Origin: Chryseobacterium sp. OV279
Lineage (GTDB): Bacteria > Bacteroidota > Bacteroidia > Flavobacteriales > Weeksellaceae
Reading direction: 5' to 3'
Assembly: GCF_900128945.1 (NCBI RefSeq)
Contig: NZ_FQUD01000001.1
Coordinates: 1,725,450 to 1,789,449, forward strand
Length of the DNA stretch: 64,000 nt
The translations under genes were made by a program, and so were the position numbers. The notes beneath the pieces are model-generated. The model was given only the letters and a program-made list of their open reading frames with translations. It was not told the origin of the DNA and ran no database searches. Shown in pieces: positions 1 to 64,000 of the stretch (positions within the stretch are counted from its first letter, which is position 1; the number at the start of each line of letters is the position of its first letter).

Positions 1-47
1 AGCGCTTCTAAAAATGTAATCAAAGAAAACAAATACCACATTATACT

Positions 48-300
48 ATGAATATTCCGATTCAGATTGAAAATTACAAAATTTTAAAAACTGAAATATG
101 GGTAGGAAATATCACGGATCAAGAGCTGATTAACAAATAAAAGATTCTGAATTTGCCACAAAACAGATTGACGAAGGAGAGATATTTTCTCTAAAATCAT
201 CATAAAGTAGGGAGGCAGCAACTTCGGAATAGGGATTGATATGATAGAAACCGGCTTAATGAATAATATTAAGTTTAACTTTAATAAGAAGTTTAAATAA
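48..300 (+). pseudogene. decayed small gene (unknown)
   Basis: A short ATG-started reading frame (48-140) ends at a stop inside an A-rich run. The plausible continuation (ending EIFSLKSS) lies in another frame just downstream. A further coding-looking tail (starting GGSNFGIGID and ending NKKFK) lies in a third frame and stops at 298-300. Together they read like one small gene broken by at least two frameshifts or stops. No family was recognised, and the gene could begin left of the window. Confidence 0.35.
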
Positions 301-360
301 ATTTGATATTCAGTATTTTGTGTTGAATATTTAAAGTTGAATTTAATATTGGGGTTTTAT

Positions 361-387
361 GTTTCGGCTGCCGGAGGCCGCCGAAAC
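361..387. repeat. GC-rich hairpin (REP-like)
   Basis: A perfect 8-bp stem, GTTTCGGC / GCCGAAAC, closes an 11-base GC-rich loop in otherwise very AT-rich intergenic DNA. No T-run follows on either strand, so it is a poor terminator candidate. It may be a copy of a short dispersed palindrome, which only a genome-wide count can show. Confidence 0.5.
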
Positions 388-619
388 CTAAAACTTCATA
401 TCCTCCATATTGGGATGAATGGGATCTTTAAAAGAACTTATTTCCTATAAAATAAACCGTAAAAATCTCTGATTTTTAAAACTTAAATGTAAAATTTTTT
501 TATCCTCATTTAATACGGGAATACAGAACCATTAAGAGCATTTAAGCGTTTAAGAATATTAAGAAAAGCTTTGCTGTAGCAAACACAACTTAAAAATATC
601 ATTTGATTTTTTCTTAACT

Positions 620-782
620 TTTATCATCTCCTTCACTCATCTTAATGTTTAAAAAAGCGTACAATAAGAATCTATGGGAAACAGAAAATCAAAGATTTTC
701 ATAAACTTAAGTGTACTTTATATGCGCAAGATATTTAAGCTTATAATAACTTAAGTGCTAAAAAACTTTTGTGGTAAAAAAA
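620..782 (-). repeat. dispersed intergenic repeat, copy 1
   Basis: The reverse complement of this stretch begins with an ACCACAAAAG word followed by a T-run and CACTTAAGT. It later carries AAGTACACT and a short AAATC/GATTT hairpin. The same words occur in the same order on the + strand at about 63370-63480. No reading frame is convincing here. The rest of 301-619 is AT-rich and I see no gene in it. Confidence 0.5.
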
Positions 783-1145
783 TTAATATACATCCTCAGA
801 AACATCACCATCTTTTGGTTTCGGAGCTATTCCTCTGAATTTCTGCTTACCGATCAGCAGCTCAAAAAACAGCCTGAAATCTGAAATCAGTGACCATAGT
901 GGATATTTGAAAGTAGCTGGCTTATTTCGCTCGATAACAGCATGACTGAACCACGCAAACCCGTAACCAAAGATAGGAATATACCACAGAAACCTTTCTT
1001 TCCCTGAACTGATGACATACCAGATGACAAGAAATACCAGAAGGGTACCAATAAAATGAAAGATCCTCGTTCCTGTTTTACTGTGCTCGGTAAGATAGAA
1101 CTGATAAAATTCTCCGTATGTTTTTATTCTGTCTGACATGGCCAA
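783..1145 (-). CDS. DUF962 / Mpo1-like membrane protein
   Basis: This 120-residue protein matches the small bacterial DUF962 (Mpo1-like) family. It has the typical opening (FYQFYLTEHSKTGTRIFHFIGT), two hydrophobic segments at about residues 30-48 and 53-70, and the family signature around FAWFSHAVIERNKPATFKYP followed by a SLISDFRLF helix. Yeast Mpo1 is an iron-dependent dioxygenase acting on 2-hydroxy fatty acids in the membrane. The His residues in HFIG and WFSH suit metal binding, but whether the bacterial protein has that activity is inference. ATG codons at residues 1 and 3 are both possible starts. It is transcribed leftward, downstream of the permease and separated from it by a terminator, so it is probably not co-transcribed. 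Confidence 0.85.
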   Translation of the reverse strand: MAMSDRIKTYGEFYQFYLTEHSKTGTRIFHFIGTLLVFLVIWYVISSGKERFLWYIPIFGYGFAWFSHAVIERNKPATFKYPLWSLISDFRLFFELLIGKQKFRGIAPKPKDGDVSEDVY

Positions 1146-1221
1146 TTAGTTTATAGTTTCTATCGAGATCTATGCAATAATTCTGCCGATTTTTAATGAA
1201 ACGATCGAAATCTAAAAAGGA

Positions 1222-1257
1222 AAAAGGCAAATCTGCGGATATGCAAATTTGCCTTTT
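1222..1257 (-). terminator. intrinsic terminator of the permease gene
   Basis: An 11-bp inverted repeat, AAAAGGCAAAT / ATTTGCCTTTT, lies 25 bases past the stop of the leftward permease gene. On the minus strand it is followed by T-rich sequence. Confidence 0.8.
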
Positions 1258-1281
1258 ATGATGTTATTTATAAATCAATGT

Positions 1282-2958
1282 TTATACTGATTCCTTTCTA
1301 AGCTTACTGTGTTTGTAACCGTAGCAGAAATAGATCACCAGACCCAGTGCAAACCAAAGTCCGAACCAGAACCAGTTCTCATGACTCATTCCTGTAAGAA
1401 GGTATAAACAGGAGCTTAAACCGATCAAAGGAATTAAAGAGAAATTCTTAATAAAGGTAAAAACACAAAGTACCAGATTGATCAGGATGAAAACGAAAAT
1501 GGACGCTCTGAATTCACCTTCTTTAGGATCACTCCAGTCCGTTAGGCTGGTGAAAAACTCTGGCTGCCAGATATAGAAACCGATTAATCCACCGATGAAA
1601 ATCACCGGGAATATGATCTTACCATTAATATAAGGAAGGTGGAATCTGCCTTTGATCTTCTCTTTAGCTGGAAGCATTAAAACTCCGGCGCATACCAGTA
1701 CGAAAGCGAAGATAGTCCCGATACTTGTGAAATCCAGGATGAATGTTTTATCTGTAAACAGGATAGGAATCCCCACTGCAATACCTGTAATAATGGTCGC
1801 AAATGAAGGTGTTTTATATTTTGGATGTACCGTCTTGAATTTTTCAGGCATCAGTCCGTCACGGCTCATTGCGTACCAGATTCTCGGCTGTCCCATTTGG
1901 AATACCAATAATACCGTGGTGATGGCCACAATCGCGACGAAAGAAACCACAAGTTCCATCCAGGCTACATTGGCATTAGATTTTTCGAATATGAATGAAA
2001 GCGGGTCTCCGATACCATCGAACTTCCTGTAATCAACCATTCCTGTCAGTACCAGTGTTAAAGCAATATAGATTACTGTACAAAGCACTAAAGAAATGAT
2101 CATCCCTTTCGGAAGTGTTTTCTGAGGATCTTTGGTCTCTTCGGAAAGAACGCTTAACGCATCAAAACCGATGTAGGCAAAGAAAACTCCTGAAACGGCA
2201 CTCATGACTCCTGCAAAACCGTTCGGCATGAAGGAAGCGACTTGAGTTTCCGGATTGACAGGCGTCCAGTTTTCTGTATTGATATAAGCGAAGCCTACCA
2301 GAATCACTAAAACAATCACTGCCAGTTTTAAAATAACTAAAGAATTATTAAAGTTCTTACTTTCTTTCACTCCTACGTAACAAAGCCATGTGATAAGGCC
2401 GTTGATCACCAATGCGGGAAGGTCGAGAATGAATTTTAAATTACCGATCAGTGGTGCCGTATTCCATGCGCTTAACAGTTCTTTGTTCTCAGAACCGTTC
2501 TGAAAAGCTTTTCGGGCTTCGGTGTAGCTGCAGGTAAGATAATCAGGGATATGCATGCCCAGACGCTCTAAGAAGCTGGTGAAATAGTCGGACCAGGAAA
2601 AAGCCACATAAATATTCCCGAAAGAATATTCCATGATCAGTGCCCATCCGATCACCCAGGCAATAAGTTCCCCAAAACTGGCGTAAGCGTAGGTATAGGC
2701 GGAACCGGCTGTAGGAATTCTGCTGGCAAATTCAGCATAACATAAGGCTGTAAATCCACAGGCAAAACCACAAATTAAATATAGTAGAATAACTCCGGGG
2801 CCCCCTCTGAAAACTGCTTCACCTAAGCTGCTGAAACTTCCTGCTCCTATAATGGCCGCAATACCAAAAAAAACGATATCCCAAACACCTAAAACCCTTA
2901 AAAGACTGGTAGATGTATCTGTTTCTGAATAGTTTTTCCTTCTGAAAAGTTGATTCAT
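1282..2958 (-). CDS. APC-family amino acid permease
   Basis: This 558-residue polytopic inner-membrane protein is of the amino acid-polyamine-organocation superfamily and is closest in look to the cationic amino acid transporter (CAT/YfnA) group. Evidence is the first helix with the IGAGSFSSLG substrate-backbone loop, the GPGVILLYLICGF second helix, the Glu/Ala-rich YAEFASRIPTAGSAYTYAY motif of transmembrane segment 3, and about 12-14 hydrophobic segments to the end. Relative to short family members there is an inserted stretch around residues 130-175. It should import an amino acid by cation symport or exchange, but the substrate cannot be read from the sequence. It stands alone, with a candidate promoter upstream and a terminator downstream. 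Confidence 0.9.
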   Translation of the reverse strand: MNQLFRRKNYSETDTSTSLLRVLGVWDIVFFGIAAIIGAGSFSSLGEAVFRGGPGVILLYLICGFACGFTALCYAEFASRIPTAGSAYTYAYASFGELIAWVIGWALIMEYSFGNIYVAFSWSDYFTSFLERLGMHIPDYLTCSYTEARKAFQNGSENKELLSAWNTAPLIGNLKFILDLPALVINGLITWLCYVGVKESKNFNNSLVILKLAVIVLVILVGFAYINTENWTPVNPETQVASFMPNGFAGVMSAVSGVFFAYIGFDALSVLSEETKDPQKTLPKGMIISLVLCTVIYIALTLVLTGMVDYRKFDGIGDPLSFIFEKSNANVAWMELVVSFVAIVAITTVLLVFQMGQPRIWYAMSRDGLMPEKFKTVHPKYKTPSFATIITGIAVGIPILFTDKTFILDFTSIGTIFAFVLVCAGVLMLPAKEKIKGRFHLPYINGKIIFPVIFIGGLIGFYIWQPEFFTSLTDWSDPKEGEFRASIFVFILINLVLCVFTFIKNFSLIPLIGLSSCLYLLTGMSHENWFWFGLWFALGLVIYFCYGYKHSKLRKESV

Positions 2959-2988
2959 TCAATATTTATATTTGAGTTTGAAAAAAAG

Positions 2989-2996
2989 CAAATGTA
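2989..2996 (-). promoter_or_regulatory. candidate -7 element (permease)
   Basis: On the minus strand this reads TACATTTG, an exact fit to the Bacteroidetes -7 consensus TAnnTTTG, 30 bases before the permease start codon. No good -33 TTG lies at the usual distance, so confidence is moderate. Confidence 0.45.
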
Positions 2997-3072
2997 ATCA
3001 TTTTTTATTTTGGTGTTGGCTGTAATCATAATATTTCGTTAAAAAGGCTGAGGTTCTCATGGCTAAATGCCT

Positions 3073-5313
3073 TTATTCTTGGTAAATAGGTATTTCCACA
3101 TAGCTGTTATTGTACCATTTTATTTCCAGCGGTTCTCCGGAATCTTTGATGGTTTCGTCACTTACATCTTTTCCGGTTCCGTAATTGATCTGCCAGCTTG
3201 GGATTTTGTTGACACCTACAAGTAAAACCAGTTTACTTCCCTTTTCTAATTTTTTGCTCATAAAAATGGAGTTTTTTATCGGGATCTGTTCTTCTTTACC
3301 CGGTACGAGGAGCTGACGTACAGCGTTGTTTTTCGCATAGCTCGCTCTTACCATATGGGTGGATAATAAGAAAGTCTTTCCGTCAGGCTTGATCTGATAA
3401 AGGGACATATCGGTATCAAAATCTTTTTTATTAATGGAAACATTGAAGAATCCGGCCGGATTTCCACTGAAGATAAGGTCTTTGTCTAAAACTTCACTTT
3501 CGAAATACATGGAGTTTGTAGTTTTCACACTGTCAATCTTACTTACCGCGTGATAAGTGTCTTTTTGATCTCTGTTTTTAAAATCAACCGTTTGTTTAAC
3601 GAAGCTTTTCTCCGCGGGTTGAGTGAAAACCGATGCATTACCTTTACGATCCTGAAGATAAAACTTAAGCGTTGAAGTATGCATTTTATCCAGAGTAGGA
3701 GCATGTTTCCATGTATTGGTATTCATCACCTGGAAATTGATCCTGTCTTTTAAAAGTTCCGGTTTCTTCCCGTCTTTCATAATATAATCAAACCAGGAAA
3801 AAGCAAGGTCATCAATACTTATTCTCGCTGCAGGATCAATAGGATTTCCGTTGACGTGGGTATATCCGAAGCTTTGTGCTCCACCGTGATCATAAGGACC
3901 GATCACCAGATAATGATTGGCATTTTTGTTATATTGATGATGCTCTTTGAAATAGTACAGTGCCCCGATCTGGTCATCATCATAATAGCCTGTAGTCGTC
4001 AGGATAGGAATATTGATTTTGGCGAAGTCTTCTTTATAAGGAACCATTTTTTGGTAGTATTCGTCGTAGCCGGGATGATCCAGCCATCTTTGAAATATCT
4101 TGCTTGGCTTCCCGCTGATGGTATCCAGAGCTCTGAATGATTTTCCGCTTTTGTACCAGGCCGTATTAATAGAATCCCATTTTTTACCATTATTGAAATC
4201 TGCTTCATCTGTAAGCTTATTGTTCGTCACATACTGGATCCATTGAAGCATATAGCTCATGAAAATATTATTTTGGGCAGGATAGTCTATTCCAATTCCT
4301 ACGGCAACCTGTGGAACGATTGTTTTTAATGCAGGGTGTATTTTTTTTACAGCGGCCCACTGGCTGAAGCCCAGATAACTTCCACCGATCATTCCCACTT
4401 TTCCGTTGCACCAGGGCTGTTTGCTGATCCAGTCGATTACTTCGTAAATATCCTGAGATTCGTGTTCAAAAGGATTGTTTACATCATTGCTGTTTCTTTT
4501 GCCACGGGTATTCACAACGGCACCTACATAGTCGTAAACGGCTGCTCTTTTTCCGAAATAGCCATCAATAGGTCCTGCATAAATATTACTGCTGAGGACA
4601 ACAGGAAGTGGTGACGTATTGGTTTTTTTTCTAATAATGGTGATCGTCAGGGTACTTCCGTTTTTGGTTTTAATATCCTTAGTTTCGGTAATGAATTTTT
4701 CCCCGTCTTTTGCGGCAACCAATTGCATGATCTGAGGTTTAGTGGAGGAGAAGGTTTTGTAATTCAGATAACTTCTGCATAAAGCCAGAGCGGATCCGTA
4801 ATCTATACTGTCTTTATCTTTCTGCTTGTCCAGCGTTTCTTTCAGGGTTTTTCGCGCGGCTATGACATCGCCATCTACTGCAATACTTACTTTGGTGATC
4901 AGTTTATCCGGGAGACTTGCATATTTTGTATTGAAGGCTTTTTGGAGGGCATTCGGGAAAGAAATCTTTTCTTTTGCTTCGATTATTTTTGCCAAGCTGT
5001 AAAATTCGTAGGCAATATATTTATTCCCCACCATGTCATGATCTGCAAATTCCTTGCGGTAATCTGCTAAAGTGGCATTGGATTTTTTGTAATCTTTAGT
5101 AAGCAATTCTAAACGCAGAAGAATATCCAGATAAGCCAGTTTATTGGTTTGTTTAAGCTTCAGCAGTGGAGCCTGAGTCATGAGTTTTGATGCCAACTGG
5201 GGCATTTGTTTTTCCAAAATAAGACTATCAGTGACGGCTGTTTTCGGAAAATAAAACTTTTGAGCCTGTAGAAGGTTGACAAATATTAATGCTAAAAGTA
5301 TTTTAATTTTCAT
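3073..5313 (-). CDS. CocE/NonD-type hydrolase (X-Pro dipeptidyl-peptidase-like, S15)
   Basis: This is a secreted alpha/beta hydrolase of 746 residues. The start at 5311-5313 was chosen because it gives a clean signal peptide (MKIKILLALIFVNLLQAQ); an upstream in-frame ATG would add 26 residues before it. About 200 helical residues precede the hydrolase domain. The nucleophile elbow is GGSYLG with Ser near residue 312, and GPYDHGG later supplies the probable catalytic His. A C-terminal jelly-roll region follows, as in the S15/CocE family. Such enzymes cleave Xaa-Pro peptides, acyl esters or beta-lactam side chains; the substrate here is unknown. It is probably periplasmic or exported. It is divergent from the TPR gene and has no obvious operon partners. 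Confidence 0.85.
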   Translation of the reverse strand: MKIKILLALIFVNLLQAQKFYFPKTAVTDSLILEKQMPQLASKLMTQAPLLKLKQTNKLAYLDILLRLELLTKDYKKSNATLADYRKEFADHDMVGNKYIAYEFYSLAKIIEAKEKISFPNALQKAFNTKYASLPDKLITKVSIAVDGDVIAARKTLKETLDKQKDKDSIDYGSALALCRSYLNYKTFSSTKPQIMQLVAAKDGEKFITETKDIKTKNGSTLTITIIRKKTNTSPLPVVLSSNIYAGPIDGYFGKRAAVYDYVGAVVNTRGKRNSNDVNNPFEHESQDIYEVIDWISKQPWCNGKVGMIGGSYLGFSQWAAVKKIHPALKTIVPQVAVGIGIDYPAQNNIFMSYMLQWIQYVTNNKLTDEADFNNGKKWDSINTAWYKSGKSFRALDTISGKPSKIFQRWLDHPGYDEYYQKMVPYKEDFAKINIPILTTTGYYDDDQIGALYYFKEHHQYNKNANHYLVIGPYDHGGAQSFGYTHVNGNPIDPAARISIDDLAFSWFDYIMKDGKKPELLKDRINFQVMNTNTWKHAPTLDKMHTSTLKFYLQDRKGNASVFTQPAEKSFVKQTVDFKNRDQKDTYHAVSKIDSVKTTNSMYFESEVLDKDLIFSGNPAGFFNVSINKKDFDTDMSLYQIKPDGKTFLLSTHMVRASYAKNNAVRQLLVPGKEEQIPIKNSIFMSKKLEKGSKLVLLVGVNKIPSWQINYGTGKDVSDETIKDSGEPLEIKWYNNSYVEIPIYQE

Positions 5314-5481
5314 GTAATGGTATGTTTTTAGCTGGTGTAGATTGAGGATTCCATCAGAAATTTTTTTTGAAGGTTCCGAATTGATATCCATTTTGTTTTT
5401 GTGATACTAAAGTAATCATTTTTTATCATCAAATAGTGAAATGTAATCAATTGTTAATTTATGTTATAAAACCTTTAAAAC

Positions 5482-5512
5482 TTGCTTAAACAATAAGTTT
5501 TTAATATTTTCG
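5482..5512 (+). promoter_or_regulatory. candidate promoter of the TPR gene
   Basis: TTG at 5482-5484 and TATTTTCG at 5505-5512 are 20 bases apart, which is the spacing of Bacteroidetes -33/-7 elements. The -7 differs from TAnnTTTG at one base. It lies 37 bases upstream of the start codon. Confidence 0.45.
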
Positions 5513-5549
5513 TTAACTTATATAGCTAATCTTTTTATTCAGAAAAAGA

Positions 5550-8513
5550 ATGAATTCAAAAAAAATACTTCTCTCAGCTGCCGTGCTTTATTTCGGAATT
5601 TCCGGAGCGCAACAGTCACAGTACTATACCCAGAAAGAAAATTACAGGTTTAATCTCGCAGAAAATCTTTATCAGACCAAAATATACAATGCTTCTCAAT
5701 TCGAATATGCAAGACAGTATTTCTACAATCAGAATTTGTCCAGATCGAGAAAAGAAGCGGCGCAATTTTTTGATAATGTGATCGGCGTGATCCTGCAGAA
5801 AAATCATGCAGAGGAAGGACTGACGGCCTTTATGAAAGAATACCCGAATTCCGCGTATTTTGCTCAGGCTAATCTTCCGCTGGCAGATTATTATCTGGCT
5901 AAAAAGGACTTCGATAAAGCCCTGGAGACCCTGAAAAAAGTGAATCAGTATCAGCTTTCAAAAGAAGAAAATACACAGTATATTCTGAAGTTGGGTTATG
6001 CTAAATTCATGACCGGTGATACCAAAGGAGCTACCGATGCATTGGAAGAAGCCTATAAAACAGCTGATGAGTCTCAAAAAGGAGATATCGCTTACATGCT
6101 GGGACACCTGTATTATTCGGGTGGACAGAATGATAAAGCTTTCCAGTATTTTGATTCTGTAAAAGATCAGCCAAAATTCTCCAAACTGGTTCGTCCTTAT
6201 TATGTACAGATGTACTACAATGATAAGAATTATGACCAGGCTATTTCTGAAGGAACGGCTTTACTGAGCGAAAGTATTTCCGATGCTTATAAAGCAGAGG
6301 TTCATAAGATCATCGGGGAGAGTTATTTCATGAAAAATGATTACACTTCGGCGTATCCGCACCTTAAAGACTATCTGAGTGTACAGCAGAACCCGTCTGA
6401 AAATGACCTTTATGAAATGGGATTTGTGGCCGCTCAGCTTAAAAAATATGATGAAGCGGTTTCTTATTACAATCAGCTTGTCAACAGCAACTCAGCGCTG
6501 GCACAGAATGCTTACTATCAGCTGGGAAATGCTTATCTGGCGGTAGATAAAAAGCAGGAAGCCCTTTCGGCATTCCGTTCTTCTTACCAGATGAATTACG
6601 ATGCTAAAGTTAAAAAATTAGCCCACGAACAGTACGCAAAACTAAGTTATGATATTGGAAACCCGTTTGAAAGTCCTTCTGCGGTGATCCAAAGCTATAT
6701 CAACGATAATCAGAATGACGCGAATGCGCCTGAAATGAGATCACTTCTTGTGAAATCATATCTGTATTCCGGAAACTATAAAGAAACGCTGAACGCGATC
6801 GACAGACTTCAGAATTCTACCCCTGAGATCAATAAAGTAGACCAGGAGGTTTCTTATTTATTGGGAACAGAGGAATTCAACAAAGGAAATTATGACGAAG
6901 CGGAAAGGTATTTCCTGAGAAGCTTAGGATTTAACATCAATAAAGAATTTTACAACAGAGCATTATATTGGTTGGGACAGGTGTATTACCAGAAAGGGAA
7001 TTATCCGTCAGCCATTGCCCGTTACGAGAAGCTTCTTAATGAAACCTTCCCTGAAAAGCAGCAACTGCCTTATGATTTAGGCTATGCTTATTTTAAAGCT
7101 AAAAAATTTGATCAGGCACAGACGTATTTCAAGCAGTATCTGAGCAATCCGAAGCCTGAGTTTAAAAATGATGCAGAACTTCGTCTGGCAGATATTCATT
7201 ATGCCAACAATGACCTGAACGAGGCGATTGCGATTTACGATAAAAATGAAGACGCCACCGACTATACTTTATATCAGAAAGCAATGGCTTTAGGATTTAA
7301 AGGCGATACACAGGCGAAGATCACCAATCTGAAGAATCTTTTATCCAAATATCCGGATTCCGAGTATTATGACGATGCTCAGTATGAAATGGGAACAGCA
7401 TATTCTGCACAGGATGATTTTGCGAATTCCAATGATTATTTTGCGAAAGTGATCAAAACCTCTTCGGATAAAGATCTTATTGCCAATGCATCTATCTACA
7501 GAGCTCAAAATTATATTGACCAGAACCAGAGTGATAAAGCACTTTCCGAGCTTAAATCTTTAGGCGAGCAGTATAAGAATACCGCTTATGCTGAGAAGAT
7601 TGTTCAGGCGGCAAAACCTATTTTCACGAAAAACGGTGACGTTTCCGGATATGAAACTTTTGCAAAAAATATCGGGGTGAATGTGGATGCTTCTGAGATT
7701 GATGAGATCAACCTTTCTACCGGGAAACAGTATTTCACGAAGAAAGATTACAAAAATGCTATTTCTTACTACGAAAAATATTTAACGCAAAATCCTACCG
7801 GAGAAGGCCTTTATCAGGCTAAATACGAGCTGGGAGAAAGCTACTATCAAACCAATAATGCTACGAAAGCGCTTCTTGTTCTTCAGGAAGTGGCATCGGT
7901 ACAGAACGACTATCAGGATGATGCACAGACCCGTCTGGCACAGATCTTCGTGGCTCAGGGGAATACGGCGGAAGCTAAAAAGTACCTTGAGAATATCAAA
8001 AACTCTTCAGACATCAGCATTAAAAACTATGCGAATGTTGAGTTGATGAAGGTATATGCCAGCGAGAAAAACTTCTCTCAGGCGGAGAAACTGGCTGATG
8101 CCGTAATTGCGAACACGAAAAACTCGGCAGCAGTTATTGAAACAGCGAAAGTGATCAAAGCGAGAAGTCTGATGAATTCAGGGAAAGATAAAGATGCACA
8201 GTCAGCTTACACTTCTCTTGAAAAATCTTCCAATACATCGGTAGCGGCAGAAGCTATTTATGCAAAAGCTTATTATCAGAACAAAGGAAAGGCCTTCAAG
8301 TCTTCCAATGAGACTATCTTTAAACTGGCCAACAATTATGCCTCCGAAGATTATTGGGGAGCAAAAGCTTTGGTACTGATGGCTAAAAACTATGTGGGAC
8401 TGAAAGACAATTACCAGGCAAGTTATACCTGCGACCAGATCATCGAGAACTATAAAGATTTCCCGGAGATCGTAGCAGAAGCAAAAGAGGTTAAAAAGCA
8501 GATTAAAAAGTAA
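5550..8513 (+). CDS. long exported tetratricopeptide-repeat protein
   Basis: This 987-residue protein starts with a signal peptide (MNSKKILLSAAVLYFGISGAQ) and then consists almost entirely of tetratricopeptide repeats. The A-x-Y-x-L-G and Y-x-x-A pattern recurs roughly every 34 residues (for example GHLYYSGGQNDKAFQYFD, ALYWLGQVYYQKGNYPSAIA and AKYELGESYYQTNNATKAL). There is no enzymatic domain and no sorting tail. TPR arrays act as protein-binding scaffolds, and a periplasmic location is expected. The next gene, 97 bases downstream on the same strand, encodes an outer-membrane barrel. The pairing suggests the two work together at the outer membrane, but their role is unknown to me. Confidence 0.85.
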   Translation: MNSKKILLSAAVLYFGISGAQQSQYYTQKENYRFNLAENLYQTKIYNASQFEYARQYFYNQNLSRSRKEAAQFFDNVIGVILQKNHAEEGLTAFMKEYPNSAYFAQANLPLADYYLAKKDFDKALETLKKVNQYQLSKEENTQYILKLGYAKFMTGDTKGATDALEEAYKTADESQKGDIAYMLGHLYYSGGQNDKAFQYFDSVKDQPKFSKLVRPYYVQMYYNDKNYDQAISEGTALLSESISDAYKAEVHKIIGESYFMKNDYTSAYPHLKDYLSVQQNPSENDLYEMGFVAAQLKKYDEAVSYYNQLVNSNSALAQNAYYQLGNAYLAVDKKQEALSAFRSSYQMNYDAKVKKLAHEQYAKLSYDIGNPFESPSAVIQSYINDNQNDANAPEMRSLLVKSYLYSGNYKETLNAIDRLQNSTPEINKVDQEVSYLLGTEEFNKGNYDEAERYFLRSLGFNINKEFYNRALYWLGQVYYQKGNYPSAIARYEKLLNETFPEKQQLPYDLGYAYFKAKKFDQAQTYFKQYLSNPKPEFKNDAELRLADIHYANNDLNEAIAIYDKNEDATDYTLYQKAMALGFKGDTQAKITNLKNLLSKYPDSEYYDDAQYEMGTAYSAQDDFANSNDYFAKVIKTSSDKDLIANASIYRAQNYIDQNQSDKALSELKSLGEQYKNTAYAEKIVQAAKPIFTKNGDVSGYETFAKNIGVNVDASEIDEINLSTGKQYFTKKDYKNAISYYEKYLTQNPTGEGLYQAKYELGESYYQTNNATKALLVLQEVASVQNDYQDDAQTRLAQIFVAQGNTAEAKKYLENIKNSSDISIKNYANVELMKVYASEKNFSQAEKLADAVIANTKNSAAVIETAKVIKARSLMNSGKDKDAQSAYTSLEKSSNTSVAAEAIYAKAYYQNKGKAFKSSNETIFKLANNYASEDYWGAKALVLMAKNYVGLKDNYQASYTCDQIIENYKDFPEIVAEAKEVKKQIKK

Positions 8514-8600
8514 AGTGTATAAAGGATAATGTAAAAAGTAAAATGTACAAAGTACAGTTTAATCAATACATTATACATCCGACATTATACATTAATACAA
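8514..8600. repeat. short intergenic word repeat
   Basis: The spacer between the TPR and barrel genes is built from repeated words (ACATTATACAT twice, GTACAAAGTAC, and several ATGTA/TACAT words) in both orientations. It looks like a low-complexity dispersed intergenic element and has no coding potential. Confidence 0.4.
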
Positions 8601-8610
8601 ATATTGAGCA

Positions 8611-10380
8611 ATGAACAGAAAAATTCAATTATTATCCATATTATTTTTAGGGTTTTCGCAGTTTGCGTTTTCCCAGATCAAGGAGGAAAAACTGATTCTT
8701 AATAAGAAGCGGGAGCCGGAGGTGAAGAAGATCGAGAAGAAGAAAACCTCTGTGGAGACCATCAAGAATTATCCGCCGGAAGAGAAATCCCAGAACCCTG
8801 TGAAATATACCATCACGGATGTTCCTGCGGTTTCGGATTTTAAAACATCTACCATTCAGGGACAGGATGTGACTCCGAAATTTGAAGGAACGGCTCAGAA
8901 CAACTATGTGCAGTTTGGAATGGGGAACTTCGGGAAAATTTTGAGTGATGCCAATATTTCCAAAACTCTTGACAATAAACTGGAAGTAGGAGCAGATTTC
9001 CATTTCCTTTCCACTTTAGGCCTGAAAAAAGAATATGCATGGGATTCCAAGCAGAGTTCTACAGCCATCGGAGCTTATTTAAATTCATACGGTGAAAAAG
9101 GAAAATTCAACCTGAATGCTGAGTATGGACTGGATAATAACAGATATTACGGAATTTATGCCATGGAGCCTTCTGCGGACGTTGATCTGAAGCAAAGGGT
9201 GAGTCAGTTTAAAGTAAACGGATACTATGATTTTTATTCCAATGAAATCTTAAATGATGTAAGGGTCAAATCTTCTTTCCTGAAAGATCATTTTGATGCT
9301 CAGGAAAACCAAGTTTCCATTTTGGCGAATCTTTCCAAGCATGCAGTAGAGATCGGTAAATCCGGAATTGTTTTAAATGCTGACTTAGGCGTTGGATTGG
9401 AAGCTGTGAAAACAGATTTTGGGATTGTCAATAAAAACTCATCCAATTTCTTTAATACAAGCCTTACTCCGAAAGTAACCTTCAGAAAAGGGGAGTCTTA
9501 CTTAATGTTAGGCTCAGGATTCTCTTTCCTGAATGCTAAGAATTCAAATGATGCCCTTGGCGGAGAGTTGAAAAATAATAAAACATACTGGTTTCCACAG
9601 GCTGAGTTCCAGGTGGCTGCTGCTAAAGAATTTAAATTCTACGGTGGGGTAGACGGCGGACTGAAGCTGAATACCTACGGAGATCTTCTGCAGGCGAATC
9701 CATTCGTGCTTTCTGACCAGTTTTTAAAGCCAACAGAGACTCAATATCATTTTTATGTAGGTTTACGTGGAGACATCGACGAAACATTTAAATATGACTT
9801 CTCTGCAGGTTACGGAAAAATGAGGAATATTATGTTCTTCCAGGGGAACAGTATTTTCGACAATACCTTTAGCCTGAACCGTTCTGCCTATAATTTTGCG
9901 AACACATTCTCTGCTGTATATGATGACGGAAATGTAAGCGATATCAAAGGAAGCGTACAGTATTTCCCACTTGAAAACCTGGTTCTAGACGGAGAAGTAA
10001 GGTTTACAAAATATGATCTGAAGAATTACGACGATATTTATAACGTTCCTTTAGTGAATGCAAGCATCGGGGCAAAATATACTATGCTTGATAAAAAGTT
10101 GGTGTTAGGATTCAAAGGAATTTTTGCCAGCGACAGAACGACAAACTCTTTCGCCATCGAAGGAGTAGCTAATCCAAACATGGTGTACCAGTCTACGGAA
10201 AACAGAAATGATAAAGTAGGCGGCTATGCAGATTTAAACCTTTCTGCAGAATATAAATTCCATAAAAACTTTAGTGTTTTTGCCATCGGAAACAACCTTC
10301 TGAACTCAAATTATCAGACATACAAAGGCTATAAAGTCTTAGGTGCACAGGTTCTGGGAGGGGTGAAGATTACTTTCTAA
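8611..10380 (+). CDS. outer-membrane beta-barrel protein, TonB-receptor-like without plug
   Basis: This 589-residue protein has a signal peptide (MNRKIQLLSILFLGFSQFAFSQ) and a Lys/Glu/Pro-rich periplasmic segment (residues about 23-75). The remainder alternates polar and aromatic residues in beta-hairpins and ends in VLGGVKITF, with the C-terminal Phe typical of Bam-assembled barrels. The barrel resembles the C-terminal half of TonB-dependent receptors, but the roughly 120-residue plug domain and an evident TonB box are missing, so it may be a passive pore or a binding barrel. It follows the TPR gene and ends at a strong terminator, so the two probably form one transcript. Confidence 0.75.
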   Translation: MNRKIQLLSILFLGFSQFAFSQIKEEKLILNKKREPEVKKIEKKKTSVETIKNYPPEEKSQNPVKYTITDVPAVSDFKTSTIQGQDVTPKFEGTAQNNYVQFGMGNFGKILSDANISKTLDNKLEVGADFHFLSTLGLKKEYAWDSKQSSTAIGAYLNSYGEKGKFNLNAEYGLDNNRYYGIYAMEPSADVDLKQRVSQFKVNGYYDFYSNEILNDVRVKSSFLKDHFDAQENQVSILANLSKHAVEIGKSGIVLNADLGVGLEAVKTDFGIVNKNSSNFFNTSLTPKVTFRKGESYLMLGSGFSFLNAKNSNDALGGELKNNKTYWFPQAEFQVAAAKEFKFYGGVDGGLKLNTYGDLLQANPFVLSDQFLKPTETQYHFYVGLRGDIDETFKYDFSAGYGKMRNIMFFQGNSIFDNTFSLNRSAYNFANTFSAVYDDGNVSDIKGSVQYFPLENLVLDGEVRFTKYDLKNYDDIYNVPLVNASIGAKYTMLDKKLVLGFKGIFASDRTTNSFAIEGVANPNMVYQSTENRNDKVGGYADLNLSAEYKFHKNFSVFAIGNNLLNSNYQTYKGYKVLGAQVLGGVKITF

Positions 10381-10401
10381 GTTTAAAGATATATTCAATA
10401 T

Positions 10402-10435
10402 AAAAAGCCTTACATTTTAAAATGTAAGGCTTTTT
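10402..10435. terminator. bidirectional terminator
   Basis: A perfect 34-base palindrome starts AAAAAGCCTTACATTTT. It sits between the rightward barrel gene and the leftward hydrolase gene and has a T-run on both strands, so it can end both transcripts. Confidence 0.9.
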
Positions 10436-10456
10436 GTTTTTTATGACTGTTGGGGT

Positions 10457-11554
10457 TTATTTTTTGTCTGTGACCGTTGGCAGGACATCATTCAATAAGG
10501 TAACCAGCATTTTTCCGGGCTCTTCCCAGGGAATCAGATGGGCTGAATTCTCGAACCAGATTCCTTTTTTGGCCGGTGCTTTTACATTTCGGAGCCAGGT
10601 GTCAGTAGGTTCAGAAGGTGTGGTGTAATCATGGCGGCCCATGAACATGAAGACTGGAATCGGAAAGCTTTTTATGCCTTTAAAATCAACATTCAAAAAC
10701 TCAGGTAAAAGTCTTTTCAAGGTAAAAAGACTTCCTGCACCAAGGGCATCAAGATCCTTTTCCGAATACTCAGAGAAAAGGAGAGGCGCCTGGAAATAAT
10801 ACCTTGAATCATTCCTGAATGCAGTAAGTCCGCCATAATATTGCGGCCATTTTCTTGCGATGATAATTCTTTCTCTTGTTACCGGCTGATTTCCGGGATA
10901 TGGGGCAATGGATTTCAGCTCTTTGATCGCTGTATCATTTTTTAAGCGGATGGCTTCTTTCATGGCGTACTCTACGCTTAAACGTTCATTATCTTTTGTA
11001 TTGATGATTTGTCCGATGCCGACATAGGAGTAGAACAGATCTGGTCTTTTCAGGGCTGCATTCATAGAAACGACAGTTCCCCAGCTGTGTCCCATCAATA
11101 TCACTTTTTTCTTCTTATATTTTTTCTCAATATACTCCGCCAGTTCAATAACATCTTTTACATACTGATCAATGTGTATGGTTTTCCCTAAATTAACGGT
11201 ATCATTAATCGCATAGGTCTTTCCTGCTGCTCTCTGATCATAGTTGACCACTGTGAAATATTCTTCAACAGGCCTCTGAAACATCCACATAACCGGGCTC
11301 ATAGGCGATGCAGGGCCACCATGTACGAACAGAATAACCGGGTTTTCTTTATTCTGGCCTCTTACGTAGACCTGCTGTTTTATATTTCCTATAGTAACCG
11401 GGTAGCTTTCCTGAATCCCATTGGGTGAAACAATAGAATCGAGATCTCTAACGATTTCTTTTGCTTTAGCATACTCATCATTAACGACCTTATTCTGAGC
11501 AAAAAGTGCGACTGTCCAGAAAAATAAAAGGGCTGACAATATTTTATTTCTCAT
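10457..11554 (-). CDS. exported alpha/beta hydrolase, proline iminopeptidase-like (S33)
   Basis: This 365-residue protein has a signal peptide (MRNKILSALLFFWTVALFAQ). The oxyanion-hole motif HGGPASPMSP and the nucleophile elbow GHSWGT match the prolyl aminopeptidase/S33 branch of alpha/beta hydrolases. The NYDQRAAGKT segment fits the DQRGxG motif of that family with Ala in place of the first Gly. FMFMGRHDYTTP provides the acid region, and FENSAHLIPWEEP carries the catalytic His. It probably releases N-terminal residues, such as proline, from peptides in the periplasm. It is a single gene, convergent with the barrel gene. Confidence 0.85.
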   Translation of the reverse strand: MRNKILSALLFFWTVALFAQNKVVNDEYAKAKEIVRDLDSIVSPNGIQESYPVTIGNIKQQVYVRGQNKENPVILFVHGGPASPMSPVMWMFQRPVEEYFTVVNYDQRAAGKTYAINDTVNLGKTIHIDQYVKDVIELAEYIEKKYKKKKVILMGHSWGTVVSMNAALKRPDLFYSYVGIGQIINTKDNERLSVEYAMKEAIRLKNDTAIKELKSIAPYPGNQPVTRERIIIARKWPQYYGGLTAFRNDSRYYFQAPLLFSEYSEKDLDALGAGSLFTLKRLLPEFLNVDFKGIKSFPIPVFMFMGRHDYTTPSEPTDTWLRNVKAPAKKGIWFENSAHLIPWEEPGKMLVTLLNDVLPTVTDKK

Positions 11555-11845
11555 AATTTTTAATCTGTGAAATGTATCTTATGTTTCCCGTATAGGTCTG
11601 AAGTTTTTTTTGAATGTTACATATTTTGTTTTTAAAGATCTGACCTTTAATTGTTTGTCCCGAGCCTGTTTCTTTTGTTAGGATATTACTTTCAACAGAT
11701 CATTCTGCAGTCCTGAAATAATTTTTAGAATTAAACTTTTGCAGGCTTTATAAATTGTAAAAAAAACAGTATTTTCGCAGTCTTAAATCATAGCAACAGT
11801 TGAATTGGAAGTATTCATTGCTTCTTATTCACTGCTTATGAAACA

Positions 11846-11919
11846 GGCTGCGTAGTTCAACTGGATAGAATATCAGATTTCGGCTCTGAGGGTTGGGGGT
11901 TCGAATCCCTCCGTGGTCA
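11846..11919 (+). tRNA. tRNA-Arg (anticodon UCG)
   Basis: A full cloverleaf can be folded over 74 nt. The acceptor arms GGCTGCG/CGTGGTC pair with three G-U pairs, the D-stem is GTTC/GAAT, the anticodon stem TCAGA/TCTGA is perfect, and its loop TTTCGGC gives anticodon TCG. The T-arm is GGGGG-TTCGAAT-CCCTC. CCA is not encoded. A terminator follows 13 bases downstream. The 3' end of the tRNA is not repeated nearby, so I see no integrated element using it. Confidence 0.9.
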
Positions 11920-11931
11920 CAATATTAAATA

Positions 11932-11970
11932 AACAACTTGCTTTTACAGCAGGTTGTTTTTTGTTTTTTT
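11932..11970 (+). terminator. terminator after tRNA-Arg
   Basis: A hairpin AACAACTTGC / GCAGGTTGTT with one G-U pair is followed by a long T-rich tail. The remaining 275 bases to the next gene show nothing I can support. Confidence 0.85.
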
Positions 11971-12245
11971 AGTCATTACTTTTTCTCATTGATCAAGCTA
12001 CATGTAACAGATGATCTCATTCTGTTGTTAAATAGATGAATAGTCTCTGAAATGATGTACTTGTTTTCCTTTACCATATTCTCATTCAAACCTGTTCCGG
12101 TTAATCCAATTTTAAAAGAATTAACAAATAAAAAGTGAATACATTAATCCAAGTATCTGTTTTTTGTGTAGTATTGCAAGGATTTAATATGTGCTGAAGA
12201 ATCGATTATAAACAAGGTATTGGAAGACCTGATTAATTAATAAAA

Positions 12246-13172
12246 ATGAAAAATAAAAATAAACTGACCATTGTTAAAGAAATTTTAAAAGCAAAAAAAG
12301 TATTCAGATATTCTCTTCTAATGCTGTTCTTATTTGTCACCAGCTATGCATCAGCAATTCCACCAAGCTTTACAACTAAGGAAATAAAATTTGTCAGCAA
12401 CGGAGATTCACTGGCCGGAACTGTTTTTATGCCAGACCATATACAGGCAGCCGTCGTGATTGTTCATGGATCCGGGCAGGAAAAAAGAATGATACAATGG
12501 GCAACTACCTTGGCCAATAACGGAATTGCCGTTTTAACGTATGATAAACGCGGAGTCGGAGCATCTGCCGGTGTATATGCGGGACCTGAAGTAGGAACCA
12601 ACAATGTAGATTTCTCCAACCTGACTCTTTTGTCTTTAGATGTGAGTGCTGCTGTCAATATTTTATCAAAATCTTTATCCAATAATAAAATACCGATTGG
12701 TTTAATAGGAGGCAGCCAGGCTGGCTGGATCATTCCCATGGCAGCAGAGAAAAATAAGAAAGTCAAATTTATGACTATATTTAGCGGAGCACTGATAACG
12801 GTCAAAGAACAGTTGAGATTCCAGTTTTATACTAATGGAGATAAAAATTTCTGGGATACGCACTCAGAAGAAGAGGCAAGAAAACATGTATTCAATGACC
12901 CGGACAAATATGAGTTTGTGGACACCAATCCCAATAATATTCTCTCTAAATTATCAATTCCGGGGATCTGGATTTTTGGTGGTAAAGACATTCAGGTTCC
13001 GGTGAATCTATCCATAGAACATCTTAATCAATTGAAATCTAAAGGAAAACATTACGAATATAAACTGTTTCCAGGCTTGGGACACAATACCGCATTTTCA
13101 AGTTCTGAAGAACCTATGAAGGATGCCATCAATTGGATAAAAAGCATAAATAAATTAAAGAAGCAAAAGTGA
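12246..13172 (+). CDS. exported alpha/beta hydrolase
   Basis: This 308-residue protein has a lysine-rich start followed by a hydrophobic segment (residues about 21-37) ending in ASA, consistent with export. The core is an alpha/beta hydrolase of the dienelactone-hydrolase/serine-aminopeptidase type. HGSGQEKR gives the oxyanion loop, YDKRGVGAS the conserved strand, GGSQAGW the nucleophile elbow (Ser in GGSQ), GGKDIQVPV the acid loop and GLGHNTAF the catalytic His. The substrate is unknown. It lies just upstream of the sigma-factor gene, but a 118-base gap with its own -7 element suggests it is not part of that block. Confidence 0.8.
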   Translation: MKNKNKLTIVKEILKAKKVFRYSLLMLFLFVTSYASAIPPSFTTKEIKFVSNGDSLAGTVFMPDHIQAAVVIVHGSGQEKRMIQWATTLANNGIAVLTYDKRGVGASAGVYAGPEVGTNNVDFSNLTLLSLDVSAAVNILSKSLSNNKIPIGLIGGSQAGWIIPMAAEKNKKVKFMTIFSGALITVKEQLRFQFYTNGDKNFWDTHSEEEARKHVFNDPDKYEFVDTNPNNILSKLSIPGIWIFGGKDIQVPVNLSIEHLNQLKSKGKHYEYKLFPGLGHNTAFSSSEEPMKDAINWIKSINKLKKQK

Positions 13173-13257
13173 AAAGTAAGAGATACTGAATTTGCAGGTA
13201 TTTCATAAAGCTTTTGAAAATTAATATAGTATTAATCCAGGATGAATTTATTATGGA

Positions 13258-13265
13258 TACTTTTG
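13258..13265 (+). promoter_or_regulatory. candidate -7 element (ECF sigma gene)
   Basis: TACTTTTG fits TAnnTTTG exactly and lies 25 bases before the sigma-factor start codon. No TTG is seen at the usual -33 distance. Confidence 0.45.
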
Positions 13266-13290
13266 GGGTGCTATTTTTATAGGACGCACA

Positions 13291-13770
13291 ATGGCGCAAT
13301 TCAAAAATATATATTCTGAATATAAACATAAAGTTTATTTCTTCGTAAGAAAATACGTCCAGAGAGATGAGGATGTAGAAGATATTATGCAGGATATATT
13401 TGTGCATGTCTGGAAACATATGGACAAAGCAACAGATTCTTCCGCAATAGAAGCTATTATTTTCAAAACGAGTAAACAGGAAGTCGCCAATTTCTACCGT
13501 AAAAATAAAATGGTGTTCATTTCTTCCGATCAAAACGAGATTCCGGAAACTGAAGATGAGGTTTTGGAGGAAGTATTTATGGAAGAACAGATATCTAAAA
13601 TTGAAATCCTGTTGGACAAACTACCTCAGAAAACCAAAGAACTGTTTATTCAGCACAAAATTGAAAAGCTCAGCTATTCCCATCTAGCTAAAGAAAATAA
13701 AATTTCCAAAGTCGCCATTGGAAAACATATCAATAAAGCGATCAGCTTTTTGAAAATTAATCTCCACTAA
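13291..13770 (+). CDS. ECF RNA polymerase sigma factor
   Basis: This 159-residue protein has the two domains of an extracytoplasmic-function sigma factor. The sigma-2 region (residues about 10-75) holds the core-binding helix DEDVEDIMQDIFVHVWKH, and sigma-4 (residues about 105-155) has an HTH reading KLSYSHLAKENKISKVAIGKHI. It should direct RNA polymerase to a small regulon, probably the genes immediately downstream. In Bacteroidetes such sigma factors pair with a FecR-type anti-sigma and a TonB-dependent receptor, and exactly that order follows here. Activation would be triggered by substrate bound at the outer membrane. Confidence 0.9.
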   Translation: MAQFKNIYSEYKHKVYFFVRKYVQRDEDVEDIMQDIFVHVWKHMDKATDSSAIEAIIFKTSKQEVANFYRKNKMVFISSDQNEIPETEDEVLEEVFMEEQISKIEILLDKLPQKTKELFIQHKIEKLSYSHLAKENKISKVAIGKHINKAISFLKINLH

Positions 13771-13881
13771 TTTTTTCCTCTAATATGAACTATTTGTTAA
13801 ATCTCAAAAAATGAGGTTTACGATTTTCTATTCCTGCGTATTTACTATTAAATAACCTTTACCAACGAGAATAGATATCCC

Positions 13882-14706
13882 ATGAGTTTAGAAGAAGAAT
13901 TTGAAAAAAACTGGAAATCAGCTTCCGAAACGCAGGATACAATGGATGATCTCACGGACCGTAAGATCTGGACAGGAATTGAAGCGAAGATTGAAAGGAA
14001 AAACTCCGTCAAAAAATTCTATTGGGCCGCCGCTGTGCTGGTTCCTTTCTTTGTCCTTTTTATCGTTTTTAAAACAACCGGTCAGTTTTCAGCCAATGAA
14101 ATGGCAACAAAGTATGTCTATGAAACTTCAGCAAGTGGAAAGTTGTTTGAACTGCCGGACGGAAGTAAAGTAGAACTGAACCCTTACAGTAAACTTGTTT
14201 TAGATAAAGATTTTGGTGAAAAAGACCGGAAAATGGTTTTTACGGGACAGGGAAGGTTCAATGTAGCGAAGGATAAGAAGAAACCTTTTAGAATTAATGC
14301 CGGAGAGTTTGATGTTCAGGTTTTGGGAACGCAGTTTTTTTTAGATCAGAAATCAGCACAAAAAAAAGTGGAACTGTTTGAAGGAAAAGTGAAAATTGCC
14401 CACGGAAGCACCATCACGTATCTCTTGCCTGAAGAAATCTGGATCAATGATGCACAGAAAAAGGATTATCACTATTACCATCCTGATAAACAAAAGCACT
14501 TTACGTTTGACCATTCAGCCTATTCTGAAGCAGTAGAGCAGCTGGAAAGCACCTATAACATCAGCATATCATATCCTTCTCAGTTTAAACATAAAAAAGT
14601 AAGCGGAGCATTCACAGGAAACTTAAATGAAGTACTTTCTGTCATCAGCTTCCCGTTCAATCTTAAACCTGAAAAAATCAATGACAAAGAGATTATATTA
14701 AAATAG
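13882..14706 (+). CDS. FecR-family anti-sigma factor
   Basis: This 274-residue protein has a cytoplasmic N-terminus (1-45) that would hold the sigma factor and one transmembrane helix at about 46-65 (WAAAVLVPFFVLFIVF). A periplasmic FecR domain follows (for example LFELPDGSKVELNPYSKLVLDKDF and FDVQVLGTQFFL). The C-terminal roughly 70 residues (VEQLESTYNISISYP to NDKEIILK) match the DUF4974-type domain of Bacteroidetes FecR proteins. It relays receptor occupancy to the sigma factor encoded 111 bases upstream. Confidence 0.9.
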   Translation: MSLEEEFEKNWKSASETQDTMDDLTDRKIWTGIEAKIERKNSVKKFYWAAAVLVPFFVLFIVFKTTGQFSANEMATKYVYETSASGKLFELPDGSKVELNPYSKLVLDKDFGEKDRKMVFTGQGRFNVAKDKKKPFRINAGEFDVQVLGTQFFLDQKSAQKKVELFEGKVKIAHGSTITYLLPEEIWINDAQKKDYHYYHPDKQKHFTFDHSAYSEAVEQLESTYNISISYPSQFKHKKVSGAFTGNLNEVLSVISFPFNLKPEKINDKEIILK

Positions 14707-14788
14707 AAAAGCACCGATATTGGCGTATCGATGCTGATTATTCAATTTAAAAACCGGTAAAAGTTTAAAAATTAACATTTGCGAATTT

Positions 14789-17700
14789 ATGAAAAAAACA
14801 GCAATTAGTATTGCCGTGCTGGGATTTTTGTGCACATCACAATTATCTTATGCCCACGGAATACCTCCTTTCTTACATTCTTCCTGTACTGCAGCTGAAC
14901 TGCCCATCACGAAAGTCCTGGAAAAGCTCAGCAAAACAACCAAAACACAGGTATTCTATTCCGTTTCCGATCTGGAAGATATTTTGGTAGATGACCGAAA
15001 GATCGATTACACTTCCTTACAGACAACACTGGATTATTTACAGAAAAACTATCCGGTAGAGTTCAGCATTCAGAACAGGGTCGTTACGGTCAGAAGAACC
15101 TCTGCTAAACCTGTGACACAAAACAAAACGGATAAAATCCGCATTTCAAAAAACGATACGATTCCTGACCAGGAAAAAAAGATAGAAGAGGTCGTATTGA
15201 TTGGATATGGAAAGCAAAATAAAAAGGATATTTCCGGATCTATTGCTTCTATAGGAGAAAAGGACCTGAAAGGAGTGGCTTCCGGCAACTTTGGGGATAT
15301 GATTGCGGGAAAAGCAACAGGAATTCAGATCACCCAGTCCAATGCCAATCCCGGAGCATCACCGAATATCAGAATTCGGGGAATCGGGACCCTGACGGCG
15401 GGTGCCAATCCCTTAATCGTTGTGGATGGATTTCCATTAACAGAAGGGACGAATCTGAATTCTATTGATCCCAATTCCATTGCCACCATTGATATTCTGA
15501 AGGATGCAGCCTCTACAGCCATTTATGGTTCCAGAGGGGCCAATGGCGTAGTTCTTATTCAAACCAAAGAAGGCAAAAAAGGAAAACTGGAATATACACT
15601 GGATTCTTACTACGGAATTCAAACCAGAAGCGACAACGAGAAGTTTGTTAATGCCTATGATATGGCAACTTTTATGAAAGAAGCCAGAGACAACAACTAT
15701 CTTTCGAAAGGAGCCAACAGAAGTGCAGCTGATGATACTGCCACAAGGGTTTCCAAAGGAGCCACTTTAAGAGAACTGATCCCCGGTTATCTTACCCCAT
15801 ATTTAAACAAAGAAAAAGGCCTGACAGACACGGATTGGTACTCAACCGTTTTGAAACCTGCACCAATGAGTAATACCTCATTGAATGTACTGGGCGGAAA
15901 TGATAAAACGAAGTACTCCTTTACCGGAAGTTACCTGAATCAGAAAGGAATACTCATCGGAACAGACTACGAAAAATATTCCGGGAATATCAACCTCATG
16001 ACCCAAATGACGGATAAACTGAAGTTCGGTGTTTCCATGACCCCATCTTTTGCTCAGGGAAGTCTTTTTGATATGGTGAATGGAGGACGTACCTACAACC
16101 TTCTTCAGATGGCAACAACGATGTATCCTTTCTTTGCGCCCCGGGATGCCAACGGAAACCTGCTTATTTCGCAACAGATAAAGGCCAATACACCTACGGA
16201 CGGTGCTTTGGTGGAAAACCCTGTAGCTATAGCGGAAATGACCAAAAGAAGGTATTCATTATTCAAAACATTCGGGAATATATTCGGAGAATGGAATTTT
16301 CTGAAAGATTTTAAATACAAAATTTCTGCAGGTGGAGATTATACAAGCTATGAATACAATTTCTTTGATCCTTCAACGGTTGGGAGCTACAGAACGGCTG
16401 CTCCGGATGTAACCACGGCAAGCAGGACAGAATACATTACCAAAAATTATCTGATCGAAAACCTGCTGACTTATGATAAAAAGATCGGTGATCACTCCTT
16501 CAATGTAATTGCGGGACAGTCTTATCAGCAGGAGGAATCCAATAAGGTGACTACTCTGGCCGCTGGATTTCCGGATAACAGCATCACGAATATCGGCGGT
16601 GGAACTTCTTTTAAAGTAGATGCAGATCAGTATAAATGGACCCTTATTTCTTATTTTTCAAGGTTCAACTATTCTTATCAGGGGAAATACAGCCTTATGG
16701 CATCTTACAGAAGAGACGGTTCTTCGCGTTTCGGAGTTAATACAAAATGGGGAGATTTCTATGCCGTTTCACTGGGCTGGACAGTAAGTAAAGAAAATTT
16801 CTTCCCTAAAAACAATATTCTGGATCCGCTGAAATTCAGATTCAGTGTAGGAAGCAATGGAAACAATCAGATTCCGAATTTTGGGGCTCTTTCACTGATG
16901 GCTCAGGAAAACTATGTGTTTGGCGGAATTCTGGCACCGGGTTACCGTTCTTCCACCGCTCCCAATCCCAATATTTCGTGGGAAAAATCTGAATCTAAAA
17001 ACTTTGGAATTGATTTCGGGCTTTTTAACAAATACCTCAATGTGTCGGCAGATTATTACGTGCTGAACAGAGACGGATTATTACTGGATGTTCCGGTTCC
17101 ACAGCAGTCCGGATACAGCACATCGTTACAGAATATTGGAAAGCTGAGAAATAATGGACTGGAAATACAGCTATCCTTAAAGCCTCTTCATATAGGCGAA
17201 AGCTTTGAATATTCAAGTAATCTGAGCTTTTCAATGAATAAAAATAAAGTACTGGCTCTGGCCGGCGGACAAACTCAGATCGTAGCAGGAGCCAATAATT
17301 TTGCCATTACAAAAGTAGGAGAGTCCATCGCTGAAATGTACGGCTACAATATTTTGGGAGTGTATAAATCCCAGGCTGAAATTGATAACTCACCACATAT
17401 TTCCGGAACTATGGTAGGAGACTATATCATGGAAGATCTGAATAAAGACGGGAAGATTGATACGAACGATAAAAAAAGCTTTGGTTCCGGAATTCCCAAA
17501 TATGTATTAGGACTGACCAATTCTTTCAGGTATAAAAATTTTGAACTGAATTTCACTTTATACAGCGAACTGGGCAGGAAAATATATAACGGAGATATGG
17601 TAAGCATTTCAGAATCCGGAGAAGGATTTGGAGTTCCGTCACAGTATTATTTTGATAACAGATACAATCCTGTAACCAATCCCAATGGAATCTACGCAAT

Positions 17701-18004
17701 GCCGAATATGAACTTTTCCAATAACAGAAAGGAAGCAAGAACATCCAATATTTTCTTTAAAAACGGAGACTATGTACGCTTACGTTCTGTAAAGCTGGCG
17801 TATAATCTTCCGGAGCAACTGGTGTCCAAATTAAAAGTGAAATCTATACAACTGTATTTTGTGGGGAATAACCTTTTAACATTTACATCCTACCGGGGAC
17901 AGAATCTGGATGCCAATTCAGACAGCATCCTGACTCAGGGCTATGACAGCGGCTATTATCCGATTGCAAAAGTCTATTCTTTTGGGATGAATATGAAATT
18001 TTAA
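14789..18004 (+). CDS. SusC-like TonB-dependent receptor with STN signalling domain
   Basis: This 1071-residue outer-membrane importer has a signal peptide (to about residue 23). A secretin/TonB N-terminal (STN) domain occupies about residues 30-108 (LPITKVLEKLSKTTKTQVFY and VEFSIQNRVVTVRR). The EEVVLIGYGKQ segment and plug (about 130-240, with IRIRGIGTL and PLIVVDGFPL) and a 22-strand-type barrel ending in FGMNMKF follow. The STN domain is the part that contacts FecR anti-sigma factors, so it links transport to transcription. The usual CarboxypepD_reg-like domain between signal peptide and plug is absent. With the SusD gene 11 bases downstream it forms a gated import complex. The two phosphodiesterases that follow suggest a glycerophosphodiester-type ligand, which is inference. 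Confidence 0.92.
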   Translation: MKKTAISIAVLGFLCTSQLSYAHGIPPFLHSSCTAAELPITKVLEKLSKTTKTQVFYSVSDLEDILVDDRKIDYTSLQTTLDYLQKNYPVEFSIQNRVVTVRRTSAKPVTQNKTDKIRISKNDTIPDQEKKIEEVVLIGYGKQNKKDISGSIASIGEKDLKGVASGNFGDMIAGKATGIQITQSNANPGASPNIRIRGIGTLTAGANPLIVVDGFPLTEGTNLNSIDPNSIATIDILKDAASTAIYGSRGANGVVLIQTKEGKKGKLEYTLDSYYGIQTRSDNEKFVNAYDMATFMKEARDNNYLSKGANRSAADDTATRVSKGATLRELIPGYLTPYLNKEKGLTDTDWYSTVLKPAPMSNTSLNVLGGNDKTKYSFTGSYLNQKGILIGTDYEKYSGNINLMTQMTDKLKFGVSMTPSFAQGSLFDMVNGGRTYNLLQMATTMYPFFAPRDANGNLLISQQIKANTPTDGALVENPVAIAEMTKRRYSLFKTFGNIFGEWNFLKDFKYKISAGGDYTSYEYNFFDPSTVGSYRTAAPDVTTASRTEYITKNYLIENLLTYDKKIGDHSFNVIAGQSYQQEESNKVTTLAAGFPDNSITNIGGGTSFKVDADQYKWTLISYFSRFNYSYQGKYSLMASYRRDGSSRFGVNTKWGDFYAVSLGWTVSKENFFPKNNILDPLKFRFSVGSNGNNQIPNFGALSLMAQENYVFGGILAPGYRSSTAPNPNISWEKSESKNFGIDFGLFNKYLNVSADYYVLNRDGLLLDVPVPQQSGYSTSLQNIGKLRNNGLEIQLSLKPLHIGESFEYSSNLSFSMNKNKVLALAGGQTQIVAGANNFAITKVGESIAEMYGYNILGVYKSQAEIDNSPHISGTMVGDYIMEDLNKDGKIDTNDKKSFGSGIPKYVLGLTNSFRYKNFELNFTLYSELGRKIYNGDMVSISESGEGFGVPSQYYFDNRYNPVTNPNGIYAMPNMNFSNNRKEARTSNIFFKNGDYVRLRSVKLAYNLPEQLVSKLKVKSIQLYFVGNNLLTFTSYRGQNLDANSDSILTQGYDSGYYPIAKVYSFGMNMKF

Positions 18005-18015
18005 TCCATGTTTCA

Positions 18016-19434
18016 ATGAATAAATTTAAAAAAATGAAAAGAATATATATACCATTAATAGGATTGTTTTTATGGCAGTCGTGCTCTTCAGATCTGTTGA
18101 ATACTTCACCGGAAAGTACAAAAGTAACCGCCAATTTTTATAAAGATGAAGCCCAACTTGAGCAGGGTGTGAATGCAGTATATGCATCGCTGCAATACAA
18201 TGGTCAGTACCAACTGGCTATGCCGGCTATTGGGGAAATTCCATCCGATAATACCTTTGATGAGGTTCCTGCCAATGACAGTTTTACCTACGGCGAGTTT
18301 GATTTTTTCACTATTCAGCCTAATAATTCCCTGCTCGGAAGTACCTGGAAAGATCATTATGTAGGGATACAGCAGGCTAATATTGTTTTGAACCGAATAG
18401 GAGGGATAAGTATGGATCAAACGCTGAAAAATACCAGAACCGGGGAAATGAAATTTTTAAGAGCGTTAATGTATTTCAATTTGGTAAGGATCTTCGGTGA
18501 TGTTCCACTGGTAACCAAAGAAACGACAGATGTGAATGAATATTTTGGGCAGGGAAGAACCGCGGTAGAAACTGTCTACGATTTTATTGAAACCGAACTT
18601 AAGGCATCTATTGATCTGTTACCTGCAACGGCTTCTCAAAAGGGAAGAGTAACCAAAGGAGCGGCACTTGGGATCTTGGGAAAAGTACTGATGACGAGAA
18701 ACAGATATTCAGAAGCTTTGCCTTATTTACAAAAAGTAGAGCCATTGGGATACAGTCTGCTAACGGATGTGACCAAAATATTTGATCCTTCCAATAAAAA
18801 CAATGCTGAAATTATTTTTGATGTTCAGTTTACTTCGGGTTTAAATGGAAATACGGAAGGAAGCCAGGCGTATCAGATGTTCAGTCCTTCTGGGTTTATA
18901 TCGGGAGCAAAGGGACATAATCTGCCCACAAAAGAAGTGTATGCTGTTTTTTCGTCGGGAGATTTGAGAAGAAATGCTTTTGTAGGCCTGACTCCAAGTG
19001 GAGTGCCGTACAGTAAAAAATTAGTCAAAACATCCGATGCTATCGTTGATGGCGGAAGTAATACAGTCGTGCTGCGTCTGGCGGATGTCTTTCTTTTAAT
19101 GGCAGAATGCTATGCAAAAACAAATAATTTCACCGATTCTAATTTGTATTTAAATAAGATCAAAATCAGAGCGGGATTAAACTCTGTAAACTTATCCGGA
19201 GAACAGCAGTTGCTGGACGAAGTTGCATTGGAAAGAAGAAAAGAACTCGTAGGAGAAGGCCATCGCTGGTTTGATCTGGTTCGGACCGGAAAAGCCATAT
19301 CCGTAATGACCACTCATTTTCAGAATACTCCAGGATACAATACGGCGGTAATTAAAGACTACAATCTGCTGATGCCTGTTCCTCAGGGTCAAATCAATAC
19401 TGATCCGGCCATTAAACAAAATCCTGGATACTAA
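18016..19434 (+). CDS. SusD/RagB-like surface lipoprotein
   Basis: This 472-residue partner of SusC has a lipoprotein signal (hydrophobic IPLIGLFLW followed by QSC), so it is lipid-anchored on the outer membrane and acts as the lid over the SusC barrel. TPR-like helices (for example TGEMKFLRALMYFNLVRIFGDVPLV) and the family C-terminus ending KQNPGY are typical of the SusD fold. A second start at 18034 (MKRIYIPL) gives an equally good lipoprotein signal, so the first six residues are uncertain. It is 11 bases after the SusC stop and 17 bases before the first phosphodiesterase gene, so these are clearly co-transcribed. Confidence 0.92.
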   Translation: MNKFKKMKRIYIPLIGLFLWQSCSSDLLNTSPESTKVTANFYKDEAQLEQGVNAVYASLQYNGQYQLAMPAIGEIPSDNTFDEVPANDSFTYGEFDFFTIQPNNSLLGSTWKDHYVGIQQANIVLNRIGGISMDQTLKNTRTGEMKFLRALMYFNLVRIFGDVPLVTKETTDVNEYFGQGRTAVETVYDFIETELKASIDLLPATASQKGRVTKGAALGILGKVLMTRNRYSEALPYLQKVEPLGYSLLTDVTKIFDPSNKNNAEIIFDVQFTSGLNGNTEGSQAYQMFSPSGFISGAKGHNLPTKEVYAVFSSGDLRRNAFVGLTPSGVPYSKKLVKTSDAIVDGGSNTVVLRLADVFLLMAECYAKTNNFTDSNLYLNKIKIRAGLNSVNLSGEQQLLDEVALERRKELVGEGHRWFDLVRTGKAISVMTTHFQNTPGYNTAVIKDYNLLMPVPQGQINTDPAIKQNPGY

Positions 19435-19451
19435 TTTCAAATACGATTAAA

Positions 19452-20387
19452 ATGAATCATTATACTTTCCAAAATATAAAAAAGATAAGCTGCTTGCTGG
19501 GATTCCTGATCACTCAGATAGCCCTCGCGCAAACCAATTATTTCAAACAGGGAATTCCAAAAGATAAAATTCTGGTCGTTGCCCATAGAGGCGATTGGAG
19601 GAATTATCCTGAAAACTCAGTAAAAGCCATAGAAGGAGCCATAAAACTGGGGGTTGACATCGTAGAAATAGACCTGCAGAAAACAAAAGACGGCCAACTG
19701 ATTGTAATGCACGACAAGAAATTAGACCGTACAACGACGGGCATGGGAGAAATTTCAGAAACTTCGCTTGCAGAGATAAAACCTTTATTTCTTAAAAACG
19801 GAGCCGGGATGCCTACAAGAGAAAAAGTGCCTACGCTTGAAGAAGTATTGAATTTCGTTAAAGACAAAAGAATCATGTTGAATCTGGATAAAGGATGGGA
19901 CTTTATTGAGCAGGTTAGACTGCTTACCGAGAAAACAGGAACCACGGAACAGATTATTCTGAAAGGAAATAAAAAAGCTTCGGAATTAAAAAAAGAAGTC
20001 GGACAGAAACTGGATCACATCATCTATATGCCTATGGTTTGGCCGGAAGATTACAGTATTTATAAACGGGATGAGGTCCTTAATCCCGCAGAATACATCA
20101 GGGATTTTTCTAAAATATTCAGTCCTGTGGCGTATGAAGTGATTATCAAAGATGATACCCCAAAAGCGGATGAATTGTTAAAGCTGATCCGCGACGCCCA
20201 TGCGATGATCTGGATCAATGCCTTGTGGCCGGAATTATGTGCAGGACACGATGATGATAAAGCAATAGATAATCCCGACGAAAACTGGGGCTGGATGATC
20301 CGAAAAGGAGCTCATATTATTCAAACCGACAGACCGCAGGAGCTGATCAGGTATTTAAAATCAAAAAATTTAAAGTATGAAAACTAG
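19452..20387 (+). CDS. glycerophosphodiester phosphodiesterase, paralogue 1
   Basis: This 311-residue exported enzyme (signal peptide to about residue 26, ...TQIALAQ) is of the GDPD/UgpQ TIM-barrel family, which splits glycerophosphodiesters into glycerol-3-phosphate and an alcohol. The core motif is intact: VAHRGDW with PENS, then VEIDLQKTKDGQLIVMHD, giving the catalytic His pair and metal-binding Glu/Asp. It ends with the family's IQTDRPQELI. It overlaps the next gene by 11 bases. Its place after SusCD suggests it processes what the receptor imports, in the periplasm. Confidence 0.92.
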   Translation: MNHYTFQNIKKISCLLGFLITQIALAQTNYFKQGIPKDKILVVAHRGDWRNYPENSVKAIEGAIKLGVDIVEIDLQKTKDGQLIVMHDKKLDRTTTGMGEISETSLAEIKPLFLKNGAGMPTREKVPTLEEVLNFVKDKRIMLNLDKGWDFIEQVRLLTEKTGTTEQIILKGNKKASELKKEVGQKLDHIIYMPMVWPEDYSIYKRDEVLNPAEYIRDFSKIFSPVAYEVIIKDDTPKADELLKLIRDAHAMIWINALWPELCAGHDDDKAIDNPDENWGWMIRKGAHIIQTDRPQELIRYLKSKNLKYEN

Positions 20388-21258
20388 AACGTTCATTTAT
20401 GCAATGTTGTTCATCTCAGGAATGGTTCTGGGGCAGAATCCTATTTCTCTTTCAAAATTTCCTCATGATAAAATAATGGTGGTTGCGCACCGGGCAGATT
20501 GGAGGGAAGCTCCGGAAAACTCTGTCATGGCCGTAAAAAAAGCGATTGAAAAAGGTGTCAATATGGTGGAAATAGATTTGGCCCTGACCAAGGACAGTGT
20601 ACTCGTTTTGATGCATGACAATACCATTGACAGGACGACGACAGGAAAAGGAAACCCTTCCGATTATACACTGGAAGAAATTAAAAAATTCTACCTGAGA
20701 GATGGGTTGGGCGTTCCTACACAAATGCGGATTCCTACCCTTGAAGAAATATTGGATACAACACAGGGAAAAGTATTCATCAATCTGGATAAAGCGTTTG
20801 ATTATTTTAATCTCGTTTATCCTGTTTTAAAGAAAAGAAACCTTTTTGATGAAGTTCTTTTTAAAGGGACCGCAACCTACGAAGAATTCAACAGGAAATA
20901 CGGGGCTATTAAAAATGAAATCCATTATATGCCGATTGTCCGACTGGCTAACAATGAAGGCTGGCCAAAAATAAATGACTATCTGAACCATTATAAAGTC
21001 TATGGTTTTGAACTGACTTTAGGTATGGATGAAAGCCATATGATCAATTTTAAGGACATTCAGAAAAGCGGAGCCCGAATTTGGGTGAATTCTCTATGGG
21101 CACAGCAAAGTGCAGGACACAATGATGATCTCGTCCTTGAAAACCCTGATGCTTACGAATGGTTTGTAAAAAATAATATCAATACGATTCAGACCGACCG
21201 CCCTAAAGAACTGATTGATTTTCTGAAAAGAAAAAAGCTTTATGCTCGGGTAAAATAA
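20377..21258 (+). CDS. glycerophosphodiester phosphodiesterase, paralogue 2
   Basis: This 293-residue protein is clearly homologous to the preceding gene product along its length and is also exported (signal peptide ending LGQN). Differences sit at conserved places: HRADW instead of HRGDW, and TKDSVLVLMHD instead of a TKDG motif. The catalytic His residues, PENS and VEID are kept. It may have a shifted substrate preference or reduced activity. Its start codon lies inside the end of the upstream gene (11-base overlap), implying translational coupling. It is the last gene of the block and is followed by a terminator. Confidence 0.9.
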   Translation: MKTRTFIYAMLFISGMVLGQNPISLSKFPHDKIMVVAHRADWREAPENSVMAVKKAIEKGVNMVEIDLALTKDSVLVLMHDNTIDRTTTGKGNPSDYTLEEIKKFYLRDGLGVPTQMRIPTLEEILDTTQGKVFINLDKAFDYFNLVYPVLKKRNLFDEVLFKGTATYEEFNRKYGAIKNEIHYMPIVRLANNEGWPKINDYLNHYKVYGFELTLGMDESHMINFKDIQKSGARIWVNSLWAQQSAGHNDDLVLENPDAYEWFVKNNINTIQTDRPKELIDFLKRKKLYARVK

Positions 21259-21316
21259 GCCACGATCTTTTGAGGAATGAAGTTTTTGTATCGAATTTAA
21301 AAACTTTTGCTCACTT

Positions 21317-21344
21317 AAACCCCTTTTTATAGGGGTTTTGTTGT
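21317..21344 (+). terminator. terminator of the SusCD-phosphodiesterase operon
   Basis: An 8-bp stem AAACCCCT / AGGGGTTT with a 6-base loop runs into T-rich sequence, 58 bases after the last phosphodiesterase stop. Confidence 0.8.
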
Positions 21345-21520
21345 TTATATTGCTCTTTTATAACAGGGTTTGATATTTAACTTAGCCATTTTATTGCAAT
21401 GCAGGTGTGTAAAATATCATTTCCCGTGTGGTACCTCGTTTATTTTTTACGTTAAAACCTCGTTTTTTGCTTCTATTGGCTTGTAAATTGATATCACAAG
21501 CTTTATCGAATTCTTTGATT

Positions 21521-23323
21521 ATGACGAATAAACTACTTGCAGTTTCAATTTTCCTTTTATGTGGCTTTTCCCTTCTGAATGCGCAGGAGAAAAAGGATTC
21601 GCTTTATTATAAAATAGAGAACTTTTCAGATAAAACGAAAGTCACCAAATTCATTCACCGTTTTATATTTAGAAGGCAGGCGGATTCGGCATCGGTTAGA
21701 ACAACCACGGAGAAATTATTGCAGGAGACTCATAACGGAAAACACATCAGAAATATCCGGATAGAAACCATTGACCCTTTTGGATACGGTTCGAAAGAGA
21801 AAAAAGAAAAAACCAAGTGGTATGACTGGTTTACCAATCATCTTCATGCCAATACAAGAGATAATACGGTTAATAATTATTTGCTTTTTAAGGAAGGTGA
21901 AGAATATAATGCCCAGAAACTCTATGAATCTGAGCGTTTGCTTAGAACAATGCCTTTTATCAACAGGGTTAATATCAGTGTTTCCGATAGTACATCAAGC
22001 AAAGATTCTATTGATGTTGTGGTCAAAGTTCTTGATTCCTGGAGTCTAAAGCCAAGAGTCAGTTATTCAGGAAGTAAAATTGGTTTGGGCGTTACCGAAG
22101 AAAATATGTTGGGTTTAGGGCACGAATTGAATGTATTGTACAGAAACGATTCCAAAGAAAAGCAGGATTATCTGTTAGGAAGCTACACCGCATACAACCT
22201 CTGGGGTTCTTTCATCAATGCTCAGATCCTGGGAGAAAGGGATTTTTTGAGAAATGAAAGAATCAATTTCAATGTCAGAAGAGATTTTTTCTCACCGCTG
22301 ACGAAATGGGCTGGAGGCTTTACTTTTGAATATTTCATGCGAAATGTAGCCCTTCCGACCGCTACAGATACCAAATTTCCGGAAGTGCAAATCAAGGTAT
22401 ACAGCCAGGATTTATGGGGTGGTTATCAGATTCCTGTCTCCTCTGATTCTAAGGAAAGAGTCAACAGTAATATTGCCCTGATAGGAAGAGTCCAGAATTA
22501 TCAGTACAAAGACAGTCCCGGTATCGACCAGTATCAGTATTTTAGTTCATACAGCAGTTTTTTGATGTCTGTAGGATTTATCCGCAGAAATTTCTCGGTT
22601 CAGAAGAATATTTTTCAATATGATTTGCCTGAGGATGTTGCATATGGAAATACCGTAAATCTGACCGCCGGAGCTTTATCAAGAAGTAATAACGTAAGGC
22701 CTTATGCGGGAGTTTCTGCATCGTATGGTAAGTTTATAAAGATCGGTTATTTCAATGTGAAAGCTGAGTTTGGACGGTTTTTTAATGAAGACAGCCAAAA
22801 TCGGGAGTCTTTCCGTTTGGATGGAACGTATTTTACCAATCTCATGGACTGGAAATTTGCCAAAGCAAGACATTTCTTTTCCCCAACTTTAGCACTGGGA
22901 AATCCTCAGCATAATTATTCTTACAAAGACAGGATTAATCTTTCCGCTGCAGACGAATTCCCGGTTTACAATTCAGATTTTATCGGAACCAAAAAATTGG
23001 TTTTAAGATATCAGCTTCAGCTTTTTGTCAATAAAACATGGAAGAATTTCCACTTCAGTCCGTACTTAACTGCCGCAGTTGGCTGGTTGGGAATGCCTGA
23101 TGAAAGATTGCTTAAAACCACGGCGAACACAAAAATAGGAGTGGGTGTTTTGATCAATAATCCGTTTTTGGTTTTCAACAGGATTCAAATTTCGTTCACG
23201 TATTATCCAAGAGTTCCTTTTGATAATAATTCAGTTTTTGATTTTAACAGCAACCGGAATAATATTTTACCAATGAACAGCTTCGCAACAGATATTCCTC
23301 ATTTTGTGAACTTTGGAAACTGA
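21521..23323 (+). CDS. POTRA/BamA-like outer-membrane protein
   Basis: The start at 21521 was chosen because it opens a good signal peptide (MTNKLLAVSIFLLCGFSLLNAQ), giving 600 residues; an in-frame upstream start would add 31 residues of poor sequence. Residues about 60-190 contain a POTRA-like module (IRNIRIETIDPFGYG ... LLRTMPFINRVNISVSD ... DSIDVVVKVLDSWSL). The rest is an outer-membrane barrel of the Omp85/surface-antigen type (GLGVTEENMLGLGHELNV). Members insert proteins or lipids into, or export them through, the outer membrane. The particular role here is unknown. It is monocistronic, with tandem hairpins downstream. Confidence 0.8.
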   Translation: MTNKLLAVSIFLLCGFSLLNAQEKKDSLYYKIENFSDKTKVTKFIHRFIFRRQADSASVRTTTEKLLQETHNGKHIRNIRIETIDPFGYGSKEKKEKTKWYDWFTNHLHANTRDNTVNNYLLFKEGEEYNAQKLYESERLLRTMPFINRVNISVSDSTSSKDSIDVVVKVLDSWSLKPRVSYSGSKIGLGVTEENMLGLGHELNVLYRNDSKEKQDYLLGSYTAYNLWGSFINAQILGERDFLRNERINFNVRRDFFSPLTKWAGGFTFEYFMRNVALPTATDTKFPEVQIKVYSQDLWGGYQIPVSSDSKERVNSNIALIGRVQNYQYKDSPGIDQYQYFSSYSSFLMSVGFIRRNFSVQKNIFQYDLPEDVAYGNTVNLTAGALSRSNNVRPYAGVSASYGKFIKIGYFNVKAEFGRFFNEDSQNRESFRLDGTYFTNLMDWKFAKARHFFSPTLALGNPQHNYSYKDRINLSAADEFPVYNSDFIGTKKLVLRYQLQLFVNKTWKNFHFSPYLTAAVGWLGMPDERLLKTTANTKIGVGVLINNPFLVFNRIQISFTYYPRVPFDNNSVFDFNSNRNNILPMNSFATDIPHFVNFGN

Positions 23324-23457
23324 TGATGAAACTCTTTACAGTTGTATTTAATCTGACTTCAGATGAAGAAAAGTATGAAATAGAGTTAAAATAAAGACGA
23401 GAACTCGAAGTTATTGTTAGATCCTCTTAATCTCCTGGATTTTATTCGTTAATCAAA

Positions 23458-23525
23458 TTTTTCATTCTCTTTTGAAATCTTTTCAGAAGAGAATGAAAAA
23501 ATCCCGTAGTAGTGGGATATTTTAA
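23458..23525 (+). terminator. two tandem hairpins after the BamA-like gene
   Basis: A 14-bp inverted repeat (TTTTTCATTCTCTT / AAGAGAATGAAAAA) is followed at once by ATCCC / GGGAT and T-rich sequence, 135 bases past the stop. The rest of the 511-base gap (23324-23834) is AT-rich with no convincing gene. It holds a partial copy of the shared leader word at 23656-23666. Confidence 0.6.
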
Positions 23526-23822
23526 GTGATCAAAAACAATAAATTATTATTTTAAATGTAAACATATTGTGAATTAATATTTTAATTAAAATTAATAATC
23601 AACATTATGTGATAAAAATTAAAACATAATACTTTTTTTCATATTTTTAGTACATAAACTAATACCTGAAAATCCAATGAAAACTATATATATTCCAATA
23701 TGTACATAGTGGGAATGCCTTACCCATAATCCAGCTGATTTCAATGTTAACCTAAGCCTCACCTCTATCAGGCGTGCTTTGTTATACCTGTACAATCACC
23801 ACCAACAAATAAATACCAAACC

Positions 23823-23837
23823 AAAACTAATACCATG
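23823..23837 (+). promoter_or_regulatory. shared translation-start leader, copy 1
   Basis: The 15 bases AAAACTAATACCATG include the start codon of the amidohydrolase gene. They are identical to those at the start of the M23 peptidase gene (27098-27112). Confidence 0.55.
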
Positions 23838-25697
23838 GAAAAACCACACACTCATGTTCACGGCTGTACGCAGTGCGGCTGCAACAACCCAATTTTAGAA
23901 ATTCTGAAAGAAGAACTTTTTAGTTCCGAAAATCTGGACAGAATGAAACCCGCGCCGGGTCAAACCACCACTCAGCCATCACCACAAACGCTTATGATCA
24001 GCGGTGGTATTATCCGTCCTATGATCGGCGGATCAACGGAAAAGGTTGAAGCTATCGGCATAGCTGATGGAAATGTTGTTATAGCCGGTGAAAAAGAAAC
24101 AGTTACTGCTTTTATGAATGATAATTATCCGGGTTATCAAACCAAAGAATTAACTGACGGACAAACCTTGCTCCCAGGCCTGATCGAGCCACACGTTCAT
24201 ATCGTTCCCGCAGCTATGATGGCTGAATGGATAGATGTAAGTCCTTTTAATGGTCAGGATTTGCTGGCAAAATATGATTTGGAGTCTATCGGAACAACCA
24301 TAAACGGTAACCTTCCCACAACTCCCGGATATGTTATTTTAGGGAAAGGATTAGATCCTTCGCTGATGCCTTTTGTCCCTGATAGTGGCGTAAACGAACT
24401 GCAGACCATTACCAATACGGTGCTCGATCAAATTAATAAAGATCCGATGATGCTGCTAAGTGCCTCTATGCATACGCTTTATTTAAACACCAGTGCTTTA
24501 CAATATGTATTTAAGAATAGCAAATATGTACAGGATCATTATGTAACACCGGATGAATATGTAAAGCAGACACAGGGGCAGCTTCAGGAAAGCAAACAAA
24601 TGACACCGGCACTGGAAGTGATCCAGGCACAGGTCGTTGCTATGGCCAAAAATATGGATGCTTATCTCACGAGTCTTTTTAAACTGGCTAATTCAAGAGG
24701 AGTCACTTTTATGTACGATGCCGGACTGAACGATAACTTTGAAACAGTATTGACTTCCTATGTACAGGGAAATCCGGAATTGGTGCGCATCGGAGGAGCA
24801 CTGCTTTGTGCAGATCAGGCTGCTGTTGATGGTCTAGGTACGTATCCGCTGCCAACCACTTACAAACCGGTCTATTACGGACATGTTAAAGTGGTGTCGG
24901 ATGGCTCAAACCAGGGACTGACCGGTTATCAGAGTGCCCCTTACTGTTGTGATCCTGCCAATAATACAGGAATCTTTAATTTTCCGGAAAAAGGAATTCC
25001 CGCAGACACAATTCCGCCATTGTATGATACACTAATCAATACAGTCGTGGCCGGTAAAGGCTGGCCTCTGATGATCCATGCCAACGGTGATCAGGCGGTC
25101 ACGTTTGCCATAGAGGCTTATCAAAGCGCACTTGCCCAATACAGAGGCCCTGAGCTTCGAAACCGTATAGAACACTGTTCTCTTCTGACACCGGATCAGA
25201 TTACATCCATGCTGCAAATGGGTGTTTCCCCAAGTTTTCTTATCGGACACGTGGGATATTGGGGTTATGCTTTTAATGAAGTGATATTTAAGGATAAGGC
25301 TCAAATGCTCGATCTTTGCGGTTCATCTCTGGCAGCAGGCATGAGGATTACCCTTCACAGCGACAATGAGGTAAGTCCGCTGGGTCCTTTGAGAATGATG
25401 GAACAGTCTATTACCAGAATTATGGAAGAGAATACTGGAAGTATTGAAGTATTGAATGCTCCGGAATGTATTACCCCGGAACAGGCATTAATTGCAGTTA
25501 CCTATGATGCTGCGTGGCAGTGCTATGCAGATGAATGGGCAGGTTCGTTAGATGCAGGATACTTTGCTGATTTTGTAATATTGGAAAAAGATCCGCTGTC
25601 ATTAACAACTCAATCCTCACAATATATGAAGATGAGAAATATCCCGGTTCTGGAAACCTGGCTGGGAGGTGCGCCGGTGTATGTGGCAGGATCATAA
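23835..25697 (+). CDS. YtcJ-like metal-dependent amidohydrolase with His/Cys-rich N-terminus
   Basis: This 620-residue protein is of the amidohydrolase-3 (YtcJ) family, TIM-barrel hydrolases of unknown natural substrate. Metal-site motifs are LLPGLIEPHVHI (HxH), MIHANGDQAV, RIEHCSLL and LHSDNEVSPLGP, in the family order. The first 19 residues are unusual: HTHVHGCTQCGC places His 5, 7, 9 and Cys 11, 14, 16 close together like a metal-binding tag. A linker containing a TTTQPSPQ stretch follows. No signal peptide is present, so it is probably cytoplasmic. It is the first gene of the unusual 23.8-39.3 kb stretch and shares its start leader with the M23 gene, though a hairpin follows it and a separate transcript is likely. 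Confidence 0.85.
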   Translation: MEKPHTHVHGCTQCGCNNPILEILKEELFSSENLDRMKPAPGQTTTQPSPQTLMISGGIIRPMIGGSTEKVEAIGIADGNVVIAGEKETVTAFMNDNYPGYQTKELTDGQTLLPGLIEPHVHIVPAAMMAEWIDVSPFNGQDLLAKYDLESIGTTINGNLPTTPGYVILGKGLDPSLMPFVPDSGVNELQTITNTVLDQINKDPMMLLSASMHTLYLNTSALQYVFKNSKYVQDHYVTPDEYVKQTQGQLQESKQMTPALEVIQAQVVAMAKNMDAYLTSLFKLANSRGVTFMYDAGLNDNFETVLTSYVQGNPELVRIGGALLCADQAAVDGLGTYPLPTTYKPVYYGHVKVVSDGSNQGLTGYQSAPYCCDPANNTGIFNFPEKGIPADTIPPLYDTLINTVVAGKGWPLMIHANGDQAVTFAIEAYQSALAQYRGPELRNRIEHCSLLTPDQITSMLQMGVSPSFLIGHVGYWGYAFNEVIFKDKAQMLDLCGSSLAAGMRITLHSDNEVSPLGPLRMMEQSITRIMEENTGSIEVLNAPECITPEQALIAVTYDAAWQCYADEWAGSLDAGYFADFVILEKDPLSLTTQSSQYMKMRNIPVLETWLGGAPVYVAGS

Positions 25698-25745
25698 TAA
25701 AGGAAACATTAGTTTTAGCCTAAAATTACCTTTAAATAAATGAAA

Positions 25746-25775
25746 AATCCGTCTTACCTGGTTGTGAGACGGATT
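25746..25775 (+). terminator. hairpin after the amidohydrolase gene
   Basis: AATCCGTCT / AGACGGATT (9 bp, 12-base loop) lies 48 bases after the stop. The downstream strand is only mildly T-rich, so strength is uncertain. Confidence 0.55.
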
Positions 25776-25803
25776 CTTCGTATTCATTTGGAGTAAAAAA
25801 CAG

Positions 25804-25905
25804 TTACTTTTTAATAATTCTCCTGGTGATTTTTTCTTTGGTATCGAAGGTGATTTCGATGAGATAAATACCTTTTGGAAAATGAGCAGGGAAGTGTTGC
25901 GGTAA
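25804..25905 (-). pseudogene. remnant of a type IX secretion C-terminal sorting domain
   Basis: The minus strand encodes a tail ending FPKGIYLIEI, TFDTKEK, ITRRIIKK and stop. This is the typical end of a T9SS type A sorting domain (short Gly-Ile-Tyr strand, then a Lys/Arg-rich last strand). Only about 30 codons are recognisable; upstream the frame has no start and no related sequence. It is read as the last piece of a lost cell-surface or secreted protein gene. The rest of the 25698-26062 gap holds nothing else I can support. Confidence 0.6.
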
Positions 25906-26062
25906 ATAACACTGATATTTAAAACAATTCCTTTGCCTGATCAGAATTTCGGGTATCCGGTATGAAAATAAACCGTGTCTTTCTTTTTGTAAAAGAATAT
26001 TTGATATAATTTATGCATATAATGCTGAGTGATTTCATTAACTTTATGAAAAACTTAATAAC

Positions 26063-26716
26063 ATGAAAACCGGAATCATTGTAATAGATCCGGGGCATGG
26101 CGGCATGGGAAATGTTGGCGGCTCCGATGGTAATCACGCGGTTTCCGCACTGGGAGACCTTGAAAAAAACTTAACTCTTGAGATTGGTCTTCTCCTCAAT
26201 ACTGAATTGAAATCAAAATCTCACCAAGTTTATCTCACCAGAGACACAGACCGGAATTTATCCCTTAAAGACAGAGCAAATCTCGCCCTGACCATGAAAG
26301 CAGACGTTTTCCTTTCCCTGCATTTTAACGGCTGGACAGATACCACCACACAGGGCACGGAAACGTTCATCTATCCCGGTGCTGACAGTAATTCTTCATT
26401 GCTGGCCTCTTCCGTACAGCAAAGACTGGTACAGACCACAAAATACAAAAACAGGGGAGTGAAAGAACTGCAGCTGGGTGTACTCAATCCTGCCTATCAT
26501 TTTCCTAAGACAGCCCGTGCTTTGGCTGAAATCAGTTTCATTACAGAAACAAAAGACGCACAGCGGCTGCGGGATGCGGACTATAAAAAATCTCTCGCAA
26601 AATCCCTGGCTGTAGCGATTGATGATTTTATCAATAAACAAAGCAGTATAAAGAAAATAAAAGCGTTGCCTGTGAATAGCAGCAGTATATTGAAAATGGA
26701 GGATTCCGATATTTAG
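26063..26716 (+). CDS. N-acetylmuramoyl-L-alanine amidase (Amidase_3), no signal peptide
   Basis: This 217-residue enzyme is of the Amidase_3 (AmiA/CwlC-like) fold that cuts the bond between muramic acid and the peptide stem. The zinc-site motifs are IDPGHGG (His12), the Glu in DLEKN, and SLHFNG. The catalytic Glu is in AEISFITE. The catalytic domain fills residues 1-190, and the last 25 residues are Lys/Ser-rich. There is no signal peptide or membrane segment, which is unusual for a housekeeping amidase and more like phage endolysins or enzymes exported by a dedicated route. It precedes the M23 peptidase by about 390 bases on the same strand. Confidence 0.9.
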   Translation: MKTGIIVIDPGHGGMGNVGGSDGNHAVSALGDLEKNLTLEIGLLLNTELKSKSHQVYLTRDTDRNLSLKDRANLALTMKADVFLSLHFNGWTDTTTQGTETFIYPGADSNSSLLASSVQQRLVQTTKYKNRGVKELQLGVLNPAYHFPKTARALAEISFITETKDAQRLRDADYKKSLAKSLAVAIDDFINKQSSIKKIKALPVNSSSILKMEDSDI

Positions 26717-26959
26717 AATTCAGCCTAAAACGGAGAACATCTGCTTAAAAAAACATTTTATCTACCTTCTAATTAAAATAGTACACAAAAGGGTAATTGA
26801 TTAGTGACCATATAATTCTAAAATTTGTAATTCAATAAGTACATTTCTTACTGATCAATAGATCAGCAGATATGGAATCGTACAATTTCGGGTAAAGTTT
26901 TTCAAAAAATTAGACCAGAAATAGGAAAGTATACATTCCTGATAATAGGAAACGGCTGA

Positions 26960-27094
26960 AGGAGATCATACCAAAAACTGATAGAACGAGACGAAATAAA
27001 CAAAGGTATTGGGAAAGGAGAGACCGTTGTAACTGTTTTAAGCTTTTTAAATCAAAATAATAGCTTAAAATACTGTAAACAATTTTTTAAATAA
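26960..27094 (+). pseudogene. possible end of a decayed gene
   Basis: A 44-codon frame without an ATG has coding-like composition (QKLIERDEINKG, then GETVVTVLSFLNQNN, ending CKQFFK) and stops 15 bases before the M23 gene. It may be chance. The rest of 26717-27109 is AT-rich, with a small CTGATC-AATA-GATCAG inverted repeat at 26851-26866 and no other feature. Confidence 0.25.
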
Positions 27095-27097
27095 CTA

Positions 27098-27109
27098 AAA
27101 ACTAATACC

Positions 27110-27112
<3 letters not shown>
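27098..27112 (+). promoter_or_regulatory. shared translation-start leader, copy 2
   Basis: AAAACTAATACCATG is identical to the leader at 23823-23837 and includes the start codon of the M23 peptidase gene. Confidence 0.55.
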
Positions 27113-28114
<1,002 letters not shown>

Positions 28115-28140
28115 TTTTCACTCCAAAAAACACATTTTCT

Positions 28141-31100
28141 ATGAGCCAATTAATACAAAATTATCTCAAAGGTTCAGACGCTAAGCCGCATCTTCGGTTG
28201 CTGGCTATTGTTGAACTTCAGGAAGCCAACCACGGTGAAAAAAATTGCTTTGGTGTTTTCGCAGGATGTAAGGGAAGCAAAACTGCGGACAGTGATTTTA
28301 ATTCCCTGCAGTTGAAATGGGACGGAATTTCTGGAGTAAAACCTAAATGGCAGACAGAGATGCCGCTTTGGTGTATTCCGCTAAAAGTAAGTACAGAAGG
28401 GCCTTATGCCTATGAACTTAATTATTCTAAAGATCCTGTAAAGAACAGTTATCCGTGCAGGAAGGCGGTTGTTAAGCTGTATAACGGAAAAGACGGAAAA
28501 ATAAATAGCTGGAAAGATTACAGCTTTCTTCCCGGGAAAGACGCTGAATACCAGGAATTGATCACTTCATGTACCTATTTTGACTTTAATCCAGCTTATG
28601 GAACCGTTCATTATATAATTGAAAATAATACAGATGAAGGAATTGGAATCTGGATCACTGATAAAAATGTCTCACTTCCCCTTTATGATAAAAAACTATT
28701 CCGTATGGGTGGAGTTATTAGTGAAATTATTGACACCCATAAGAAGTTCAATGAACTGGAAACATGGTTTGGCGTTAGGCAGCCTCAAGATAGCCCACAT
28801 GCTCCGTTTTTCACGGTTGATCCTAAAAATAAAGCCAATGCTAATGGCAATGATGTGCCCGTTCACTGGAAAAAAAACGGTCGTACCGATGATATTGTAA
28901 CGTTTGATTTTTCGAAAATACCCGTTAAAATCACTACTGATTTCAATGATCCCGACTTTGTATCAACCAAAATAAGAGACGAGAATACCGACGATAAATC
29001 TCAAATTGCATGGTTCGGAAAAGATGCCGTTCACAACAGTTTATCACTCCTTATTACCGATAGAAAGACAGTTTCAGGGGTAGCAGGCTCTTATCTGTCA
29101 AGAACTGGATCAAGTACTGTGATTAATTATTTGCTGTACCGGCACAACGAAGATTCGAAAGAAAACCGGACTATTCTCTGTAAAATAAAGGATACCACAA
29201 ACCTTATTAATACCTGGAACGAAAAAACAGAAAATAAAGCCGTATCGATTCTTGATACTGAAGGAGCGCAGCCCATAGGTATTGTTCCGAAAATTGAAAA
29301 CACAGTTTTGAATTCCGTTACGGTTATATATGATAATGTTGATGGGATCAATGCCAATTTTTCCAGTGTATACTTTTCCGGGCACGGAAAACCGGATATA
29401 TCATTTCCATTAATACGGGATAAAGAGCTTTATGCAAAAAATGCTTCTTTAGATGATACTGAAAACCCTTTAATACACCTTAATGAAGTGGTGTTTGAAC
29501 CTTCAAAAGGGAATGTAGCAGACAACGGAAGTGTCATTATTCTGAATGTAAAGGCAGGCGAGACATCTCCTGATCTCAATAACGTTATATTGCTTGACGG
29601 TTCATTTTCTTTTAAGCTGAAAAATTATTCCAAAGGAGACGAACTTATCGATAAACTGCAGGTCAGTTTCCAGCTTCAAAAAGCACAGAGACCACTCTTT
29701 TTATGGCAATGGTATAAAGATATAGATAAGGAAGATTCTATCCGGTACTGTTATTCCATCAATAAATTCAGGATTCCCGTTCAGGAAGTGAAAGCGTTTG
29801 GAAACGATCTCATCGGTAAAGAAAAACTGGTAGCGCCCTCATCGTTAGGAACGCTATCGGAAGGCTTCGGGGAGAGAAGTGAGCCTGCATTGGTGATTCC
29901 CTTACTCGAAAAAACAGAAAAAAGTACCGAAGGTCTTCAAAATGCATATTATCTGATGATGTCTGAAAGCTCGAATGTGGCTCAGAACTACAGACTGGAA
30001 ATGCAGCTGGAAGAAAAAGACCAGATGGGCGGAATAGACAGTACGGCCACCGTGGAAGCAGTAGTACTCAATGCCGCACCTCAGCAAATCGCTAAAATTA
30101 AAACACAACTTTTACGCTCACCCTCTACAGACGACGGAATTTATATTTTGGCGAGAAAATCAAATTTTTCCATCGACAGCGGTACCTGGGAAATTTATAC
30201 AGACAACGCCCTTGAAAAAGGATTCGAGCTTAGTCTTCCTGCACAGGCGGTTGGTGAGGCTTATATAAAAAGTATAACCAACAACGGAGGAGAACCGAAA
30301 GATGGCGAAGCCATTGACTACAAATTTTCTCCATCCGCAGTATTACAGATCGCCAGTGAACAGCTCAACCGCCAATATGTAACACCAGCCTGGAATCTTA
30401 AAAATATCTGGGGTGAAGTAGGAGACAGCAACCCGGGATTACAGCTTATTAATGCAAAATTTGAGTTACTTTATGGTTTAGGTGCCCAGTTAGAGAATAA
30501 AAATGCATTTATTGCAGAACTGGCCCTCAAATTAGGCGCTATACCCAATCCTCCACAAAACAATATTGTCTGGAAAGAATCAAAAGTACAGGAAGAAGCA
30601 TTTAAAACGCTGTATATGAAATACCGGGATTTATACAGATCCTGGCAGAGCAGGCTGTCTATCCTTGAAGTGTCTTCTTCCGAACCGTTTCGGCCGGGCA
30701 AATTTACCGATGGGATCAGCTATTTTATCCGCAGGGAGAAAAATCTGCTGAATGAGGATGGTTCGGTTAAAGAATATGGTAAAGGAGCTCAGTTTAGATG
30801 GCCAATAGGCCGGCAGGTTTCTCCGGCTCAGAATGATCAGCTATACCATAATCCTGAAGGTTTGGCGGGTGGCGCATTATATCCGTTTGAATCATTAGGT
30901 GTTTATGAAGAGTTGTGGCGGGAAGGGATCAGCAAAGGCTCGTCTTCCGGAGAAATTGAGCAGCTGGCTTTTACCTCTCTGGGAGGTTATGGCAGGCAAA
31001 CGGCCAGATTTGCCAGTGATAAAACCGTTATAAAATCAACCACTTCTTTGGGAAGAACTCATTTTCATGCTGTAGAGCGTATCGGAAGAATAGGCGTTTT

Positions 31101-34100
31101 ATGGAACAGAGCCAAACATGTGATTGAATATGAACGTACTGTAATTCCTCCGGTTCAGTTTAAAAAAGAGCAGCCCGAACTTCTGGGACGACCTATCGTA
31201 AGAAAAGTAAGAGAGTATATCGAAATCCTGGAACCTGTCAGGAAATATCCGGACCTGGATGGTATGAGCCCGGACGGTTCAGGTTCTATAACAGGCTGTC
31301 AATTTAAAAGTATAAAAATACCTGTGTCTTCCTCTTGGGGAAGAAATGTGAAGGCGGGTGGCAAGGGGATCATTGGCTGGGAAATTCCTCTATGGAACAA
31401 ACATGCCGATCCTGAAATCTATCCCTTTCCCCAAATCCTGCTGGAATTGTTAGCTCCTAAAGGTGCTGAAATAAAAAATGTTCTTTCTCAGATGGAGAAT
31501 GTGGAAGACCTCTACTTTTATACGGATGTTCGCTCAGAAGTAGTATTTATTGATAAAAATAACCTGCCGGTACCTGTTAAAATAGAAGCCGATACAGATC
31601 GTTGGCCCCTGATAAAATATGTAGACTATACCGATCTGCCTATGGTGGATATACACAGAAATGCCAGACCTGCTTTGGGAAATACACCGGAGCTTATGGA
31701 TGCTCCCTTACCGGGACCGATAAGTATATTGCCCGGTTTTGAACGATTCTGCTTTAAAGTAAAACCTTCGGAAATAACCAGCTCAGTCAACGGAAGATAT
31801 GTAGAAAATTCCGAGATTAATGGGAAACTGCGGGTAGCAACGATGATGCGGAGTGCTCCAAAAGGGAATGAGCTGAAAACAGCATTATCAGGCGGAACAC
31901 TTCAAACAACAACGGTCATTAACCAACTTGCTTTTGATCCCAATAATATTCTGAGCCAGTGTGCAAACGGGCTGGAACGTGCCAATACAAAGCTGTTGTC
32001 AGGTATACTGCCGGCTAACATTACCGGATATGCTTCCGAAGCAGTGGAGAAAATCACTTTTTCTGTAAACCAGATTGATGCCATTAAACATGTACTGGTT
32101 TCAGCTCCTGAGGTGACTTATCTAAGTAATAATGTTTGGTCGGCCGCCAGCCATTTCGAACTTCCTACAAAATTACTTTGGAAAAAAACCGTCGAAAGTG
32201 CCGATGCATTTATAGCTTCACTCATTTCAAATTATGACCTGCTGACTGGTGAAGTGACTAAAAAGGTGAATGCAATAATGGCGGAGGCTAATGAAATAAC
32301 TGATGAGTTTATTGAGAAATTAGATCATGAAATCAATGGTCAGGTTGTATCTGTCCAAAAGATCATTGAACAGTTTTCTTTTGAAATAAGTTCGCTTGCC
32401 AATGAAGCGACGGGAATTATTAACCAGGGAGTAGACGTTACAGAACGCTTTTTACAACAGATTGATACCTATTTATCAGATGCTGAAAAAGAAATCCAAA
32501 GCATTAATCTGCATACTCCCGATGAGGTGAAAGATGAAATAGAAAGGCATTTAAATGTTAAAAGAAGAGATATTCTGGATCAGATGACCAATAATGTTCT
32601 GTTAAATAAATTAAATGCAAAGTTCAATTTCGAAAAGAAGATCAATGATTTATTTGACGACATACTTCAGGAAATACGTGAATCAGAGCTGTCTATCGGT
32701 TTTGCTGTAGACAAGACAAAAAAACTGCGCAATGATATCATCGATTATATTAATGCCAATAAGGGTTTGTCTAAAGAAATAAGAATAATAGTTGATGAAG
32801 AATCCGCAGCTCTTAAAGACGGTGTTAATACCATAGAAAGTGAGCTTTTAAAAAAACTGAAACAGCTCAGCAATACAATTTCGATTGAACATCTGAACCT
32901 TAAAGAAACCCTGAAAACCTTTAGCAAAGAGAAGAAGGAATTTATACAATCGGTCAACGGTTGGCTAAATAAGACAGTGATTGATATTAGGGGAATATTG
33001 GAACCCGGGCTTATAAAAGAATTTTCAACTATCCTGGTGAATGATCCCCAAAGTGAGATTGTTGGTTTTAAACCCCTTATCGATTATTTTAAGGAAGCTG
33101 ATGATTATATTAAAAACATCGCGAGGGAATTATCTTCCTTTTTTCATCAATTGGATCCCAATCAGTACAAAGCTCAGTTCAGCAAATACCTGGAGCGTTA
33201 TAAAAGCTATAAAGACCTGGAAGCTGCTATCGGAACTAAACCCCCAAACCCCAAAAGTATCCTGGAAGCAGCCAATAAATTTACCGAAGAAATTAATGAA
33301 GATCTCCGGGCGCTCACCGGAACATTACTTCGTACTTACTCGGAAGGCGAAAAAGCAAAGTATACATATAATGAGCTCAATGATGCGGTAAATACCACTT
33401 TATTCAATTACAGAGGTGTATATGATGAACTGGTTGCTCCCGGTCTTGGCTTCAACCGTAAGACTGTAGCGATGCTCGTAAGTACCGATTGGAAGAACGT
33501 GGAACAGCGTTTAACCATTACTCCTGTAATGACTAAATTCAATCAGTTAAAGGAAAATCTTTCTGCACTGGGCATCAGGCTGCCTTCTGTTTCTATTACC
33601 GATAAATTTTTAGCCCCTGCCAGAGAATGGGGAGAAGAAGCTCTGAAGAATTTTAAAAATTCTCTCCTGAGCAATTATGATTTTACCAATATTATAAAAG
33701 GAGCAGGCGGTCTTGATCTGGAACGCTTAATCCCCGGGTTTAAAATGCCGGACGCATTCAGAAATAATATTAAAATAATGCACGGGACCGATGTCAACAA
33801 CCTAAAAGCCTGGGTAAAAGCGGAAACCAATATGAGTCTTCCCAAACGCGAAGAGCTTTTTGCCATAGGACCGGTAAGCGTATCATTGGACAAAGCAGCT
33901 ACTCTGGTCGGAAATGTAAGAGCAGAAATTGATGCAGACAGCAAAGTCGAAAAAGAGAACCACGGATCGCTTACAGGTTCTTTTATCATAGGATTGCAGG
34001 GCACAGAATTAATGCGTTTCAGAGATGCTAAGATCACTTGCGTTAATGATAAATATGATTTTGATTTGGATCCCAGCAGGATGGAAATGTCCGGACTGTT

Positions 34101-34809
34101 ACAGTTAATTACGGATGCCACTAAAAATATTCCTGCAGCATCTGAAGACGGTGAAGAGACTTCCGTGTTTAAGATTGATATTTTAAAAACAAAGTATGAG
34201 AATACCAATGTTGAAGTCCCATACGGAGTGAATGCTTCTCTGGATATTCCGCCCATCACGATAGGCGGTGGTCCTACGAATATCACCAATCTTGCTTTTG
34301 GAGGATATTTTAAAATGAAAGCTTTTGATGTTGAGAAAAAAACACTGGACTTTAGCTTGGGATTAGGATTTTACCTCGGAAAACGGGAAGCTCCGTTTAT
34401 TTTTACCGCCTTTATATTCGGTGGCGGCGGCTTTGTCGACTGTTCGGTGGATTACACGCCTTCTTTAAGCAATAGCCTGAATGTCAATTTTGCCATGAGT
34501 GTACAGGCAAGTGCTGCCTTGGCTTTTAATGCCGGCTGGATCTACGGTAGTGTAATGGTAGGAATGGGCATAGAAGTAATGTATGTCAAAAAGGCTCTCG
34601 GGCCTGGAAGCAGGACGAGTGTTATCATGTTCATACAGTTTATCGGGCATGTATGCGTCGTTCGTATTATTCATGTTTTTCTGGTTGTACGCCTTGCCAT
34701 TGCCTATGACGGTCAAAAAATGACAGGTACCGGAAGAATAAAAGCCTCCATGAGAATTTGCAGATTTTTCACCCTAAAAGTGGAAAAAAATTACACCCAT
34801 AACTTTTAA
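28141..34809 (+). CDS. giant protein of unknown function (2222 residues)
   Basis: I cannot assign a family. There is no signal peptide. Residues 1 to about 900 look beta-rich and mixed, with many short acidic/aromatic segments. Around 970-1040 is a conserved-looking stretch (LGRTHFHAVERIGRIG ... RPIVRKVREYIEILEP). Residues about 1370-1720 are a long charged helical region likely to form coiled coils. Residues about 2050-2145 are Gly-rich with alternating hydrophobic residues (for example FSLGLGFYLG, FTAFIFGGGGFV and GSVMVGMGIEV), suggesting beta-barrel or amphipathic strands. The last 70 residues are hydrophobic and basic. I recall large uncharacterised actinobacterial and myxobacterial proteins with a similar Gly-rich C-terminus, unchecked. 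It lies between the M23 peptidase gene (26 bases) and the 1491-residue gene (13 bases), so the three form an operon. Confidence 0.85.
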   Translation: MSQLIQNYLKGSDAKPHLRLLAIVELQEANHGEKNCFGVFAGCKGSKTADSDFNSLQLKWDGISGVKPKWQTEMPLWCIPLKVSTEGPYAYELNYSKDPVKNSYPCRKAVVKLYNGKDGKINSWKDYSFLPGKDAEYQELITSCTYFDFNPAYGTVHYIIENNTDEGIGIWITDKNVSLPLYDKKLFRMGGVISEIIDTHKKFNELETWFGVRQPQDSPHAPFFTVDPKNKANANGNDVPVHWKKNGRTDDIVTFDFSKIPVKITTDFNDPDFVSTKIRDENTDDKSQIAWFGKDAVHNSLSLLITDRKTVSGVAGSYLSRTGSSTVINYLLYRHNEDSKENRTILCKIKDTTNLINTWNEKTENKAVSILDTEGAQPIGIVPKIENTVLNSVTVIYDNVDGINANFSSVYFSGHGKPDISFPLIRDKELYAKNASLDDTENPLIHLNEVVFEPSKGNVADNGSVIILNVKAGETSPDLNNVILLDGSFSFKLKNYSKGDELIDKLQVSFQLQKAQRPLFLWQWYKDIDKEDSIRYCYSINKFRIPVQEVKAFGNDLIGKEKLVAPSSLGTLSEGFGERSEPALVIPLLEKTEKSTEGLQNAYYLMMSESSNVAQNYRLEMQLEEKDQMGGIDSTATVEAVVLNAAPQQIAKIKTQLLRSPSTDDGIYILARKSNFSIDSGTWEIYTDNALEKGFELSLPAQAVGEAYIKSITNNGGEPKDGEAIDYKFSPSAVLQIASEQLNRQYVTPAWNLKNIWGEVGDSNPGLQLINAKFELLYGLGAQLENKNAFIAELALKLGAIPNPPQNNIVWKESKVQEEAFKTLYMKYRDLYRSWQSRLSILEVSSSEPFRPGKFTDGISYFIRREKNLLNEDGSVKEYGKGAQFRWPIGRQVSPAQNDQLYHNPEGLAGGALYPFESLGVYEELWREGISKGSSSGEIEQLAFTSLGGYGRQTARFASDKTVIKSTTSLGRTHFHAVERIGRIGVLWNRAKHVIEYERTVIPPVQFKKEQPELLGRPIVRKVREYIEILEPVRKYPDLDGMSPDGSGSITGCQFKSIKIPVSSSWGRNVKAGGKGIIGWEIPLWNKHADPEIYPFPQILLELLAPKGAEIKNVLSQMENVEDLYFYTDVRSEVVFIDKNNLPVPVKIEADTDRWPLIKYVDYTDLPMVDIHRNARPALGNTPELMDAPLPGPISILPGFERFCFKVKPSEITSSVNGRYVENSEINGKLRVATMMRSAPKGNELKTALSGGTLQTTTVINQLAFDPNNILSQCANGLERANTKLLSGILPANITGYASEAVEKITFSVNQIDAIKHVLVSAPEVTYLSNNVWSAASHFELPTKLLWKKTVESADAFIASLISNYDLLTGEVTKKVNAIMAEANEITDEFIEKLDHEINGQVVSVQKIIEQFSFEISSLANEATGIINQGVDVTERFLQQIDTYLSDAEKEIQSINLHTPDEVKDEIERHLNVKRRDILDQMTNNVLLNKLNAKFNFEKKINDLFDDILQEIRESELSIGFAVDKTKKLRNDIIDYINANKGLSKEIRIIVDEESAALKDGVNTIESELLKKLKQLSNTISIEHLNLKETLKTFSKEKKEFIQSVNGWLNKTVIDIRGILEPGLIKEFSTILVNDPQSEIVGFKPLIDYFKEADDYIKNIARELSSFFHQLDPNQYKAQFSKYLERYKSYKDLEAAIGTKPPNPKSILEAANKFTEEINEDLRALTGTLLRTYSEGEKAKYTYNELNDAVNTTLFNYRGVYDELVAPGLGFNRKTVAMLVSTDWKNVEQRLTITPVMTKFNQLKENLSALGIRLPSVSITDKFLAPAREWGEEALKNFKNSLLSNYDFTNIIKGAGGLDLERLIPGFKMPDAFRNNIKIMHGTDVNNLKAWVKAETNMSLPKREELFAIGPVSVSLDKAATLVGNVRAEIDADSKVEKENHGSLTGSFIIGLQGTELMRFRDAKITCVNDKYDFDLDPSRMEMSGLLQLITDATKNIPAASEDGEETSVFKIDILKTKYENTNVEVPYGVNASLDIPPITIGGGPTNITNLAFGGYFKMKAFDVEKKTLDFSLGLGFYLGKREAPFIFTAFIFGGGGFVDCSVDYTPSLSNSLNVNFAMSVQASAALAFNAGWIYGSVMVGMGIEVMYVKKALGPGSRTSVIMFIQFIGHVCVVRIIHVFLVVRLAIAYDGQKMTGTGRIKASMRICRFFTLKVEKNYTHNF

Positions 34810-34822
34810 TTAGCACCAAGAC

Positions 34823-37800
34823 ATGAATAATTATTTACAAATAGCCATAGATCCAAGCTGCATCCAAACCACTGATGATGCAGGAACTCCGCAAATGACA
34901 GTGGCCGTAAGCATTACCGGTCTGTCATTTGACAAAACGGATACGAGGGAAGAATTTGAGGCAGCAAAGGAGTTGTTGAAAAATTTTAATACCCATCTTC
35001 AGCACAACAGAATCAGACTTTATTTTCTTAGCGACACCGATACGGTATATGGATATGAAGATTGTGCTATCGTTGGAAATTCAACAGCTGGTTTACCTAG
35101 TGAATATTTAAATTATATACAAAATGAGCTGCTACAGAATATTAAAGATGAAGCACATTTAGAATATAAATTTAGAGGAATAAACGAAGAGATTAGTGTT
35201 GAGGATAGGAACTTTAAGGAGGAGGAATATATAAACGCCGGAGAAGGCTATTCCAATATGGCTTTCGCCAATTTTTCCCAAATGCTGGCACCTCTGAACG
35301 AACAGGTAGGACTTGTACTTTTCGGAAAACAGGATATAACAGATCCTACACAGCTGAATATTCCTGCGGGAACAACAAAATTCCTGGCATTTCCTTTACA
35401 TGATACTGAACCGGCAGCCGGCCCACGGCCAATCGGTTCCGGGATTTGGGAACTGAAGTATGGTCAGACGGATGAGGAGGGCATAAGCTTCGAGAATAAG
35501 TATATCTGCATTGAAACGGAAATTCCCGAAGAAACGGTTCAAAAGGGGAATATCCATCTCAGAGATGAAAAGGGAAATTTTGATGGAAAAGTTGAGATTG
35601 ATGTACTGCAGGATCTTGACTGGAGCACAGATTATTATAACAGTATAGGATCCTATTTAGATTTTTCCTTTCTGCTGCAGGACTGCCTGGGTGATGCCAA
35701 AAGCATTGAACTCATTGCGGCTGATGAAAAGTCATTTGAAAAAAACATCAGAGCTATTGATGGGCTGATGTGGCGGTTGGTATTAGAACCGTTCTTTCCT
35801 CATACTAAAGAATTACCTGATGGAAGCGGTTATTTTGAGGAGCAGATCGATCCGGTTGTATATAAGTCATGGGTGGATACCACAAAGACCAATGCCAACT
35901 TAAAAAAACTGACAAAAAAATTAAAAGAAATCCTTCTTACTGATTGGACGGATAATAAAATCGTTCTTAAGGAAGCATACCGCTTCTGCCGGAAAATGGA
36001 TGAAACGACCCAAACCGTTGAATTATCACTTCCCGAAAATGAATCAAAAACAGAATGGGTGGGCAAATGGACAGAATCCTGGGCCGCTGTTCTTGAAGAT
36101 TGCCGGCAATTGGCAACACCTGAAAAAAGGATCATTATCGGCAGACTGCTGGATGAAACGATGAAATTTGTTAATCAAAATTCTCCACCAAAGCCAATTG
36201 TGCAGGAAAGATACCTTTTAGAATGTATTGCGCAGTATAATCAGGCTGTGTACTACCATCAATACCAAATTTCAGGAGCTGTATCTATTGGAGAATTTAT
36301 GTCAAAACTCGAAACGGATATTGTACAGGTTTGGGAAAACATCAAAAAAGATCCGTTATGCCTTCTGAATTTCCTGTACGTGGATGAAGGAGAAGAATCC
36401 GACGACATAAAAAAATTGGTTAACGATTATCTGACAGACCATGTAAAAGGATTAAAGGCTAAGATTAAAAAAGAAAAAGCGCCTGTTTATGATCCTCCAG
36501 CTATACAGGTAAAGGTATATTCTGACGACAGGATACATAACGATACCGATGATATATCGGACGAAATTGCAGGATTCGTACTGTTGAATCAGCGAAGCAG
36601 GGAACCTTATGTAAAAGAATTTGAACCCGCATCCTGGCATTATCTGAATAAAACAACGTTGACCATTAATGATACCGATACCGGGATGACAATTCTTAAA
36701 CCCTTATTCCTGCCGGAAGTGGATGGAATGCCCCTGCTGTCTTTATCCTTAACCAATCATAAGCGCGGCATTGTAGAACCCAATCTTGCACTGCATAATA
36801 CGCTACAGGCACCCGGAACTGCCACCAGCAATAAAACCAAATTATCCCCTTATAAAATGGATTTTAAATGTCCGGAATTCTGGTACGGATACCATTATCA
36901 GTTTGTGGGATTTGTGGTATTAAACAGTGGTGTTCTGCCTCCTGTGCTGAGATCGGGCAGCAGTTTAAATGCCTTTGCGCAAAGTCCGGTCATTACTGAA
37001 GACAACAGTTTGGTTAAAAATTATCATCACCTTAGAAAAGTGGCTGTTGCATCCCCTAATGTATCACCGGAGATCAATGCATCTACGAGGCGGTTTTCGC
37101 ATCAGGAACCTCCCTCAGATTTTATGCCACTGGCAAAAGAACTGTCTTTCTGGAAAGAAAAGGAATATACCCACCTTACGCTTTCCGGATCAGAGACCTT
37201 TAATCAGGTAATAACCTTCGATATTTCCAAGGCTACGACGGGCATTTGGGACTGGTTTGCGTTTGAAAAGAAAACACTGAATGAATTGCTGGAATATCAG
37301 GGTACAGATAAATTACTGGAAGCAGTCAAAGCATTTTTAAACAAAGATGAAAGTGATACCCAAAAAAGTGATCTTAAACTACCGGATCCGGCTGTATCTG
37401 ACCTGATTCTAGTTGAATGGAGCACCGCATTTCCAAAGGCAACCGCAATGGACAGTTTTGAACTCGACAGCAAACATAAAGAACCATTTACGGTGTCCTG
37501 GAACAAAGATTCAACAGGATATAATAAAACTGACAATATCTTTACGGTAAAAAAAGGCGAAATTATCGAAATGAAATTTCTGTCGCTGGTCGATCAGAAA
37601 TACTTCGTTAAAGGAGGAAATGAAGAAATGCTGCACGAGTCTCTGATTCCGGAAGACAGAGCGGCGCATACTTATAAAAACTATTTAACATTTGCGCCTG
37701 TTTCTTATTGCTTTGAGGCGGCAAAACATCCTTCCGGCCATCTGGAAGAGGAACTTTGGGAGCTCATCAACATTACAAGTGACAGTAACAAAGATGTTCC

Positions 37801-39298
37801 GTTTCACGATAATGATTATGTAAAAGTCTTTGCCGGGGCAAAAAAATTCAAAACCGACATCAGTTTAGAATTTGCCTATATCAGTAAATTGGAAGTAAGA
37901 CATCAGCGGTGGTATTGGGACGGACGGCTGGATGTATCCGGTGAACCGGAATATCTGAATAACACCCATGTTTCTCTTGATCCGGAACATTCTGAAAAAT
38001 ATAAAACCAGCCAGGCTATGGAATGGGAAGCCTGGTCATTCTCCACCAGACCTGATCATACGGGTACGGTCAGACAGGCCCGTTTAAAATCAAGTGACGG
38101 AGAGATCAACAGACAGTTATTGTTTTCCATCGAAAATAAAGCAGAAACAAAAGCACTCTACCATCGTTTTGCAGTCACGGCGTATTCCCGGTATGCATTT
38201 ATAGATAAGATAGATTCCGGAGAACATAGAGTGATAGAAGGAAAAATACCGATAGATAATACTTCGGTTAAAAACCAATGGAAACGTTTTATTCAGCTGT
38301 GTAAGCGTGAAGAAAAACTCTCAGCTCCGGTGGTAAGATTTTTCATTCCACTCACAGAATCCATTACGTCTGAACAGGAAAAAACACTAAATCAAAATGC
38401 AGCGCCTATTATGGCGGTTGTAGAAGGAAATGTCTTTAATGAGGCGGGTCTTGCCTATGGACTTGAAATCGGGATTGAAAAACTGAACTACCTTACTAAA
38501 GAAGGTAATACGGAAGCGTACCTTAATTTTGGAGCCAGTCCAAATTTATCTCATATCAAGTCTCTTGCGCTGTCCGGTAGTGGCAGTTCAGTTGATTCTG
38601 ATAATTTTATTTTTATGCCGCAGGGACCGGTAGGTTTTACATTTGATTTGGCTGCTGAAACGCCTAAAATCACTTCTTCAGCCTATCTGCTGGATTTATC
38701 AGATAAGCATTTATCAGATGCCGTCTGTACCCTGCAGGATCAACGCCAGGCATGGAGCTTAATGAGAGTCGCTACCCGAAGTGTTATCAAAAGGAGATTT
38801 TATGGAGGCCAGACAAAATTAGAAGATCTGACCAGCAAATGGTCTGAAAAAACCTGGGTAGAATATGTACTCGCCATCGATTCAACCATCCCTGAAGCGT
38901 GGATCAATGAAGTAAACAAATATGGAACGGTGGAAGTAAATACTACATCATTTAAAGATTTATCGGAGATCAACACCTCCTATGAAGAACAGTATATAGT
39001 GGTCACAAAATTGGAAAATGATATGGGAGGAATGCCTGTAGAAAGTTATTACGGAACGTACTGGTATGATAAGGAAAATAATATCCTAAAAAGCGATCAT
39101 GGAGAAAAAATCATTAGCAAAGGGCTTAAAGGATTTATAAGAATTCTCATTGTTCAGAAAGAAAGAAACTTCAGTTCTGATAAAAACATATGGGAACTGC
39201 TGTTCAATGCAGATGATACCAAAATACAGGCAGATGCGCAGGTAGCCAGACCTTTGGTCACAAAAAGAGTGCCTGTGGAGTTTAACAATATGCTCTGA
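34823..39298 (+). CDS. giant protein of unknown function (1491 residues)
   Basis: No family was recognised. There is no signal peptide, transmembrane helix or obvious repeat. The composition is that of a large soluble protein with many aromatic and acidic residues. Recognisable landmarks are a WYWDGRLDVSGE stretch near residue 1030 and VVRFFIPLTES near residue 1170. It starts 13 bases after the 2222-residue gene and is the last gene before a terminator-like hairpin, so the pair probably acts together with equal expression. Size and pairing suggest subunits of a large complex, but this is inference. Confidence 0.85.
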   Translation: MNNYLQIAIDPSCIQTTDDAGTPQMTVAVSITGLSFDKTDTREEFEAAKELLKNFNTHLQHNRIRLYFLSDTDTVYGYEDCAIVGNSTAGLPSEYLNYIQNELLQNIKDEAHLEYKFRGINEEISVEDRNFKEEEYINAGEGYSNMAFANFSQMLAPLNEQVGLVLFGKQDITDPTQLNIPAGTTKFLAFPLHDTEPAAGPRPIGSGIWELKYGQTDEEGISFENKYICIETEIPEETVQKGNIHLRDEKGNFDGKVEIDVLQDLDWSTDYYNSIGSYLDFSFLLQDCLGDAKSIELIAADEKSFEKNIRAIDGLMWRLVLEPFFPHTKELPDGSGYFEEQIDPVVYKSWVDTTKTNANLKKLTKKLKEILLTDWTDNKIVLKEAYRFCRKMDETTQTVELSLPENESKTEWVGKWTESWAAVLEDCRQLATPEKRIIIGRLLDETMKFVNQNSPPKPIVQERYLLECIAQYNQAVYYHQYQISGAVSIGEFMSKLETDIVQVWENIKKDPLCLLNFLYVDEGEESDDIKKLVNDYLTDHVKGLKAKIKKEKAPVYDPPAIQVKVYSDDRIHNDTDDISDEIAGFVLLNQRSREPYVKEFEPASWHYLNKTTLTINDTDTGMTILKPLFLPEVDGMPLLSLSLTNHKRGIVEPNLALHNTLQAPGTATSNKTKLSPYKMDFKCPEFWYGYHYQFVGFVVLNSGVLPPVLRSGSSLNAFAQSPVITEDNSLVKNYHHLRKVAVASPNVSPEINASTRRFSHQEPPSDFMPLAKELSFWKEKEYTHLTLSGSETFNQVITFDISKATTGIWDWFAFEKKTLNELLEYQGTDKLLEAVKAFLNKDESDTQKSDLKLPDPAVSDLILVEWSTAFPKATAMDSFELDSKHKEPFTVSWNKDSTGYNKTDNIFTVKKGEIIEMKFLSLVDQKYFVKGGNEEMLHESLIPEDRAAHTYKNYLTFAPVSYCFEAAKHPSGHLEEELWELINITSDSNKDVPFHDNDYVKVFAGAKKFKTDISLEFAYISKLEVRHQRWYWDGRLDVSGEPEYLNNTHVSLDPEHSEKYKTSQAMEWEAWSFSTRPDHTGTVRQARLKSSDGEINRQLLFSIENKAETKALYHRFAVTAYSRYAFIDKIDSGEHRVIEGKIPIDNTSVKNQWKRFIQLCKREEKLSAPVVRFFIPLTESITSEQEKTLNQNAAPIMAVVEGNVFNEAGLAYGLEIGIEKLNYLTKEGNTEAYLNFGASPNLSHIKSLALSGSGSSVDSDNFIFMPQGPVGFTFDLAAETPKITSSAYLLDLSDKHLSDAVCTLQDQRQAWSLMRVATRSVIKRRFYGGQTKLEDLTSKWSEKTWVEYVLAIDSTIPEAWINEVNKYGTVEVNTTSFKDLSEINTSYEEQYIVVTKLENDMGGMPVESYYGTYWYDKENNILKSDHGEKIISKGLKGFIRILIVQKERNFSSDKNIWELLFNADDTKIQADAQVARPLVTKRVPVEFNNML

Positions 39299-39348
39299 GC
39301 CGGTTAGTGCGTACAGTAGTATCATTATAAACCGATGCCGGAATGTTC

Positions 39349-39395
39349 TAAATAGTATTCAGATAAACAGGATTTATTTGGATACTATTTTTATG
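39349..39395 (+). terminator. likely terminator of the giant-gene operon
   Basis: AAATAGTAT / ATACTATTT (9 bp, 23-base loop) is followed by T-rich sequence, 52 bases after the stop. The rest of 39299-39621 is AT-rich. Apart from a poor TAATTTTA near 39580 I see no promoter match and no gene. Confidence 0.5.
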
Positions 39396-39621
39396 CTTTG
39401 TTCAAAATAAGTTATTAAATCCTTATTGTGTGAATTTTAATAATTGAGATATTTTTAAATTACTGATGCAATGTGTTTTAGCGGTTTTTAAAAGTGTGAA
39501 TTAAATGAATAGGCTTTTGTCTTTCCGTTGTGAAGAATTTTTTTCTACCCAATTATTTTTTTCCTGATTGGCATTTGCGTAATTTTATTCTCTGTATAAC
39601 AGAATTCATACTAATAAATAA

Positions 39622-41040
39622 ATGGAAAGATATAATTACGGAATGATTGGCCTCGGAGTAATGGGACGCAATCTTCTTTATAATATTGCCGATAACGGCT
39701 TTTCTATCGCCGGATTCGACCTTGATGGAGAGAAAGTAAAAGAACTACAGGACGGCGCCACCTCAGAAATGAAAGTAAAAGGAACAGGTACGATGGAAGA
39801 TTTTGTATCTGCCCTGGAAACCCCAAGGAAAATTATTCTTATGGTTCCGGCCGGAAAGCCTGTAGATGCGGTTCTGGAAAGTATCACACCGCTTTTAAGC
39901 ACAGGAGATATCGTAATTGATGCCGGTAATTCTTATTTCCAAGATACCAACAGACGTGTTGCGGATCTGGCCTCAAAGAATCTTCACTTTATGGGAATGG
40001 GTGTTTCCGGAGGTGAAAAAGGAGCCAGAACAGGCCCAAGCATCATGCCGGGTGGAGATCTGGAAGCTTTCCATCTTATTCAGCCTATGCTGGAAGCTAT
40101 TTCAGCCAAAGTGGGCAATGAAGCGTGTACCGCTTATATGGGAAAAGATTCCGCAGGAAACTATGTGAAAATGGTTCACAACGGAATTGAATACGCGATC
40201 ATGCAGCTAATCAGCGAAGCCTATGATTTGTTGAAAAGAGGTGCGAATTTAAACAACGATCAGTTATACCAGGTTTTCAAAGAATGGAATAATGGTGAAA
40301 TGAATTCATTCCTGATCGAGATCACAAGAGATATTTTTCAGCAGAAAGATTCATTGACAGATGGTTATCTTGTCGATCAGATCTTAGATAAAGCAGGAGC
40401 TAAGGGAACCGGAAAATGGACCTCCGAGCAGGCTATGGAAATAGGAGTTTCTATTCCTACTATTGATATTGCAGTAACTTCCAGAATTTTATCAGCCTAT
40501 AAAGAAGAGAGGGTTCAGGCTTCTCAGCTGTATGCTGAAAAAGAAATGGTAAGTCCGGAAAATACAGAATTATTCATTAAAGAAGTGGGTGATGCTCTAT
40601 ATTTAGCAACATTGATCAGCTATGCACAGGGATTGGCCTTACTGGTAAAAGCTTCTGAAGAATACAATTTCCAGATTCCTTTGAAAGATGTGGTGAAAAT
40701 CTGGAGAGGAGGATGTATCATCCGCTCGGTGCTGTTGGAAAAGTTTTATTCCGCATATACCAAAGATCCTCTTCTGTCCAATATTTTACTGGATCAGGAT
40801 ATTTCCGTGATCGTTAAGGATAAAATTAAATCATTACGAAAAACAGCTGCTTATGCTGCTTCAAATGGAATTTCAAGTTTAGGGATTCAGACTGCTTTAG
40901 GATATTTTGACGCCTATACCACAGAATCACTGCCTGTGAATCTGATTCAGGCGCAGCGGGATTATTTCGGAGCACATACTTATCAGAGAACAGACAGAGA
41001 AGGTGTTTTTCACACTTCATGGCAAACTGCAAACGATTAA
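39622..41040 (+). CDS. gnd: 6-phosphogluconate dehydrogenase (decarboxylating)
   Basis: This 472-residue enzyme matches the full length of the standard dimeric form. It oxidises 6-phosphogluconate to ribulose-5-phosphate with release of CO2 and NADPH, in the cytoplasm. It has the N-terminal Rossmann motif GLGVMGRN, the substrate-site stretch GMGVSGGEKGARTGPSIMPGG, the catalytic region NYVKMVHNGIEYAIMQLI and a C-terminal RTDREGVFHTSW tail. It is the first gene of a three-gene set with zwf (11 bases downstream) and pgl, giving the whole oxidative pentose phosphate branch in one operon. Confidence 0.97.
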   Translation: MERYNYGMIGLGVMGRNLLYNIADNGFSIAGFDLDGEKVKELQDGATSEMKVKGTGTMEDFVSALETPRKIILMVPAGKPVDAVLESITPLLSTGDIVIDAGNSYFQDTNRRVADLASKNLHFMGMGVSGGEKGARTGPSIMPGGDLEAFHLIQPMLEAISAKVGNEACTAYMGKDSAGNYVKMVHNGIEYAIMQLISEAYDLLKRGANLNNDQLYQVFKEWNNGEMNSFLIEITRDIFQQKDSLTDGYLVDQILDKAGAKGTGKWTSEQAMEIGVSIPTIDIAVTSRILSAYKEERVQASQLYAEKEMVSPENTELFIKEVGDALYLATLISYAQGLALLVKASEEYNFQIPLKDVVKIWRGGCIIRSVLLEKFYSAYTKDPLLSNILLDQDISVIVKDKIKSLRKTAAYAASNGISSLGIQTALGYFDAYTTESLPVNLIQAQRDYFGAHTYQRTDREGVFHTSWQTAND

Positions 41041-41051
41041 AATTGGGAAAA

Positions 41052-42533
41052 ATGAATGACAATAAAGTCTTGAAGCCAACTACAATTATCATATTTGGTG
41101 CGACAGGAGATTTGGCGAAAAGAAAACTTTTTCCGGCGTTTTATAATTTATACATCGACGGCAGAATGCCCAAAGGTTTTAATATTCTGGCACTCGGAAG
41201 AGCAGACAATACCAATGAATATTTTAAAAACTACATCAAAGAAAACCTTGAGAATTTCTCAAGGAAAAAGATAACTACAGAAGACTGGGCCGGTTTTCAG
41301 GCTCATATTACTTATTTTCAGCATCAACTGGATGAGGAAAGTTCTTACAAAAATCTGCACCAGAAATTAGAGGATTTTGATAAGGTTTACGGAACGAGAG
41401 GGAACAGGTTGTTTTATTTATCCATCGGACCTGATTTCGTTTCTACCATTTCCAATCATATCAAAAATTCAGCATTGGCTTCTGACGCTAAAAAAGACCG
41501 CATCATTATCGAAAAACCATTCGGTCATGATAAACAGTCGGCAATTGAACTGAACAGTTTACTGGCTGAAACGTTTGAAGAGGAGCAGATTTACCGTATC
41601 GATCATTATTTGGGGAAAGAAACTGTACAGAATATATTAGCATTTAGATTCGGAAATTCTATTTTTGAACCTTTATGGGACAGTAAGCATATAGAATCCG
41701 TGCAGATTACCGTTGCGGAAGAAGTAGGTGTTGAAACCAGAGGCGCTTTCTATGAGCAGACCGGAGCGCTTAAGGATATGATTCAGAACCATTTATTGCA
41801 AATTCTTTGTATGGTCGCTATGGAACCACCGGCTTCACTGGAAGCGGGCGAAATCAGAGACCGCAAGGTAGATGTTTTGAAATCTATCCGCAGAATTCCG
41901 GCAGATCAGGTGGATCATTATGCCGTAAGAGGCCAGTACGGAAAAGGCATCGTGAATGGAGTAGAGGCTAAAGGCTATCGTCAGGAAGACGGAATTGCTA
42001 CCGATTCCAATACGGAAACTTTTGCCGCTGTAAAATTCTATCTGGATAATGAAAGATGGCAGGACGTTCCTTTTTACGTTCGTACAGGGAAGAAAATGAA
42101 GGAAAAGCATTCTTATATTACCATTCAGTTTAAACCGCTTCCACATTCTACATTTTCAGAAAGCTCACAGCACTTATCTGCTAATAGATTGATTATCAAT
42201 ATTCAGCCATTAATGGATATCAGACTGCAGTTTATGGCAAAGAAACCGGGACTTTCATTGGTGTTAAAGCCTGTTGAAATGATTTTCGACAATTTCGCCT
42301 GTCAGGAAGATACCCCTGAAGCTTACGAAACACTATTACTTGATGCACTTATAGGAGATCTTACTTTGTTTATGCGTTCCGATCAGGTGGAAGAAGCCTG
42401 GGATGTTGTCAAAACCATTCAGGAAGCCTGGGCAAGCAATAAAGATGCATCTTTTCCAAACTATGAAGCAGGAAGCTGGGGCCCGAAAGAAAGTATTGCA
42501 CTGGTTGAAAGACAGGGGCATAACTGGGTGTAA
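41052..42533 (+). CDS. zwf: glucose-6-phosphate 1-dehydrogenase
   Basis: This 493-residue enzyme oxidises glucose-6-phosphate to 6-phosphogluconolactone with reduction of NADP+. The start ATG at 41052 was chosen: an upstream in-frame start would overlap gnd and add residues foreign to the family. FGATGDLAKRKL is the nucleotide-binding motif, IIEKPFGHDKQSA and YRIDHYLGKETVQN are the signature with the catalytic His, and PFYVRTGKKM is the conserved C-terminal segment. It sits between gnd and pgl, tightly spaced, so the three are co-expressed. Confidence 0.97.
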   Translation: MNDNKVLKPTTIIIFGATGDLAKRKLFPAFYNLYIDGRMPKGFNILALGRADNTNEYFKNYIKENLENFSRKKITTEDWAGFQAHITYFQHQLDEESSYKNLHQKLEDFDKVYGTRGNRLFYLSIGPDFVSTISNHIKNSALASDAKKDRIIIEKPFGHDKQSAIELNSLLAETFEEEQIYRIDHYLGKETVQNILAFRFGNSIFEPLWDSKHIESVQITVAEEVGVETRGAFYEQTGALKDMIQNHLLQILCMVAMEPPASLEAGEIRDRKVDVLKSIRRIPADQVDHYAVRGQYGKGIVNGVEAKGYRQEDGIATDSNTETFAAVKFYLDNERWQDVPFYVRTGKKMKEKHSYITIQFKPLPHSTFSESSQHLSANRLIINIQPLMDIRLQFMAKKPGLSLVLKPVEMIFDNFACQEDTPEAYETLLLDALIGDLTLFMRSDQVEEAWDVVKTIQEAWASNKDASFPNYEAGSWGPKESIALVERQGHNWV

Positions 42534-42558
42534 CATATCAATTTAAATTAGAAGAAAA

Positions 42559-43269
42559 ATGAATATCACAGTATTTAACGATCTGGAGAAATTATATACA
42601 AAAGCAGCGGATACATTTGTGGATCTTTCCAAAAAATCGATTCAGAAAAATGACCGTTTCGTGGTCGCTTTAAGTGGAGGTTCTTCTCCTAAAGCTATTT
42701 TTAATCTGCTGGCGACTGAGGAGTATGCAGACAAAGTTGAATGGAACAAACTCTACTTTTTTTGGGTAGACGAACGCTGGGTTCCTTTAGATGATGATAA
42801 AAGCAATGCACTGATGACCTTCGAGACTCTTCTGAATAAAGTTCCCGTCAATAAAGATCAGATTTTCCCTATGTATGAAGACGGAATACTTCCGGAAGAT
42901 TATGCTGCTGAATACGAGCAACAGATTAAAAATGTTCTCGGAAATGATGGGGTTTTTGATTTTATTCTTTTAGGAATGGGAGACGACGGTCACACGGCTT
43001 CTCTGTTTCCGGGTGAGGCTGTTCTGGATGAAAATGAAAAGTGGGTGTCCGCTTATTATCTGAAATCTCAGGAAATGTTCAGAATCACTCTGACGTCACC
43101 ATTGATTAACAAAGCTGAAAATATACTGATTATTGCATTCGGAGAGTCGAAAAAACATGCCCTGAATGAGGTTTTAAACGGTGAGTACAATCCAAAACTG
43201 TACCCGTTACAGCTTATTGACAGAAAAGAAGGCCTTCAGTTGTTCACCGATGAAAAGGCGAAAGGCTAA
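42559..43269 (+). CDS. pgl: 6-phosphogluconolactonase
   Basis: This 236-residue protein is of the DevB/SOL type and hydrolyses 6-phosphogluconolactone, the product of zwf, to the substrate of gnd. The motifs VALSGGSSPKAIFNLL, FFWVDERWVP and ILLGMGDDGHTASLFPG are those of the family active site. It is 25 bases after zwf and the last gene of the operon, followed by a strong terminator. Confidence 0.95.
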   Translation: MNITVFNDLEKLYTKAADTFVDLSKKSIQKNDRFVVALSGGSSPKAIFNLLATEEYADKVEWNKLYFFWVDERWVPLDDDKSNALMTFETLLNKVPVNKDQIFPMYEDGILPEDYAAEYEQQIKNVLGNDGVFDFILLGMGDDGHTASLFPGEAVLDENEKWVSAYYLKSQEMFRITLTSPLINKAENILIIAFGESKKHALNEVLNGEYNPKLYPLQLIDRKEGLQLFTDEKAKG

Positions 43270-43295
43270 ACGACTATTAATATTAATATAAGATC

Positions 43296-43336
43296 AGAGC
43301 GCACCGTTAGAAATCTAACGGTGCGCTCTTTTTTTT
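43296..43336 (+). terminator. strong terminator of gnd-zwf-pgl
   Basis: A 16-bp perfect stem (AGAGCGCACCGTTAGA and its complement) with a 2-base loop is followed by eight or more T residues. Confidence 0.97.
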
Positions 43337-43552
43337 AACTGAAAATGGTTAAATTATAAGTGTTTTGAATGTATTCTAGTGTATTGATAATGTGTTTGTA
43401 ATTTATTATTAAAAAAATCACCATATATTGAAATATTAATTAAATTTGTTTTAGCCGGACTGCCGGTTTTAGATTTATCATTTCTCTATCGTATAAAATA
43501 GAAAAGGTAAAATATCCAATCCAAAATAAACTAATAACATATAACCTTTATT

Positions 43553-44143
43553 ATGAATGCTTTAATTATTATCGATGTACAGTATGATTTTTTACCGGGA
43601 GGCTCTTTGGCCGTTAACCATGGTGATGAAATTGTACAGACAATCAACGATTTACAGTCCAAATATGATTTGGTGGTCGCTACACAGGACTGGCACCCGA
43701 GAGGTCACAAGAGTTTCGTTACGTCTCATCCGGGGAAAGAACCGTTTGAAGAAATATCTTTAAACGGGCTGAACCAGGTATTGTGGCCCGAACACTGCAT
43801 ACAGGGAACAAAAGGAGCAGAGCTGGTTCCGGAACTTTTAACGAATGCTGTTGAGGCTATTTTTAGAAAAGGAATGGATAAAGAAATTGACAGTTACAGT
43901 GGCTTTTTCGATAATGGCAGAAAAAAATCCACAGGTATGGCTGATTATCTTAAAGGACGTGGAGTTACCGAAGTAGCCGTTTGCGGAGTAGCCGCCGATT
44001 ATTGTGTGTACTATACGGCCAATGATGCGCTGGACTTAGGTTTTAAATCAAGTATTATAGAAAGCGCTTCCAAACCGATAGATCCCGAAAGATATGCAAG
44101 GATGAAGAAAGACTTCCAGGCAAAAGGAGGAACTGTTATTTAA
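43553..44143 (+). CDS. pncA: nicotinamidase
   Basis: This 196-residue cysteine hydrolase of the isochorismatase fold converts nicotinamide to nicotinate for NAD salvage. The catalytic triad is visible: Asp8 in IIIDVQYDF, Lys in FRKGMDKEIDSYSGF and Cys in CGVAADYCV. The metal-binding stretch is TQDWHPRGHKSF. It is a single gene, 283 bases after pgl. A TAAATTTG at 43441 could be a -7 element but would leave a leader of about 100 bases. A terminator follows. Confidence 0.95.
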   Translation: MNALIIIDVQYDFLPGGSLAVNHGDEIVQTINDLQSKYDLVVATQDWHPRGHKSFVTSHPGKEPFEEISLNGLNQVLWPEHCIQGTKGAELVPELLTNAVEAIFRKGMDKEIDSYSGFFDNGRKKSTGMADYLKGRGVTEVAVCGVAADYCVYYTANDALDLGFKSSIIESASKPIDPERYARMKKDFQAKGGTVI

Positions 44144-44225
44144 CGGTTGATGTTTTCCTGAATATTTATATAATGGAATATGAGGAATTGGTTTTGGCTG
44201 ATCTGTCATGTTCCGCTAGAAAAAT

Positions 44226-44256
44226 AAAACCTTCAAATTAATTTGGAGGTTTTTTA
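44226..44256 (+). terminator. terminator of pncA
   Basis: AAAACCTTCAAATT / AATTTGGAGGTTTT with one T-G pair is followed by a T-run. Confidence 0.85.
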
Positions 44257-44342
44257 TTTTCATCATCCTAATTTTCATTTCCATTTCTGTATTCAGGATG
44301 CAAAAATTCCACGAATGTACAGCCAATAAAAAACAAAAATGT

Positions 44343-44385
44343 CAACATATGTTGAATGTTTTAAAAATGTTGAAATCTACATTTG
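44343..44385 (+). promoter_or_regulatory. promoter with palindromic operator (RidA-like gene)
   Basis: TACATTTG at 44378-44385 is an exact -7 match. TTG at 44352-44354 lies 23 bases upstream and overlaps the perfect palindrome CAACATATGTTG (44343-44354). ATGTTGAA also recurs 18 bases apart (44349 and 44367). The arrangement suggests a repressor or activator site over the -33 region. The regulator is unknown. Confidence 0.5.
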
Positions 44386-44412
44386 CTCTGTTAATTCAAT
44401 ACAAAAAATATC

Positions 44413-44898
44413 ATGAAGCGTATCATATTCAACCTTTCTGCATTCTGCTTAGGATGCCTTGCCTTTTCTCAAACTCATACATCCTCTGTCATCAACAAAA
44501 ACCCCAAATCCCTTTTTGATCCCACTCCGTTTGCTTTTTCTCATACTACCAGCCATGATGGGGAAGGACAGTATGTATTTATATCCGGGCAAAGCGGTGG
44601 AGAAGGTTTGAAGCATAGCCTTTCTGCAGATTTCAGAACTCAGGTGAAGTGGTCTCTGAAAAATTTAGAAACAGTGCTTTCGGAATATGGATTAGGGGTT
44701 AATGATGTCCTTAAAATCACGATCCTCATCGTTGATCATGATCAGGAAAAACTTAAAATATGGACGGAAGAAATGCATAAAACATGGAAAAGCCATACGT
44801 TCCCGGCCAGTACTTTAATTCCTGTCCCTAAATTGGCACTGGATGATATGCAGATCGAAGTAGATGCAGTTGCTTTCAGTAAAAAGAAAATACATTAA
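44413..44898 (+). CDS. exported RidA/YjgF-family protein
   Basis: This 161-residue protein has a Sec signal peptide (MKRIIFNLSAFCLGCLAFSQ) followed by a RidA-like trimer subunit (residues about 35-155: YVFISGQSGG, FRTQVKWSLKNLETVLSEYG and VLKITILIVDH). Cytoplasmic RidA removes reactive enamines by deamination, using an Arg in a PARS motif. Here the matching place reads PASTLIPVPKL, so the Arg is missing and the enzyme activity is doubtful. Together with its export, this points to a ligand-binding or altered role. It is a single gene with its own promoter. Confidence 0.8.
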   Translation: MKRIIFNLSAFCLGCLAFSQTHTSSVINKNPKSLFDPTPFAFSHTTSHDGEGQYVFISGQSGGEGLKHSLSADFRTQVKWSLKNLETVLSEYGLGVNDVLKITILIVDHDQEKLKIWTEEMHKTWKSHTFPASTLIPVPKLALDDMQIEVDAVAFSKKKIH

Positions 44899-44904
44899 GC
44901 AGAG

Positions 44905-45085
44905 TTTCGGGTTGGAGAGTTTGAGAGTTTTAGAGTTTGAGTGTGTCGGGGTCGGGTTTTGGGTTTTGGGTTTTCAGATATATGAAATCTGACGTCTGAA
45001 ATCTAATATTCACCATCTGAAAACTTCTGTCAATGAAAAAATTCACCATTCACTTGCGAAGCCCAATTGACCATTCTAATTTTTT
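44905..45085. repeat. intergenic word repeats (copy A)
   Basis: The region contains GAGTTTGAGAGTTTTAG-type words and GAAATCTGACGTCTGAAATCT. It also has a segment at about 45044-45075 built around TTCACTTGCGAAGC that recurs at 45797-45830. The short frame beginning at 45033 is made of this repeat and is not a gene. Confidence 0.6.
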
Positions 45086-45104
45086 TTATAAATACATTGT
45101 AATA

Positions 45105-45187
45105 TTTGTCCAAATCACCGTCTCAAGTTGTCTATTGTACCGCATATTGTTGTTACACAGAGACACTACCTTTGCATCGTTCATAAA
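45105..45187 (+). promoter_or_regulatory. operator-promoter of the DinB gene, twin of 46974-47056
   Basis: TTTGTCCAAATCA, a 7-base spacer and AAGTTGTCTATT are followed, 62 bases from the first base, by the -7 element TACCTTTG (45167-45174) and TTCATAA. The same elements at the same spacing occur upstream of the SDR gene. TTGTC half-sites at 45106 and 45128 are 22 bases apart on one face of the helix, as expected for an AraC-type activator. Confidence 0.7.
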
Positions 45188-45207
45188 CGATATTAAACCA
45201 AAAAGAG

Positions 45208-45699
45208 ATGATGATACAATCCATTACAGGTCTTGCCAATATTTTAAAACTTAATGACAGGCTTTTTATAAATGCTTTAGAAAACATTACGAACGAACAG
45301 GCTAAAGAGCGTTTGAGTGAGCATAATAATCCTGTCAACTGGCTGGCCAATCATATTTTATGGGGCAGATATGAAATGTTAGACCTATTGGGAAAAGCTC
45401 GTGAGAAAAATCCTTATAAGGAATTGTTTGAAAATTTCAAACCGTATGATGAAGATACAGTGCTTAACCAGATAGAATACATCAAAGAGGAATGGAGTAA
45501 GGTTGCTCTTCTCATCAGTGATGCTCTTGAAACTGTTACCGAAGAACGACTTGCTGAAGAGGCTAAATCAGTTACTCCAATAGGTATTCCTACCATATTT
45601 GGAAGTTTGTCATTTTTTGTATGGCATGAAAGTTACCATCTTGGTCAGGTCGCTCTTCTTAAAAAACATTATACTGCAGAGCCCATGAAATTTTTCTAA
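45208..45699 (+). CDS. DinB-family putative metal-dependent protein
   Basis: This 163-residue four-helix-bundle protein is of the DinB/YfiT-like group. The three metal-binding His positions are visible: one in NWLANHILWGRYE and two in FFVWHESYHLGQ. Relatives include thiol transferases and stress proteins, but the substrate is unknown. ATG at the first or second codon is possible. Its promoter is shared in design with the SDR gene next to the GlxA-type regulator, suggesting control by that regulator. A terminator follows. Confidence 0.85.
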   Translation: MMIQSITGLANILKLNDRLFINALENITNEQAKERLSEHNNPVNWLANHILWGRYEMLDLLGKAREKNPYKELFENFKPYDEDTVLNQIEYIKEEWSKVALLISDALETVTEERLAEEAKSVTPIGIPTIFGSLSFFVWHESYHLGQVALLKKHYTAEPMKFF

Positions 45700-45730
45700 A
45701 AAGCATATTGTAAATAATAGCATTCAACCA

Positions 45731-45765
45731 CAAAAGCCTTAGATTTTACTAAGGCTTTTGTGATT
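45731..45765 (+). terminator. terminator of the DinB gene
   Basis: A 12-bp perfect stem CAAAAGCCTTAG / CTAAGGCTTTTG with a 6-base loop leads into T-rich sequence. Confidence 0.85.
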
Positions 45766-45784
45766 TTTCGTCTGGAAAATATAA

Positions 45785-45932
45785 GATCTTCCTCAAAATT
45801 CACCCTTCACTTGCGAAGCAAAATTCACCCTTCACATTTATTAATCTCAATCTCAGCTTAAAGTCTCATGTCTGAAATCTGATGTCTGAAATCTGACGTC
45901 TTGCATCTTGGCTCTTGGTTCTTGACTCTTAA
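45785..45932 (+). repeat. intergenic word repeats (copy B)
   Basis: Tandem-like words TTCACCCTTCAC and GTCTGAAATCTG are followed by a CTTG/CTCTT run. Positions 45881-45931 match the reverse complement of 51307-51357 at about 44 of 51 bases, in the same order. Confidence 0.7.
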
Positions 45933-45944
45933 CACTAATCACTG

Positions 45945-46943
45945 TCACATCAAATCCTGAAAAAACCCGGATTCCTTATTAAATCTGGCTTTATAATCAG
46001 TCGGTGAAAGGCCGGTTAATTTTTTAAAAACATCCTTGAATGCTCTTTCGTCGCTATAACCTACATCGTCCATAATTTCAAAAATACTTTTCCGGCCTCT
46101 TTCCAGTGCGCTTTTCGCAGCTTCAATCTTTACCCGCTGCATATATTCAACAGGAGTATTGTGGGTGGCTTTAATAAAACGGCGGTCAAAGTTCCGTCGG
46201 CTGACGGCCAGTTGGGAAGCCAGTTTTTCAAAAGATATTTTTTCGCTGACATTCTGTTCGATATAGCTTTGTGCCTTGATAATAACTTCATCATCATGAT
46301 TTTTCTGTGGCTGAAAAACAGCAAAAGGCGACTGCAGACTTCTGCCCGGATCTATCTGGAAAACTTTTGAACAGTAAATAGCCGTTTCTCGGTCAAAATA
46401 TTTCTCAACAAGCAGCAATACAAGATTTAAAAATGAAAAAGCTCCGCCATTGGTATACAGCCCGTGTCCGGCAAGAAGAAGCTTATCCGTCTGAAGATCA
46501 ATGTCCGGAAAAAGTGCTTTAAAATCATTTTCAGCCTGCCAGTGGGTGGAGCAGGTTTTGTTATTCAATAATCCTGTAGCAGCGAGAAGAAATGCTCCTG
46601 TGCAGATACTGGCTATTTCAGCGCCATCTTTATATTGTTTGTTAATCCAGTCAATCAGTTCCTGGTTATCATTGATCAGTTGAGCAAAACCTTTCGGATG
46701 GGAGATGGAAGGGATAATAACCAGATCATGTTTTCTGACAGTACTTACATCAACGGGATTAAGGGAATATAAGCTGTTATTCTCCTTCAGTTCTGTCAAT
46801 ACACCTGCCATCCGGATTTCTATACCGGAGCTTTTTCCTGCTTTTCGCCAATACTCATTAGCTTCGGTCAGTATTTCCAAAGTTCCTACTACGCTGCTCA
46901 GATTAACATTTCCCGCAGGAACAAGAATTGTTACTTGTTTCAT
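45945..46943 (-). CDS. GlxA-type AraC regulator (DJ-1/PfpI + HTH)
   Basis: This 332-residue transcription factor has a DJ-1/PfpI (class I amidotransferase-like) domain at about 1-195, including ASICTGAFLLAATGLLNNKTCSTHW. An AraC double-HTH occupies about 225-325, with FEKLASQLAVSRRNFDRRF and the signature GYSDERAFKDVFKKLTGLSPTDYK. The ATG at 46941-46943 was chosen because a -7 element ends only 14 bases upstream. A longer reading begins with TTG at 46982, inside the promoter. It is divergent from the SDR gene and probably controls it, itself and the DinB gene through TTGTC half-sites. This is inference from shared operators. Confidence 0.9.
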   Translation of the reverse strand: MKQVTILVPAGNVNLSSVVGTLEILTEANEYWRKAGKSSGIEIRMAGVLTELKENNSLYSLNPVDVSTVRKHDLVIIPSISHPKGFAQLINDNQELIDWINKQYKDGAEIASICTGAFLLAATGLLNNKTCSTHWQAENDFKALFPDIDLQTDKLLLAGHGLYTNGGAFSFLNLVLLLVEKYFDRETAIYCSKVFQIDPGRSLQSPFAVFQPQKNHDDEVIIKAQSYIEQNVSEKISFEKLASQLAVSRRNFDRRFIKATHNTPVEYMQRVKIEAAKSALERGRKSIFEIMDDVGYSDERAFKDVFKKLTGLSPTDYKARFNKESGFFQDLM

Positions 46944-46956
46944 CCTTAATTTTTTA

Positions 46957-46987
46957 CAAAGATATGATAATGTTTTGTCCAAATCAA
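46957..46987 (-). promoter_or_regulatory. promoter of the GlxA-type regulator
   Basis: On the minus strand, TTG (46985-46987) and TATCTTTG (46957-46964) are 20 bases apart, a full match to the Bacteroidetes promoter. The predicted leader is only about 8 bases. The operator word TTTGTCCAAATCA overlaps the interval between -33 and -7, which suggests autoregulation. Confidence 0.7.
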
Positions 46988-47056
46988 CACATTAAGTTGT
47001 CTATTTTACGGTATAAAGTTGCCTGATATAGACAATACCTTTGTCATGTTCATAAG
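46974..47056 (+). promoter_or_regulatory. operator-promoter of the SDR gene, twin of 45105-45187
   Basis: A gapless alignment with 45105-45187 matches at about three quarters of positions. TTGTC half-sites at 46975 and 46997 are 22 bases apart. A third, inverted copy (TAGACAA) abuts the -7 element TACCTTTG at 47036-47043. The aligned TTG is only 14 bases from the -7, a poor -33 that fits activator dependence. Confidence 0.7.
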
Positions 47057-47083
47057 AACACTAAATCAAAAACAAACAGAATT

Positions 47084-47875
47084 ATGTTATTAACAAACAA
47101 AATTGCCATTATTTATGGAGCCGGCGGAGCTGTCGGAAGTACAGTAGCTGAAACATTTGCCCGTGAAGGAGCGAAAGTGTATTTAACAGGTCGTAACAAA
47201 TCAAAAGTGGAGGCTGTAGCCGCCAGAATTAATGCTGCCGGTGGTTATGCGGAAGTTGCAGAAGTTGACGCACTTAATGAATCTCAAATCACAGACCATT
47301 TAGATTATGTGCTGAATCAGTCAGGAAATATTGACATTTCATTTAACGCAGTGGGGCTCCGCAATACAAAATTACAGGGTGTTGCGTTGGTAGATCTTGA
47401 TGTCGAAGATTTTATGGCTCCTCTTTTATCTCATGTACAGTCTAATTTTTTAACGGCGAGAGTAGCTGGAAGACATATGGGTGCCAATGGATCGGGAGTT
47501 ATTATGACCGTTACATCAAGTCCTTCAAGGGTAGCAATCCCGCATATGGGTGGAGTAGCCGTTGCGATGGCTGCTGAAGAAGCCCTTATCAGAGATCTTT
47601 CCGCTGAATTGGGGTCTACAGGCGTAAGAGCAATAGGAATTCGTCCTGAAGGTATGGCAGACAGTGATACCATGGAAGAAGTATATGGACTTCATGCTAA
47701 AGCCAATGGTCTTACCCGTGAACAGTTTCAAGGAATCATTGAAAGAAATACACATAGCAAACGTTTACCATTGCTTCAGGAAATGGCGGAAGTTGCAGCA
47801 TTCATGGCCTCCGACCGTGCAAGCGGAATGACCGGGACTATTGTCAATATGAGTATGGGAACCATTGCTGATTAA
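47084..47875 (+). CDS. SDR-family oxidoreductase-like protein, atypical active site
   Basis: This 263-residue Rossmann protein has the NAD(P) motif YGAGGAVGSTVA and an adenine-site LTGRNKSK. The catalytic Ser region (TVTSSPSRVAIPH) is present, but the usual YxxxK is not: the aligned stretch reads MGGVAVAMAAEEAL. It may therefore bind cofactor without classical dehydrogenase chemistry, or use other residues. It is divergent from the GlxA-type regulator, with the paired-half-site operator upstream, and is a likely target of that regulator. Confidence 0.85.
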   Translation: MLLTNKIAIIYGAGGAVGSTVAETFAREGAKVYLTGRNKSKVEAVAARINAAGGYAEVAEVDALNESQITDHLDYVLNQSGNIDISFNAVGLRNTKLQGVALVDLDVEDFMAPLLSHVQSNFLTARVAGRHMGANGSGVIMTVTSSPSRVAIPHMGGVAVAMAAEEALIRDLSAELGSTGVRAIGIRPEGMADSDTMEEVYGLHAKANGLTREQFQGIIERNTHSKRLPLLQEMAEVAAFMASDRASGMTGTIVNMSMGTIAD

Positions 47876-48046
47876 ATTATTTCAGCAAATCCTGGTGTTG
47901 TACAGAACAGAGCAACCGGATTTTCTAAATAAGCAGATTTTCTATTTCGGAATCAAAAAATGGATGCATCTGTCTTTCATCCTGTATGAATCGAAATCTT
48001 AATCTCAAAAATATACAATCATCAAATCAATTTAAAATACAATATT

Positions 48047-48790
48047 ATGAATCAGTATCAGATATTTTACGACTTGCATCATCAGGCTCAGTCTTTGTTA
48101 CTGGCCAATGCCTGGAATGTTAAAAGTGCACAGATTATAGAAAAAGCAGGATTCAGCGCCATCGCTACCTCAAGTGGTGCCATCGCCGATTCGCTGGGAT
48201 ATAAAGATGGAGAGCAGATCCCTTTTGATGAGCTGCTGTATATCGTGAAAAGGATCAAGGCAAGCACGGGTATTCCGCTTACCGTGGATTTGGAACGTGG
48301 CTACACCAATGATCTTGATGTTCTTCATTCACACATTCAGCAGATGATAGATATAGGCGTTGCGGGTATTAATCTTGAGGATAATCAAGGCGAGGATATA
48401 TTCCTGGAAAAACTGAAATCCATCACGAATTATCTTCGTGAAACCAACCAAAACTTATTCATCAACGCAAGAACGGATGTGTTTGTTCAAAAAATAGATC
48501 ATCCAACGGAAACTGTGATTAGTAGGGCAAAGCTTTATAAAGAGGCCGGAGCTGACGGCTTATTTGTGATCGGTTTAAAAGACACAGACACAGTTCGGAA
48601 AATTGTATCCGCTGTGGAACTTCCTGTCAATGTAGTTGGGATTTCAGCACTTTCATCTGTTGATGAACTTACTGACTGTGGTGTAAAACGGATCAGCATG
48701 GCAGGTATCCTCTATGGCGCAGGATACGGGAAAATAGACGCGATTGTCCATTCTATAAAAAAAGAGAACTCATTATCTCAACTGTACTAA
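48047..48790 (+). CDS. isocitrate lyase/PEP mutase-family protein
   Basis: This 247-residue TIM-barrel protein is of the ICL/PEPM superfamily, which makes or breaks C-C or C-P bonds next to carboxylates with a metal ion. Family landmarks are LLLANAWNVKSAQIIEKAGF, AIATSSGAIADSLGY, TVDLERGY, GINLEDNQG, INARTDVF and the GADGLFVIGL strand. It is shorter than isocitrate lyase and lacks that enzyme's KKCGH catalytic loop, so it belongs to the 2-methylisocitrate lyase/oxaloacetase-like small group; the exact substrate is unknown. It lies 171 bases after the SDR gene without a visible terminator, so it may be co-transcribed. Confidence 0.85.
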   Translation: MNQYQIFYDLHHQAQSLLLANAWNVKSAQIIEKAGFSAIATSSGAIADSLGYKDGEQIPFDELLYIVKRIKASTGIPLTVDLERGYTNDLDVLHSHIQQMIDIGVAGINLEDNQGEDIFLEKLKSITNYLRETNQNLFINARTDVFVQKIDHPTETVISRAKLYKEAGADGLFVIGLKDTDTVRKIVSAVELPVNVVGISALSSVDELTDCGVKRISMAGILYGAGYGKIDAIVHSIKKENSLSQLY

Positions 48791-48925
48791 ATTCTTACAG
48801 TCAACTTCAGAATAAGGATAGCTTAGTTTTAATAGCTGCAACTTGATATCAACATTATTTTAATAGTGCGTGTCAGTCAGGTTGTGGCTATCTATTGTAT
48901 TGATGCTGTTTGGCTTTAAAGAATA

Positions 48926-49267
48926 TTATTTCTCGACAACAAAAGCTTTCAGTTCAGCCATTTGCCCATCTTCAAATCTCCAGATGTCGCAGTAATCATA
49001 TGTGATCCATTGGTCATCTTCATTAAACAGGCTTATGGTACCTATTGCGGTTACATAATTATCTTCCTCAATCATCAGATCTACATTAAACTTCGGTGGT
49101 TTTTTGTAGGTATGAGCCATATATTGGCGTATTTCGTCTTTTCCTGAAAGTACCTGATCTCCCACGAATGTCCATTTAATATGTTCCGCACAATATGCAA
49201 GGAAGGTTTCATGATCACCCTCCGAGATTGCTGAATTGGCCTTTTTCAAAACTGTTTTATGATCCAT
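48926..49267 (-). CDS. SnoaL-like/NTF2-fold protein
   Basis: This 113-residue cone-shaped-fold protein of the SnoaL-like group begins with a helix (TVLKKANSAISEGDHETFLAYC) and then has HIKWTFVGDQVLSGKDEIRQYM, VTAIGTISLF and the closing YCDIWRFEDGQMAELKAFVV. Members are small enzymes or binding proteins; no substrate can be read from it. It is transcribed leftward as a single gene with a candidate promoter. Confidence 0.85.
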   Translation of the reverse strand: MDHKTVLKKANSAISEGDHETFLAYCAEHIKWTFVGDQVLSGKDEIRQYMAHTYKKPPKFNVDLMIEEDNYVTAIGTISLFNEDDQWITYDYCDIWRFEDGQMAELKAFVVEK

Positions 49268-49361
49268 AAGATGTATATTAATAGTTTACGGGCCGGAAGA
49301 GGGAAGACTTGTTATTTCTTACAGCGACAAGTAATTACGACATTCTTCAAAAGAATAAGAA

Positions 49362-49395
49362 CAAAATTATGGTTGCTCTTAGGACTTCATTACAA
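49362..49395 (-). promoter_or_regulatory. candidate promoter of the SnoaL-like gene
   Basis: On the minus strand, TTG (49393-49395) and TAATTTTG (49362-49369) are 23 bases apart. The leader would be about 90 bases. Confidence 0.4.
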
Positions 49396-49444
49396 TTCTT
49401 TTTTCCACCTTCTGGCTATCAGATCACGTATCAGCGAAGAACTT

Positions 49445-49804
49445 CTAGCTCAGCTGATAATTGGCAAGCACCAGACTCAGAATGAAATGAACATAATCCT
49501 GATCAGCTTCTTTTCGGTTGATCAGCTTATTTTTATAATCATAAGAATTCAGAACTCTTACCAGTCTCTGGTACGTTTCGAAATGATCACCTTTAATTTT
49601 TACCCTTCCATTGCCATCTCTTGTTTTAATGATTTCATTATCCAGAGTTCTGATTTTAAATAAGACGTAAGATAATTTAGGATGGAAATTCATCTTTCCC
49701 ACATATCTTTCAATTATATTAACCTTGAACGGATCAAATACGATTGTGTTAAATACAATATTGGAACCGGGTTCCTGTGTATTGAGCTCAAGTGTATAGT
49801 TCAT
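49445..49804 (-). CDS. small conserved-looking protein of unknown function
   Basis: This 119-residue protein has no recognised family. It is acidic/basic mixed and soluble, with beta-like N-terminal strands (TLELNTQEPGSNIVFNTIVFDPFKV) and a helical C-terminus (QRLVRVLNSYDYKNKL). It is supported as a real gene by an exact Bacteroidetes promoter (49821-49850) placed about 12 bases before its start codon and by coding-like composition. Confidence 0.7.
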   Translation of the reverse strand: MNYTLELNTQEPGSNIVFNTIVFDPFKVNIIERYVGKMNFHPKLSYVLFKIRTLDNEIIKTRDGNGRVKIKGDHFETYQRLVRVLNSYDYKNKLINRKEADQDYVHFILSLVLANYQLS

Positions 49805-49820
49805 GAATTTTATTTTTATA

Positions 49821-49850
49821 CAAATTTACCCATAAGCTAAAATAAATCAA
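49821..49850 (-). promoter_or_regulatory. promoter of the unknown 119-residue gene
   Basis: On the minus strand, TTG (49848-49850) and TAAATTTG (49821-49828) are 19 bases apart. This is one of the best promoter matches in the window. Confidence 0.65.
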
Positions 49851-50249
49851 AGGAAAATAAAGATTAAAGCACAAAAGAAATTATTTTATTCAGATTTATG
49901 GATATGTTTTTTGAAAATCAATATCGTTTTTTGAGTGCCTGATTGATAATTTATAGACGGAATGTCCTGATCACCAGCCAGAAATGATCAGTTCTCCTTT
50001 GTTGTCAATAAAAAATCAACTTGTGTAAAATTTGTGATGATTGTATGTTAATAATTGGAGTTCAGGTTCAAAAAATTAAAATTTAAGGGTTGAAGTTGGA
50101 AGGTTGGACTATAATTTCCCGTTGAGTTTATTAAAATTCGACGAAGAAGCGGCTTTTTCCCCTTAATTAATTTTAAAATAGATGATTTGGAATATTTTTA
50201 AATTAATTATATTAGATCCGTAACAAAATTAATAACTATCAGATATAAC
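49851..50249. other. gene-free AT-rich spacer
   Basis: I see no gene, RNA or clear promoter. A GAAGTTGGAAGGTTGGA word near 50090 resembles one at about 53930, which fits the scattered short word repeats of this region. Confidence 0.5.
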
Positions 50250-51278
50250 ATGAAAAAAATATTAGCATTGCTTTGTATTTGCAGTTTATCATTCCATTTG
50301 AATGCGCAGAAAATAATGACCTCCCAAGATAGTACAAAAGTATTCTATGATAAATTACTGGTGATGTTAAAATCGGATTATCTTCTTAGAAAGGATGTAG
50401 ACTGGAAGGCTGTTGGAGCTGAAACCAATCAGAATTTAACGAAGTACAGTGATTTTAAAAGTTCATTAAAGGAAACAGAGGTATTATTTGGTAAAATAGG
50501 CGCAACACACTGCAAGGTTTTTTACCAGAATAAGCCCTATGGAACAACGGTAAAAGCATCAATAGATAATTTAAGCACCCAATGGAAAGAAAAATTCGCA
50601 ACCAAACCTGGTTTTGAAGTGAAAGCCCTGAATGGAAACATTGGATATATTTTAATGCCGAATATTTCATTCCTTGATTTCAGTCCTGCAAACGTTCATA
50701 AAATAGCTCAGCCTATGTACGATCAGATTGCCGATTTTAAAGCTAAACATAAAACAGAAGGCTGGATTCTCGATCTGCGCTTTAATACAGGTGGAAATTC
50801 TTCAGCAATGCTGCTCGCTTTATATGATCTGCTGGGTGATAATGATATCTGGGGTACCGTTGACCGCAATAAAAAGCAAAATTCTAAAGTAAAACTGGAA
50901 AAAGGAAACTACTTAAGCAATTCTAAAAAATCATCTTATATCAATCCTAAAGGAGAATTGCTCGATAAAGCGAAAGTAGCCGTTATTACAGGTCCATTAA
51001 CCGCCAGTTCCGGAGAAGTGACAGCATTAGCATTTAAAGGCAGGCCCAATACCGTTTTGATAGGAGAACCTACTTTTGGAATGACCACATCCAATGTTGA
51101 TATCAAGCTGCCTTTTGATACTGTATTGATTTTAAGTGTAGCGTATGACAGCGACAGGAATGGCAATTATTATGAAAAGATCCTTCCAGACATCGCAGTT
51201 TCAAAACAGGACAATTTCAATGATCTTTTAGCAGACAAAAACATTCAGGAAGCAATTGGTTTTATAGCGAAAAAATAG
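50250..51278 (+). CDS. exported S41-family peptidase
   Basis: This 342-residue protein has a signal peptide (MKKILALLCICSLSFHLNAQ). Residues about 120-335 are an S41 tail-specific-protease core: GNIGYILMPNISF, WILDLRFNTGGNSSAML and the nucleophile loop GPLTASSGEVTALAFKG (Ser254 likely). The usual GxxTFGK has become GEPTFGMTT, so the Lys general base of CtpA-type enzymes is absent and a tricorn-like arrangement is more likely. There is no PDZ domain. It should degrade periplasmic or secreted peptides. Single gene. Confidence 0.85.
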   Translation: MKKILALLCICSLSFHLNAQKIMTSQDSTKVFYDKLLVMLKSDYLLRKDVDWKAVGAETNQNLTKYSDFKSSLKETEVLFGKIGATHCKVFYQNKPYGTTVKASIDNLSTQWKEKFATKPGFEVKALNGNIGYILMPNISFLDFSPANVHKIAQPMYDQIADFKAKHKTEGWILDLRFNTGGNSSAMLLALYDLLGDNDIWGTVDRNKKQNSKVKLEKGNYLSNSKKSSYINPKGELLDKAKVAVITGPLTASSGEVTALAFKGRPNTVLIGEPTFGMTTSNVDIKLPFDTVLILSVAYDSDRNGNYYEKILPDIAVSKQDNFNDLLADKNIQEAIGFIAKK

Positions 51279-51289
51279 AAAGGATGGGT

Positions 51290-51416
51290 TTGAGAGTCAA
51301 TGGTGAAAAGAATTAAGAATCAAGAGCTAAGAGGCAAGACGTCAGATTTTAGACATCAGACGTCAGACATCCCGAAACCCTCAAATTCTCAAACCCTCCG
51401 ACTCTCAAACTCTAAA
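51290..51416 (-). repeat. intergenic word repeats (inverted copy)
   Basis: The reverse complement of 51307-51357 matches 45881-45931 at about 44 of 51 bases. The flanking CTCAAA/GAGTTTG words match those at about 44910-44940. It lies between two genes and carries no reading frame of note. Confidence 0.7.
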
Positions 51417-53903
51417 CTAGATCAGATACTTCTTCAGTCCCTCCATAATTCCCTGCCACAGTGTGTTAAAGAAACTTTTATTGGGATCACGTTTTACATC
51501 CACTTCTACATGATTGGGTTCACCTTTTGAGTCGTTTTTAACAAAAATATTGGCAACAGCGCTGAGAAGTTTTCTCTCTTTACCCGTATTTTTATTTAAA
51601 AAGTTGACCTGCATGTCGGTATATTTAAAGTAAAAATTACCACCAATTTGCTTGCTGCTTCCTTTATAATCAAACTTCAGATAATGAATCTGCCCGTCGA
51701 GGCTTACATTAAGGTAAGGTCTTACAAACAGGTTGGCATTTTGTACAGAAAGATTGTTTATGGTTCCATTGATGGCATAATCATCATTGGTATTAGCCAC
51801 ATCAAACTGCCAGTGTACATCCGTAGGAGCATCTCCAAAAAAGTCAAAATTTGAATCTACTTTCACCATTGTCGGTTTTCCTTTCATTTTGGCACTGTTT
51901 ACATCTCTGATTTTCGCATTAAAATGGGCAAAAGTAAGCTTACCCGGAATTTTCGCCTTTTCTGCCACTTCCTCATAGGTAAGATGCGAATTTTTGATGT
52001 CTATATTTCTGATATAAAGCGGGAATTTCACATCACGAAGCTTTTTGCTGAACATATATCGTATTCCAATGTCATCAGGCGGTGCCAGATCATGATAGAT
52101 ATTACAGTCGATGCCGTCAAAAATGATTTGATCCAGATCTATGCTTGTTTTGGCTCCCAATGTTGAGTTTTTATCCTTAATCGTCACCGATTTTGCCTTT
52201 ATCGTATACAAATCCTCTTCAACTGCAATTAAACGGTTAAACTGTGCTCTGGAATATTTAGGGAGGAAAGCAAAATTGTTAAGAGCTGTTTCTTTTCCTG
52301 TATTTTTGATCTCATCAACTTTCAGACGATAGTATTTCCCGGCATCCACATCAATTTTCTTTGCCGTAATAAGCTGACTTTTACTATGAAATGGAATAGA
52401 TTCTTTAAGGATATCTTTATTAGTTGTAACTGAATTAAGTTGCACATTGAAATTCTCAACCTTCATTTTATCTTGACCCTCCTTTTTTTGGACAAAAGTA
52501 CCGTCTATAATATGAAGCGCTCCAAGATTGGCCAGCAGATCCGGCGCGGCAGTATTGCTTTTTTTAGTAACCTTAGACTTATGCGTGGCAGCAATGATTT
52601 CTACATGGGGACGGTATACATTAATTTTTCCTAATTGAAGTTGCAACTGCTGTCCTGCAAATTTTGAAGTATTATTCAGTATTTCAACTTTCTCGGTTTT
52701 AATATTGAAAACATCTTTTGTAGAGCTCTTTCCAAGGGCCGTAAATGCAATATCATTGATTAAAATATTGGAATCATTTGACGTGATTTTTTTAATGTTC
52801 ACTGCCTGCAGAGGATCCGTTTTGAAATAGATGTTTTCAAACTCAATATTGTGTGTGGAAAATGCAAAAGGAATCTTTTCTTTCACCGTTTTTTTATCGA
52901 AAACAATATCCTTCAGATTCAGATGGAAATTATCTACGGAAGCCACTTTTGTTTTATCTCTTTGCTGAATGAGTACAGAACCCTGCCCAAAATCAAGGTT
53001 TTTGATACCGATTTTCAGGTTGACTTCTTTAGGATTTTCTTTAACCTCTTTTTTGTTGGTTGAAGTAACCGTCAGTTGTGGTTTTACGAATTTTGCATTT
53101 TCAATGATGAGAGAATCTTTACTCACCGTGAAATTATCCGCAGCAAGTTGATTGATCTTCAGGTCAAAGACATTTTTTGCGTTGTAAAGTGCAGGACTTT
53201 CAATAGGTTTCAGGTGAAATTCAGAAATATTGAGCTGCTTATTTTTGGCATCAATTTTTGTAGCATAAATCTGATAAAAATCGTTTACAGTGATAAGGAT
53301 ATCATGAGCATCTATCTTAAAATCTTTAAACTCAACGGGTATTTTTGAGACATTTTCGCTCAGTTTAATTTCTGTAAGATTAATATTAACATTTTTTCCG
53401 GTAACGAGATCTTTTTTGTTTTTATCCTTCACAGAAATATGTCCATTGGTCACCAAAATATTTTCAATCCCGAAATTGATTTTCTTCTTTGGAGCATCTT
53501 TTTTCTCCTTTGATTTTCCCAGGATCACTTTCACATCAGGATCAATAAGCTGTAGCTCTTTGATATGATAAGATTTGTTAAAGATCGCCTTCCAGATCCC
53601 AAAATTCTGTACACGCAGGCTTTTTATATTCCCGTTGATCTGAGTAACAGTCGGGTCTTTGGTCTGTTTGGTCGTAATGTTTATCGAATTCGCTGAAATA
53701 TCACCCTTAAAAAGATTAAGGCTGAAATCTGCAAGACGAATTTGGTAAGGTGTTTTTTCATTCACCAGTTCCGGTAATTTATTTTTGAGATAGATATTCA
53801 GTGCGAACGGGAAAATAAGTGCTAAAACAAGCAAGGCCCCCATTACAATCAGCACAATCTTCTTCCTTTTTCCGGTTTTTTTCGAAATTAATTTTTTTTC
53901 CAT
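51417..53903 (-). CDS. AsmA-like/DUF748 protein
   Basis: This 828-residue protein has one N-terminal transmembrane helix (residues about 15-36) and then a very long periplasmic beta-rich region. It carries the AsmA/DUF748-type alternation (ISANSINITTKQ, LINDIAFTALG and VDAGKYYRLKVDEI) repeating to the end. Such proteins are thought to form hydrophobic bridges between inner and outer membranes for phospholipid movement. The last 150 residues (KRDPNKSFFNTLWQGIMEGL) resemble the family end. Single gene. Confidence 0.85.
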   Translation of the reverse strand: MEKKLISKKTGKRKKIVLIVMGALLVLALIFPFALNIYLKNKLPELVNEKTPYQIRLADFSLNLFKGDISANSINITTKQTKDPTVTQINGNIKSLRVQNFGIWKAIFNKSYHIKELQLIDPDVKVILGKSKEKKDAPKKKINFGIENILVTNGHISVKDKNKKDLVTGKNVNINLTEIKLSENVSKIPVEFKDFKIDAHDILITVNDFYQIYATKIDAKNKQLNISEFHLKPIESPALYNAKNVFDLKINQLAADNFTVSKDSLIIENAKFVKPQLTVTSTNKKEVKENPKEVNLKIGIKNLDFGQGSVLIQQRDKTKVASVDNFHLNLKDIVFDKKTVKEKIPFAFSTHNIEFENIYFKTDPLQAVNIKKITSNDSNILINDIAFTALGKSSTKDVFNIKTEKVEILNNTSKFAGQQLQLQLGKINVYRPHVEIIAATHKSKVTKKSNTAAPDLLANLGALHIIDGTFVQKKEGQDKMKVENFNVQLNSVTTNKDILKESIPFHSKSQLITAKKIDVDAGKYYRLKVDEIKNTGKETALNNFAFLPKYSRAQFNRLIAVEEDLYTIKAKSVTIKDKNSTLGAKTSIDLDQIIFDGIDCNIYHDLAPPDDIGIRYMFSKKLRDVKFPLYIRNIDIKNSHLTYEEVAEKAKIPGKLTFAHFNAKIRDVNSAKMKGKPTMVKVDSNFDFFGDAPTDVHWQFDVANTNDDYAINGTINNLSVQNANLFVRPYLNVSLDGQIHYLKFDYKGSSKQIGGNFYFKYTDMQVNFLNKNTGKERKLLSAVANIFVKNDSKGEPNHVEVDVKRDPNKSFFNTLWQGIMEGLKKYLI

Positions 53904-54173
53904 TGTATTGTTTTTTATTTTATCAGAAACGAAGTTGGAAGAGGAAAGTTGTTGAGATCAATTCCTGCTCCAGATTCCTTAATCCTGATTCTCTAATCCG
54001 AACTAACCTTAAATTACTTTCCAATCCTGTTCCAATTTACATTATAATTCAAATTATTTTGCAAATTCTTACTATTAAGCTTTTTATTGATATGAAAATG
54101 GAATTAAAATGTGGTATCAAAAAATGAATGATCCGGATATCCGGAGAATAGATTTTATAAGATGGTATATTAA

Positions 54174-54207
54174 TAAAAAAAGGCTCAAATGATAACATCC
54201 AAGCCTT
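54174..54207 (-). terminator. terminator of the VOC gene
   Basis: On the minus strand, AAGGCT / AGCCTT with an inner GATG/CAT helix is followed by TTTTTT, 53 bases after the VOC stop. The remainder of 53904-54259 is AT-rich; no gene seen. Confidence 0.7.
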
Positions 54208-54259
54208 AATTTATAATAGTCTTTAAATAATTATTTTTACTCAATCGTATATATTATTC

Positions 54260-54667
54260 CTACTTTGTTGCGAATTTTTCTACCGATTCTTTGGTTACAG
54301 ATGTAAAGAAATTCACCAGATTACCATCAGGATCTCTGAACAGTAACGATTTATTTCCCCAAGGCATGGTTGTAGGTTCCTGTACAATATAAGGAGACAG
54401 TACATTTTTTAAGCGGTTAAATTCCTGATCTACATCCTCAACCATAAATTCTATTATTGCAGTACGGTTTTCAGCAGGCTGCGCCACACTTTCTCCTCCA
54501 AAAAATTGTAAAGTTTTCGTACTTCCGATGGCAAGGGTTGCAGTTGACGTTTTCAGTTCAGCGAAATCAGGAGTATACTGTATGGCAGGAACCCCAGTGA
54601 TCTGTTCATAAAATTTCACCAGACTTTCGATTTGGGCTGTGATAATTCGTATGGATACTAAATTCAT
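54260..54667 (-). CDS. VOC-family (glyoxalase/dioxygenase-fold) protein
   Basis: This 135-residue protein starts at the ATG at 54665-54667, which opens the family's first strand (LVSIRIITAQIESLVKFYEQITG). It shows the paired beta-alpha-beta modules, with FMVEDVDQEFNRL and LFRDPDGNLVNFF as the second-half signature. Members bind a metal or carry resistance and glyoxalase-like functions; no specific substrate can be assigned. The promoter region carries a GACAA-GAGG-TTGTC inverted repeat. Confidence 0.85.
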   Translation of the reverse strand: MNLVSIRIITAQIESLVKFYEQITGVPAIQYTPDFAELKTSTATLAIGSTKTLQFFGGESVAQPAENRTAIIEFMVEDVDQEFNRLKNVLSPYIVQEPTTMPWGNKSLLFRDPDGNLVNFFTSVTKESVEKFATK

Positions 54668-54691
54668 TTTTTTAAATTTTAAATTATTTAA

Positions 54692-54725
54692 CAAAAATAG
54701 GGTGGTGGTGTGACAAGAGGTTGTC
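54692..54725 (-). promoter_or_regulatory. promoter and inverted TTGTC sites of the VOC gene
   Basis: TATTTTTG on the minus strand (54692-54699) fits TAnnTTTG. GACAA-GAGG-TTGTC (54712-54725) is a perfect short inverted repeat at about the -33 position, using the same TTGTC word as the GlxA-linked operators. Confidence 0.45.
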
Positions 54726-54853
54726 AGTAGAAAATAATATTTTTTCTTTTAAACGCAAAATTCCATCACAATGCTGCATATTAAAAGTTGAGCAAAGAAG
54801 GAATTAATTGTATTGATTCGACTAGGCAAATGTTTTAGCCGAAAGCTTCCGGG

Positions 54854-54891
54854 AAAATAAAAACAGCACCATTAGAGTTCTAATGATGCTG
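54854..54891 (-). terminator. orphan minus-strand terminator
   Basis: On the minus strand, a 13-bp stem CAGCATCATTAGA / TCTAATGGTGCTG (one T-G pair) with a 2-base loop is followed by a T-rich tail. No confident minus-strand gene lies upstream (54900-55400). Confidence 0.7.
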
Positions 54892-55168
54892 CTTACATTA
54901 AGTGTTTTTACCTTAGTAATTTGGTTCGAAATTGTCTTTATGTTACGGGTACAACCACATTTTCGCTTGTTTCAAAACCTCATGTTTAAGTGCTTCGTTC
55001 TATGGTTATTTCTGAAGTATTCTTAAACTGAGAGAATAAACCGAGGGAACCATTTTAAGGATAGGATCATTTAGCTTTCATGGACTTTCTTCTGGAGCTT
55101 TTGTATAAAAGCTGCAAAAGATTTCTGATCCTGTCCGAAATTGGGAATTCAAATCAATTCTTATTTTG

Positions 55169-55348
55169 TTAATTAGTACTTGTGCAACCTTCGGAATGGG
55201 AATGAAAGAAAGAATCTTTAAAAGAAATCGAAATACTTTCAACCAACAATTTATCCTTGGATAAAAGGTCGGATTTTCCCTGTGCCTGCTGGCTGTTCTG
55301 TCCTGACTTACGCAATACTGCGATCTGAATTGTCTTTAGCTTTTTCAA
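55169..55348 (-). other. possible 59-residue small ORF or remnant
   Basis: A frame with a TTG start (KKLKTIQIAVLRKSG ... ending HSHSEGCTSTN) lies upstream of the orphan terminator. It has a coding-like N-terminus but no ATG, no clear promoter and no recognised family. The rest of 54726-55403 shows no other gene. Confidence 0.2.
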
Positions 55349-55403
55349 CTTAATGAGTGTTTAAATATATATAGAATGGCTTAGTTTGTGCAAATATATA
55401 AAA

Positions 55404-55425
55404 TTAGACACTAACTAGTGTCTAA
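55404..55425. promoter_or_regulatory. palindromic operator upstream of the TetR gene
   Basis: The 10-bp arms TTAGACACTA and TAGTGTCTAA are separated by AC and end 44 bases before the TetR-type start codon. This is the typical form of a TetR self-repression site. Confidence 0.75.
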
Positions 55426-55469
55426 AATAATTAAAAATTTCATAAACTTGTATAATCTAATGTTTAATC

Positions 55470-56099
55470 ATGGAAAGAAAATCAGCAGCAGGCAGTATCC
55501 GAAACAAGGAACGCAGTAAAAAGAAATTTTTGGATGCGGTTGGAAAAATTCTGAAAACGAAAGGATATGCAGGATTAAAAGTGAATGATATCGCCACCGT
55601 CGCGGGAGTAGATAAGAAAATGATCTACACCTATTTTGGTGGAATGGATGGTCTTATGGACGAATATATCAGATCCAAGGATTACTGGAGTAATGTAACG
55701 ACCGAAAAAATGATGCCTGATATGGAAAGTGGCGGGAGATTATTTACGGAAGCCATGCTGCTGGAGCAATACGATTATGTATTCAAAAATAAGGAGCTGC
55801 AGAAATTATTACTGTGGCGCTTATCTGAGTCCAGAAAGTCATTAACAAAAATGACCAATGCACAGGAGGAAAATGGGGAGGGTCTTTTTAAATTCATTAT
55901 CGAGCCTCATTTTGGAGAACGGACACAGGATTTCCGTGCTATAACGGCCATTATCATTTCAGGACTTTATTATCTGAATATGTATTCTTCTTTAAATGGA
56001 AGCGTTTTTTGCGGAATAGACCTCAGTACGGAGGAAGGCCGTGAGAAGATCAAAAAGGCAGTATCTTTCCTGGTGGATCAAACTTATGAGAATCTGTAG
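55470..56099 (+). CDS. TetR/AcrR-family transcriptional regulator
   Basis: This 209-residue regulator has an N-terminal HTH at about residues 14-60 (KKFLDAVGKILKTKGYAGLKVNDIATVAGVDKKMIYTYFGG), which is a clear TetR pattern. The C-terminal ligand domain has no recognised match. A 22-base palindrome sits in its own promoter, so autorepression is likely. The gene is convergent with the heme-binding-like gene; no transporter or enzyme gene is directly coupled to it here. Confidence 0.9.
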   Translation: MERKSAAGSIRNKERSKKKFLDAVGKILKTKGYAGLKVNDIATVAGVDKKMIYTYFGGMDGLMDEYIRSKDYWSNVTTEKMMPDMESGGRLFTEAMLLEQYDYVFKNKELQKLLLWRLSESRKSLTKMTNAQEENGEGLFKFIIEPHFGERTQDFRAITAIIISGLYYLNMYSSLNGSVFCGIDLSTEEGREKIKKAVSFLVDQTYENL

Positions 56100-56198
56100 T
56101 AATTTACTGGACAGGTATATATATGGACTTTTTATAATCGCCGGAGAAATAAAAAAGAGGCAATAATTTGCCCCTTACTTTCCTTTTTTGAGTGATTT

Positions 56199-57731
56199 TT
56201 ATCCTTTATGATAAGGACATCCCGAAGCAGCATTTGATGTTTCAACAGTGCCTGAAGTGGCCGGTTTACAGTCAAAGAATTGCTCTTCTATCACACGTCT
56301 CTGATCTTCAGGGATATCCTGTAATTTACGAAGTGTATTGACCTGTATGTGAGGCCAGCTGGTCGTTCCACCATCATTTCCGAAATCAAATTCGAAAAAC
56401 ACAATCTGCTCGTATTGCAGCTGAAGAATTTCTTTTCCATCTTCAATCACGGTTTCAATCCACAGACGGAAATCCACTTCAACCGTAGGAACGAAACGAT
56501 TGACAAAAGGCACATTTAAAATTCCTCCCTGAGCACCGGTCTTCATTTTTGAGGACATCTGAACAAGCACATAGTTGGTTACATTTTGTCCGCTTAAAGT
56601 ATCTCTAAGACGTAAATCCGGTCGTACGGAATACGGATACAAATCATTGGCAAGGATTCGCTGTGTGTAAATTTTATTCGAACCTTTGTCATTATGATCG
56701 TTCAGTTTTTCATGAACCCAGGCTGGTGCCGGCTGATCCAAATCAATAGGATGTGTAGGACTTGCACCTGCTCCTCCCATGGTTTGCGAAATCGCAAGGT
56801 GATCCGTCTGCCACGCAGCATTACCGTACGGAAACTTTGGAGAACCGTTAATTAAGTAATTGTTACCGTCCGGAGCAATATCTCCCAATAAGGTAATGGT
56901 ACTGCCATGAGGAATAACGCCACTTCTGGAAATGGAGTAGTCAGGAATAAAGTAAGGACCTTTTATGCCGTCTCCAGGCTTGAGCTCCTGAGCAGGAATG
57001 ATCTCATAGTACTCTTGTCCCGGCTGAAGTTCACTTAAAAGAATATATTTTTTATGATTTTCATCCGCAGATATCTGAACCAGAGGCTCGTCTCTGTATT
57101 CTCCTGTGTACCCGTAATTTTTAAAGTCCTCATCAGAAAAAGCGTGAATACCACGGTCTTTCTCAATCGATTCTTTAGTAGCGGCATGATTATAAACATC
57201 GCTCAGCCATAAATACATTCCGTTTTCCTCATGAATGCCGGCATATTGTAAATCAGGCTTTCCTTCTTCCTTATTAACGCTTTTAATGGTTTGCTCATAT
57301 TTTACAGCCCCACAGAATAACTCACTGGCGCCGCCACGGTTACGGACACCTCCGGCAACCAGAGAAAAGGTCAGCTTTTCGATATATTCTTCACAGTCAA
57401 AACTGAATTTGCCGGGAATTGTTCCTGAATTTGTACCGGGGGAAGGCATAATCGTTGTGTGTATTCCGCCTGCCAATGATGGTTTTCCTATATTTTGATT
57501 GTAATTAGCGTTGTAGCTTACCCAGGTGCCATCCAGCGCCGCCAGTACCCCGTAATCCACATTGTTGGCGATGTCCTGCAGGTTTTCTTCCTTAAAGGGT
57601 AATACCGGATCATCAATGAGAAGTTTGGAATATCCGTCCATCACTTGGGCCAGTGTACCCTGATTTTCTTCTGAACTCTTACGGAGGAGCTCACTCCCTT
57701 TTTCAAGACTTTCTTTTTTACGTTTAAGCAT
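56199..57731 (-). CDS. large protein with possible heme-binding barrel domain
   Basis: This 510-residue protein has no signal peptide or membrane segment. Residues about 60-170 (VLAALDGTWVSYNANYN, GIHTTIMPSPG and EYIEKLTFSLVAGGVRNRGG) look like a lipocalin/nitrobindin-type beta-barrel start. The middle is mixed, with an HGSTITLLGD stretch. The C-terminus ends SGCPYHKG, a Cys-Pro motif of the heme-regulatory kind. I recall similar Chryseobacterium proteins being called heme-binding, but I cannot confirm this. It is a single leftward gene. Confidence 0.6.
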   Translation of the reverse strand: MLKRKKESLEKGSELLRKSSEENQGTLAQVMDGYSKLLIDDPVLPFKEENLQDIANNVDYGVLAALDGTWVSYNANYNQNIGKPSLAGGIHTTIMPSPGTNSGTIPGKFSFDCEEYIEKLTFSLVAGGVRNRGGASELFCGAVKYEQTIKSVNKEEGKPDLQYAGIHEENGMYLWLSDVYNHAATKESIEKDRGIHAFSDEDFKNYGYTGEYRDEPLVQISADENHKKYILLSELQPGQEYYEIIPAQELKPGDGIKGPYFIPDYSISRSGVIPHGSTITLLGDIAPDGNNYLINGSPKFPYGNAAWQTDHLAISQTMGGAGASPTHPIDLDQPAPAWVHEKLNDHNDKGSNKIYTQRILANDLYPYSVRPDLRLRDTLSGQNVTNYVLVQMSSKMKTGAQGGILNVPFVNRFVPTVEVDFRLWIETVIEDGKEILQLQYEQIVFFEFDFGNDGGTTSWPHIQVNTLRKLQDIPEDQRRVIEEQFFDCKPATSGTVETSNAASGCPYHKG

Positions 57732-58205
57732 GATTTATCGTTTTTATGGTTATTAATTAATGGGTTTGAAAATTGGATCTGGTAATCATTTTGAGGCAGA
57801 GGCAGACACGTCGAAATAATAATCGTCGTTAGGGAGATTGTATTCAAATCATTTCGTTAAAATTTGATGATTAAAGTGTCTTCAACACCACATCTCGAGA
57901 AATCTGTATTTATCAGAGTTTCCTGGATGCCGTTTTACAGTCCATCTCCTTTGTTAGAAATGGATGATTGCTTTTTAAGTGATCCATAATTTTCAGTTTT
58001 TGTTTACTCAAAATTAATGAGAATGTGGTAGATGCCATTCAGTGTTTTTACTTAATTTCAATCTTGATATTTTGGAATGATTTCGTGAAAAGCTTTGTGT
58101 GAAGTAGTTTGGAGTTTTTGTGAATGAATACTGCTGCTATGATAAGAATGGCAAAAAGATCCTATGTAATTGATATGAAGAAACACAGGGTTTTAAATTT
58201 GCAAT
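57732..58205. other. gene-free spacer
   Basis: I see no gene or RNA here. Short frames such as 57641-57847 (-) and a 38-codon frame running through the hairpin at 58211 have no support. No TAnnTTTG element is seen just upstream of the 510-residue gene. Confidence 0.5.
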
Positions 58206-58235
58206 CAAAAATCCGGAGCCACAAAAGCTCCGGAT
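58206..58235 (-). terminator. minus-strand terminator
   Basis: ATCCGGAGC / GCTCCGGAT (9 bp, 7-base loop) has a T-run on the minus strand. It may end the transcript of the lipoprotein gene 266 bases upstream; the spacer between them (58236-58501) shows no gene. Confidence 0.75.
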
Positions 58236-58501
58236 CAAAAAACATTGGATAAAAAGGATAAAACGACTATTTTGTTGGTAAGCCTGAACCACGAACCAAA
58301 AACCAAGATTTTTGATATCAGATATGTTCCGAGATTGGATCCGGCAACTACATCCTGTTACAATATTTTACCTTTCCGGCTGCATCGTACAGCGGTTTAT
58401 GGTACTAAAAATGGTAAAGAATGATAGGATTTATGAGTAGGTTTCTGCAATCTCCTGCAGGGGAATCATCAGTTGAGAAACCTGATGAATAGGGTAGCGG
58501 C

Positions 58502-58900
58502 TTACTTATATTTAATAAAAGTAGCCAGTACTTTTTTAGTTTTGATATTAGAAGTTATGGATCCGCCACTGTACGTATTTTTTTTACTGCCATTTTTCAT
58601 GCTTCCAAAATCACTTGTCGAGCTTCCTGTAACTTCTTCCGTAAGCTTCATGATAACACCGTCTGCTCCTTGCGCTTTGCCCAGTTCAATAACTTTCTGC
58701 TGTACGGCATTTAGAGAATTAAATCCCTGACCTACATCTGTTGTTCCCATTACTTCATGCTCTTTTTTTACATCAGCGGCATCGAAATAGACATCTACAT
58801 TTTGTGTCGGTGAATACGTTTTTCCGAAATAAGAAGGTGTACATGATGTAGCTGCGGCGAGCGCGAAGATTCCAATAGATTGGATGAATAATTTTTTCAT
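58502..58900 (-). CDS. small lipoprotein of unknown function
   Basis: This 132-residue protein has a lipoprotein signal (hydrophobic segment then AATSC, Cys about residue 20). The mature part has a short conserved-looking core (VDVYFDAADVKKEHEVMGTTD and IELGKAQGADGVIMKL) and a Ser/Gly/Lys-rich tail. The GADGVI segment recalls small lipoproteins or YbjQ-like folds, but no family can be named. It lies 57 bases after the LytTR regulator gene and may belong to the same transcript. Confidence 0.75.
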   Translation of the reverse strand: MKKLFIQSIGIFALAAATSCTPSYFGKTYSPTQNVDVYFDAADVKKEHEVMGTTDVGQGFNSLNAVQQKVIELGKAQGADGVIMKLTEEVTGSSTSDFGSMKNGSKKNTYSGGSITSNIKTKKVLATFIKYK

Positions 58901-58957
58901 TGTTTTGATTTGTAAATTAAAATTGTTAGATTTTTATGTGGTTGGTTATTAATTGAT

Positions 58958-59707
58958 TTATCGGATGGGATCAATGGGTCCGGGTTCTTCTCTGCCTTTA
59001 TTGGTCAGTACTTTGTCCATCATCTGGGCCATAAAACTGTCACGGTACGTTTGCCCGATCGGGATCTGGTTTTTCGTCAACTCCAGCTGTACTGTATTCC
59101 CCTGAATAATGATGATAAATGGAACGGCGATGATAAAAGATTTATGGATTCGCTTGAAGCGGTCTGTCGGCAGTTTTTCTTCCAGACCTCCGATATTCAG
59201 AAGAGCCATGATCTGTTCACCGTCTTTGGTGTGAAAACATACATATTTCCCTTTTCCTTCAATATAGATGATGTCGTTGATTTTGATTTTCAGGAGCTTG
59301 CCTTTGTACTCGGTTTTGACAAGGATAAAATCTTCTGTTTCCGTTTTAGGGACCGAAGTTGTTTCCTGTGCCCGCTGTACAGCCATAAGGAACCTTGGGA
59401 AAAAGATAGGTTTCAGCAGATAATCCACTACATGATGATCAAATCCGTCGAGGGCATATTCTCTGAAAGCGGTGGTGAGAATCACTTTATAACGGTCGTT
59501 CAATACTTTAAGCAATTCAATTCCCGACATTCCTGGCATCTGGATATCCAGAAAAATAAGATCAACTTCCGTGCTGTTCAGCAGCTGTAATGCTTCCGCA
59601 GGATTGGTGGCTGTTCCCGCAAGTTTCAGAAACGGAGTCTGTTCAATATGCAGTGTCAGCAGTTCTATGGCGTGAGACTCATCGTCTACCACAATACAGT
59701 TCATCAT
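58958..59707 (-). CDS. LytTR-type response regulator
   Basis: This 249-residue protein has a receiver domain (1-120) with acidic residues Asp8 and Asp9, phosphoacceptor Asp54 in FLDIQMPG, the switch residue in ILTTAFREYAL and LLKPIFFP. A LytTR DNA-binding domain occupies about 140-240 (IIYIEGKGKYVCFHT ... RFKRIHKSFIIA). It is coupled to the kinase gene with 3 bases between stop and start, a classical two-component pair. The target genes are unknown; the downstream lipoprotein is a candidate. Confidence 0.92.
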   Translation of the reverse strand: MMNCIVVDDESHAIELLTLHIEQTPFLKLAGTATNPAEALQLLNSTEVDLIFLDIQMPGMSGIELLKVLNDRYKVILTTAFREYALDGFDHHVVDYLLKPIFFPRFLMAVQRAQETTSVPKTETEDFILVKTEYKGKLLKIKINDIIYIEGKGKYVCFHTKDGEQIMALLNIGGLEEKLPTDRFKRIHKSFIIAVPFIIIIQGNTVQLELTKNQIPIGQTYRDSFMAQMMDKVLTNKGREEPGPIDPIR

Positions 59708-59710
59708 AAT

Positions 59711-60760
59711 TTATAGATTAATGATAATTTCGTTTAAATAATAATTCTCATCTTCCTTGATGGTAAAAGAATGCTTGATCCCATACATCAGTTGCAGTCG
59801 CTGCTGTACATTGTTCAGACCGATTCCCTTGGAAGGTTCTTTGGGACCTGTTTTCTTTTTATTGCTTACGAGGAAACAGATTTTACTTTTGGTAGCAATC
59901 AGCTCAATAGACACCTGGTTTTTCTCATCGTTCAGATCGCCATGTTTAAAGGCATTTTCCACAAGGGTAACGAAAACTAAGACAGGAATGCAGGCATCAT
60001 TCTCCTGAATATCTTCATAGTATTTAATCTTCAGGTTATGACTGAACCGGATCTGGTTCATCTCAATCACTTTTTTCATATGCTCCACTTCCAGTGCCAG
60101 AGGAACGGTTCCCAGTTCTCCCCAGTCATCAAGGGCATAGCTCATGATTTCAGAAAGAAGATGTACGGCATGAGCGGCTTCCGGACTGCTTCTAAGGGTT
60201 TTCGTATAAATAAAACTCAATGAATTAAACAGAAAATGAGGATTGATCTGATATTTGATCGCAGCAAGCTCTGCCCTGAGTTTTTCCTTTTCCAGTTCCT
60301 CTTTGTGTTTCCGCATTTCATTAGAGGTAATTAATGTTGCCACGAAATAAGAGATGAGTATAATAAAGCAGTCCAGAACGGCAGCGCTGATAAGAAATAC
60401 TTTGGGTGAAACATAGTTGCCGCTCGCAGGATCTGTTTTTGATATTGTAAAATTCCAGAGATATTCATAAGCGGTAAGCGCTACAAAAAGCAGAATACAC
60501 CGCAGAAGAAAGTTTTTCCAATTTCTGTTCCTGATGAATGGGATGATCAGGTGGTAGATCAGGATATAATAAACAATAGTTCCTTTAATAATAGTGTGAA
60601 TAAAATTGACATACAGCTGAGTTCCTGTTCCGAATTGCTTCATGGTGGTCTCAAGTCCTTGCAGTCTTATAAGAAACAGAAATACCGCGATATTCCATGC
60701 CGTATACAACATGAGGATGACCAGAATCTGCTTCCATTGTTTTTTGACCTTCTCTAACAT
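59711..60760 (-). CDS. LytS/YehU-like sensor histidine kinase
   Basis: This 349-residue membrane kinase has four hydrophobic segments in residues about 10-150. A coiled linker rich in Lys/Glu then leads to the His_kinase domain with the phospho-acceptor in IKYQINPHFLFNSL. The ATP-binding N-box (LVENAFKHG) and G-box (GIGLNNVQQRL) follow. No separate sensor domain is present, so the membrane part is likely to sense the signal. It precedes its LytTR partner on the same transcript. Confidence 0.92.
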   Translation of the reverse strand: MLEKVKKQWKQILVILMLYTAWNIAVFLFLIRLQGLETTMKQFGTGTQLYVNFIHTIIKGTIVYYILIYHLIIPFIRNRNWKNFLLRCILLFVALTAYEYLWNFTISKTDPASGNYVSPKVFLISAAVLDCFIILISYFVATLITSNEMRKHKEELEKEKLRAELAAIKYQINPHFLFNSLSFIYTKTLRSSPEAAHAVHLLSEIMSYALDDWGELGTVPLALEVEHMKKVIEMNQIRFSHNLKIKYYEDIQENDACIPVLVFVTLVENAFKHGDLNDEKNQVSIELIATKSKICFLVSNKKKTGPKEPSKGIGLNNVQQRLQLMYGIKHSFTIKEDENYYLNEIIINL

Positions 60761-61035
60761 TTAATTCCCTTCTTTTGTTTAATAATTTGGTTTTGTTGTA
60801 TTTATGATTGAGTATTTTTCTATAAATAATACTTAATCGCTTATTAAAATTACAACAATTCTCTTTTTGACATTGCAATATTAGTTCTTATCGTAACAAT
60901 GCTAAAATATATTCCACCAATAGCTGTATTGGTGGTATCAATCATGGGATTGTAGTAACTTTATAGATTTAATGAAGAAATGACTGGAATGAACTCAGAT
61001 ATTGAGCAATAGTAAAGACATAAAAAAAGCAGAGA

Positions 61036-62244
61036 TCAACTCTCTGCCTGTTCTTTTTTAACCGCCTGATGCATGACGAGAATAATTCCCAAAAGCACAA
61101 TGGCAATCGCCAGATAACGCCAGGCCAGACCATCCTGTTCTGTGACGTTTCCACTGACTGATATAATAAAGCTTGTAATAGACGTAATCACATACACCAA
61201 ACCACCCATCAAACCACCTGCTGTTCCTGCATTTTTAGGGAAATACAGCATACTCGTTGTGAAAAACGAAGTAAACAGAATTCCGGAACAAATATGAATG
61301 AAAAACGCGAATGGAACCATGATATACAGACTTTCTGCGTAGAAGCTAGTGGCGATCAGTCCGGCAATTAAGATCAGCTGCAAAATGATAGGCTGAAGAA
61401 TTCTTGCCTTAAAATCCAGCTTGAGTCTTCGTTTTCCTATAAATCCTCCGATCATCCATGAAAATCCTAAGATCAGCGTACAATATCCTATAACTACAGG
61501 AGTAAAGTGAAAGGTGTTCTCAATAATAAAAGGTCCCGTCAGATTGAAAAGCATAACAATAGAATAACTCAGTCCTAAAATAATGATCCCCAACATAAAG
61601 ATCCTGTTTTTCAGCATCATTTTGTACAGACTGATGTTTTCAGAAAGATTAAGTTTCTTTTTCTCCGGTAAGCTTTCACCACTGAAAAACCATTCAAACA
61701 GAAACAGTGCGCCTGCATAAAAGGCCAGGAAATAAAAATTCGCATGCCAGTTAAACAGTTTTTCAAGATATCCGCCCAGAAAAGGAGCCAGAATAGGTCC
61801 GCACGACCAGACAATCGTGAAATAGCTCAGATAATGCTTTACTTTTTCAGAGTCATAAAGGTCTACAAAAATAGCACGGGTAGCCACAACCAGTACAGAA
61901 ACCGCAGCTCCCTGAAGGATACGCAACAGGCAGATCAACAGAATACTGTCCGTCATGGTAATCAAAATACTGCTGATAATCAATAGAAAAAGGGCGATCA
62001 GCTTAGGACGGTAACGCCCGATGCTGTCCAGAATTCCTCCGACAAAGAGTTGCGAGATCCCGTAACTCAACAGGTAAGACGTTAAAGTAATCTGAATATC
62101 CTTTTCGGAAACCTGCATTTCTTTGGCCATCGAGGGAAATGAAGGTAAATAAATATCTGTGACAAACCCGGAAAGCGGGATCGACACAAAGGCCATAATG
62201 GTGATTAATCTGATTCTTTTTTCAGATGCTTCTTTCAACAACAT
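61036..62244 (-). CDS. Bcr/CflA-type MFS multidrug exporter
   Basis: This 402-residue inner-membrane protein has 12 hydrophobic segments. The family signatures are PLSGFVTDIYLPSFPSMA in segment 1, SYGISQLFVGGILDSIGRYRPKLIA between segments 2 and 3, and RILQGAAVSVLVVATRAIFVDLYD in segment 4. Bcr/CflA exporters pump out bicyclomycin, sulfonamides or small metabolites by proton antiport. It sits 90 bases downstream of the AraC gene with its own exact promoter. AraC control is possible. The 275-base gap to the kinase gene holds no gene. Confidence 0.92.
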   Translation of the reverse strand: MLLKEASEKRIRLITIMAFVSIPLSGFVTDIYLPSFPSMAKEMQVSEKDIQITLTSYLLSYGISQLFVGGILDSIGRYRPKLIALFLLIISSILITMTDSILLICLLRILQGAAVSVLVVATRAIFVDLYDSEKVKHYLSYFTIVWSCGPILAPFLGGYLEKLFNWHANFYFLAFYAGALFLFEWFFSGESLPEKKKLNLSENISLYKMMLKNRIFMLGIIILGLSYSIVMLFNLTGPFIIENTFHFTPVVIGYCTLILGFSWMIGGFIGKRRLKLDFKARILQPIILQLILIAGLIATSFYAESLYIMVPFAFFIHICSGILFTSFFTTSMLYFPKNAGTAGGLMGGLVYVITSITSFIISVSGNVTEQDGLAWRYLAIAIVLLGIILVMHQAVKKEQAES

Positions 62245-62266
62245 ATTCGTTCGTTATTTTACTATG

Positions 62267-62296
62267 CAAAAATAGACTAAGAAATGAGCGTTTCAA
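62267..62296 (-). promoter_or_regulatory. promoter of the MFS exporter gene
   Basis: On the minus strand, TTG (62294-62296) and TATTTTTG (62267-62274) are 19 bases apart, an exact Bacteroidetes promoter with a leader of about 17 bases. Confidence 0.65.
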
Positions 62297-62334
62297 TTTA
62301 AAAAGACAAAGTAAAAATTACAAAAATCAAAGAT

Positions 62335-63249
62335 TTAATATGCGTTTTTAAATTTCAACGGAGAAACCTCAGCATGTTTTTTAAAGAAGTTATTAAAATG
62401 GGAAGGCTGATCAAATCCCAGTGTGTATCCGATCTCAGCAATATCCCAGTTGGTGTATTTCAGTAAATTTTTAGATTCCTCAAATACCCTTTCTTTAATG
62501 ATTTGCGTGGTGGTCAACTGTGTCACTGATTTTACCGAGGAATTCAAATGATTAACGTGTACATTAAGATGTTCTGCAAAGTCTGAAGCGGTTTTCAGAG
62601 CCAAAGGATAAGCGGGGGAATCCAATGGAAACTGTTTGTTCAAAAGCTCATCAAATAAGCGGTACAGGCGGATATTGGCCGGAAGTTCGTGAGGATTAAT
62701 ATCATCCACACGGATCTCCAGAGCGAGATGCATCAGAGAAGCAAGATGACTTTTAATACTGCCGCACCGGAAAGGATATGCTGAATTATTAAATTTGTAC
62801 ATCTGCTCAAAATAAAGAGTCGCCAGCTGAGTCTGTTCATCCGTTAAAAAAATAATAGGCTTGCTCCATTCTTTGAATAGTGAAGTCTTTTTAAACAGAT
62901 TAAATTCAGAATTTTCATTAAAAAACTCTTGATTAAACAGGCAGAAATAGCCTTCCTGAAGATCTCCGTCACATTCCCAGGAATACGGAATATTCGGCGA
63001 AGGAAAAAAGAGGGCAGGGCGGTCAATATACAGTTCATGTGATCCATACTGGAAAGTGCCTTTTCCCAGAATAAAGCTCACTTTATAATAGTCACGGCGG
63101 TTGTACGGGCTTTTAAAGCCGCAGTATTTCCGCATAGAAACATTGAAATGCGACTTTCCGGTTTCAAAATCATCGGAATCGAACATTTTCATCTGATTCT
63201 TTCTGAGACGTCTGTAATAATCCTCAATGGTTTCCAGCTGATCACTCAT
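62335..63249 (-). CDS. AraC-family transcriptional regulator
   Basis: This 304-residue protein has an N-terminal cupin-like effector domain with residual pocket features (GKGTFQYGSHELYIDRPALFFPSPNIPYSWE). A C-terminal double HTH (DFAEHLNVHVNHLNSSVKSVTQ and the GYTLGFDQPSHFNNFFKKHAEVSPLKFK signature) follows. The ATG at 63247-63249 was chosen because a -7 element at 63271-63278 rules out the longer upstream start. It precedes the exporter gene, a common regulator-pump arrangement. Confidence 0.9.
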   Translation of the reverse strand: MSDQLETIEDYYRRLRKNQMKMFDSDDFETGKSHFNVSMRKYCGFKSPYNRRDYYKVSFILGKGTFQYGSHELYIDRPALFFPSPNIPYSWECDGDLQEGYFCLFNQEFFNENSEFNLFKKTSLFKEWSKPIIFLTDEQTQLATLYFEQMYKFNNSAYPFRCGSIKSHLASLMHLALEIRVDDINPHELPANIRLYRLFDELLNKQFPLDSPAYPLALKTASDFAEHLNVHVNHLNSSVKSVTQLTTTQIIKERVFEESKNLLKYTNWDIAEIGYTLGFDQPSHFNNFFKKHAEVSPLKFKNAY

Positions 63250-63270
63250 GATTTTATAAATTATAAAAAT

Positions 63271-63278
63271 CAAAGATA
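63271..63278 (-). promoter_or_regulatory. -7 element of the AraC gene
   Basis: The minus strand reads TATCTTTG, an exact match 21 bases before the chosen start codon. No -33 TTG was seen at the usual distance. Confidence 0.5.
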
Positions 63279-63369
63279 CGTAAACTGTAATGAATCCGGA
63301 TTCATTTTCTGTGAGGTAATGATAATTGACAAAATAGTTTTTCTCAATTTCCTTTGCTCAGGAATTGAA

Positions 63370-63480
63370 TAAAACCACAAAAGTCACAAAAGTTTTTTAA
63401 ACACTTAAGTTTATTTAAAGTTTAAAATTTTATTACAAAGAAGTACACTGATGTTTCAAAAAATCAGAGATTTTTATTCG
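63370..63480 (+). repeat. dispersed intergenic repeat, copy 2
   Basis: The words CACAAAAG, a T-run, CACTTAAGT, AAGTACACT and an AAATC-rich end occur in the same order as in the reverse complement of 620-780. There is no reading frame. Confidence 0.55.
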
Positions 63481-63532
63481 GCATGATGAAAAATCTGCCT
63501 AATTCGTTTGATCTGCGAGAGATTAAAAAATA

Positions 63533-63565
63533 AAACCACAAAAACTTTGGTTTCTTTTGTGGTTT
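63533..63565 (-). terminator. terminator of the GNAT gene
   Basis: AAACCACAAAA / TTTTGTGGTTT (11 bp) with an 11-base loop has a T-rich tail on the minus strand, 43 bases past the acetyltransferase stop. Confidence 0.8.
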
Positions 63566-63607
63566 AAAAAAATAATAGTGTCAAAATATTTTAAAAGCAG
63601 AAAAGAT

Positions 63608-64000
63608 CTAACCTCTACTGATTTCGAATTTTAATATTTGCGAAGGAAAATTAAAAGGTCCCGCTACAGCATCTATCACAACAGAAAACCCTAATTCTTT
63701 TAAAAACGGCAAAAGTGGATCATGCGTCATCATATTGACCCAGATGATATCCGTAAAACTGGCTGCCGATCTGCTTTTTTTCCAAAGCGATTCCCTGATT
63801 TCCGGTGAATCAAATTCCGGAAGGATCACAAAACTTATTTCTGTTGCTTTTTTTTCTTCCGGAAGGGAAGAATGACTCAATCCGCTTCTGATAATACTGT
63901 AACCTGCCGGTTTATCATCTGCATACGTAATGATCAATTGATTAGACAGATCATTTAGGTCATTGATCATCTTTCTGGGATCAATATTGTTTTTAATGTA
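63608..64000 (-). CDS. GNAT-type N-acetyltransferase (partial)
   Basis: The reading frame continues without a stop from 63970 to the window edge: the residues before the internal Met read YIKNNIDPRK, a typical GNAT N-terminus, so the true start lies beyond 64000. LIITYADDKPAGYSII gives beta-strands 2-3 and FLKELGFSVV the C-terminal strand. The acetyl-CoA loop (Q/RxxGxG/A) is degenerate here. It probably acetylates an amine; substrate unknown. Confidence 0.8.
   Translation of the reverse strand, partial: YIKNNIDPRKMINDLNDLSNQLIITYADDKPAGYSIIRSGLSHSSLPEEKKATEISFVILPEFDSPEIRESLWKKSRSAASFTDIIWVNMMTHDPLLPFLKELGFSVVIDAVAGPFNFPSQILKFEISRG

What the first reader, a model, noticed from the sequence alone, without database searches (positions are those of the whole stretch)
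26063..39298. Candidate undescribed system: signal-less amidase, membrane-anchored M23 peptidase and two giant proteins
Two peptidoglycan hydrolases of different specificity (amidase with intact zinc-site motifs, M23 with intact HxxxD/HxH) stand next to a 26- and 13-base-spaced operon ending in two giants of 2222 and 1491 residues that match no family I know. None has a signal peptide; the M23 protein is membrane-embedded. No phage, T6SS or tail genes accompany them. A new wall-crossing assembly, lysis or delivery system is a reasonable inference, and so is a role in division or development.
Basis: partly seen in the sequence, partly recalled or inferred. Interest (0 to 1): 0.8.

Follow-up and report, generated by a model that had tools for sequence, protein, structure and literature searches.

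The report
Paired giant proteins with wall-cutting enzymes
A rare, swappable Chryseobacterium gene cluster makes two giant proteins of an undescribed family together with cell-wall-cutting enzymes, and relatives of the giant pair occur in distant bacterial phyla, often with an export signal instead of the enzymes, which suggests an unknown machine that works outside the cell.

Summary
In detail: a signal-less amidase, a membrane-anchored M23 peptidase and two giants (2222 and 1491 aa) with 26- and 13-bp gaps. The giants match nothing useful in Pfam, NCBIfam, PHROGs, PADLOC or PDB sequences. In 173 Chryseobacterium species giant A occurs in 7; the amidase (4) and the M23 protein (3) occur only inside those 7. 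In two species with 85-97% identical flanks, the same site holds giants only 25-34% identical and a different middle gene, so alleles are swapped. Giant A homologues followed by a second giant occur on Rhizobium, Streptomyces, Diaphorobacter, Agrobacterium and Ruegeria plasmids and in other Bacteroidota. Class I giant A mostly carries a Tat signal (10/13), and I saw no wall enzyme beside it. Class II (this window) never does (0/13) and often stands beside a wall enzyme that differs between lineages, sometimes next to phage tail genes. Best reading: the giants act outside the cell, and the class II wall enzymes with a membrane protein are a lysis or export cassette resembling a type 10 secretion system. 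No spanin was found, no holin was shown, and both structure predictions were too poor to give a function. New protein family; mechanism inferred.

The parts
26063..26716 (+). N-acetylmuramoyl-L-alanine amidase (Amidase_3), no signal peptide, no TM helix
   Evidence: Pfam PF01520 E 1.3e-40; orthologue in 4 of 173 Chryseobacterium, all giant-bearing; truncated remnants in front of giant A in CH25 (L011) and G016 (L012)
27110..28114 (+). Membrane-anchored M23 peptidase: three hydrophobic helices (YLATT), Gln-rich linker, M23 domain
   Evidence: PF20303 31.7 bits, PF01551 E 4.4e-21; orthologue in 3 of 173, all giant-bearing
27116..27445 (+). YLATT / three-helix membrane region (residues 3-112)
   Evidence: Pfam match 52-120 and hydropathy
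27764..28048 (+). M23 catalytic domain (residues 219-313)
   Evidence: solved M23 relatives such as zoocin A and lysostaphin
28141..34809 (+). Giant A, 2222 aa, class II (no Tat or other N-terminal signal)
   Evidence: homologues
30808..31875 (+). Giant A conserved core (residues about 890-1245)
   Evidence: 37-53% identity over residues 901-1100 to the distant class II homologues L053-L055; invariant block around residues 971-999
32038..33390 (+). Giant A coiled-coil-like helical rod (residues about 1300-1750)
   Evidence: Heptad-like hydrophobic periodicity peaks here; homologues give weak apolipoprotein/coiled-coil matches at the corresponding place
33688..34806 (+). Giant A C-terminal beta domain (residues about 1850-2222), with invariant PF...GGGG motif
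   Evidence: class I/class II profile match 99.8% over 296 columns; alignment; low-confidence beta-meander model
34823..39298 (+). Giant B, 1491 aa
   Evidence: a second giant directly follows giant A in the class II loci read; distances co-vary with giant A, Mantel r 0.985

Best explanation
The two giants are partners in one extracytoplasmic assembly. In class I, giant A mostly carries a Tat signal, so at least giant A is sent across the inner membrane. In class II, to which this window belongs, both giants are made without a signal and stay in the cytoplasm at first. Signal-less or membrane-tied wall hydrolases (here the amidase and the M23 enzyme) and a small membrane protein (here the three-helix YLATT part of the M23 protein; in relatives a 337/339- or 188/197-residue TM protein) then open the envelope locally or in a sacrificial subpopulation and let the giants out, in the way type 10 secretion / holin-endolysin cassettes release large signal-less proteins. 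Outside, giant A (conserved core, coiled-coil rod, hydrophobic beta C-terminus) and giant B act on another cell or surface. Shown: linkage, co-inheritance, lack of signals, Tat versus no-Tat split, exchange of the wall enzyme, allele swapping. Inferred: physical partnership, export route, extracellular action and target.
For: A second giant follows giant A from Bacteroidota to Rhizobiaceae and Streptomyces, and the class II distance matrices of A and B correlate (Mantel r 0.985, 0/5000 permutations; r 0.91 for the 50 far pairs). Tat motif in 10/13 class I and 0/13 class II giant A (Fisher p 1e-4, not corrected for ancestry; motif rate in shuffled N-termini 1%); a tatA gene lies beside the class I pair in S. 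meliloti. Class II loci carry wall enzymes of different families: amidase + M23-YLATT (window, JM1; M23-YLATT in CH25), amidase + 337/339-aa TM protein (G017, G536), M15-like 192-aa + 188/197-aa TM protein (G016, G509), M15_3-like (G285), Rv2525c-type glycoside hydrolase (L055), PG-binding protein (L017). Same chromosomal site, flanks 85-97% identical, but giants 25-34% and middle gene replaced. Precedents: T10SS releases signal-less YenTc and sits inside some Tc operons (PMC10847048); the holin-like TcdE secretes the signal-less C. difficile toxins (PMC12150058, abstract).
Against: No spanin-like ORF in the 393-bp gap or after giant B. The three kinds of membrane protein are not detectably related to each other (hhalign under 6%), and none is a known holin family. 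The M23 enzyme is itself membrane-tied, which a free endolysin would not be. L016 and L019 are signal-less pairs with no recognised wall enzyme nearby (judged by eye). Class I giant B has no Tat signal. Class I and II giant B are related only by position (hhalign 6%). Both structure predictions failed (pLDDT 47 and 36).
Confidence: 0.37

Rival explanations
1. The class II cassette is phage- or tailocin-derived: the wall enzymes are endolysins or tail lysins, and the giants are prophage cargo or structural proteins carried next to the tail-fibre region, kept after loss of the rest of the phage.
For: L053 and L055 (IMG/VR) carry the giants within about 6 kb downstream of clear tail genes (PHROG tail protein E 1e-234; tail fibre and minor tail matches), and G016 has a lysin and tail-fibre-like genes right after them.
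Against: No match for giant A in 50,697 deposited phage records. No tail genes at the window, JM1, CH25, G017, G536 or G509 in the stretches read. Class I pairs lie on plasmids and chromosomes without annotated phage structural genes in the stretches read.
Confidence: 0.2
2. The giants build a wall-spanning or surface structure in living cells, and the amidase and M23 enzyme trim peptidoglycan locally to let it pass, without lysis.
For: Membrane-anchored M23 in the same probable operon as the giants (26- and 13-bp gaps); amidase strictly co-inherited; Salmonella T10SSs are reported to be non-lytic (PMC13284979).
Against: Class I and some class II pairs manage without such enzymes; the enzyme family changes freely between lineages, which fits release better than a built-in assembly factor.
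Confidence: 0.16
3. A polymorphic antagonism system in which the wall enzymes are cargo that kills neighbours and the giants are the delivery body.
For: Exchange of wall-enzyme family and strong allele divergence at one site with conserved flanks look like polymorphic effectors.
Against: No immunity gene was recognised beside the enzymes; the amidase is 77% identical where the giants are 34%, so the giants, not the enzyme, diverge fastest; no enzyme is fused to a giant.
Confidence: 0.13
4. Chance linkage: the giants are an island gene pair and the wall enzymes are unrelated neighbours carried along.
For: Most distant homologues lack wall enzymes; amidase and M23 are separated by 393 bp and may be separate transcripts.
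Against: The M23 gene is 26 bp from giant A and is kept where CH25 carries the cassette at another site; wall-enzyme genes recur in unrelated class II lineages.
Confidence: 0.14

Closest known systems
Type 10 secretion systems / phage-type lysis cassettes (YenLC, Serratia ChiWXYZ, TcdE)
   Same: Very large signal-less proteins encoded with signal-less wall hydrolases and a small membrane protein; some T10SSs sit inside toxin operons (PMC10847048)
   Different: No spanin found, no recognised holin, the hydrolase family changes between lineages, one hydrolase is membrane-tied, and the giants match no known cargo by the family and PDB sequence searches run here
YLATT-containing proteins (Pfam PF20303)
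   Same: The membrane part of the M23 protein passes the YLATT cut-off
   Different: No MoxR, vWA, GTPase or YEATS-type partner among the neighbouring genes scanned; YLATT is not in the cassettes of G016, G017, G536 and G509
Contractile injection systems (T6SS, eCIS)
   Same: Large multi-gene secreted machines often associated with wall hydrolases
   Different: No match to the two sheath families tested in this genome
Outer-membrane beta-barrels / autotransporter domains
   Same: The C-terminal domain of giant A models as a long beta meander and VIA-align ranks barrels first (Z up to 12)
   Different: Model confidence is too low, matches are generic, and the domain also occurs in Streptomyces, which has no outer membrane

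Membership tests
Type 10 secretion system | Peptidoglycan hydrolase without its own export signal | tested here: met
   Amidase 26063-26716 has no signal peptide or TM segment, nor has the M15-like protein of G016
Type 10 secretion system | Holin | tested here: inconclusive
   Each Chryseobacterium cassette has a membrane protein, but no holin family matched
Type 10 secretion system | Spanin (Rz/Rz1 or u-spanin) | tested here: not met
   No ORF over 33 aa in the 393-bp gap and only a 38-aa ORF after giant B; a spanin elsewhere in the genome was not sought
Type 10 secretion system | Large cargo without a secretion signal | tested here: met
   0 of 13 class II giant A and 0 of 12 class II giant B have a Tat motif or N-terminal TM segment
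Type 10 secretion system | Release of cargo depends on the cassette | not testable with these tools
   Needs deletion strains
Contractile injection system (T6SS/eCIS) | Contractile sheath gene | tested here: not met
   No PF04984 or PF05943 match in G000; weak PF04984 hits only in G016 contig 7, below cut-off
Prophage or tailocin remnant | Head, tail or integrase genes beside the cassette | tested here: not met
   None in the window among the neighbours scanned; tail genes are present at L053, L055 and partly G016
YLATT-associated NTP-dependent conflict systems | YLATT domain | tested here: met
   31.7 bits against cut-off 26.7
YLATT-associated NTP-dependent conflict systems | NTPase or YEATS-type partner in the operon | tested here: not met
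   Pfam scans of the four genes and of 20 neighbours show none
Outer-membrane beta-barrel | Membrane-inserted C-terminal barrel in giant A | tested here: inconclusive
   VIA Z 12 to CymA and others, but pLDDT 47 and Foldseek TM about 0.1-0.2

The most novel reading that the evidence does not exclude
The giants define a new kind of two-protein extracellular machine spread over several phyla. It exists in two export versions, one Tat-signalled and one served by a dedicated, interchangeable wall-opening cassette, and its alleles are swapped at a fixed chromosomal site like those of antagonism systems.
Probability: 0.3. Interest if true: 0.85.

Novelty: categorically new. Interest (0 to 1): 0.62.

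Why it matters
Proteins of 1,500-3,300 residues are costly, yet this pair is carried by plasmids, chromosomes and apparent prophages from Chryseobacterium to Streptomyces, with no family model and no paper found in the open library searched. If the Tat/lysis-cassette split is real, it is a natural experiment on how very large proteins leave bacteria, and it would add a lysis-type export route to Bacteroidota. The class label rests on the giants matching no known sequence family; a fold-level link to something known has not been excluded, because both structure models failed.

Tried and rejected
AlphaFold2 of giant A 1735-2222 gave pLDDT 47; Foldseek and VIA-align then listed porins, TonB receptors, LptD and autotransporter barrels, which I do not accept as a fold call. 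AlphaFold2 of the core 620-1245 gave pLDDT 36: unusable, not searched. Giant B profile scans of viral contigs found nothing. Giant B class I versus class II: no significant profile match. The idea that the YLATT, 339-aa and 197-aa membrane proteins are one family was not supported. A Bacteroidota promoter pattern scan was uninformative, and sigma-70-type and terminator hits were near the shuffled expectation. GC and GC3 of the giants do not differ from their neighbours, so composition gives no evidence of recent import. Paper searches for giants, YLATT/pYEATS or T10SS in Bacteroidota found nothing on this system.

Full report
Check of the observation. The amidase is a full-length Amidase_3 with the zinc-site residues in place by eye; the second protein is an M23 peptidase behind three hydrophobic helices that pass the Pfam cut-off for YLATT. 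The giants match no family in Pfam, NCBIfam, PHROGs or PADLOC at a meaningful score and no PDB sequence. The window is Chryseobacterium: the two closest loci are Chryseobacterium sp. JM1 and CH25, with giant A at 93% and 82%.

Distribution in the genus. Of 173 Chryseobacterium species genomes, 7 have giant A. The amidase orthologue is in 4 genomes and the YLATT-M23 orthologue in 3, all within those 7 (hypergeometric p 1e-6 and 4e-5, not corrected for shared ancestry). CH25 and G016 keep only an N-terminal remnant of the amidase in front of giant A. A class II core profile found no further carrier in 395 genomes of the class beyond the window's own, and only G285 in 296 genomes drawn from the phylum. 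The cassette is therefore rare and patchy.

Three cassette layouts occur in Chryseobacterium: amidase, YLATT-M23, giant A, giant B (window, JM1; CH25 with amidase remnant); amidase, a 337/339-residue multi-TM protein, giant A, giant B (G017, G536); and giant A, giant B, a 192-residue protein with an M15-like SPHEDGRGLD...HVH pattern by eye, a 188/197-residue TM protein (G016, G509), with a further CHAP/PG-binding lysin and tail-fibre-like genes in G016. Each has a membrane protein and at least one wall enzyme or likely wall enzyme, but not the same ones. The membrane proteins are not detectably related to each other.

One site, swapped alleles. In the window, G016, G017 and G536 the cassette lies in the same chromosomal neighbourhood, with 6PGD/G6PD on one side and, in the window, G016 and G017, the 987- and 589-residue genes on the other; JM1 shares both immediate flanks of the window. 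Flanking proteins of G017 and G536 are 85-97% identical to the window's, yet the giants are only about 34% (A) and 25% (B) identical, the amidase 77%, and the gene between amidase and giant A is replaced. G002 and G007 have other genes upstream of 6PGD; CH25 and G509 carry the cassette elsewhere. This is the pattern of a hot spot with exchanged alleles.

Distant homologues. tblastn found giant A relatives on Rhizobium and Sinorhizobium plasmids, and a profile found them in other Bacteroidota families, where giant A mostly starts with a twin-arginine signal. A query from that group then hit plasmids of Rhizobium, Cupriavidus, Diaphorobacter, Streptomyces, Agrobacterium, Sinorhizobium, Ruegeria and Paraburkholderia. 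In nearly all loci read, a second giant follows; the Paraburkholderia copy is broken into fragments. Class I and class II giant A are homologous: hhalign 99.8% over 296 columns of the C-terminal domain and, more weakly, 73.5% over part of the core. For giant B the two classes are linked only by position (6%). Within class II, giant A and B distances correlate strongly (Mantel r 0.985, 0/5000), as expected for a pair inherited together.

The export split. A Tat motif within the first 90 residues is present in 10 of 13 class I and 0 of 13 class II giant A proteins (Fisher p 1e-4; relatedness not corrected). In S. meliloti a tatA gene lies beside the class I pair. Annotated class I plasmid loci list no wall hydrolase within 10 kb, though those gene tables are incomplete and I did not scan every neighbour with Pfam. 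Class II loci often have one: besides Chryseobacterium, an M15_3-like protein in G285 (just below cut-off), an Rv2525c-type glycoside hydrolase in L055 and a PG-binding protein in L017. A CHAP-like protein in L053 and an HGC-motif protein in L017 are calls by eye that no library confirmed. L016 and L019 show none by eye. So the association is real but not universal.

Phage link. L053 and L055 are IMG/VR contigs in which the giants follow phage tail genes. No deposited phage record has giant A. No phage gene was found among the window neighbours scanned, and its genome has no match to the two contractile sheath families tested.

Anatomy of giant A. A variable N-terminal part, a highly conserved core (about 890-1245), a coiled-coil-like stretch (about 1300-1750) and a hydrophobic beta C-terminus with an invariant PF...GGGG motif. 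AlphaFold2 models were poor, so the barrel-like matches are not used. The C-terminal domain is also in Streptomyces, which argues against a simple outer-membrane barrel.

Mechanism. Linkage, co-inheritance, absence of signals, the Tat split, enzyme exchange and allele swapping are shown. That the giants bind each other, leave the cell, and use the wall enzymes and membrane protein as a lysis or export cassette is inference, by analogy with T10SS release of YenTc and holin-dependent secretion of the C. difficile toxins (PMC10847048, PMC12150058; a non-lytic mode is reported in PMC13284979). I cannot file it as a T10SS: no spanin was found and no holin is shown.

Noticed in passing
L013:15475-17346 and L058:124-3672 (G016): Tail-fibre-like genes (279, 339, 1182 aa) follow the giants, M15-like, TM and lysin genes, without head or sheath genes nearby.
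   Followed up: partly
L053:1-8300 and L055:1-8150: Giant pairs directly downstream of phage tail or tail-fibre genes on IMG/VR contigs; L053 also has a serine recombinase-like ORF downstream.
   Followed up: partly
G016 contig 7: 47358-49920 (L097, L098): Two weak phage-sheath matches side by side, possibly a contractile system elsewhere in that genome.
   Followed up: no
L064:20667-20834: A tatA gene directly after a Tat-signalled giant pair on a Sinorhizobium meliloti plasmid.
   Followed up: no
L043:5338-10153, L050:532-4545, L052:5845-8756: Class I pairs in other Bacteroidota neighbour a secreted protein (RCC1 repeats in L050) and a second secreted, barrel-like protein.
   Followed up: partly
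L063:22287-25709: An Agrobacterium vitis giant pair lies next to genes annotated dpdE/dpdF (7-deazaguanine DNA modification).
   Followed up: no
L018:11751-18805: Giant A is split into two overlapping ORFs in Rhizobium leguminosarum RCAM1365: frameshift or sequencing error.
   Followed up: no
L011:8468-8722 and L012:16364-16654: Truncated amidase remnants with conserved start in front of giant A.
   Followed up: yes
L010:6242-7633: JM1 has an extra 463-residue gene between the amidohydrolase and the amidase that the window lacks.
   Followed up: no
window 19452-21258: Two adjacent GDPD-DUF4996 phosphodiesterase genes after a SusC/SusD pair.
   Followed up: no
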